DNA of 35,366 bases from Methanocorpusculum sp. GTDB taxonomy: Archaea; Halobacteriota; Methanomicrobia; Methanomicrobiales; Methanocorpusculaceae. Under the pieces are notes generated by a model. It was not told the DNA's origin. It worked only from the letters and a program-made list of their open reading frames with translations, and did not search any database. The first letter of the stretch is position 1. Every line of letters starts with the position of its first letter. Shown piece after piece: positions 1 through 35,366 of this stretch. Location of the stretch: the NCBI GenBank assembly GCA_030539655.1, contig JAUNXT010000006.1, positions 1-35,366 of the forward strand. The letters are read 5' to 3'. The position numbers and the translations under genes are program-made.

Positions 1-51
1 ATATTCTGACTTATTTTTAAAAATAACCTATCTAATCTCTATTTATTCTAT

Positions 52-137
52 TTGGACATATGAAATTAAAAAGTGGATAAAATTATAGAGTATAGTATAG
101 TAATAGAAGATAATAGTTTTTGATTTGATATGTCCAA
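52..137. repeat. Widely spaced inverted repeat TTGGACATAT / ATATGTCCAA
   Basis: The arms are TTGGACATAT at 52-61 and its exact reverse complement ATATGTCCAA at 128-137, a perfect 10-bp inverted repeat separated by 66 AT-rich bases. Together with the closer pair at 199-222 it suggests binding sites for one dimeric regulator, possibly with DNA looping. The protein is unknown. A chance origin is unlikely because four 8-mer copies fall within 171 bases. Confidence 0.5.
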
Positions 138-198
138 TCTGAAAAAATCCCGTGTTGGGCAGTTTAAATCAAAAACAACCCTGTTTTCCCGCTCAAAT

Positions 199-222
199 TT
201 GGACATGTCACCATATGTCCAA
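199..222. promoter_or_regulatory. Candidate operator: TTGGACAT-N8-ATGTCCAA
   Basis: The arms are TTGGACAT at 199-206 and ATGTCCAA at 215-222, a perfect 8-bp inverted repeat with an 8-base spacer. This is the geometry expected for a helix-turn-helix dimer. It lies about 50-75 bases upstream of the inferred TATA element of the gene at 310. It does not match the NrpR nitrogen operator (GGAA-N6-TTCC), so nitrogen control by NrpR is not supported. Confidence 0.5.
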
Positions 223-309
223 CTGTCCGGAGCTCCCCCTCTCCCCACCCGCGTAAACAAATCTTCCTTAACTCAATATTTATCCCTTTAGCACACCAAC
301 ATATAAGCA

Positions 310-1116
310 ATGAGACAGATAGCCCTCTACGGAAAAGGCGGAATCGGCAAATCAACCACCTCGGCAAATCTCTCTGCCGCGTTTTCAGAGTCCGGGCTTG
401 ACGTCATGCAGATAGGCTGCGACCCCAAACACGACAGTACCCGCATGCTGATGCACGGAAGGTGGATTCCCACCGTCCTCGGACAGATGTACGAAAAAAA
501 GGACATCAAAAAAGAAGACATCATCTTCAAAGGATTCGGCGGCGTCAGATGTGTCGAGGCAGGAGGGCCGGAACCCGGAATCGGCTGCGCGGGGCGCGGG
601 ATTATCGCCACATTCCAGCTGCTTGAAAAACTCAATGCACTCTACGGAGACATTGTAATCTACGATGTGTTAGGGGACGTTGTATGCGGCGGATTTGCAA
701 TGCCCATGAGAGACGGCTACGCACAGGAAATCTATCTTGTAACAAGCGGCGAGTTCATGAGTCTCTATGCCGCAAACAACATCGCAAAAGCGGTAAAACG
801 CATCTCAGGGGGCCGTACTGCAAACTGCCGGCTCGGGGGTGTAATCTGCAACGCAAAGGACATGGAGCATGAAACCGAACTGGTAGCCGAGTTCGCGGAC
901 CGGATCGGGTCAAAACTCATCTGTGCGATTCCGCGGAGCAAAACAGTCCAGACTGCGGAGGTAAACCGCATGACCGTCATTGAACACGACCCGGCGTCCG
1001 CACAGGCCGATGTCTACCGCAGATGTGCAAAAGCCGTTCTTGAAAACACTGACCTTAAAATACCATCCCCCTTAGAACCTGAGGAGCTGGAAGAACTTGC
1101 CGGAAAATATCTCTGA
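310..1116 (+). CDS. NifH/CfbC-like ATP-dependent iron-sulfur reductase
   Basis: This is the nucleotide-dependent electron donor of a nitrogenase-like two-component enzyme. The 268 residues carry the P-loop GKGGIGKS (8-15), a switch-like GCDPKHDST segment (36-44), and the two cysteines expected to hold the intersubunit 4Fe-4S cluster. These are C93 in GIGCAGRG and C126 in [14 protein letters not shown], matching NifH C97 and C132. The length fits the NifH/CfbC/BchL family. Its stop overlaps the start of the next gene by 20 bases, and two NifD/K-like genes follow in one operon. Known relatives act in nitrogen fixation, chlorophyllide reduction, F430 synthesis (CfbC, reducing Ni-sirohydrochlorin a,c-diamide) and methylthio-alkane reduction. 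In a methanogen with mcr close by, an F430-related role is the leading inference. The two distinct partner subunits leave the substrate open. Confidence 0.85.
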
Positions 1117-2152
1117 ACATATCCCGGAAAAACGGATCGGGGGCTGCACCCTCGGAGGGGCCATCGCTGTCACCTCATTTATCACCGACGCGGTAACCGT
1201 AGTCCATGCCCCGAAAGGGTGCGCCCATCAGGTTTTTTCCATGCTCCACGCCTTAGTGGAGGAGGCCTCCCTCCCGCTGCTCCTCCCTTTAATCTCCTCG
1301 GACATGTCTGACCGGGAGGTCATCTTCGGCGGAGAAGAGGCGCTTTCCCTCGCCCTCGACAAAGCGGCCGCGAAAAATCCTGCATTAATTATTACCGTCT
1401 CCTCCTGTGTTACAGAAACCATCGGAGACGACAGCGAAAAGGTCTGCAGGGCGCACCCCGCAGCAGAAAAGATCCTCTCCCTTCCGACAGCAGGATTTCT
1501 CGGCGGACGTGCCGAAGACGGGGAAAATACAGCACTTCTTGCTCTATCAAATCTCGCGGAAACACGTCCTCCGGTCCCGAAAACGGCAGCTGTAATCGGG
1601 GAAAAGAATCTGGAAACAGAGGTCGAGGAAAACTACACCGAGGTGGTACGGCTCTTATCCCGCCTCGGGATCTCCGTAACCCTCAGATTCTGCAGAAACA
1701 TTCAGGCAGCAGAGATTGAAAAATTAGGTGAAGCCTCCTTTTTCATCATCCGCGACGAACGGGTTTTTCCAGCGGGAGCTGCAATTGCGAAGCGGTTTGG
1801 CCGTCCGTATGTCGCAGAGTTTCCGAGAGGTCTTTCCGGATGCGTTACATTCCTGCGGGATGCAGGAAGGTGTGCCCGGATTTCTGATGAGGAGATTGAG
1901 CGTGCCGTACAGGATGAAGAGGCGTACCAGAAACAGATGCTCGAACCGTTTGAGGAGATGCGGGGCTGCCCTGTTTTTCTTGGCGCCCAGTTGATGGAAG
2001 GAACGTTTGATGCGGCGCGGGAGGCGATGGAGCGGCTTGGAATCCGTGAATCCCCCGACGGAACCCCCTTACAGCTTCCATTCTACCTGCCGGTGGGGGT
2101 GTCAGGAATGATGAAAATGCTCTATCTCTGGAGACGGAGGATACGCGGATGA
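1097..2152 (+). CDS. NifD-like nitrogenase-family subunit
   Basis: This is a 351-residue subunit of a nitrogenase-like reductase. Three cysteines sit where NifD holds its bridging cluster: C17 (GGCTLGG), C42 (KGCAHQ) and C104 ([11 protein letters not shown]). The FGGEEAL motif near 77-83 matches the NifD 'FGG' region. The TTG at 1097 is chosen because later ATGs would lose C17 and C42. It overlaps the reductase gene by 20 bases and has a purine-rich site (gaggag) upstream. The protein is much shorter than true NifD (about 480 residues), and I see no equivalents of the FeMo-cofactor ligands. Dinitrogen reduction is therefore unlikely. It ends in an ATGA overlap with the next gene, which suggests co-translation and a heteromeric D/K-type complex. 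CfbD of F430 synthesis is a homodimer, so this pair differs from the standard arrangement. Confidence 0.75.
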
Positions 2153-3279
2153 GCTGCACCGAAAATCCGTTATCTCCCTGTGCGATGACCGGGGCGTGTG
2201 CGGTTCTTTCCGGATTTAAGGGACTCGCAGTTGTTGTCCACGGGTCATCCGGGTGCTACTACTACCCGAAGGCCCTGTTAAAGACGCCTCTTTACTCCAC
2301 GTTCCTGCTCGAATCCGAGATTGTGCTTGGAACCGTTGACCGGCTCAAAGAGGTGGTGTCCGGACTGGAAAAAGCAGGAAAACCCGTTGCGGTGGTAAAC
2401 ACCTGCGTTCCGGCACTGACCGGCGAAGACCTGTCAAAGGCGTTTGCGCCGGCGACTTCATCGTCAGGGGCTGCAGCCTCCGGGGCGGTCTTTGTCGATG
2501 CACCGGGATACATCGGCGATGCAGCATCAGGTGCTGCTGCTGCATACAAAGCCCTTGACATCCGCCTCAATCCTGAAATCCGCGGGGTAAACATCGACGG
2601 CGTTCTCCCGCTCGACCTGTTTGCGCGGGGAAACCTCCATGAGGCAGAGCGTCTGCTCGCCCTGATGCAGATTCCGTCCGCTGTTACGTTTGCCTCGGAT
2701 ACGTATGCACATCTGAAAGCAGGTGCTGCCCCGTTTACGGTATCCGTCAACCCCTCGTGGGATGCGGGGGTTGGAACAAGCCTCGGATCCTTCCTCTTCC
2801 CTGAGCTGAAAAAGACCGCGGAAGCGCTTGAAAAACGGTTTCCGGATGCGGTCTTTGATGTCTTCTTCGAAGAGCTATCACGCGCCGATGAGCAGATATT
2901 TTACTATGCGGACAAGTATCTCCGGAAGTATGCTCCGCCAAGGGCCGCCGTTGCCTCGGGCCGCGGATACTGCGGATTTGCGGATAAAATGCTTCGAAGG
3001 TACTTCGGCTCCGACGCGGCCTTAAAACTCCCGCGTGAAGAGATAACCGATTACACGGTAATCTCTGAAAAACTGCAGGAGTATAAACCGGACCTCCTGC
3101 TCGGTTCATCCTTTGAAGCGGCAGCGGTCCGGAAAACCCCCTGTGCATTCGTTGGAATAACGCACCCTGACCGGAGCAGAATCTCCATGTCGTCCTCTGC
3201 CGTCTCCGGTATTGAAGGGGGAATTTCATTTATGGAGCGGTGCATAAATGCGCTCATTGACGTAAAGAAGGGGATGTAA
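2149..3279 (+). CDS. NifK/NifD-like nitrogenase-family partner subunit
   Basis: This 376-residue protein looks like the second subunit of the nitrogenase-like complex. Candidate cluster ligands are C11 (SPCAMTGA), C36 (GSSGCYYYP) and C86 (NTCVPALTGEDL). They fall in the same order and spacing class as the cysteines of NifD/K proteins, and two further cysteines (C3, C17) lie near the start. The ESEIVLGTVDRL segment (55-66) corresponds to the region that carries FGG in the partner. The start codon overlaps the stop of the upstream gene by four bases. The two NifD/K-like proteins are clearly diverged from each other, which argues for a heterodimeric or heterotetrameric enzyme rather than a recent duplicate. 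The substrate is unknown. F430 ring reduction or another tetrapyrrole or thioether reduction would fit the family. Confidence 0.7.
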   Translation: MSCTENPLSPCAMTGACAVLSGFKGLAVVVHGSSGCYYYPKALLKTPLYSTFLLESEIVLGTVDRLKEVVSGLEKAGKPVAVVNTCVPALTGEDLSKAFAPATSSSGAAASGAVFVDAPGYIGDAASGAAAAYKALDIRLNPEIRGVNIDGVLPLDLFARGNLHEAERLLALMQIPSAVTFASDTYAHLKAGAAPFTVSVNPSWDAGVGTSLGSFLFPELKKTAEALEKRFPDAVFDVFFEELSRADEQIFYYADKYLRKYAPPRAAVASGRGYCGFADKMLRRYFGSDAALKLPREEITDYTVISEKLQEYKPDLLLGSSFEAAAVRKTPCAFVGITHPDRSRISMSSSAVSGIEGGISFMERCINALIDVKKGM

Positions 3280-3384
3280 ACTCCGCTCACCTCAATCAAC
3301 ACCCTTATCTGTTCGGAAAACATATATGTACTATGTTAACGTGTAGCACACCGGATATCTGTTGCACGAAAAGGAACTGCAGCC

Positions 3385-4674
3385 ATGTTCTGGAATGAAA
3401 AAATAGAGACCTTAAAAGGTCAGGAACTGCGTGACCTTCAGTTAAAGCGGCTGAAGTGGACCATACATCAGACGCAGAACATCCCCTTCTACAAACGGAT
3501 GTTCAAAGATGCGGGGATTCATCCTGACGACATCAAAACGCTTGAAGACATCAGAAAGATACCGTTTACCAACAAATCAGACCTGCGCGAAGGATACCCC
3601 TTCGGATTCCTTGCGGTCCCGATGAACAAAGTAAACCGTATCCATACCACATCAGGTACGACCGGAAAACCCACTGTTGTAGCATACACAAAAGGCGACC
3701 TTGACACATGGGCCGAGCTGCTTGCACGAAACTTCACGATGGCAGGCCTTAAAGCGGGCGACATTTTTCAGAATGCCGCAAACTATGCGCTGTTTACAGG
3801 CGGCCTCGGAATCCACATGGGGGCGGAAAAAATCGGAGCAGCAGTGGTTCCTTCCGGGACCGGCAACACGAAGCGCCAGATAGAGATGATTGAGGACTTT
3901 AAGGTAACAGCGCTTCACTGTACCCCGAGTTATGCGATGCACTTAACAGAAGTAGCCGAGGAGATGAACGCTGATTTATCCTCGCTTAAAGTAGGCTGTT
4001 TCGGCGCCGAGGCCTGGTCTGAAAACACCCGCAGCGACCTTGAGAACCGCCTTGGTGTGGAGGCGTTTGACAGCTACGGCATGAGTGAACTCTTCGGACC
4101 GGGCGTTGCATTTGAGTGCGGGGAACATGACGGTCTCCATATCTGGCACGACAGCTATCTTGTGGAAATCATCGACCCGGAAACAGGAGAGGTGCTGGAG
4201 CCCGGAAACCACGGAGAACTTGTGGTAACCCCGCTTGTCAAAGAGGCAATGCCCCTTCTGCGCTACAGAACACGTGATATAACCATGCTCATGGAAGATG
4301 ACTGTCCGTGCGGCAGGGGTCCGAAGCTTGCCCGCTTCTTTGGAAGATCCGACGACATGCTCACCATCCGCGGAATCAACGTCTTCCCGAGTCAGGTTGA
4401 GCACGTGCTTCGAAGCATCCCTGAAGTAGGTGACCAGTTCATGGTTTACATCGACCGCGGCGAGAGCCACCTTGATGAATTTACCATCCAGGTTGAGATG
4501 AACAAATCTTTCTTCTCGGGCGAACTATCCGACTTTGCGAAGCTGCAGCAAAAGATTGTAAAGACGCTGCAGGATACTATCACCGTGCGTGCGCGTGTGG
4601 AACTCGTTGAGCCCGGCTCTCTTCCCCGCTTCGAAGGAAAAGCAAAAAGGGTAATTGACCGCAGGGTAATATAA
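3385..4674 (+). CDS. PaaK-family acyl-CoA ligase / F390 synthetase-like protein (copy 1)
   Basis: This is an adenylate-forming ligase of 429 residues, the usual length for phenylacetate-CoA ligase. The phosphate-binding loop TSGTTGKPT lies at about 88-97. SYGMSELFGPG marks the A5-type region, YRTRDI the A7 region, and RGINVFPSQVEH leads into the small C-terminal domain. The family includes phenylacetate/indoleacetate-CoA ligases and the coenzyme F390 synthetases of methanogens, which adenylylate F420. Sequence alone does not separate these roles. A paralogue follows after 19 bases, then a two-ACT protein. That PaaK-ACT grouping is typical of aryl-acid activation linked to aromatic amino acid metabolism. 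A palindromic TATA-like element (catatatg) lies near 3320. Confidence 0.85.
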   Translation: MFWNEKIETLKGQELRDLQLKRLKWTIHQTQNIPFYKRMFKDAGIHPDDIKTLEDIRKIPFTNKSDLREGYPFGFLAVPMNKVNRIHTTSGTTGKPTVVAYTKGDLDTWAELLARNFTMAGLKAGDIFQNAANYALFTGGLGIHMGAEKIGAAVVPSGTGNTKRQIEMIEDFKVTALHCTPSYAMHLTEVAEEMNADLSSLKVGCFGAEAWSENTRSDLENRLGVEAFDSYGMSELFGPGVAFECGEHDGLHIWHDSYLVEIIDPETGEVLEPGNHGELVVTPLVKEAMPLLRYRTRDITMLMEDDCPCGRGPKLARFFGRSDDMLTIRGINVFPSQVEHVLRSIPEVGDQFMVYIDRGESHLDEFTIQVEMNKSFFSGELSDFAKLQQKIVKTLQDTITVRARVELVEPGSLPRFEGKAKRVIDRRVI

Positions 4675-4693
4675 TAAGGTACATTTACAGAAT

Positions 4694-5995
4694 ATGGTAT
4701 ACTATAACGAAAAACTTGAGACAATGCCGAAGGAGGAAACGGCCCGCCTCCAGTATCAGGAACTGAAGGTTCTCCTGGACAGAGTCTACCGGAACTCGGC
4801 ATTTTATCACGGAAAAATGAAGGAGGCGGGAGTCACCCCTGATGACATTAAGTCCATTGAGGATATCAGAAAACTCCCGTTCATGAAAAAGACCGATCTC
4901 CGTGACAATTATCCGGATAAGCTGGTTTGTGTTGACCGTGAGGATCTGGTACGGTACCACGTGTCGTCCGGTACAACCGGAAAACCCACGGTTGTCTCCT
5001 ACACAAAAAATGATATTCGGATGTGGGCAGACGCTGTCGCCCGGTCGCTTACCGCCTGCGGACTTGGAAAACATGATGTGATACAGGTCTGTTACGGCTA
5101 CGGGTTATTCACAGGGGGCCTTGGTCTCCACTACGGTGCGGAAAAGCTCGGCGCAGTCGTCATTCCTGCATCAACCGGAAACACCGAGCGCCAGATTGAA
5201 CTGATACAGGACTTAAAGACCACGGCAGTTGCAGGTACTCCCTCATACTTCATTCATATGCTCGATGTGGCAAAGAAGATGGGTATTGATATCAGAAAGG
5301 ATACGAATCTTAGGACTGCAGTCCTTGGTGCAGAGCCGTGGACCGAGGAGATGAGGCGCTATATCCATGAGATATCAGGAGTTACGGCACACAATATCTT
5401 CGGAACATCCGAGCTGTCCGGCCCGATGTTCTGCGACTGTGAGGAGATGCACGGCACACACATCCACAGTGATATAGCCTATACGGAAATCATTGACCCT
5501 GAAACAGGTGAACCCCTTCCCGCCGGAGAAAAAGGGGAACTTACGATTACTGTTCTGAAAAAAGAGGCGTTTCCGATGATCCGCTACCGGTTGGGTGACG
5601 TTTCATCGATTCTCGAAGGGGAGTGTCCCTGCGGCAGAACGAGCCCGAGGATTGACAGAATTACCGGGCGCGTGGATGATATGCTGATTATCCGGGGAAT
5701 CAATGTCTTCCCCTCGGCTGTTGAACATGCGCTGCTGAAAAACCCGTTCCTGACCAGTCACTTTGTCATTGAGGTCTCCCGCAGAGGAAGACTCGATGAT
5801 ATGCTTGTCAGGGTCGAACTAAAGCCCGAGGCAATGACTGACAGCATCAACGGCCTTATGCAGATGCAGGCCATTGTCGAGCGGACTCTCCGTGACGCGC
5901 TGAATGTCGCTGCACATGTCGAGTTATGCCCTCCGAACTCCCTCCCGCGCTTTGAGGGGAAAGCAAAGCGTGTCATTGATAAAAGAGTGATTTAA
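4694..5995 (+). CDS. PaaK-family acyl-CoA ligase / F390 synthetase-like protein (copy 2)
   Basis: This is a 433-residue paralogue of the preceding gene with the same motif order: SSGTTGKPT near 91-99, FGTSELSGP, YRLGDV, and RGINVFPSAVEH, ending in PRFEGKAKRVIDKRVI as copy 1 nearly does. The two proteins are similar throughout but clearly diverged, so the duplication is old and substrate ranges may differ. The gene follows copy 1 after 19 bases and is followed after three bases by the ACT-domain gene, forming one transcription unit. Aryl-acetate:CoA ligation and F420 adenylylation (F390 formation) are both possible. Confidence 0.85.
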   Translation: MVYYNEKLETMPKEETARLQYQELKVLLDRVYRNSAFYHGKMKEAGVTPDDIKSIEDIRKLPFMKKTDLRDNYPDKLVCVDREDLVRYHVSSGTTGKPTVVSYTKNDIRMWADAVARSLTACGLGKHDVIQVCYGYGLFTGGLGLHYGAEKLGAVVIPASTGNTERQIELIQDLKTTAVAGTPSYFIHMLDVAKKMGIDIRKDTNLRTAVLGAEPWTEEMRRYIHEISGVTAHNIFGTSELSGPMFCDCEEMHGTHIHSDIAYTEIIDPETGEPLPAGEKGELTITVLKKEAFPMIRYRLGDVSSILEGECPCGRTSPRIDRITGRVDDMLIIRGINVFPSAVEHALLKNPFLTSHFVIEVSRRGRLDDMLVRVELKPEAMTDSINGLMQMQAIVERTLRDALNVAAHVELCPPNSLPRFEGKAKRVIDKRVI

Positions 5996-5998
5996 ACT

Positions 5999-6433
5999 AT
6001 GAATGAAGAATACATTCTCAAACAGTTGTCAATCTTTTCGGAAAACAAAGCCGGAAAGTTAGCCGCAATAGCCAAGATTTTTCTTGACACCGGCGTTTCG
6101 ATTCAGGCGTTTAACATCGCCGAAGCAAATAATTTCGGGGTAATCCGCGTCATTGTGGACAAGCCCGATGTCGCATTTGAAGCGTTTGCAAAACAGAACT
6201 ATGCACTCAAGTACACAGATGTTCTGGCGATTAAAATGCAGGATGTCCCCGGAGGTCTTTTCGAGGCAGCAAGACTCATTGGAGAGCTTAACATCAACAT
6301 TGAGTATGCATATGCGTTCCGTTCGGGTGAGTATGGTTCACTTATTGTGCGTGTCGCAAACCCCGGAGAAGCTGCGGAAGTTCTTAAGAAAGCAGGTATT
6401 GAACTGATTCCTGCAGTGAATTATCATTTCTGA
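5999..6433 (+). CDS. Tandem ACT-domain protein
   Basis: This is a 144-residue protein made of two ACT-like beta-alpha-beta-beta-alpha-beta units. The first begins with LKQLSIFSENKAGKLAAIAK and the second at about residue 75 with LAIKMQDVPGGLFEAARLIG. ACT modules usually bind amino acids and regulate enzymes. Freestanding two-ACT proteins often accompany PaaK-type ligases and are thought to sense aromatic amino acids. It starts three bases after the upstream PaaK stop, so co-translation is likely. The convergent mptG gene lies 41 bases beyond its end. Confidence 0.8.
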   Translation: MNEEYILKQLSIFSENKAGKLAAIAKIFLDTGVSIQAFNIAEANNFGVIRVIVDKPDVAFEAFAKQNYALKYTDVLAIKMQDVPGGLFEAARLIGELNINIEYAYAFRSGEYGSLIVRVANPGEAAEVLKKAGIELIPAVNYHF

Positions 6434-6474
6434 CTCCGGGACACTCCGGAAAAAGCGGGGGAATCAAACCCCTG

Positions 6475-7464
6475 TTATTTTGTAAGGACTGCGCCGTGAT
6501 TCTGTCCCTTTGTCACGGTAAATGCGGCGTAATCGCCAAGTTTTTCCTCAAGCTCTTTTACAACTGAGAGATCGTGTTTGTCATAGACACCGAAAAGTGT
6601 GGGGCCGAGGGATGAAAGACCGACGCCCGGACATCCGCACTCACGCATTGTATGCATGGCAGAAGAGACCTCCGGCGGCTGAAGCTGGAACTCGATTTTG
6701 TTAAATGCAATTTCCTGAATTCTGTTTAAGACCGCGGAGAATCCCTCGAGATCCTTTTCAATCAGGAAGGGAATCATGTTCATAAAGATGATGTGGGATA
6801 ACAGCTTCACATCCTCTTTCGGGACCGGACAGTATGTCTGGAAGACATTAATCTCCGCACTTCCGCTCAGATACAGGCCGTCATTTTTGGGAACTGCAAG
6901 GACGATGTTCCACTCTTCAGGGAAGTCATATCTTCCAAGAAGCACCGGGGGTATGGGCTCTGATGCAGATGACGGCATGAAGCTTGCCTTCTGTTTTTTG
7001 CTATGACCACCGTCTGCGATAAATCCTCCGAGATCAAATCCGTATGTGCCTATTCCGGAAGTTCCCGCACGTCCCACAATTTTTGCAAGCTCCACAGCTG
7101 AAAGGTGCAGGCCTGCAGCTTCCGTCATTAATTTTCCTGTTGCAAGAGCAATCTGTGTGCCGGAACCAAGCCCCGAGTGTGTCGGATAGGTGGAGTTTAC
7201 AGTAAAACAGAAGTTTTGTTCAATCCCGAACACGCGCCGTATGTTCTGTTCGGCGCGGGTAATTTTGCGGGTGTATTCAGCGGTTACTGCCTGCGGCAGA
7301 TTTTTTTCCGAGAACTCGACATGTGTATCTCTGTCGGTTTCCTCTGCGGTAAGAGAAAGAGATGGATTTTCCAGAGTGATACCGATACTTCCGTCGACGC
7401 GTCCGTATGATCCGTTCAGATCTATCAGAGCAATGTGCAGCCTTGAGGGCGTGATAATTTGCAT
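6475..7464 (-). CDS. mptG: Beta-ribofuranosylaminobenzene 5'-phosphate synthase
   Basis: This enzyme condenses 4-hydroxybenzoate or p-aminobenzoate with PRPP to give beta-RFA-P, the first committed step to the arylamine part of tetrahydromethanopterin. The 329-residue protein has the SRLHIALIDLNG start typical of the family and the GHMP-kinase-like glycine loop HSGLGSGTQIALATG (about 96-110). It also has a conserved segment ending SSLGPTLFGVYD near 285-300. It is divergently transcribed from mcr across a 474-base control region. Its product feeds the carrier whose methyl group Mtr and Mcr process. Confidence 0.9.
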   Translation of the reverse strand: MQIITPSRLHIALIDLNGSYGRVDGSIGITLENPSLSLTAEETDRDTHVEFSEKNLPQAVTAEYTRKITRAEQNIRRVFGIEQNFCFTVNSTYPTHSGLGSGTQIALATGKLMTEAAGLHLSAVELAKIVGRAGTSGIGTYGFDLGGFIADGGHSKKQKASFMPSSASEPIPPVLLGRYDFPEEWNIVLAVPKNDGLYLSGSAEINVFQTYCPVPKEDVKLLSHIIFMNMIPFLIEKDLEGFSAVLNRIQEIAFNKIEFQLQPPEVSSAMHTMRECGCPGVGLSSLGPTLFGVYDKHDLSVVKELEEKLGDYAAFTVTKGQNHGAVLTK

Positions 7465-7938
7465 ATGATCACTTTCTCCGTTGTAATCGAAACGGGATAT
7501 ACTTTTCGTTTCTTTACTGTGCGCGCAGTTTCATGAATACTATCATTTGTATTTCCGGATTATGCGGGAAAGTACCTGTCGGTTTTGCAAATAATCATCA
7601 GCATACACAGGAATTTAAAAACAGGGACGGGAGAGTAAAGATGCTGCGGCATTAATAAAAAAAGGAATCCTTATATTGAAACAATCACATAATTTTATAT
7701 GTCCAGAGAGGGGGCTGACAAAGTGCAGCCTGACCGAAAGGTCGTGGACATATCTTTCCGCAGGAATGCGGAAATGTATGGCACAGGGCCCTCCTGTGCG
7801 TGTGTAATCGCAGTTTTATACTGCCAGATAAGAAACCGTCACTTCCATTCAGTAGCAGCTATAAGAAACTACCAGCAGTTTTCAGGAAAAGTAACGGAAA
7901 AGAAGCCAAGAAAAAAACACCTTTCAAGAGGCAGAATT
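7465..7938. promoter_or_regulatory. Divergent mptG / mcr control region
   Basis: This region is non-coding between the two divergent starts. The mcr side has two TATA-like candidates, ttatatt at 7671-7677 and ttttatat at 7693-7700. The first would start transcription near 7700, exactly at the beginning of the hairpin series listed next. The second would start it near 7722. Either way mcr has a leader of more than 200 bases, long for an archaeal gene. An apparent start codon at 7699 in frame with mcrB is not the true start, because McrB begins with MAKYKDVIDLYDD at 7939. Confidence 0.7.
7697..7824 (+). ncRNA. Structured 5' leader of mcrBDCGA (candidate cis-regulatory RNA)
   Basis: Six perfect-arm hairpins can be read directly. 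P1 is ATATGTCCA (7697-7705) with TGGACATAT (7745-7753), enclosing P2 and P3. P2 is GGCTG (7713-7717) with CAGCC (7726-7730). P3 is GACC-GAAA-GGTC (7732-7743), with a GNRA tetraloop. P4 is TTTCCGCA-GGAA-TGCGGAAA (7755-7774), again with a GNRA loop. P5 is GCACAGG (7781-7787) with CCTGTGC (7793-7799). P6 is GCAGT (7810-7814) with ACTGC (7820-7824). P1 to P3 form a three-way junction, an architecture common in riboswitches. The true mcrB ATG lies 115 bases downstream. Ligand and function are unknown. I did not recognise a known class, but an Rfam match cannot be excluded. Confidence 0.6.
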
Positions 7939-9252
7939 ATGGCAAAATATAAAGATGTTATCGACCTTTACGATGACAAGGGAAAACTCTTAAAGAGCAA
8001 CGTTTCCCTCGACAAGATCAGCCCGGTTATCAACCCGGCTATCAGAAAAATCGTTGACACTGCAAAGAGATCTGTTGCAGTTAACCTCGGCGGAATGCAG
8101 GATGCTTTAAAGACCGGAAAGATCGGAAAGCACCAGCAGATTCTCGGACGTGAACTCAACCTCGACATCGTCGGCCACGTTGACAATATCGAGAAAAAGA
8201 TTAAAGACTACCTTTCCGTCCCCGGAGAGAAAGCAGAGATCAAGCGCTTCAACGGCGACAAACTTCTCTTAGTCAAAGTCCCGTCCGCACGTATTGAGGC
8301 AGCAGCAACCTACGATGTTTCCTTAACCAACGTCGCAGCAGCAACCACCTACGCAGTAGTTGACGAGTTCAAGGTTGGCATGTTCGATGCATCCACTGTC
8401 AAGGCAGCAGCATTCGGTACCTACCCGGTTACCATGGACCTTGCAGGAGGAGCATGCTCTATGATCATGTCCATCCCGCAGAACAACGAATCCTTAGGTT
8501 ACGCACTTCGTAACGTCCCGTCCAACCAGACTGTCATGATGACTCACCGCAATGCAATGCAGGGTGCAGCACTCGCAGCAACCTTCGAGCAGGCAGGAGA
8601 GTTCGAAATGGGTAACGCAGTCGGACCGTTCGAGCGTGCACAGCTCTTACTCTACGCCTACCAGGGATTAAACGCAAACAACATGGTCTACGACCTTGTT
8701 AAAGCAAACGGCAAGACCGGAACTGTCGGTACTGTCGTCCAGTCCTTAGTCGAGCGCGCAGTTGAAGACAAAGTCATCAAACAGACTGCAGGAACCAAGG
8801 GAGGCTACTTCAAGCCGTACGAGACCAAAGACCCGATGATGTGGAATGCATACGCATCTGCAGGTACCCTCGCAGCAACCATGGTTAACTGTGGTGCCGG
8901 ACGTTTCGCACAGGCAGTCTCTGCAACCTTACTGTACTTCAACGATTTACTTGAGCACGAAACCGGACTTCCGGGCTCTGACTACGGAAGAACCATGGGT
9001 GCAGCAGTCGGATTCTCCTTCTTCTCCCACTCCATCTACGGTGGCGGAGGACCGGGTATCTTCAACGGAAACCACGTTGTTACCAGACACGCAGCAGGTG
9101 TTTGTATGCCGGCAATTGTTGCAGCATGTGCACTTGATGCAGGAACCCAGATGTTCACTCCGGAAGGAACTGCAAAGATCTTCGGTGAGACCTATGGTCA
9201 GATCCCTGAGTTCAAGCAGCCGCTCCAGGCAATTGCAAAAGCAATCCAGTAA
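7939..9252 (+). CDS. mcrB: Methyl-coenzyme M reductase beta subunit
   Basis: This is the beta subunit of the (alpha-beta-gamma)2 enzyme that reduces methyl-coenzyme M with coenzyme B to methane using F430. The start at 7939 gives 437 residues beginning MAKYKDVIDLYDDKGKLL, the classic McrB N-terminus and length. An upstream in-frame start at 7699 would add 80 residues translated from the structured leader and is rejected. Conserved segments include SLGYALRNVPSNQ and the glycine-rich SIYGGGGPGIFNGNHVVTRH near the end, part of the active-site channel. Codon choice is strongly biased (GCA for alanine, CCG for proline), as in the other mcr and mtr genes, consistent with very high expression. Confidence 0.97.
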   Translation: MAKYKDVIDLYDDKGKLLKSNVSLDKISPVINPAIRKIVDTAKRSVAVNLGGMQDALKTGKIGKHQQILGRELNLDIVGHVDNIEKKIKDYLSVPGEKAEIKRFNGDKLLLVKVPSARIEAAATYDVSLTNVAAATTYAVVDEFKVGMFDASTVKAAAFGTYPVTMDLAGGACSMIMSIPQNNESLGYALRNVPSNQTVMMTHRNAMQGAALAATFEQAGEFEMGNAVGPFERAQLLLYAYQGLNANNMVYDLVKANGKTGTVGTVVQSLVERAVEDKVIKQTAGTKGGYFKPYETKDPMMWNAYASAGTLAATMVNCGAGRFAQAVSATLLYFNDLLEHETGLPGSDYGRTMGAAVGFSFFSHSIYGGGGPGIFNGNHVVTRHAAGVCMPAIVAACALDAGTQMFTPEGTAKIFGETYGQIPEFKQPLQAIAKAIQ

Positions 9253-9297
9253 ATTTACTGTAAGCAGCATACCTTCTTAAAACTCTAAGGAGATTGA

Positions 9298-9771
9298 ATG
9301 ACAGAAGAGACCTACCCGCAAGTACGAATCACGCCAGCCCGGTATCTTGATCCGGAGACCACCGAGCATCTGCTTGAAAAAATCTATGAGGTTGATGGTA
9401 TTCACCGTTTGATTTTAAACGGTCCGAACCTTCCGGCTACTGTCCCGTACGGTCCTGCCAAAGGACTTCAGAACGAGAACAGCTACCGCCGTACGATTAA
9501 GGTTTGCGGAGAGGATTACGAACTTCATGTTCATGTAGGAGATATCCTTATTGAACTGGAATCAAAAGCCGTAATCCCGAAGATAAGAAAGGCCTGTGAT
9601 GGGATATTTGCCGATAAATTTCCGTATGGATTTGCCGAAGGTAAATTTATGCGTTCAAATTTCACCCTCTCCGATTATGCCAAATACGGCGTTGTCGATG
9701 ATGAAAGAATTCTCGGTATGAGCGATCCGAAAAGCAAACAGCGTCCTATAATAATACAGGGAACAAAATAA
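9298..9771 (+). CDS. mcrD: Methyl-coenzyme M reductase operon protein D
   Basis: McrD is a small non-core protein (157 residues, normal length) of mcr operons. It is implicated in maturation of the reductase, probably as a chaperone for F430 or apo-Mcr. It begins MTEETYPQVRITPARYLDPET, with a good ribosome site (aaggag) seven bases before the ATG. The gene order B-D-C-G-A is the standard one. Its stop codon overlaps the mcrC start by one base (TAATG). Confidence 0.93.
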   Translation: MTEETYPQVRITPARYLDPETTEHLLEKIYEVDGIHRLILNGPNLPATVPYGPAKGLQNENSYRRTIKVCGEDYELHVHVGDILIELESKAVIPKIRKACDGIFADKFPYGFAEGKFMRSNFTLSDYAKYGVVDDERILGMSDPKSKQRPIIIQGTK

Positions 9772-10391
9772 TGCCGCTCGGAAGAGTTACTCAGTTAGTT
9801 GACTGCAGACACAGTATGGGTATGGGCAAGGGAGGCTCTCTTGCTCAGAGGGGAACCATATCTGAGTGTAAACATCCTGATATAATTATTGTCGGGATGT
9901 CTCCCGGCAGAAGGCATATTACAAAGCCCGTCTGCGATATAACGTCAGCACTGCGGCAGCAGGGGATTGAATACAGCGTAAGTACCCTGGTGCTGAACGC
10001 CGGCAGCGGGGTTCCGCCGGATGCGGAGATTGGAGGAGTGGCTTTCGGTTCAAACTTTGGAATTACCAATCGTGAAATTGAACAGATAGAACGTCACAAA
10101 GTGGCAGTTCTTCATCATGGAAATATCCGCTCGCATGTAGTCCACAAGTCACGGAAAATTCTGCAGCAGTGCAGCGTTGATGCTGTAGTTGTCTGTCAGG
10201 CGCCCGTTGACTATGAGGATTTTGCACGGGTCGGTGTAAAAACGGCATATGTTATGCCAAAACCTGAGGATATCAGGACCAAAGGTACAGTAAAGGGTCT
10301 TGTTACGGGAATTACCCGCGGGCAGACCCCGAGCAGGGCAGCAATGTCGGATGTCATTCATGAGACATTACGAATAATTAAAGAACACTAA
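9771..10391 (+). CDS. mcrC: Methyl-coenzyme M reductase operon protein C
   Basis: McrC (206 residues) is not part of the core reductase. It has been found in the large complex that activates Mcr by ATP-dependent reduction of F430 to Ni(I). The family pattern is visible: an early cysteine in QLVDCRHSMGMGKGGSLAQRG, then DIIIVGMSPGRRHITKPVCD and GGVAFGSNFGITNREIEQI. It is translationally coupled to mcrD by a one-base overlap and precedes mcrG by 20 bases. Confidence 0.93.
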   Translation: MPLGRVTQLVDCRHSMGMGKGGSLAQRGTISECKHPDIIIVGMSPGRRHITKPVCDITSALRQQGIEYSVSTLVLNAGSGVPPDAEIGGVAFGSNFGITNREIEQIERHKVAVLHHGNIRSHVVHKSRKILQQCSVDAVVVCQAPVDYEDFARVGVKTAYVMPKPEDIRTKGTVKGLVTGITRGQTPSRAAMSDVIHETLRIIKEH

Positions 10392-10411
10392 AAAATAAGG
10401 TGAATTAAACT

Positions 10412-11176
10412 ATGGCATACGAACCACAGTATGGTCCGGGAACCTCTAAAGTTGCACAGGTTCGCCGCAACCAGATGAACCCGAATGTCAAGCTCGAAAC
10501 ACTGCGCAACATCACTGATGAAGACATCGTCCTCATCCTTGGTCACCACGCACCAGGAGCAGCATACGGCTCAGCACACCCGCCACTTGCAGAACAGGGT
10601 GAACCAAACTGCCCGATCAGAAAGCTTGTTGCCCCGACCGAGGGTGCAAAAGCAGGTGACCGTGTCAGATACATCCAGTTCGCTGACTCAATGATGAACG
10701 CACCGTGTCAGCCGTACCAGAGAACCTATCTCGAGATGTACCGCTTCCGCGGAATTGACCCGGGAACACTTTCCGGTCGTCAGATTGTAGAGTGCCGTGA
10801 GAGAGATCTCGAAAAATACGCACGCCAGCTTCTCGAAAGCGAACTCTTCGACCCGGCAACCGTTGGTATCCGCGGTGCAACTGTGCACGGACACTCCCTC
10901 CGTCTCGCAGAGAACGGAATGATGTTCGATGCAGTACAGCGCTGTATCCTTGACAAAGACGGTGTCGTCAAATACGTTAAGGACCAGGTCGGTGTCCCGC
11001 TTGACCGCAAGGTCGCAGTCGGTAAGCCGATGGATTCCGCATGGCTCAAGAAGAACACTCCGATGTTCCACTCACTTGTTGGAACTGCATTCCGCTCTGA
11101 CAAAGAATACGTTGCATACGTTCAGCGTGTACACGCCCTCCGTACGAAATACGGATTCATGCCGATAGAGGAGTAA
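10412..11176 (+). CDS. mcrG: Methyl-coenzyme M reductase gamma subunit
   Basis: This is the gamma subunit of methyl-coenzyme M reductase, 254 residues against the usual 247-260. It starts [20 protein letters not shown] and contains the conserved [20 protein letters not shown] and [13 protein letters not shown] segments. A site resembling aaggtg lies upstream of the ATG. It is followed after five bases by mcrA. Confidence 0.97.
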
Positions 11177-11181
11177 TTAAC

Positions 11182-12888
11182 ATGGCAAATGTAGCAAAAA
11201 CCCAGAAACTTTTCCTCGATGCACTGAAGCAGAAGTTCCCGAAGCAGGATGTTGCATCTACAACAACTGAATTCTACAAATTCAACGGAATCCACCAGTC
11301 TGCACGTAAAGAGGAATTCCTGAAAGAAAACAAAGCAATTGTCAAAGCACGTGGAATCTCCATGTACGATCCGGAACACTGCCACTTAGCAGGTGTCCCG
11401 ATGGGTCAGAGACAGCTCATGACCTACGAAGTCTCCGGAACCGGAACCTTCGTTGAGGGTGATGATCTTCACTTTGTTAACAATGCAGCAATGCAGCAGA
11501 TGTGGGATGATATCCGCAGAACTGTAATTGTATCCATGGATATGGCACACCAGACCTTACAGAAGCGTCTTGGTAAAGAAGTTACTCCGGAAACCATTTC
11601 CGAATACCTTCACGTCGTAAACCACGCAATGCCCGGAGGAGCAGTCGTTCAGGAACACATGGTTGAAACCCACCCGGGATTAACCGACGACTGTTACGTC
11701 CGTGTCTTCACCGGTGACCAGGAACTCGCAGACTCTATCGAGTCCCAGTACGTCATTGATGTAGAAAAGCTCTTCCCGAAGAAGCAGGCAGAAGCTCTCC
11801 AGAAGGCAGTTGGAAAGTCCCTCTGGCAGTGTGTCCACATGCCGACCATTGTTGGCCGCACTTGTGATGGAGGTACCACCTCCAGATGGTCTGCAATGCA
11901 GATTGGTATGTCTTTCATCTCCGCATACAGAATGTGCGCAGGTGAGGCAGCAGTCGCAGACTTATCCTTCGCAGCAAAGCACGCAGGTGTCATCAACATG
12001 GCATCCCACTTACCAGCCCGCCGTGCACGCGGTCCGAACGAGCCGGGAGGAATTCTCTTCGGTAACTTCTCCGATATGTGCCAGGCAGACCGTGTAAACC
12101 CGAACGACCCGGCAAAGGCAGCATTAGAAAACGTCGGAGCAGGCGCAATGCTCTTCGACCAGATCTGGCTCGGTTCCTACATGTCCGGTGGTGTCGGATT
12201 CACTCAGTATGCAACTGCAGCATACACCGATAACATCCTCGATGACTTTGTCTACCACGGTATGGACTTCATCAAAGACAAGTACAAGGTTGACTGGAAG
12301 AACCCGTCTCCGAAGGACAAGGTCAAGGCAACCCAGGACGTTGTCAACAAGATTGGTACTGAAGTTACCCTCTACGGTATGGAACAGTACGAACAGTTCC
12401 CGACCATGATGGAAGACCACTTCGGTGGATCCCAGCGTGCAGCAGTTCTTGCAGCAGCATCCGGTATCACCACTTCCATTGCAACCGGTAACTCCAACGC
12501 TGGTCTGAACGCATGGTACTTATCCATGTTACTCCACAAGGACGGATGGTCCAGACTTGGATTCTTCGGTTACGACTTACAGGACCAGTGCGGTTCTGCA
12601 AACTCACTCTCCATCAGACCTGACGAAGGATGTATCGGAGAATTCCGTGGACCGAACTACCCGAACTATGCAATGAACGTCGGTCACCAGGGAGAATACG
12701 CAGCAATCGCAGCAGCAGCCCACTTAGGCCGCGGCGATGCATGGACACTCTCTCCGCTGATTAAGATCTGCTTCGCAGACCCGGCACTGAAGTTCGACTT
12801 CGCCCACCCGCGTGAGGAGTTCGCAAAGGGAGCAATCCGCGAATTCATGCCCGCAGGAGAGCGCGGACTTATCATCCCGGCAAAATAA
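11182..12888 (+). CDS. mcrA: Methyl-coenzyme M reductase alpha subunit
   Basis: This is the catalytic alpha subunit (568 residues) that holds F430 in the active site. The residues modified in characterised enzymes are all conserved: H267 (1-methylhistidine, AAKHAGV), R281 (5-methylarginine, ARRARG), Q418 (2-methylglutamine, GGSQRAA), G463 (thioglycine, FFGYDLQ), D468 and C470 (LQDQCG). The diagnostic [20 protein letters not shown] stretch is present. It is the last gene of the operon and is followed by a hairpin terminator. Nothing suggests an alkane-oxidising variant, and the context is that of a methane-forming enzyme. Confidence 0.98.
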
Positions 12889-12913
12889 TATTCTTCGGAA
12901 GTTATTTTGTTGT

Positions 12914-12948
12914 AAAAAAACGGAATGGATTTTTCCATTCCCGTTTTT
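12914..12948 (+). terminator. Terminator after mcrA
   Basis: A stem of aaaacgg-aatgg pairs with ccatt-cccgtttt around a T-rich loop, with one bulged base, and ends in a run of T. It lies 26 bases after the mcrA stop and separates the mcr and mtr operons. Confidence 0.6.
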
Positions 12949-13422
12949 CATGAAATATCATTTCGCTTATTGTCGACAAACGTCTATTTTCGTACTATAT
13001 TCAAATTAACCAAAAATCCCGTCACTAAATCTGTGCGTGTTTTTTTGACCTTTGGCATTGGGTGCCGCGGGTATTAACGGCTTCGCAGATGCAAAAAGGT
13101 TATTTGTGTTAACATTATTTATTTTGTTTAATATTCGGCAATTACTGTAGGGATATCGCCTGTTCTCTCTAAATATAGAGTAAAAATCCGCAGAGATTAT
13201 ATATTTAGGAGTCGAAATAATAGATATCCACACTTTGTACTCCATTCTTAAGAGTGGTAGCGCAGGATATGTTAATGCATATCCGGGCGCGGGCATGTCA
13301 GTCTGACATGCAATCGTTATACGAACACTTGAGACATCCTTCGTTTCGCTTACCCGCGAAACACATTAGGTTCCGGATAATCCACATATCCGGAAATGAA
13401 AAAACTCAAGGGAGAATCTTAC
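12949..13422 (+). promoter_or_regulatory. mtr promoter and hairpin-rich leader
   Basis: This region is non-coding. A TATA-like element (ttatatattt, about 13197-13206) predicts a transcription start near 13230, giving a leader of about 190 bases. Four perfect-arm hairpins follow. They are GGATATG/CATATCC (13265-13284), GCATGTCAG/CTGACATGC (13293-13311), GTTTCGC/GCGAAAC (13343-13362) and TTCCGGAT/ATCCGGAA (13371-13395). The last ends about 15 bases before the ribosome site of mtrE. Upstream (12949-13190) the sequence is AT-rich and I see no gene. Confidence 0.6.
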
Positions 13423-14307
13423 ATGCAAGAAATCATTATCGGCATTGGAGTAACTGCCCTTGCAGGAGCTCTTGCAGCGGTTGCTGGTGCAGCCGAAGAT
13501 ACTGAGTCCAACATCGGATCACAGGGTGACCCGAACTCTCAGGTTCAGCTCGCACCGCAGATGGGTTACACTCACCGTATCTATAACAAAGCGGTCAGTG
13601 GAGAGCCACCGGCATACACCCTCTGGGTGACACTTGCTTGTGGTGTCGCATGGGCATTCCTTATGATGGGAATGAATGCAATCCTTGCAATCGTTTTAGC
13701 ATCGGCACTTGCAACATTCGTGCAGGGAGTTTACGCAACTACTGCATACCTTGGAAGAACAGCAAGTCTCTCCAAGTTCGGCCAGCCGGTCTTTATTGAT
13801 GTCCTTAAATCAGTAACGTCCGTGACTATGGGTCATGCCTTCGTCGCAATTATCGCGACTGTAGTCATTTGTTACCTTATCGCAACCATTATCGGTCATC
13901 CGTTCAGCTTACCGCTGCTCGGTATCGTCTGGGGTCTTGCCCTTGGTGCAGCAGGTTCCGCAACCGGAAACCCGTACTATGGAAAAGAACGCCAGTACCA
14001 GAACCAGAAATTCGGAGCTGGTGTCCCGATTTCCGCATCCGGAAACATTGTCCGTTATGCGGAAGCAGGTCAGAGAAGCTCTATCGACAACGGATTCTTC
14101 ACCTCCAAGTTCGGAGGTCCGGCGTCAGGTCTTTGTTTCGGTTTAATCGTATTCTTAGAACTCTGGCGTACCATTCTCTTCGAGGATGCCCTCGGAGGAT
14201 GGGGAGCAATCATCGCAGGAGCGGTTATTATTGTTATCTTCTTAATCATTGACCGCTGTGTTGAATCATGGGCACGTAAGAACTACGGCCCGTACACGGA
14301 GGCCTAA
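13423..14307 (+). CDS. mtrE: Tetrahydromethanopterin S-methyltransferase subunit E
   Basis: MtrE is a multi-pass membrane subunit of the Na+-translocating methyl-H4MPT:CoM methyltransferase, and with MtrC and MtrD it forms the ion pathway. The start at 13423 gives 294 residues beginning MQEIIIGIGVTALAGALAAV. It has a gggag site about 10 bases upstream and precedes the family signature AAEDTESNIGSQGDPNSQVQ. An upstream ATG at 13396 overlaps the last leader hairpin region and lacks support. Several hydrophobic helices are visible, and conserved loops such as QLAPQMGYTHRIYNKAVSGE follow the first helix. Confidence 0.95.
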   Translation: MQEIIIGIGVTALAGALAAVAGAAEDTESNIGSQGDPNSQVQLAPQMGYTHRIYNKAVSGEPPAYTLWVTLACGVAWAFLMMGMNAILAIVLASALATFVQGVYATTAYLGRTASLSKFGQPVFIDVLKSVTSVTMGHAFVAIIATVVICYLIATIIGHPFSLPLLGIVWGLALGAAGSATGNPYYGKERQYQNQKFGAGVPISASGNIVRYAEAGQRSSIDNGFFTSKFGGPASGLCFGLIVFLELWRTILFEDALGGWGAIIAGAVIIVIFLIIDRCVESWARKNYGPYTEA

Positions 14308-14309
14308 AC

Positions 14310-15167
14310 ATGAGCGCAATTGCAGCAAAACCGGCAGCAGATGCCGGAGCATTCCGTCCAGTGGCCTCAATTATTGCAATCATACTTGCAATCGTTCTTG
14401 TCGTAATTGCATACTTCCTCGGAAACTTTAACCTGTTACCGGGCGGAGGTGTATTCGCGATTAAGACACTCGGATTAATTATCTTAGGCGCAGCATTAAT
14501 CGCCTTTGGTGTTCACTTCGTCCCTGTCGGAGGAGCTCCGGCAGCAATGGGTCAGGCACCCGGTATTGCAACCGGTGTCGCAATGCTTGCAACTGGTGCA
14601 GGTCTTGCAGGACTCTTCGGAGGAGCATGGGCAGCAGAGTTTGGTTTAGCCGTTTCCCTCGTTGGAGGAGCAATCGGCGGCGGATTAATGATGGCAATCA
14701 CCTGTCTTATGGTGAACATGTCATACGTATTCGGTATGGGTATTCCCCCGGCATCCGGAAAGGTTGAAAAAGACCCGCTTACCGGCTACACTCAGCCTGA
14801 ATTCAAGTCCCAGGGTACTGAAGGACACGGTTTACCGTTCATCTCCTACGTTGGCGGTGTAATCGGAGGTCTTCTCGGTGGTCTTGGCGGAACACTCATC
14901 TACTACGAACTTCTTGAGTTCTACAACGCAGCCCTTCCGGGAGCAGGATTCATCTTTGACTTCGTCCCGCTTTCTGTTGGAATCGCAGGCATCGTTGCAG
15001 TTGGTATGTTCCTTGTTATTGCAGTTCTGTCTGCATACAACATTACCGGAACTATCGAAGGTCCGCACGACCCGAAGTTCAAGAGATTCCCGCGTGCAAT
15101 CGTCGCCGCAATTCTCGCATCTGCAGCATGCGGTCTGGTTGCAATGTTAGTGGTGATGATTCTTTGA
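14310..15167 (+). CDS. mtrD: Tetrahydromethanopterin S-methyltransferase subunit D
   Basis: MtrD is an integral membrane subunit of Mtr with 285 residues and about six hydrophobic segments rich in glycine and alanine. It starts two bases after mtrE with an upstream ggagg site. Recognisable segments are GVHFVPVGGAPAAMGQAPGI and MSYVFGMGIPPASGKVEKDP, the latter a cytoplasmic-side loop typical of MtrD. It is thought to line the Na+ path with MtrC and MtrE. Confidence 0.93.
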   Translation: MSAIAAKPAADAGAFRPVASIIAIILAIVLVVIAYFLGNFNLLPGGGVFAIKTLGLIILGAALIAFGVHFVPVGGAPAAMGQAPGIATGVAMLATGAGLAGLFGGAWAAEFGLAVSLVGGAIGGGLMMAITCLMVNMSYVFGMGIPPASGKVEKDPLTGYTQPEFKSQGTEGHGLPFISYVGGVIGGLLGGLGGTLIYYELLEFYNAALPGAGFIFDFVPLSVGIAGIVAVGMFLVIAVLSAYNITGTIEGPHDPKFKRFPRAIVAAILASAACGLVAMLVVMIL

Positions 15168-15177
15168 GGTGTAAAAA

Positions 15178-16032
15178 ATGTCAGTAAAAGTTGAAGCATC
15201 AGCAGGCGGCGTCCCGCATAACACTGTTATGATTATTGGCGCGCTCATCGCACTGGTATCTCTTTACATCGGTATCGCAGGAAACTACCTCCTTGGTATT
15301 GACTGGTTCGCAGTTTTCGGTGGAATCGCCGTAATCGGAGCCCTTGTCTGGGGTAACAGTACCATCAAAAAGCTCTGCAGCTATGGTATCGGAACTGGTG
15401 TTCCGTCTGCAGGTATGCTTGCATTCGGTGCAGGTACCGCAGCATTCATTGCAGCATCTGCAATCTTCTGTGGATTCGCCTTTGGTATCTGGCTCGTCCC
15501 GATTCTCACTCTCGTCCTTGCACTGATTCTCGGTCTTATCTTTGGATGGATCGCAAACTCAGTTGAAAACATGAAGATTCCGGTCATGACCCGTTCCATT
15601 GCCGAGCTTTCCGCAGTTGGTGCAATCGCACTCGCAGGATTCGCTCTTCTTGCAACCGGCGGAGTTGATCTTCTCAGCATCTCCAGCGCAGGATTCATAG
15701 GTCTTGATGTTGGCAGTTCCTTCCTTGGAGCCGGTATCATCGCAGTTGGATTCATGCTTGGTGCACTCGCACTTCAGCACCCGTTCAACGCATGTTTAGG
15801 CCCTGGAGAGAAGCAGGACAGAACCAACATGTTAGCTCTTGAATGCGGTTTCCTCTCCATGATTGTCATGGCAGTGATCTCCTTCGTATTTGTCTCTCCG
15901 ATTGCAGGATGGATTTCCTTAATCGTAGCAGTTCTCGGATGGATCATTACCTATGCAAAGTATGTTAAGTTATCCAAGCGCGATGCAGCAGCATGGCTTG
16001 ACGCAACGCCGTTTGAGGATAAAGAGGAGTAA
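15178..16032 (+). CDS. mtrC: Tetrahydromethanopterin S-methyltransferase subunit C
   Basis: MtrC is the third large membrane subunit of the methyltransferase (284 residues, multiple hydrophobic helices). It begins MSVKVEASAGGVPHNTVMII with a gaggtg site upstream. Family-like segments include CSYGIGTGVPSAGMLAFGAG and the C-terminal LQHPFNACLGPGEKQDRTNM loop. Its position between mtrD and mtrB is the standard order. Confidence 0.92.
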   Translation: MSVKVEASAGGVPHNTVMIIGALIALVSLYIGIAGNYLLGIDWFAVFGGIAVIGALVWGNSTIKKLCSYGIGTGVPSAGMLAFGAGTAAFIAASAIFCGFAFGIWLVPILTLVLALILGLIFGWIANSVENMKIPVMTRSIAELSAVGAIALAGFALLATGGVDLLSISSAGFIGLDVGSSFLGAGIIAVGFMLGALALQHPFNACLGPGEKQDRTNMLALECGFLSMIVMAVISFVFVSPIAGWISLIVAVLGWIITYAKYVKLSKRDAAAWLDATPFEDKEE

Positions 16033-16045
16033 GGAGGAATAAATT

Positions 16046-16351
16046 ATGGGATATATTTACGTATTACCTGAGTTCGGTCTTGTTGCAGACCCGGTTGCCG
16101 GTGTTGTAACTACCGCCGGAATCTCCTACAAACCTATCCTCGATCAGGTTGAAGAGCTCGAGATGATCGCAGACGATCTTGTCGGCATGCTCTCCGGCGA
16201 AGGAAAAATCATGAACAGTTTCCCCGGACGTGAGAAATCTCTCTCAATTGCCGGTAAGACCACTGCATTCTGGTATGGCTTAGTTATCGGTCTCTTCGTG
16301 GCATTTATCGTCACGTTCTTCCTTGTCTTTGGAGGGTTTATCGCATGGTAG
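16046..16351 (+). CDS. mtrB: Tetrahydromethanopterin S-methyltransferase subunit B
   Basis: MtrB is a small subunit with a single C-terminal membrane anchor (101 residues). The soluble N-terminal part is [19 protein letters not shown], and the anchor covers about residues 75-100 ([20 protein letters not shown]). A strong ribosome site (aaggagg) lies upstream. The gene overlaps mtrA by seven bases. Confidence 0.92.
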
Positions 16352-17085
16352 ATAAGAAATCTCCGGCATCCGGATGGCCGATTATTCAGGGTGACTACCA
16401 CACAGGCGATGCAAACAGCCCTGTTGCAGTCATCACTATGGGATCTCACCTGGACGAAGCAGGCATCTGTGCCGCAGGCGCAGCACTTGCCGGTTCCTGT
16501 AAGACTGAGAACCTTGGTATCGAAAAAATTGTTGCAAACATCATTTCCAACCCGAACATCCGCTTCGTAGTTCTCTGTGGTACTGAAGTTAAAGGACACT
16601 TATCCGGTCAGTCCATTGAGTCCATGCACAAGAACGGTGTTGAGGGCGGAAAGATTGTCGGATCGAAAGGAGCAATTCCGTTCCTTGAAAACCTGACCGC
16701 TGAACACATCAAACGCTTCCAGGAGCAGGTTGAACTCGTCAACATCATGGAAACCGAAGACCTCGGTGTCATCGGTGCCAAGATCAACGAGCTCAAAGGC
16801 AAAGACCCGGGGGCATTCGGTGCAGACCCGATTGTTGTTCAGATCTCTGAAGGAGACGATGCAGCAGCAGGAGGAGATGGAGCAGAAGGTGAAGAAGTCG
16901 AATTATCCGGTGACCTCGCATTAATCCACTCCCGCATGAAGAATATCCAGATGATGGTGACTGATATCGGTTACCGCAACAGATTTGCATCCGGTGTTTA
17001 TGGTGGAAAGATTGAAGGACTTATGATTGGTCTTGTAATCTCTCTCATTATCTTTGGAGCAATCCTTACAATGTGGGGTATCTAA
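16345..17085 (+). CDS. mtrA: Tetrahydromethanopterin S-methyltransferase subunit A (corrinoid subunit, copy 1)
   Basis: MtrA carries the cobamide that accepts the methyl group from methyl-H4MPT and passes it to coenzyme M. The 246 residues comprise a soluble corrinoid domain (about 1-170), an acidic linker rich in D, A, G and E, and a C-terminal anchor (about 222-245). H85 in [11 protein letters not shown] corresponds to the known lower axial cobalt ligand. Bases 16360-16811 are identical to 17299-17750 in the downstream fusion gene, so both copies carry the same corrinoid domain. The start overlaps mtrB by seven bases. Confidence 0.95.
16360..16811 (+). repeat. 452-bp perfect direct repeat, copy 1 (within mtrA)
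   Basis: Comparison by eye shows every base identical to 17299-17750 (offset 939). The tract is bounded by a synonymous difference at 16359 (AAA versus AAG) and another at 16812 (GGG versus GGA). It covers nearly the whole corrinoid domain. Confidence 0.9.
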
Positions 17086-17086
17086 A

Positions 17087-17284
17087 ATGGCAGCACCATC
17101 AATTAGAATGGCAGCCATCAATAAAATGATGGATGACATCAGATATAAGAGTCAGATTCTTGTCAGATCCAACAAGATTGCCTCTGCAATCTCCGGTAAT
17201 GGTATTGTCGGACTTGCAATTGGCATTGTTGTTGCTCTTGCATTTGTTCTCATACCGGTCATTATCTTCGGAGGGGTGTTCTAA
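17087..17284 (+). CDS. mtrF: Tetrahydromethanopterin S-methyltransferase subunit F
   Basis: MtrF is a small single-anchor subunit of 65 residues. The start at 17087 gives [18 protein letters not shown] and has a gggg-rich site about 10 bases upstream, one base after the mtrA stop. An earlier in-frame start would lie inside mtrA. The conserved soluble part [20 protein letters not shown] is followed by an anchor near 42-63. The stop overlaps the next gene by one base. Confidence 0.9.
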
Positions 17285-18021
17285 TGGCGGACAAAAAGTC
17301 TCCGGCATCCGGATGGCCGATTATTCAGGGTGACTACCACACAGGCGATGCAAACAGCCCTGTTGCAGTCATCACTATGGGATCTCACCTGGACGAAGCA
17401 GGCATCTGTGCCGCAGGCGCAGCACTTGCCGGTTCCTGTAAGACTGAGAACCTTGGTATCGAAAAAATTGTTGCAAACATCATTTCCAACCCGAACATCC
17501 GCTTCGTAGTTCTCTGTGGTACTGAAGTTAAAGGACACTTATCCGGTCAGTCCATTGAGTCCATGCACAAGAACGGTGTTGAGGGCGGAAAGATTGTCGG
17601 ATCGAAAGGAGCAATTCCGTTCCTTGAAAACCTGACCGCTGAACACATCAAACGCTTCCAGGAGCAGGTTGAACTCGTCAACATCATGGAAACCGAAGAC
17701 CTCGGTGTCATCGGTGCCAAGATCAACGAGCTCAAAGGCAAAGACCCGGGAGCATTCGGTGCAGACCCGATCGTTGTCCAGATTTCCGAGGGCGACGAAG
17801 GTGGAAGTGATGCAAGTACAGTTGCTACATCAAATCCGCAGATTCTCGAAATCGAGAAGCGTTTAGACGCAGTCGAAAAGAAGATTGAGTTTACTGACGC
17901 AGAAGTTGCGATGCGTGTAGGAAGAAAAATCGGACGTGACATCGGTGTTCTCTACGGTCTCGTAGCTGGAATCATCGCATTCCTGATTATTTACTTCTGG
18001 ATGTACGTCTTATTCATCTAA
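17284..18021 (+). CDS. MtrA-MtrG fusion: second corrinoid domain joined to subunit G
   Basis: This gene sits exactly where mtrG normally lies (between mtrF and mtrH), but its 245 residues are a hybrid. Residues 1-170 are a near-perfect copy of the MtrA corrinoid domain, including the cobalt ligand H85. After a short linker ([16 protein letters not shown]), residues about 180-245 are MtrG-like: [19 protein letters not shown], then the family signature [14 protein letters not shown] and a C-terminal membrane helix. No separate mtrG is present in the operon. The frame is open throughout and the translational coupling to mtrF is intact, so the fusion looks functional. Each Mtr protomer could then carry two cobamide domains. 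Alternatively, only one of the two copies is loaded. Confidence 0.9.
17299..17750 (+). repeat. 452-bp perfect direct repeat, copy 2 (within the MtrA-MtrG fusion gene)
   Basis: This is identical to 16360-16811 at every base, including all third codon positions. Beyond it the two copies differ at scattered synonymous sites for about 40 bases and then become unrelated at the acidic linker. Confidence 0.9.
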
Positions 18022-18034
18022 ATGAGGTGCCAAT

Positions 18035-19057
18035 ATGTTCAAATTTGAAAAAGAACAACAGGTCTTTGACTTTAACGGAACTAAGATTGGCGGTCAGCCC
18101 GGAGAATACCCGCGCGTCATGTCCCCGTCAATCTTCTACAACAAACACGAGATTGTCTTAAACGACAAGACTGGTGAGATTGACAAAGCAAAAGCAGAAG
18201 CTCTCTGGAACCGCTGCCAGGAATTAACCGACATTACCGGTAACAAATTCTTCCTGCAGATTTTAGCAGAGCACGGAGAAGCATTCGAGTCCTACTTTAA
18301 CTGGTTCGACTCCATCGACAACAAGACTGCCTTCCTTATGGACTCTTCCGCACCGGAAGCACTTGTTCACGCAACCAAATACGTTACTGAAGTTGGTCTT
18401 GCAGACAGAGCCATCTACAACTCTATCAACGGATCCATCCTTCCGGAAAACATCCAGGCACTCAAAGAGTCCGATGTTAACTCCGCAATCGTTCTTGCAT
18501 TCAACCCGGGAGACCCGAGCATTGCAGGACGTGAGAAGACTTTAGTCGACGGCGGTGTTGCAGGTCAGGAAAAGGGTATGCTTCAGATTGCAGAAGAATG
18601 CGGTATCACCCGCCCGATTCTCGACTCTGCAGCAACTCCGCTCGGACTTGGTGCATTCGGTTCCTTCCGTGAGATTCTCGCATGCAAAGCAATCCACGGT
18701 CTGCCGACCGGTGGTGCATACCACAACATGACTGTTTCCTGGACCTGGCTGAAACGCTGGAGAAAGAACGTCTTATCCGACAGATACAAGGAATTACCGC
18801 TTCTCGCAGAACAGATGTGCCACCACCACTTCGGCGGCATCGACGGTATCCGCCAGACTGCATGGTCCGCACCGGATATCGGATGTAACATCATGGCAAT
18901 GACCCTTGGTGCAGATCTTATCATGTACGGTCCAATCGAGAACATGGAGGGGGCAGCAACTGCATCTGCATTCTGTGATATTGTCTTAGCTGAAGCATTC
19001 AAGGACTTCGGAGGAACTCCGGGAGTTACCGACGGTCCGATTGACAAGCTTATCTAA
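18035..19057 (+). CDS. mtrH: Tetrahydromethanopterin S-methyltransferase subunit H
   Basis: MtrH is the peripheral catalytic subunit that transfers the methyl group from methyl-H4MPT to the cobamide of MtrA. It is 340 residues, begins MFKFEKEQQVFDFNGTKIGG, has no membrane segment and a pterin-binding TIM-barrel-type sequence. Conserved parts include GGQPGEYPRVM near the start and HNMTVSWTWLKRWRKNV in the second half. A gaggtg site precedes the ATG. It is the last gene of the operon, followed by a hairpin terminator. Confidence 0.95.
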   Translation: MFKFEKEQQVFDFNGTKIGGQPGEYPRVMSPSIFYNKHEIVLNDKTGEIDKAKAEALWNRCQELTDITGNKFFLQILAEHGEAFESYFNWFDSIDNKTAFLMDSSAPEALVHATKYVTEVGLADRAIYNSINGSILPENIQALKESDVNSAIVLAFNPGDPSIAGREKTLVDGGVAGQEKGMLQIAEECGITRPILDSAATPLGLGAFGSFREILACKAIHGLPTGGAYHNMTVSWTWLKRWRKNVLSDRYKELPLLAEQMCHHHFGGIDGIRQTAWSAPDIGCNIMAMTLGADLIMYGPIENMEGAATASAFCDIVLAEAFKDFGGTPGVTDGPIDKLI

Positions 19058-19083
19058 ACTTAAGAATGGAGTAATAAATAACT

Positions 19084-19116
19084 ACAGAGACGGGATTTTC
19101 CCTTCTCTGTTTTAGT
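19084..19116 (+). terminator. Terminator after mtrH
   Basis: A stem of acagaga-c-ggg pairs with ccc-t-tctctgt across a T-rich loop (19084-19110) and is followed by a T-rich tail. It begins 27 bases after the mtrH stop. Confidence 0.6.
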
Positions 19117-19236
19117 ACAGACATTTCGTTTTTTATTTTGACTATTTTCTCTTATCACCTTCTTCTTTCTTCATTCTTTGCAGAGATGCCTTTTTATATC
19201 CAAAACATTATAAACACTGCTGATAAAGAAATATGC

Positions 19237-19569
19237 ATGAGTTTGGACCCGACAGAACTTATCGGAAACGTAACAGAGATAAAGTCCCTCACTGACTATC
19301 AGAAAGGTTCCGTGGTATCCCGTATGGTTGTTAACAAAAAAGCAGGAACCGTTACTGCGTTCGCCTTTGAGGCAGGCGAAGGCCTCTCTGAACACTCTGC
19401 ACCCTTTGATGCGCTGGTAATCGGTATTGAAGGAGAAGCAGAAATTCCAATCGGAGGGGTTTCACACACCGTTCGTGAAGGGGACATGCTGATTATGCCT
19501 GCAAACATTCCCCATGCGGTACATCCGGTAACCCGCTTTAAGATGATGCTTGTGATGATTCACGAATAA
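19237..19569 (+). CDS. Small cupin-domain protein
   Basis: This is a single cupin barrel of 110 residues. The start at 19237 (MSLDPTELIGNVTEIKSL) is preferred over one at 19138. A TATA-like tttatat at about 19192-19199 lies 40 bases before it, and the longer N-terminus would be hydrophobic and unlike the family. The first cupin motif, GEGLSEHSAPFDALVIGIEG, carries one histidine. The second, GDMLIMPANIPHAVHPV, carries two more. Metal-binding residues are thus partly present, but no substrate can be assigned. It has its own promoter after the mtr terminator. Confidence 0.8.
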   Translation: MSLDPTELIGNVTEIKSLTDYQKGSVVSRMVVNKKAGTVTAFAFEAGEGLSEHSAPFDALVIGIEGEAEIPIGGVSHTVREGDMLIMPANIPHAVHPVTRFKMMLVMIHE

Positions 19570-19599
19570 CTCTTTTTTTATTTTAAACAATAACATCAT

Positions 19600-20436
19600 C
19601 TACTCTCCGCGTTTTGAGAGAATCTCGCGTTCTGCATACAGATACTCCTGGGCGTACCCTGCAAATTCGCCGAAATGTTTTCTTCCGAACTCTGCTGTTG
19701 TATTGTACGGCAGCTTTTTCCCCCCGTTCCCGTCAAAATACTGTGTTCTGAAAATCCGCTCAATCCAGACGTCAACCGGCAGTGCTTCATATTTTGCAAA
19801 CCCGAACAGCAGCACGCAGTCTGCAACCTTCGGACCAATCCCTGGAAGTTTCATCAATTCACATCCGGCATCAGGGTACGGCATCGCGGAAAGCTGTTCA
19901 ATCCAGTGCGGATTTTCTGCGGCATAAACTGATGCCTCATGAATAAATTTGTCACGATACCCTGTCTTGCAGCATCGTATCTCATCAGTTCCATGTTCTG
20001 CGAGCACGTCTGCTGTCGGAAATGCAAACCGGTTTTTATCCGCAGGCCTTCCAAATGTTTCGGACAGCAGTTCGATACGTTTTGCAATCATCGGAATGTT
20101 GGAACATGATGCACAGATATAGGAGATGAGACACTCAAACGGCGGTTGTCTGCAGATACGAAGTCCCCTGCATGCCAAAACCGCTTTGTGAATCAGCGGG
20201 TCCGTATCAATAGAGGCGAGTATCTCATCAAGGTCAGTGTCAAGTGCAAAATAGTGTATCAGTTCATCTTCACTGCATCCTTCATACAGGAGCGTATCAT
20301 CGATTTGCCTGACTTTCCAGACTGAGCCGTTAACAGGTGCGGACCACTGTCCCCCCTCCTCTTTCCATCTGAATGTCTGCCCGCACGAGACCGTCAGTGA
20401 GAGGTCAAAAGGCCCGTCTAATGAAAGTTTTCTCAT
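19600..20436 (-). CDS. 8-oxoguanine DNA glycosylase / AP lyase (OGG1-type)
   Basis: This is a base-excision repair enzyme of the HhH-GPD superfamily that removes 8-oxoguanine and nicks the abasic site. The 278-residue protein has an OGG N-terminal domain (about 1-110, including SCGQTFRWK). It also has the helix-hairpin-helix LPGIGPKVADC and the catalytic pair K203 (GPKVAD) and D222 (PVDVW), equivalent to human K249 and D268. It lies 18 bases downstream of trkH on the same strand and probably shares its transcript. Confidence 0.9.
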   Translation of the reverse strand: MRKLSLDGPFDLSLTVSCGQTFRWKEEGGQWSAPVNGSVWKVRQIDDTLLYEGCSEDELIHYFALDTDLDEILASIDTDPLIHKAVLACRGLRICRQPPFECLISYICASCSNIPMIAKRIELLSETFGRPADKNRFAFPTADVLAEHGTDEIRCCKTGYRDKFIHEASVYAAENPHWIEQLSAMPYPDAGCELMKLPGIGPKVADCVLLFGFAKYEALPVDVWIERIFRTQYFDGNGGKKLPYNTTAEFGRKHFGEFAGYAQEYLYAEREILSKRGE

Positions 20437-20454
20437 ATTCTTTTCCGCAGTATT

Positions 20455-21915
20455 TTATTTTCTGATAATTTTGCGGAAAATACCGCCGACGAGAATAACC
20501 ACCGGAATGATTTCAAGACGAGCTATCCACATTACAAAGATGGTAAGAATCTTTGAGTACTCAGGCATATCAGGCCCTATCATTCCTGATGATGCTCCGG
20601 TGTTTGCTACGCAGTTCAGCACATCAAAGATTGTAGCAGGTATATCGGATGCAAAGTAGGAATCATGCAGCAAAATAAACAGAACGATGCCCTGCAGTAT
20701 TACAAAACAGAGAATAACCAGGAGGGAGCCGGAGATAAGGGATGCTGTATCCTCTTCTTTTACCGGTTTCCTCTCATGCCTCATTGAAACAACCGCCTTG
20801 GAACTGCCGACGGTCTTTTTTATCCACCATACAAGGCTCTCCCAGGCGACGATAATCCTGTCAAGCTTAAGACCTCCTGCGGTACTCCCCTGAGGGCCTC
20901 CGATAAACATGAAGACTCCAAGGAGGAACAGCGGTGCAAAACCCCACAGGGAAAAATCAGTATTCTGAAATCCGGTGGAGGTTAGAGAACTTCCTGCCAT
21001 GAAGACCCCTTCACGCAGGGCATCACCGACAGCAAGACCTGAGTTAATTACCAGGTCGAATACAAGGACCGCAGATACAATGACAAAGAGAGCAAACATG
21101 ACCTGCAGTATACGGTCGTGCAGCATCTCCTTTAAAGAACGTTTGGAGAAGGATAAATAGTATAGTCTGAAGGGAATTGCTCCTAAAAACATAATTGGAA
21201 TCAGCACTATTTCCAGGGCAAGATTCTGATAGTGTGCAATCCCGTCGGTGTACATAGTCATCCCGCCGGTGGAGATACTGCAGAATGCCAGATTTACCGA
21301 ATCCCAGATGCCCACCCCGGTACACAGGATTGCGACGATTGCGATGGCGGTGAGGATGAGGTAAATCCTCATCATGTGGAGTGCAGTTGCTGTTGCACTT
21401 GGAAGAAATGTATCCTGTCTTCCTTCCGTGCGGTAGAGTCCGCGGTAAAATCCGGCGCCGGAGGCAACGGTGAGGGCGAAAACGACGATGCCGAGTGCCC
21501 CAATCCACTGCATAAGGGACCGCCAGAAGAGCAGTGTATGCGGCCACTGCTCAATGTTTCCCGCAACAGAAAATCCGGTGCTTGTCCATGCAGACATTGA
21601 CTCAAACACAGCATCGGTAAACGAAATGTCAGCGAACAAAAAAGGCAGTGCTCCGCAGAGGGCAACAAAACCCCACAGGAGAGCAGTCACTGCAATTGCA
21701 GTCTTTGGAGAGGGTTTCACTCCGTTTTGCGGAAGCAGTCTGAGTACAATCCCCGCCACACACAGGGGAACTGTTGCAGTAAGTATCGGGATTATAGCAT
21801 TCCATTCCTGATAAATGCAGCTGACGGCAACTGCAGCAAGGGAGATGAGACCGATAAATATCAGTCCAATCCCCAAATCCCGCCCCAGTGCCGGAAGTTG
21901 TTTTATCAGTTCCAT
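20455..21915 (-). CDS. trkH: TrkH/KtrB-type potassium uptake membrane subunit
   Basis: This is a K+ channel-like translocating subunit of 486 residues made of four M1-P-M2 repeats. Each selectivity-filter loop is visible with its central glycine: STGFSVAG, STGGMTMY, STGFQNTD and NTGASSGM. The arginine-rich C-terminal membrane region (WIARLEIIPVVILVGG) is typical. The regulatory partner TrkA is not adjacent and must be encoded elsewhere. The gene starts seven bases after the upstream DUF2150-like gene, suggesting co-transcription. Confidence 0.92.
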   Translation of the reverse strand: MELIKQLPALGRDLGIGLIFIGLISLAAVAVSCIYQEWNAIIPILTATVPLCVAGIVLRLLPQNGVKPSPKTAIAVTALLWGFVALCGALPFLFADISFTDAVFESMSAWTSTGFSVAGNIEQWPHTLLFWRSLMQWIGALGIVVFALTVASGAGFYRGLYRTEGRQDTFLPSATATALHMMRIYLILTAIAIVAILCTGVGIWDSVNLAFCSISTGGMTMYTDGIAHYQNLALEIVLIPIMFLGAIPFRLYYLSFSKRSLKEMLHDRILQVMFALFVIVSAVLVFDLVINSGLAVGDALREGVFMAGSSLTSTGFQNTDFSLWGFAPLFLLGVFMFIGGPQGSTAGGLKLDRIIVAWESLVWWIKKTVGSSKAVVSMRHERKPVKEEDTASLISGSLLVILCFVILQGIVLFILLHDSYFASDIPATIFDVLNCVANTGASSGMIGPDMPEYSKILTIFVMWIARLEIIPVVILVGGIFRKIIRK

Positions 21916-21922
21916 AGTGTGC

Positions 21923-22456
21923 TTAATTCATCTGCTGAAGGCAGCCTAAGGTAAGATTTACCGCTTCAAGCACATCTTCCTGTGCCAGAGCATACTCCCG
22001 CATCGCGGCGTAGAGCATATACATAATATCATACCCGTAGAATTCAAGTGCATCCTCCGGGGAAAGCGGCGAGGTATAGGTGTCTATAATGAACCCGTCG
22101 TCGGAAAACATCAGCTCAAAGAGATTTCCTGCCTGTGACAGGACACAGAACTGCTGTGAGACCTTCTTTGCGGGATTGTCCGGGCGGTACTCAAGCATCT
22201 CTGCGGGTTTTCCAAGAAGAATCATCTTGTCCGGGAAGTAGACCTGATCGTATAAGTCCCCATTCTGGTCTTTTTTCGCCCGCTGAATAAACTCCTGCCC
22301 TACTTCCGAAACAACGGACCCTACCGCATCCTGCATCAGGATAAGAAGCTTTACATCATTTTCCTTTACTTTACTGACTGCTTTTTTCTTCTTCTCCTTT
22401 GTCTCGGAAATCAACTCGCATAATCTTTCAAATCCTTTTTCAACAACTTCATCCAT
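21923..22456 (-). CDS. Conserved archaeal protein, DUF2150-like
   Basis: This is a 177-residue soluble protein. It has a lysine-rich N-terminal helix (ETKEKKKKAVSKVKEND), a middle beta-rich part and a C-terminal helical part (DALEFYGYDIMYMLYAAMRE). From length and character it resembles the methanogen family DUF2150, but the assignment is from memory. No catalytic motif or membrane segment is visible. It lies just upstream of trkH (seven bases), so a role connected to that transporter is possible but unproven. Confidence 0.6.
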   Translation of the reverse strand: MDEVVEKGFERLCELISETKEKKKKAVSKVKENDVKLLILMQDAVGSVVSEVGQEFIQRAKKDQNGDLYDQVYFPDKMILLGKPAEMLEYRPDNPAKKVSQQFCVLSQAGNLFELMFSDDGFIIDTYTSPLSPEDALEFYGYDIMYMLYAAMREYALAQEDVLEAVNLTLGCLQQMN

Positions 22457-22505
22457 ATGTAATCACGTATCCTTCTTTTGTAAATAAAAAAGACCGGGTT
22501 TCCGG

Positions 22506-22823
22506 TTACAGGTATTTGTGGGCACGAAGCCAGTCTACCTGCGGACCGGTGTAACGGTAGACAATATCGCATTTGTCATCCTGGAAGTCCCACGGAATGA
22601 CAATAAGGATATCTCCTTCCCGAATCCATATCCGTTTCTTGATTTTTCCCTTGATTCTTCCAAGGCGTGTTACCCCGTCAGAGCAGCGTACACGTATGTG
22701 ATTTGAACCAAGCATAAGTTCTGCCTGTGCAAACTGCTCTTTGTCATGTCTGTTCGGCAGTTTCACACGAATAATGCTGCCGTCTTCGGCAACATCCTGA
22801 TTACTGTTTTCAATTGAGCCCAA
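22506..22823 (-). CDS. Translation initiation factor aIF-1A
   Basis: This OB-fold factor binds the ribosomal A site during initiation (105 residues). The diagnostic core is RVRCSDGVTRLGRIKGKIKK followed by RIWIREGDILIVIPWDFQDD. The start is a TTG at 22823, since no ATG or GTG occurs upstream in frame within the expected N-terminal tail and the next ATG would remove the start of the barrel. The basic N-terminal tail common in relatives is short here. The gene is the first of a same-strand series running to the DNA glycosylase. Confidence 0.92.
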   Translation of the reverse strand: MGSIENSNQDVAEDGSIIRVKLPNRHDKEQFAQAELMLGSNHIRVRCSDGVTRLGRIKGKIKKRIWIREGDILIVIPWDFQDDKCDIVYRYTGPQVDWLRAHKYL

Positions 22824-22920
22824 GTAATATCACTCTGCAGTATCTATATTAGTTTTATTCTTAGATAAATTGTTGTTCAGATGCCGGATGGGTATTTTCG
22901 CTCCATGTAGTCTCTGTGAC

Positions 22921-23175
22921 TCACATATTTTTTGAAATATCTCCATAAAATTCAACAGATTTTCTGATTTCATCTGCATCCGGATGATTTTTGTTCAGTC
23001 CGCCGAACAGTTTCAGGGGGCCGAACGTGTCAAAACCTTTGCAGCTGCATTTTCCGAGAACTGTGATTGGATAGGTTTCATCAATTGCGTTTACGGGTTT
23101 TCTTGTGTTTCCATGGAGTGTTGATTCACAAACAAGTACGGTTTTAATTGGTTTAGTATTTGTTCTATCGGACAT
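22921..23175 (-). CDS. Mini-flavodoxin: flavodoxin-like protein with internal deletion
   Basis: The 84-residue product joins the two ends of a flavodoxin-domain protein. The N-terminus KTVLVCESTLHGNTRK (about 11-26) is beta-strand 1 plus the FMN phosphate-binding loop. The C-terminus GKCSCKGFDTFGPLKLFGGL (about 41-60) then NKNHPDADEIRKSVEFYG is the end typical of archaeal flavodoxins of about 160 residues. The middle part, which would hold the flavin isoalloxazine loops, is missing, yet the frame is open. It is either a decaying gene with an in-frame deletion or a true small protein. FMN binding is doubtful. No neighbour explains its role. Confidence 0.65.
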   Translation of the reverse strand: MSDRTNTKPIKTVLVCESTLHGNTRKPVNAIDETYPITVLGKCSCKGFDTFGPLKLFGGLNKNHPDADEIRKSVEFYGDISKNM

Positions 23176-23300
23176 TTATATGATTGTAATGAAGAAATAT
23201 TTACAAATCACGCTTTTTGGAATCCGTATTTTCAGGAATTGCGGGGGACCGCAAGCAATCCATTATTAACCAGTGAATACATATATTATATCAGATAATT

Positions 23301-24185
23301 ATGACAACCCTTCCAGAATACCTTTCAAAGTGCGGGGCGCCGGATGACCTCATTTCACTTATTACCCTCATTGCAGCGCAGGCGACCCCCATTCGTAATG
23401 CATTCATCAGTAACCAGAACTACGCGGACTCGAAAAACTCTTCGGGAGAAACACAGGCGGAGATGGATACCTGGTCTGATGTACATCTGGTAAACATCCT
23501 TGCTGCAAGCGGGCTGGTCCGTGAAGTGGCATCCGAAGAGCAGGAGGACATCGTAAAACTCGTTGAAACCGCCCCGTACTCTGTTGTCATGGACCCGCTC
23601 GACGGGTCATCCCTTATCAAGGTAAACCTTTGTGTGGGAACAATCATAGGAATCTATGAAGGAGGGTGCATGCAGGCAGGAAAGAATCTGAAAGCTGCTC
23701 TTTATCTTCTCTACGGTCCCATGACCACCATCACTGTCTCGGTTGGAAAAGGAGTTGCTGTTTTTGCCATGGACAAGGAAGGATGCTGCAGAATGCTCCG
23801 CGACAATGTCAGAATCCCCGAAGGAAACCTCTATGGAAGCGGGGGAATCCGCACCGAATGGCTTGAAAAACACGCAAAGTTTATCAGCCGCATTGAAAAC
23901 GAAGGCGCGAAAAACCGGTATTCAGGCTCATTTGTCGCAGACTTCCATCAGATATTAACCTATGGCGGCGTCTATGCATATCCCCCCTCTGAAAAACAGC
24001 CGAACGGAAAACTCCGTCTGGTCTTTGAAGCAAACCCGATAGGATATCTCGCATCTCAGGCAGGAGGGGCAATCTCCAATGGTGTCTCCTCCACGCTTGA
24101 TATTGTTCCGGAAACAGTTCATCAGCGTACTCCTATCTATGTCGGAAGCAGCGGCATGATTAAAAAGATAGAATCCATCGAGTAA
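23301..24185 (+). CDS. fbp: Fructose-1,6-bisphosphatase, class I
   Basis: This enzyme hydrolyses fructose 1,6-bisphosphate to fructose 6-phosphate in gluconeogenesis. The 294-residue protein has the metal-binding motif DPLDGSSL (D98, D101), an upstream catalytic glutamate in ASEEQED, the substrate-binding YSGSFVADFHQIL, and FEANPIGYLASQAGGAISNG near the C-terminus. It is somewhat shorter than bacterial and eukaryotic enzymes (about 330). Most archaea use the bifunctional class V enzyme instead. Here the next gene is a broken relative of class V, which suggests replacement of the archaeal enzyme by an acquired class I enzyme. Confidence 0.93.
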   Translation: MTTLPEYLSKCGAPDDLISLITLIAAQATPIRNAFISNQNYADSKNSSGETQAEMDTWSDVHLVNILAASGLVREVASEEQEDIVKLVETAPYSVVMDPLDGSSLIKVNLCVGTIIGIYEGGCMQAGKNLKAALYLLYGPMTTITVSVGKGVAVFAMDKEGCCRMLRDNVRIPEGNLYGSGGIRTEWLEKHAKFISRIENEGAKNRYSGSFVADFHQILTYGGVYAYPPSEKQPNGKLRLVFEANPIGYLASQAGGAISNGVSSTLDIVPETVHQRTPIYVGSSGMIKKIESIE

Positions 24186-24203
24186 TCTCCGGGCAAGAAA
24201 TCC

Positions 24204-24860
24204 ATGACAATAGTTTCCGTTTATGCAAAACCCCTCGGCGGTATCGCAGGCGATGTCCGCGTCTTTCCCGATGTTCTTGCAGCTGTGGATAAAGCACTCC
24301 GGAAGGAGAAAGGGAATTCTATCTCGGATTTTGTGGTAACCCACATCGGCGCCCGCGTTGTTGTTCTTCTGGTCTATTCCGATGATAAAGAACAGGAGGC
24401 GGCTGATGCACTCTGGAATGCATTTGTCGATGCGGAGACCTCTGCGAAAACCCGCAACCTCTTCAGAAGCGCCGCAAAGCCCTCATACTGCAGAATGCAG
24501 TTTGAAGAGCGCGAGGCTGAGTCGTTTGTGCTCTGTCTTGCAGGCTCTGCAGATGCCGGGTTCTGGAAGTTTCTGCAGGTCCCTGAAGACCAGTCGGCAT
24601 CTGCAGCGTCAGTCCTCCTCTGCAGGACGGGGGGCATTTTTTGTACAACCCCTGAGTTTCTGGAACTCTTTGCGGCAAAGGATGCAAATGAAAAAGGAAT
24701 CTGCCCGGTCAGTCTCTGCGATGCGGCAGTTGTCAGAACGAAGGTAATCCCGGTTGCAGCTCTCGGGTTTTCGCTCGGGGGGGGTATATTGACAGGACCT
24801 CTTGACCTCTTTGACCATCCTGCATTTGACGGTGCAAGAAGACGTGCGTCAGATCTCTGA
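24204..24860 (+). CDS. Degenerate class V FBP aldolase/phosphatase-like protein
   Basis: The 218-residue protein resembles the two ends of the archaeal bifunctional FBP aldolase/phosphatase (about 360 residues). The N-terminal part (AGDVRVFPDVLAAVDKAL, then VVTHIGARVVVL and MQFEEREAE) aligns with its first domain. The C-terminal GILTGPLDLFDHPAFD matches the end of the family. Key metal ligands are replaced: the family's THVGDD is THIGAR here, and the aspartate and histidine of the first loop are absent. The central part with the catalytic lysine is missing. It is therefore probably catalytically dead, a regulator or a relic. It starts 18 bases after fbp and is likely co-transcribed. Confidence 0.6.
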   Translation: MTIVSVYAKPLGGIAGDVRVFPDVLAAVDKALRKEKGNSISDFVVTHIGARVVVLLVYSDDKEQEAADALWNAFVDAETSAKTRNLFRSAAKPSYCRMQFEEREAESFVLCLAGSADAGFWKFLQVPEDQSASAASVLLCRTGGIFCTTPEFLELFAAKDANEKGICPVSLCDAAVVRTKVIPVAALGFSLGGGILTGPLDLFDHPAFDGARRRASDL

Positions 24861-24902
24861 AACAAACGTTTTCAATAAAAAATCAAAAAAAAATATTTTT
24901 AA

Positions 24903-26411
24903 TTATTTTTCCTGTTTTTCCTGACCCGCATCCGGTACGTTCCCGCTCCAGCAGGTCACTCCTTTTGTGTTTGTGAGGGTTTCTGCGATAAACTCCGGCT
25001 CGGTCACTCCGTTCTTTTTCTGTCCGAAATAGTCACGAAGAGCCGTGAATACATGTCTGCTTAACAGGAGAATAACTACAACGTTACAGATGCAGAGCAC
25101 TCCCTGTACAATATCCGTTATATTCCATGCAGCTCCCATATTCAGCTGGGTGAAGACAAACACAGCTATCAGTAAAAGGACGGTAAATATCTTTAAGACA
25201 ACTGGTTTCTGTGTTATCTGCCGCACATTTGTTTCACAGTTTGCATAATGCGCTATCATTGTTCCGAATGCGAAGACGACCATGAGAACTGATAGAACGA
25301 AGGGTGCTGCATTGCCTAAAAACGTTGCAGAGAGAGCATCTGATACGAGCGGGGCTCCTTTTATTTGTTCAAGCTCTGCAGGGGACAGGACTTCACTGAA
25401 GTTGTAGCCCGGAAACACTCTGTTTGTGTAGATTAGAATAACAAATGCGGATGCAGTACAGACGATTACATCGATGATTGTCCCGAATGCCTGTATCAGC
25501 CCGATTTTAACCGGGTGGGATGCTTCTGCAAGCGAGGAGACATTTGGAATCACACCAACTCCGGCATCTGTTGAAAAGACACTGCGCCGCATCGCCCAGA
25601 TAAACATTGCAGCGACTCCTCCCCCTGCCACTTCCTGTATGCCGAATGCATACGTGAAAATTGACTCGAAAACCCCGCCGACTGCTGTGATATTGGTAAT
25701 AATGACGATAAGAACAATCAGAAGATAGGTGAGGATTGCAATCGGAACAATCTTTGCACTGATTTTAACAACCCGCTTTACTCCTCCGACAAACACAATT
25801 CCTGCAAAAGCGGTAATTATCAGCCCTACGATGAGCGGGCTTTCCAGTGAAAATGCATCGGTTATACATGCACATGCCTGATTTGCCTGCATCCCCGAGT
25901 AGGCAAACGCAAGAATGATGAGAAGCGCCGACATCAGATGAGCAAGTTTTGGTTTACCCAGTCCGTTTTTGACATAGTATGCCGGACCTCCGCGTATGTC
26001 CCCGTTTTTCATCTTTTCTTTATAGATCTGGCCGAGGGTGTTTTCAACAAATGAAACTGCTGTCAGCAGAAGGACAAAAACCCACATCCAGAAGATGGTT
26101 CCAGGGCCCCCCATAACAATGGCCATTGCAACACCTGCAATGTTTCCTATCCCCACACGGTTACCCATAGTTGTACAGAACGCACGGAATGCGGAGATGG
26201 AATCTGAACCGGATTTTGATCTCTCTTTTATGTTTGACCCGAACAGACGCAGTGTCTCTTTTATTTTGAGCAGATGCAATCCCCGTATACGTATGGTAAA
26301 GTAGATACTGACGCAGATAACCAGTACAAGAGCCGCAGACCAGATTCCTTCAGAGCCTGAACTGGTTATAAATGCAAATGCCTCTCCGGGATTTGTAACA
26401 TCAGGGACCAT
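24903..26411 (-). CDS. Alanine/glycine:cation symporter (AGCS family)
   Basis: This is a multi-pass membrane transporter (502 residues) that imports alanine or glycine with Na+ or H+. The first half contains FRAFCTTMGNRVGIGNIAGV and GGPGTIFWMWVFVLLLTAVS, both AGCS signatures, and RRSVFSTDAGVGVIPNVSSL follows near residue 280. About ten or more hydrophobic helices are visible. A hydrophilic C-terminal tail ends in EKQEK. It is transcribed alone, with a TATA-like element just upstream, and converges on the FBPase-like gene 42 bases away. Confidence 0.9.
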   Translation of the reverse strand: MVPDVTNPGEAFAFITSSGSEGIWSAALVLVICVSIYFTIRIRGLHLLKIKETLRLFGSNIKERSKSGSDSISAFRAFCTTMGNRVGIGNIAGVAMAIVMGGPGTIFWMWVFVLLLTAVSFVENTLGQIYKEKMKNGDIRGGPAYYVKNGLGKPKLAHLMSALLIILAFAYSGMQANQACACITDAFSLESPLIVGLIITAFAGIVFVGGVKRVVKISAKIVPIAILTYLLIVLIVIITNITAVGGVFESIFTYAFGIQEVAGGGVAAMFIWAMRRSVFSTDAGVGVIPNVSSLAEASHPVKIGLIQAFGTIIDVIVCTASAFVILIYTNRVFPGYNFSEVLSPAELEQIKGAPLVSDALSATFLGNAAPFVLSVLMVVFAFGTMIAHYANCETNVRQITQKPVVLKIFTVLLLIAVFVFTQLNMGAAWNITDIVQGVLCICNVVVILLLSRHVFTALRDYFGQKKNGVTEPEFIAETLTNTKGVTCWSGNVPDAGQEKQEK

Positions 26412-26531
26412 CGATACTGTATACTCATTTGGCGTAAAAATGTTATAATCTTTACAATTTTATTCCGTATTGGTTTCGGCTGCCCGGAATTAAAGTCTGT
26501 GTAAAAAAAATATTTTGAAAATAAGGGATTT

Positions 26532-27560
26532 TTATAAGATAATCTCTATATCGAGCTGCTCTGCAAGCTCTTTGTATCTGTTTCTGATGGTTACCTCCGT
26601 GACTCCTGCCACGTCGGCCACCTCACGCTGGGTCCTTCTCTCGCCTGAAAGAATAGAGGAGATGTAAATCGCTGCTGCTGCAACGCCTGTGGGTCCTCTT
26701 CCGCTTGTAAGTTCCCGTTCTCCTGCCTGCTTTAAAATCTCCATAGCACGTGACTGCACATCTCCTTTTAATCCAAGGCCGGAGCAGAACCGCGGCACAT
26801 AGTCTCCCGGAGCGGTCGGGAGGAGTTTTAACCCGAGTTCACGGGAGATGAAGCGGTATGTTCTTCCAATCTCTTTTCTGCTGACACGCGATACCTCTGC
26901 GATTTCATCGAGGGTTCTTGGAACATTGCACTGTCTGCAGGCAGCATAAAGAGCTGCTGCTGCCACACCTTCAATACTTCGTCCGCGAATCAGATTCTTA
27001 TCCACTGCATCACGGTAGACAACCGCCGCGGTCTCTCTTACGTTTCGCGGGAGACCCAGAGCAGAGGCCATACGGTCAAGCTCAGATAAGGCAAAGGCGA
27101 GGTTTCGTTCCGTTGCATTGGAGACTCTGATTCTTCTCTGCCATTTGCGCAGACGATAGAGCTGTGCACGGTTCTTTGATGATATTGCACGTCCGTACGA
27201 GTCACGGTTTCTCCAGTCGATCATTGTGGAAAGTCCCTTGTCGTGAATCGTAAAGGTCATCGGAGCACCGACACGTGACCGCTTCATGCGCTGGTCATGG
27301 TCGAATGCACGCCACTCGGGGCCGCGGTCGATGAAGTCGTCGTCGAGGACCAGACCGCAGTTCTGACAGACCAGTTCTGCGCGTTCATAGTCGTGCACCA
27401 GCTGTCTGCTTCCGCACTCCGGGCACACGGTGATTGCCTGATCATCGTGCGTGATTTCCGGCTTTTCCTTTTCCCTTTGCGGAACAGAAATACCCTGACG
27501 CTCCCGAATCTTTTCCCGCTGCTGCTTTAACTGTTTCAGTTTTTCCATTTCAGATGCCAT
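26532..27560 (-). CDS. tfb: Transcription initiation factor TFB
   Basis: This is the archaeal homologue of TFIIB that bridges TBP and RNA polymerase. It is 342 residues: a charged N-terminal extension (about 1-40), a zinc ribbon with CPEC and CQNC pairs (about 46-69), and the B-reader region [20 protein letters not shown]. Two cyclin-like repeats follow, each ending in a helix-turn-helix (around [14 protein letters not shown] and [14 protein letters not shown]). It follows gar1 by three bases, and srp19 lies further upstream. The srp19-gar1-tfb grouping is widespread in euryarchaea. Confidence 0.96.
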
Positions 27561-27563
27561 AAT

Positions 27564-27887
27564 TTAACTCCTTTTCCTGTACGGGTATCTTTTTTTGTGT
27601 CCTGCTTTTGTATCCGGGACTGTGTAGATTTCGTCCCCGATATCCGGACGCTTTTTTCCCCCGCATAAGACGGTGATGTACGGCTTTCCGACACTGCCGT
27701 AGAGATCAACGATTTTTCCAATCGGACGGTCTGTTCCGTCTGCAACATCCGCATAGAGCGGCGGGAGCTGTCCTGCATCACATTGGGCTATAAGAAGTTT
27801 TGAACCAAGGTGTGCTGTAACAACTCCTGCAGATTTTGCCATACCTGTCTCCGGATTTTTCGCATATACGGCAGTTCTAAACCGCAT
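27564..27887 (-). CDS. H/ACA RNA-protein complex component Gar1
   Basis: Gar1 is the small beta-barrel protein of the pseudouridylation guide complex, and it helps substrate release from Cbf5. The core is RPIGKIVDLYGSVGKPYITV and a basic tail follows (KKRYPYRKRS). The full frame gives 107 residues. An ATG at 27842 would give 92 residues (MAKSAGVVTAHLGS) and has a better ribosome site (ggag). One TATA-like element (atataaat, about 27893-27900) fits the shorter form, another near 27925 fits the longer. Three bases separate it from tfb. Confidence 0.85.
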   Translation of the reverse strand: MRFRTAVYAKNPETGMAKSAGVVTAHLGSKLLIAQCDAGQLPPLYADVADGTDRPIGKIVDLYGSVGKPYITVLCGGKKRPDIGDEIYTVPDTKAGHKKRYPYRKRS

Positions 27888-28088
27888 GATTTATATGCAG
27901 ATACATATGTTGTTGTTCTTGCATATATATTTTCCCCACAACGGGCTCTATGGTCTGATTCCGGAAAAAAGCATATTCAGCCGATAAATCCTGTTTTGAA
28001 AAGGCAAAATGCTTCATTCCGGAATTTCCGGAGAGGGGCCGGATTTCGGAAAGGAGTATAAAAAAGAAATGGTTTTGTACAGGGAGAA

Positions 28089-28346
28089 TCAGAGTTTTTC
28101 CGCGATTTTTTTCAGCAGTTCCTCTTTTGATCCGGTGAACTCGACAACAATTCTTCCCTCATCCGCGAACCAGCGCGCAGGATGTGTTTTCGTCTCCGGG
28201 GCCGGGGATAAACCAAGCGACCGCGCTGCACGCATGACTGCTGATGCTGCGGGGTTTCCCACTGCAAGCTCGCGGGCTACCCGTCTTCCTTCTTTCCGCG
28301 TCAGTTTTGCATCGAAGTAGCAGGGGTAAAGAACTCTTTGTGCCAT
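28089..28346 (-). CDS. srp19: Signal recognition particle 19 kDa protein
   Basis: SRP19 binds the SRP RNA tips and helps SRP54 assemble for membrane targeting. The 85-residue protein begins MAQRVLYPCYFDAKLTRKEG, the classic 'YP.YFD..lTR.eGRRv' opening. It continues with ALGL-type and HPARWFADEGRIVVEF segments. It lies upstream of gar1-tfb on the same strand with a 201-base gap that holds no recognisable gene. A divergent promoter region separates it from hypB. Confidence 0.92.
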   Translation of the reverse strand: MAQRVLYPCYFDAKLTRKEGRRVARELAVGNPAASAVMRAARSLGLSPAPETKTHPARWFADEGRIVVEFTGSKEELLKKIAEKL

Positions 28347-28456
28347 ATCTTCTTATCTGTTTCTTTTCCTATACTATAATTGTATCTCCTTTTGTTTCTC
28401 CTCTGTATCCTGTAAACTGCATGATGGGTATCTATAAACCGTTTGATAGCTAATAT

Positions 28457-29110
28457 ATGAGCATGCACCACGTTGACATATCAATGGAAGCCGAAATATA
28501 CGGCGCCAACAACAAACTTGCAGAGCATAACGCTGAGCATTTCCGCGAACACGGTGTGCGCGCGTTTGATCTCCTCGGAGCAATCGGCTCGGGAAAAACC
28601 TCTCTCGTTGAACAGATTGTTCCCGAGTTTAAAAAGCGCGGGCTGGTCACAGCGGCAATCGCAGGCGACGTTTACGGGGATGACGACTTCAAGCGGATTA
28701 CCGGAACCGGTATTCAGGCATACAATGCAAATACCGGAAAGGAGTGTCACCTCGATGCACACCTTGTTCACCACGCACTGGATCACTTAAATCTCGACGA
28801 CGTTGACATCTGCCTGATTGAAAACGTCGGAAACATGGTCTGCCCGACTGATTTCAAGCTCGGCGCTGAAAAACGGATTGTTGTCATCTCAACAACGGAA
28901 GGCGACGATGTTGTAAACAAACACCCGATGATGTTCCGCGACTGCCAGATTGCGGTTATCAACAAGATTGACCTCGCGGAAGCCGTCGGCTGCAGCATTG
29001 AACGTATGGAGGCAGACATTAAACGGTACAATCCGGAGATGATTATCATCAAAACGAACCTCAAAAAAGGCGAAGGTGTCAAAGAGGTCGCGGATGCTGT
29101 TCTCTCCTGA
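28457..29110 (+). CDS. hypB: Hydrogenase nickel incorporation GTPase HypB
   Basis: HypB is the SIMIBI GTPase that helps insert nickel into NiFe hydrogenases with HypA. The 217-residue protein has the P-loop GAIGSGKTS (about 41-49). The dimer-interface nickel/zinc site follows, with CH in GKECHLDA and C in ENVGNMVCP. The NKID base-recognition motif is also present. It lacks the N-terminal CXXCGC high-affinity nickel site and has only a short MSMHH start, as in archaeal HypB. No hypA or hydrogenase gene is adjacent. It appears to be a single-gene unit. Confidence 0.93.
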   Translation: MSMHHVDISMEAEIYGANNKLAEHNAEHFREHGVRAFDLLGAIGSGKTSLVEQIVPEFKKRGLVTAAIAGDVYGDDDFKRITGTGIQAYNANTGKECHLDAHLVHHALDHLNLDDVDICLIENVGNMVCPTDFKLGAEKRIVVISTTEGDDVVNKHPMMFRDCQIAVINKIDLAEAVGCSIERMEADIKRYNPEMIIIKTNLKKGEGVKEVADAVLS

Positions 29111-29142
29111 ATGGTACCCTGCGAATTAATATACAAAAAGAA

Positions 29143-29230
29143 CTAATAAATATAGGACTCTGGAGAAAACTGATGATGTCAGATATCTGATATCTTCATC
29201 AGAGATACTAAACCTTAGGAGATATTTAAA
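29143..29230 (+). promoter_or_regulatory. S8e promoter and hairpin leader
   Basis: A TATA-like aataaatata begins at 29143. It is followed near the predicted transcription start by a stem-loop: outer arms TGATGA (29171-29176) and TCATCA (29196-29201) enclose the palindrome TCAGATATCTGA (29179-29190). A ribosome site (taggag) precedes the ATG at 29231. Hairpin control by the ribosomal protein is possible but unproven. Confidence 0.4.
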
Positions 29231-29608
29231 ATGCTTTGGCAGGGAAAATCAACCCGTAAATCTACCGGCGGCCGCTACCACGCAGCCCGCGGCAAGAGAC
29301 GGACCGAAATTGGAAGATCTCCGGCAGATACTGTTGTCGGAGAGATGAAGATTAAGACCATCCGGGTAACCGGAGGAAACACCAAAGTCCGCGCATTAAA
29401 GGCAGACTTTGCAAACGTCAGCGACAGCAAGACAGGAAAAGTTCAGAAGGTTAAGATTTTATCAGTTGCCGAAAACGCAGCAAACCCGAACTATGTCCGC
29501 CGTAACCTTATGACCAAGGGAGCAGTTATCGCAACCGATCTCGGAAAAGCACGCATTGTAAGCCGCCCGGGACAGGATGGCGTAATTAATGCGGTCTTAC
29601 TCGAGTAA
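29231..29608 (+). CDS. rps8e: Small subunit ribosomal protein eS8
   Basis: This is the archaeal/eukaryotic ribosomal protein S8e of the 30S subunit (125 residues). It begins MLWQGKSTRKSTGGRYHAAR and contains the family signature TGGRYHAARGKRRTEIGRSP, with the later NPNYVRRNLMTKGAVI. It is basic and of typical archaeal length. It stands alone with its own promoter and a downstream palindrome. Confidence 0.97.
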   Translation: MLWQGKSTRKSTGGRYHAARGKRRTEIGRSPADTVVGEMKIKTIRVTGGNTKVRALKADFANVSDSKTGKVQKVKILSVAENAANPNYVRRNLMTKGAVIATDLGKARIVSRPGQDGVINAVLLE

Positions 29609-29640
29609 GATTCACAGATTTAACCATACAAAACCCGCAG

Positions 29641-29658
29641 GTGTGTCATATGACACAC
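29641..29658 (+). terminator. Perfect 18-bp palindrome after S8e
   Basis: GTGTGTCATATGACACAC is followed by a T-rich stretch, with outer arms aggtg and cacct around both. As RNA it forms a seven-pair stem with a four-base loop, which fits termination of S8e. As DNA it could be an operator for the gene at 29729. Confidence 0.45.
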
Positions 29659-29728
29659 TTCAAATATTTTTTCACCTGATTTTTAACGGATTCTTTATTG
29701 CTTTCCAGCGCGAATTATAATACAGACT

Positions 29729-30202
29729 ATGGGAGAATTTGAAACAACTGCTGCCGCCCCGTTTAAGCATTCACGCCAGACGACTCTTGCACGGGCAAAT
29801 CTGCTGTATTATTTTACGCTTGAAAAGCGCTGGATGTCAAGCGATGATGCAAAAAAGCTGATTGCCCTTGCTGCGGCGCGCGGCTGTTATATCGAGGAAA
29901 AGGAGGGGGAGTATACACTTGCAGAGCATCTGCAGGAAGAAAAGATTCCGCTCGGGTTCAAACCGACGGATGCGGTCTTTGCAGTTCCCGAAAACGAGGA
30001 CCCTGTGGAGCGTATCCTGCAGCTTTTGTCGGAAAAGACCGGGCGTGAGATAAAAGAGCTTGCAGCAGAGCTTCAGGCAATCCAGAAGCATTTTGATGAT
30101 CTGCTCGGCTCCTGTGCAGCGGCTGTTATTCTCTCAAAACGCTATGGACTTGATATCTCGGCGTATCTGGGAGATCTCCGGAAAGCAGCAGAGGAAGAGT
30201 AA
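29729..30202 (+). CDS. Conserved archaeal protein, DUF2240-like
   Basis: The 157-residue protein has an N-terminal winged-helix-like part: APFKHSRQTTLARANLLYYF, then WMSSDDAKKLIALAAARGCY, and a strand-turn YIEEKEGEYTL. A connecting IPLGFKPTDAVF segment and a C-terminal helical part follow. That order matches the archaeal family DUF2240, assigned here from memory. No catalytic residues are evident. It stands between S8e and rubredoxin on the same strand, with gaps large enough for its own promoter. Confidence 0.65.
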   Translation: MGEFETTAAAPFKHSRQTTLARANLLYYFTLEKRWMSSDDAKKLIALAAARGCYIEEKEGEYTLAEHLQEEKIPLGFKPTDAVFAVPENEDPVERILQLLSEKTGREIKELAAELQAIQKHFDDLLGSCAAAVILSKRYGLDISAYLGDLRKAAEEE

Positions 30203-30306
30203 ATCTCCTCTGCCTCTTTTTCGTTTTCATATTTTGTCAGCTTCCTTCTGTTTTCGGGGTGTCTCAAACAACAGATTAATATGCAGTCCCTGAGATACAT
30301 AGATGT

Positions 30307-30483
30307 ATGGCAAAATGGTATTGTATTTATTGCGGATGGGTATACGACGAGGCGGTCGGAGACCCGAAACACGGTATTGCGCCAGGTACAAAGTATGAGG
30401 ATATCCCGGATAACTGGGTCTGTCCCTTATGTCTTATCCCGAAGACGAAACCCGGGCTTTTTAAGAAAATCTCAGACGACTGA
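30307..30483 (+). CDS. Rubredoxin
   Basis: This is a small electron carrier of 58 residues with one Fe(Cys)4 centre. Both cysteine pairs are present: YCIYCGWVYDE (C6, C9) and WVCPLCLIPK (C39, C42). The conserved GIAPGTKYEDIPDNW lies between them. The residues after the second pair (LIPK) replace the more common G-V/A-G-K. The aspartate and aromatic residues of the core are kept. Archaeal rubredoxins often reduce superoxide reductase or rubrerythrin in oxidative defence. No such partner is adjacent, and the gene appears to be monocistronic. Confidence 0.93.
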   Translation: MAKWYCIYCGWVYDEAVGDPKHGIAPGTKYEDIPDNWVCPLCLIPKTKPGLFKKISDD

Positions 30484-30898
30484 ACCGTATTCTCCGGAGA
30501 ATATCCGGATTTTTCTGTTTTTTGTGAATTATTTTTTGTGATTATTCGCGTTCCGAGTGGTCAGGACGCACCGTCCGGTACAACCTCGTCGAAGAACCTC
30601 TGCACCAGCCGGTACAACAACCCGCAGGATACCCGTATTGTATAACCACGGATTTCATAAAATAAAAACAATAAAAGAGGTACGTGTCATTAAGGAGGAG
30701 GAAGTTCCAGTCGGCTGCAGGATGAAGGACTGCAGAGATGTGAAATGGAATTTCCATGCGGCCGTTTCGGCTGCTATATTACTATTCGTTCTTATTTTAT
30801 TTAAAAGTATCTCACAATGCACGGCAATTACGCACTGCACAGGTGCTGTGCGAAGCACAAACCCTTAAATTTCCGGGAAACAAATCATTATTCACACT
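30484..30898. promoter_or_regulatory. Intergenic region between rubredoxin and the HTH-PAS gene
   Basis: I see no convincing gene here. A purine-rich ggaggagg lies near 30693, and a possible 48-codon frame (30721-30867) with one hydrophobic stretch (AAILLFVLILF) starts about 20 bases later. That spacing is too wide for initiation. A TATA-like ccttaaattt near 30865 fits a short-leader transcript for the gene at 30899. Confidence 0.4.
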
Positions 30899-32239
30899 AT
30901 GACCGATGCAGAAAGCGGCATCCCGGAGATTCTGGAAAAACTCAGGGAAAATCCGCGCGGAATGTCAGTTTCAGAGCTTGCAGAAGCATTATCCATCAAT
31001 AGAAACACCGCTGCACGCTATCTGGACAAGCTCCTCCTCTCAGGACGTGCGGAAATGCGGACCTTCGGAAAAGCAAAGGTCTTCTTCGCCGCAAAGCGCG
31101 TCCCCGTCTCTGCAATGCTGAATCTTTCATCAGAGATGGTAATCCTCATCAACTCGGACCTCTGCATCATTCAGGCAAACAAACCGGTCCTGGACCTCTT
31201 ATCCTGCACTCCCGAAGAGCTTGTAGGACACTGTATCTTTGAAGGTGCCGGTCGTGCGCTCTGCAGCGGGGAACTCACCGAGCACCTGCGCTCTGCCCTT
31301 CGCGGAAACACCGTCCGGGATGAGCTCATTCTTGAACGAAACAACGGGACCTTCATCCTTGAAGAACGCATCTTCCCAATTGTCCTTCCGGACGGTACCC
31401 CGGGAGCCACCCTCCTTTTGGATGACATCACCTCCCGCGTAAGAGCGGAAGAACGTCTCGCGGAAAGCAATGCGGAGCTGCGCCGCATCGTTGAAACCGT
31501 CCGCGATGTGCTCTGGTCCGCGGATGAACAGGGTATTATCCGCTACATCAGCCGGGGAATTGTCCGGGTTGCCGGATACCGGCCTGAAGAACTCATTGGA
31601 AAACCGTTTTCCTCCCTTCTGGATACAAAGGATGCCGAACGCTTTTCTGCGGAGTTTTCCGGAGCATCGTCCCGGAAATCGGGTTTTTCCCTGCACGAAC
31701 TCAGGATAACCGCAGCCGACGGAAGTCTCAGGTACGCAGATATTACTGCATCTCCTATCTCCTCCGAAAAAGACGATGGTGCTTTTTTCGGCTGCAGCGG
31801 GGCGCTTCATGATGTCACTGGACGATATGAGGCGGAACTTGGCGAAAAACAGTGGCGGCTCTTTTTAAACGCGGTCATTGAAAACATCCCGGCAATCGTT
31901 ACCGCATCAGACCTTGCAACCGGCAGGTATTACTACGCAAACCGCGAGGCGGAACAGTTCCTGCGCTACAGCAGAAACGAGCTGATGCACATGACAATTC
32001 ACCGGGTTCTGGAGGAGCTCGGGGGGGATGCGCTCAAAACAGCCCTTGCATCCGCTGCTGCAAAGCGCGAAAAGATTACCGTAAAGGATACAGTAATTGT
32101 GGGGAAAAAGGAAAAAAGGATTTCTGCAAGCTTCGTTCCGATGCGGCTTTCAGCAGAGCGAGAATATATCATTGCAATCGTCTATTCCGACGATGCGCTT
32201 TATGTTACGGAACAAACACCGCAAGAGCCACAACGGTAG
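30899..32239 (+). CDS. HTH-PAS-PAS-PAS one-component regulator
   Basis: This 446-residue protein has an N-terminal winged helix (about 5-62, MSVSELAEALSINRNTAARY as recognition region). Three PAS domains follow, beginning near 78 (MVILINSDLCIIQANKPVLD), 198 (DVLWSADEQGIIRYISRGIV) and 325 (IPAIVTASDLATGRYYYANR). No histidine kinase, HAMP or membrane segment is present. It is therefore a predicted cytoplasmic DNA-binding sensor rather than a two-component kinase. This design is frequent in Methanomicrobiales. The ligand (redox, gas or small molecule) is unknown. The last 35 bases overlap the end of the convergent arginine decarboxylase gene. Confidence 0.85.
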   Translation: MTDAESGIPEILEKLRENPRGMSVSELAEALSINRNTAARYLDKLLLSGRAEMRTFGKAKVFFAAKRVPVSAMLNLSSEMVILINSDLCIIQANKPVLDLLSCTPEELVGHCIFEGAGRALCSGELTEHLRSALRGNTVRDELILERNNGTFILEERIFPIVLPDGTPGATLLLDDITSRVRAEERLAESNAELRRIVETVRDVLWSADEQGIIRYISRGIVRVAGYRPEELIGKPFSSLLDTKDAERFSAEFSGASSRKSGFSLHELRITAADGSLRYADITASPISSEKDDGAFFGCSGALHDVTGRYEAELGEKQWRLFLNAVIENIPAIVTASDLATGRYYYANREAEQFLRYSRNELMHMTIHRVLEELGGDALKTALASAAAKREKITVKDTVIVGKKEKRISASFVPMRLSAEREYIIAIVYSDDALYVTEQTPQEPQR

Positions 32240-32693
32240 TCCAGACTCCGTCCGCTCCTTTTGCGGAGGATACGATATGGCTTGTTTTCAGGACAGCGTT
32301 TTCATCCATGAGCGTCTTTAACATGATATCTGCGAGCTTTTCCGCACGGACGGCCGCCGCTTCAGCCGTTTCGCCGTGCGAATGATACTCCGAGAGGTAT
32401 CCGTGATGATGCATTGCGGAAGGGACTGCAAGCCCCACGGATGCCGCAATTTCATCCCCTGCGGTATCTGTACACTCGCGCGCCATCACGCAAAAGACCA
32501 CCTCTCCCGCGTGAAGGTCTTTTAAACCCTCTTCGCGGGATACAATCCGTGCGTCCGGGGGGAGGATGGAGGATACGGTAACCAGATTAAACGGCGCTAC
32601 ATGCGCGTCGCGCAGAGCCATTTCAAAGGATACAAGCTTTTCCTGATGAGTTCCTACTCCTTTCGTAAAAAAAATCTTTGAAGGTACAACCAT
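32205..32693 (-). CDS. pdaD: Pyruvoyl-dependent arginine decarboxylase
   Basis: This enzyme converts arginine to agmatine for polyamine and agmatidine synthesis. It is a self-cleaving proenzyme of 162 residues: the cut between S41 and S42 (VTVSSILPPDA) makes the pyruvoyl group on the new alpha chain. The conserved GEVVFCVMAREC and GYLSEYHSHGET segments are present. The start at 32693 has a TATA-like atttatatc (32721-32729) about 30 bases upstream, implying a leaderless or very short-leader mRNA. Its 3' end overlaps the 3' end of the HTH-PAS gene by 35 bases. Confidence 0.93.
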   Translation of the reverse strand: MVVPSKIFFTKGVGTHQEKLVSFEMALRDAHVAPFNLVTVSSILPPDARIVSREEGLKDLHAGEVVFCVMARECTDTAGDEIAASVGLAVPSAMHHHGYLSEYHSHGETAEAAAVRAEKLADIMLKTLMDENAVLKTSHIVSSAKGADGVWTTVVALAVFVP

Positions 32694-32837
32694 TTGTCTA
32701 TTTAGATAACCGCAGGTACCATTTATATCTTGTGTTTATATCTTTCCGGGACGGGTTAAGACGGTGATATTATATTATGTGAGTACAAAACAATATCTAA
32801 CGGCACTCCCGTTCCAAGAATAAACAGAGGTTGATTT

Positions 32838-35105
32838 ATGGCGGATTCTGTAGTTGACAGCATTTTAGCCGCGCGATACTTCCGCGCAGGCGAAAAAAGC
32901 TTTGAAGACGTCTGCAGGCGTGTTGCTGATGCTCTCGGTGAGACTCCTGAGGAGACAGACGAATACTTTAAGGCAATGACGGAGCTCGAGTTCCTCCCGA
33001 ACTCGCCGACTCTGATGAACGCAGGGACTCCTTTAGGGCAGCTTTCAGCATGCTTTACCCTTCCGGTGAACGATTCCCTTCCGGAGATTTTTGATGCAAT
33101 ACGCTGGGGAGCAATCATTCACCAGTCCGGAGGAGGTACCGGATACAACTTCTCACACCTGCGCGCGGAAGGTTCTCCCGTCCGCTCGACAGATGGTGTG
33201 GCATCAGGCCCGGTATCCTTTATGCGGGTCTTTAACGCCGCAACTGATGTCATAAAGCAGGGTGGAAGACGCCGCGGTGCAAATATGGGTATTCTTAATG
33301 TCTGGCACCCGGACATTATGAAGTTCATCCGCTGCAAGGCAAAAGAAGGGGACTTTTCAAACTTCAATATCTCGGTGATGGTATCTGATGCCTTCATGGA
33401 GAAGGTTGCTGCAGGGAAGTTTGACGAAGTCTGGATTACCGACAATGCAGGGGTTTCGGTTACTGTCGGCGAAATCTGGAACAGCATTGTTGAAGGTGTC
33501 TGGAGAAACGGAGAGCCGGGAGTGCTCTTCTACGACACCATCAACCGGAAAAACCCGACTCCGCAGCTTGGCGCAATCGATACGACAAACCCGTGCGGTG
33601 AGCAGCCGCTTCTCCCGTTCGAGTCCTGTGTTCTTGGAAGTATCAACCTGTCTAAATTTGTCCGTCCCGGGTCCGATGACCTTGATTATGCAAAACTCGA
33701 CAATATTACCCGCATGGCCATCCGCTTCCTTGATGCGGTGATTACGAAAAATGTCTTCCCGATTGAGCAGATCCGCGAGGCCACCACAAGAACCCGTAAA
33801 GTGGGTTTAGGTCTTATGGGTGTGCACGATGCAATGCTGATGCTTCGTATTCCCTATGACAGTGATGCGGGACGCAACTTCTGTATGACTGTTATGAAGC
33901 GCATCAATGATGTGGCAACAGAAGAGTCTATCCGGATTGGAAAGGAAAAGGGTACGTTCCCCGCGTACAAGGGAAGTGTCTGGGACACGCAGGGAATAGT
34001 TATTAGAAACGCTGCTCTGACAACTATTGCCCCGACGGGTACCATCTCTCTTCTTGCGGGCTGCTCCTCGGGAATTGAGCCTGTCTTCTCCTACGCATAC
34101 ACCAGAAGAAACACTGTCGGAAAGACCTTTGTTTTAGTCCACCCCTATTTTGAGGCGGAGTTAAAGCGCGTTGTAGCAGATATGGGGTATGCAGGTGCGG
34201 AGGCCGAGAAGAAGCGTCAGGAGGTTGTAGATCACGTTCATGAGACGGGGACTGTTCAGGACGTTGCCTGGCTTCCGGCTTCCTTTAAGGCGGTCTTTAA
34301 GACCGCGCTTGATATCGGATGGCGTGACCATGTGTTAATGCAGGCCTGCTTCCAGAAGTATGTCCACGCATCCATCTCAAAGACGATTAACATGCCGGTT
34401 TCAGCCACAAAAGAGGATGTGGGGCAGGCTGTTCTTCTTGCATGGAAGGAAGGCATCAAAGGTATGACGCTTTACAGAACAGGCTCCCGGGAGGATGTTG
34501 TTTTAGCGCTTGAGAAGAAGGAGGCGGAGGAGAAAAAGGAGGTCTCCGATGCAAAGCAGGCAGCCGCAGCCGCAATGCCTCTTACCGCCGCCGCGGAAAA
34601 GCACGCAGACCCGGCAATTGTCCATCCGCTGACCTTTGAGCGCCCGCGTGAGATGAGCGGACGCACCTTCCTTGCACAGTCCGGCTGCTGCAGACTCTAT
34701 ATCACGGTAAACACGACTCCTGAAGGAAAGCCGATGGAGGTTTTCATCCGTACAGTCGGTGCCGGGTGTGAGGCAAACAGCAATGCGCTCGGGCGCAGTA
34801 TCAGTACGGGTCTCCAGAACGGTGTCCCGTATGAGAAGTTTGTCAAGCAGTTCTCGAAGGTTCACTGTATCTCCGCGATTAGGAACAAGACAGCAGAGGG
34901 TGTCTCCTGTGCGGATGTTGTCGGAAAGTGCATTGAGCTTGCGGCAACAAAGCAGACGGTTGCAACGCTTGACAACTGGAATGTGGAAGCAGTCCCTGAA
35001 AAGAAGGTCGGAAGGCCCTGCCCCGAGTGCGGTGAGCCGCTCGACTTCGGCGAAGGGTGCAATATGGGTATCTGCAAACACTGCGGCTGGTCCGGCTGCA
35101 GTTAA
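32838..35105 (+). CDS. nrdJ: Adenosylcobalamin-dependent ribonucleotide reductase (class II)
   Basis: This enzyme reduces ribonucleoside di- or triphosphates to deoxy forms using a B12-generated thiyl radical, and works with or without oxygen. The 755-residue protein has the redox cysteine pair C72 (SACFTLP) and C264 (ESCVLGS). It also has the radical-site triad N251, C253, E255 (NPCGE) and the phosphate-binding APTGTISLLAG. A charged linker (about 555-590) leads to a TSCPD-type domain and a cysteine-rich tail (728-755, CPEC, CKHC and later C) likely to bind zinc and relay electrons. It has its own TATA-like promoter near 32770. It is complete, with no intein. Confidence 0.95.
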   Translation: MADSVVDSILAARYFRAGEKSFEDVCRRVADALGETPEETDEYFKAMTELEFLPNSPTLMNAGTPLGQLSACFTLPVNDSLPEIFDAIRWGAIIHQSGGGTGYNFSHLRAEGSPVRSTDGVASGPVSFMRVFNAATDVIKQGGRRRGANMGILNVWHPDIMKFIRCKAKEGDFSNFNISVMVSDAFMEKVAAGKFDEVWITDNAGVSVTVGEIWNSIVEGVWRNGEPGVLFYDTINRKNPTPQLGAIDTTNPCGEQPLLPFESCVLGSINLSKFVRPGSDDLDYAKLDNITRMAIRFLDAVITKNVFPIEQIREATTRTRKVGLGLMGVHDAMLMLRIPYDSDAGRNFCMTVMKRINDVATEESIRIGKEKGTFPAYKGSVWDTQGIVIRNAALTTIAPTGTISLLAGCSSGIEPVFSYAYTRRNTVGKTFVLVHPYFEAELKRVVADMGYAGAEAEKKRQEVVDHVHETGTVQDVAWLPASFKAVFKTALDIGWRDHVLMQACFQKYVHASISKTINMPVSATKEDVGQAVLLAWKEGIKGMTLYRTGSREDVVLALEKKEAEEKKEVSDAKQAAAAAMPLTAAAEKHADPAIVHPLTFERPREMSGRTFLAQSGCCRLYITVNTTPEGKPMEVFIRTVGAGCEANSNALGRSISTGLQNGVPYEKFVKQFSKVHCISAIRNKTAEGVSCADVVGKCIELAATKQTVATLDNWNVEAVPEKKVGRPCPECGEPLDFGEGCNMGICKHCGWSGCS

Positions 35106-35184
35106 CCCGGGCTCTCTTTTTTTACGGTAATAGAATACGTATCTTTATGTGGGATGAGAACAAATATTTTAAAGCACTTTTCAT

Positions 35185-35269
35185 GCGAGAGTAGCCAAGC
35201 CAGGTCAACGGCGCCAGCTTCAGGGGCTGGTCTAGTAGTAGTTCTGGGGTTCGAATCCCTTCTCTCGCA
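35185..35269 (+). tRNA. tRNA-Leu (anticodon CAG)
   Basis: This is a class II tRNA with a long variable arm. The acceptor stem GCGAGAG (35185-35191) pairs perfectly with CTCTCGC (35262-35268), with A as discriminator base, the leucine identity element. The anticodon stem CCAGC/GCTGG holds the loop TTCAGGG with CAG at 35221-35223, reading CUG. The T-arm GGTTCGAATCC is standard. CCA is not encoded. An A/T-rich box A (tatttta, near 35165) lies upstream. Confidence 0.95.
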
Positions 35270-35366
35270 CTTCTTTTGTTTGCTTCAGGTTGTTTTGTCA
35301 GCTCTTACCCCGCACCACTCTTTTTTTCTGCGGGAATTATTCTGCCCGCAGAACACCCGGGAACCG

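Follow-up and report, generated by a model that had tools for sequence, protein, structure and literature searches.

Does the Na+-pumping methyl-H4MPT:CoM methyltransferase (Mtr) of the Methanomicrobiales, a major order of methanogens, have one corrinoid carrier per protomer or two? The question is raised by a stretch of 35,366 nucleotides from Methanocorpusculum sp., referred to here as the window, in which the slot normally filled by mtrG encodes an MtrA corrinoid domain fused to MtrG. Hydrogenotrophic methanogenesis conserves energy only at the step catalyzed by Mtr (PMC12774963). The window harbors a full mtr operon, arranged mtrE-D-C-B-A-F-[A–G]-H, with each gene assigned by Pfam:

13396..14307, + strand: mtrE (Pfam MtrE, E 1.8e-126)
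14310..15167, + strand: mtrD (Pfam MtrD, E 4.2e-91)
15178..16032, + strand: mtrC (Pfam MtrC, E 2.9e-63)
16046..16351, + strand: mtrB (Pfam MtrB, E 1.1e-30)
16345..17085, + strand: mtrA-1, a normal MtrA with corrinoid domain and its own C-terminal membrane anchor (Pfam MtrA at residues 4-173)
17087..17284, + strand: mtrF (Pfam MtrF, E 2.5e-19)
17284..18021, + strand: mtrA-2b, the fusion, with its MtrA corrinoid domain at residues 1-~170 and MtrG at ~180-245, from Pfam and AlphaFold2
18035..19057, + strand: mtrH (Pfam MtrH, E 1.6e-93)

Just upstream of the operon lies a 568-aa open reading frame (11182-12888) whose product, judged by eye, resembles the methyl-coenzyme M reductase alpha subunit (mcrA).

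The mtrA-1 product has 246 aa and MtrA as its only Pfam domain (E 9.7e-84). The 245-aa fusion product matches MtrA at residues 4–173 (E 6.7e-84) and MtrG at residues 180–237 (E 3.8e-22), both scores far beyond the curated cut-offs; it has lost the MtrA anchor and carries MtrG at the C-terminus instead, and its gene sits between mtrF and mtrH. These assignments bear out an earlier note, made from the sequence alone, which had described a hybrid of about 26 kDa (the predicted mass is 26.0 kDa) in the mtrG slot and a retained stand-alone mtrA. The span considered in that note (16345–18021) also includes mtrF (17087–17284), which was not named. The note was also right that the operon has no separate mtrG. 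Across the whole genome, represented by an assembly that is 76.7% complete, the fusion is the single MtrG match, both MtrA matches lie in the window operon, and a second, stand-alone mtrG, which the note had seen as a threat to its reading, was sought and not found.

The MtrA–MtrG fusion is already known, having been published in 2015. Wang et al. (G3, PMC4632066) named the fusion of Methanomicrobiales mtrA-2b, included Methanocorpusculum labreanum in their species set, and explained the near-identity of the mtrA copies by long-lasting gene conversion; the supposition in the note that the arrangement was undescribed is incorrect. A follow-up study in 2018 kept mtrA among the genes under long-lasting concerted evolution and mentioned the fusion (PMC6053082). 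Like mtrA-2b (PMC4632066), the window gene encodes an anchorless second MtrA domain fused to MtrG, lies between mtrF and mtrH, and is homogenized with mtrA-1. All of the defining features of mtrA-2b that sequence can test are present in the window, which does not differ structurally and adds a further genome for this order and genus. It is virtually certain that the fusion gene is mtrA-2b, the MtrA–MtrG subunit of Mtr. The analysis presented here adds a larger survey, a phylum-wide contrast, a sharp conversion tract, and a test of selection where conversion has lapsed.

A related fusion, mtrA-2a, joins MtrA to MtrF in Methanococcales and Methanocella arvoryzae (PMC4632066). It likewise places a second MtrA domain on a single-helix stalk subunit and undergoes concerted evolution, but the partner is MtrF, the gene is placed between mtrA-1 and mtrG, and an independent origin has been proposed (PMC4632066). 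The mtrA-2a type was found in Methanocella sp. PtaU1.Bin125 (L087) with an A-domain 100% identical to mtrA-1, at the nucleotide level as well. In L087 the MtrA–MtrF fusion is followed by two tandem stand-alone MtrG genes (5760-5960 and 5996-6313), and a genome from another family (G233) also has two adjacent MtrG matches.

The fusion is the normal MtrG of Methanomicrobiales and is not peculiar to this genome. An MtrG match was found in 163 of the 199 Methanomicrobiales genomes surveyed, one apiece, with frames mostly of 200–320 aa. Every match inspected was either a long frame or a frame meeting a contig end or N gap. Sixteen short-frame matches were inspected as candidate stand-alone genes and were ruled out, since 14 reach a contig end and two reach an N gap in the MtrA repeat. 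The survey of MtrG that the note had proposed finds it fused to MtrA in the sampled Methanomicrobiales wherever the contig continues. In the phylum sample, the members of Methanomicrobiales have long MtrG frames or frames running off the contig, whereas outside the order MtrG stands alone in frames of 67–140 aa; Methanoperedens loci encode mtrA, mtrF, and mtrG all separately. The arrangement A–F–[A–G]–H was found in named contigs of Methanocorpusculum, Methanocalculus, Methanomicrobium, Methanoculleus, and Methanoregula, and no lineage with a stand-alone MtrG nested inside Methanomicrobiales was seen in the survey. This clean split, fused inside the order and stand-alone elsewhere in the phylum, indicates a trait shared by the order. 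In a contig filed as 'Bacilli bacterium' (L040, JAQVAY010000069.1) the mtr operon is of Methanocorpusculum type and includes the fusion; the contig is apparently mis-binned.

The two MtrA domains of the window are nearly identical. Within the first 171 residues mtrA-1 and the fusion protein differ only at residue 2 (V2A is the only protein-changing difference in codons 1–171), and residue 172 also differs (D/E). The genes share an identical 452-bp stretch, corresponding to nt 16–467 of each; five mismatches fall within the first 15 nt, and mismatches occur again from nt 468:

16360..16811, + strand: conversion tract, mtrA-1 copy, 452 bp, identical to 17299-17750
17299..17750, + strand: conversion tract, mtrA-2b copy, 452 bp, with mismatches at both edges, mostly silent

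An identical stretch of this kind, enclosed by divergent sequence, is the footprint of a fresh gene conversion. Relatives were compared in search of a donor, and over the tract none of the loci compared exceeded 84% identity. On the nucleotide tree the two window copies group as sisters (support 0.998), as do the two mtrA copies in 28 of the 40 genomes that it includes (27 from Methanomicrobiales plus Methanocella L087). Mean nucleotide identity is 95.3% for paralog pairs versus 75.2% between orthologous mtrA-1 (n=40 Methanomicrobiales pairs).

This near-exact repeat breaks many draft assemblies, as seen in the short frames at contig ends, the two N gaps, and a B-[A-G]-H collapse in L047. The note had named an assembly artefact of a repeat as grounds for refutation; a repeat-induced duplication would have put an MtrA domain ahead of mtrG. 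The likelihood of such an artefact is negligible. The same operon architecture recurs in single-contig genomes (e.g., G042/L132, G004/L008, and G015/L002) and across families of the order, the window copies differ by substitutions at both tract edges, and the closed genomes already refute the artefact. The L047 layout, in which the A–G fusion and then mtrH come directly after mtrB and both mtrA-1 and mtrF are missing (2698-4896 of a Methanoregula MAG contig), is more likely due to assembly repeat collapse than to a real deletion between direct repeats. The sister copies on the tree are also what independent recent duplications in each species would produce, rather than one old fusion followed by gene conversion. 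However, the fusion type and operon position are alike across families, the identity tract of the window is internal and flanked by divergence, and Methanomicrobium and a ruminant/deer Methanocorpusculum group have separate A-1 and A-2 clades, which makes recent duplication very improbable. A single fusion, fixed in Methanomicrobiales and with copies homogenized by gene conversion, is very likely.

Gene conversion would keep both MtrA domains equivalent. Both copies of every intact Methanomicrobiales pair retain His85 and Glu55, which correspond to the cobalt ligand His84 and its partner Glu54 of M. marburgensis, and both window copies have GAIPFLEN at residue 109 (the ligand, its partner, and the GAIPF..EN meander, numbered in PMC4915002, are features of Group I MtrA, the corrinoid carrier of Mtr). 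Since conversion alone could also keep these residues intact in a copy that had become redundant, lineages in which conversion has lapsed are the informative cases. Judging from divergence, conversion has lapsed in two Methanomicrobium genomes (L048 and L050) and in the single-contig L132, of the same genus as the window. In these genomes the copies differ at 17–27 amino acids, with dS of 0.81–0.97, dN of 0.07–0.10, and dN/dS of about 0.07–0.12, yet loops 52–59, 79–90, and 109–117, which hold and present the corrinoid in MtrA, are unchanged between copies. On the nucleotide tree Methanomicrobium has one clade of A-1 copies and another of A-2 copies, and the copies of the L132 group are also non-sister, with less tidy branching. 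The low dN/dS, unchanged ligand loops, and non-sister copies point to purifying selection acting independently on the second copy, whose MtrA domain probably functions as a carrier.

A second tethered carrier also appears to fit the known architecture of Mtr. In the cryo-EM structure from M. marburgensis (PNAS 2024, PMC10998594; PDB 8Q3V), the central stalk contains long helices, one each from MtrA, MtrB, MtrF, and MtrG, and the N-termini of all four anchors lie at its cytoplasmic end; the corrinoid domain of MtrA was proposed to swing between MtrH and MtrCDE by means of a disordered linker. The structure from M. mazei (Nat Commun 2025, PMC12774963) has one MtrH dimer per protomer. All subunits of these canonical complexes and their operon order are recognizable in the window; however, the canonical enzyme has one corrinoid domain per protomer, and its MtrG is short, helical, and not fused to another subunit. 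Neither cryo-EM paper mentions a fusion, according to a term search, and nothing usable came from a search of the literature for proteomics in which the fusion had been detected in Methanospirillum. The MtrG part of the fusion matches the MtrG chains of 8Q3V and 9QTQ in sequence. An AlphaFold2 model of the fusion, built from only 20 sequences and with a mean pLDDT of 74.5, predicts a folded domain to residue ~166, a low-confidence segment at 170-189, and one helix at 185-244.

It is likely, taking the explanation as a whole, that mtrA-2b serves as the standard MtrG and adds a second tethered corrinoid domain to each protomer. The MtrG helix of the fusion would sit where MtrG normally does, in the stalk at the center of the trimer. 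Since the second corrinoid domain is attached at the N-terminus of this helix, and the N-termini are all cytoplasmic, it would hang from a flexible linker at the cytoplasmic tip of the stalk, beside the MtrA-1 domain. Both domains would be methylated at the MtrH dimer and pass the methyl group to CoM at MtrCDE, and a trimer would have six carriers instead of three, or one per MtrH subunit. That two carriers would fit sterically into each protomer is suggested by the published cryo-EM geometry, by analogy, as the structures compared are from other orders (M. marburgensis and M. mazei).

A skeptical reading treats the second MtrA domain as a passive tag on MtrG, or as an extension with a structural role, which stays similar to mtrA-1 through conversion only and does not carry methyl groups. 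The active-site residues would presumably survive by conversion whatever the function, but the purifying selection and intact loops of L048, L050, and L132 make this reading quite improbable. Alternatively, the fusion may offer another anchor or a higher dosage: both products would work, but a protomer would never use its two MtrA domains together, and the duplication would raise the local concentration of carrier or the robustness to corrinoid loss. The similar lengths of the linkers and the almost identical domains of most species are in keeping with this alternative. Against it stands the order-wide fixation of the fusion without a stand-alone MtrG; as every MtrG in the order brings a second domain with it, that domain is not optional. 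An anchor or dosage role is considered unlikely, though less so than a passive tag. Two working carriers per protomer seem rather probable. The second cobamide carrier that the earlier note inferred is plausible given the conserved ligand residues, the apparent independent selection, the similar-length linker, and the compatible published geometry. A more speculative reading, considered rather unlikely, is that six corrinoid domains match six MtrH subunits in a two-carrier machine, in which the two carriers of each protomer would alternate, with one methylated at MtrH during demethylation of the other at the Na+ pore of MtrCDE.

The interest of the fusion is limited to the question of carrier stoichiometry. 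If the carriers do alternate, the diverged lineages, Methanomicrobium and some Methanocorpusculum, would have begun to specialize both carriers. If the number of carriers differs between orders, a one-carrier coupling scheme would not be directly transferable to Methanomicrobiales.
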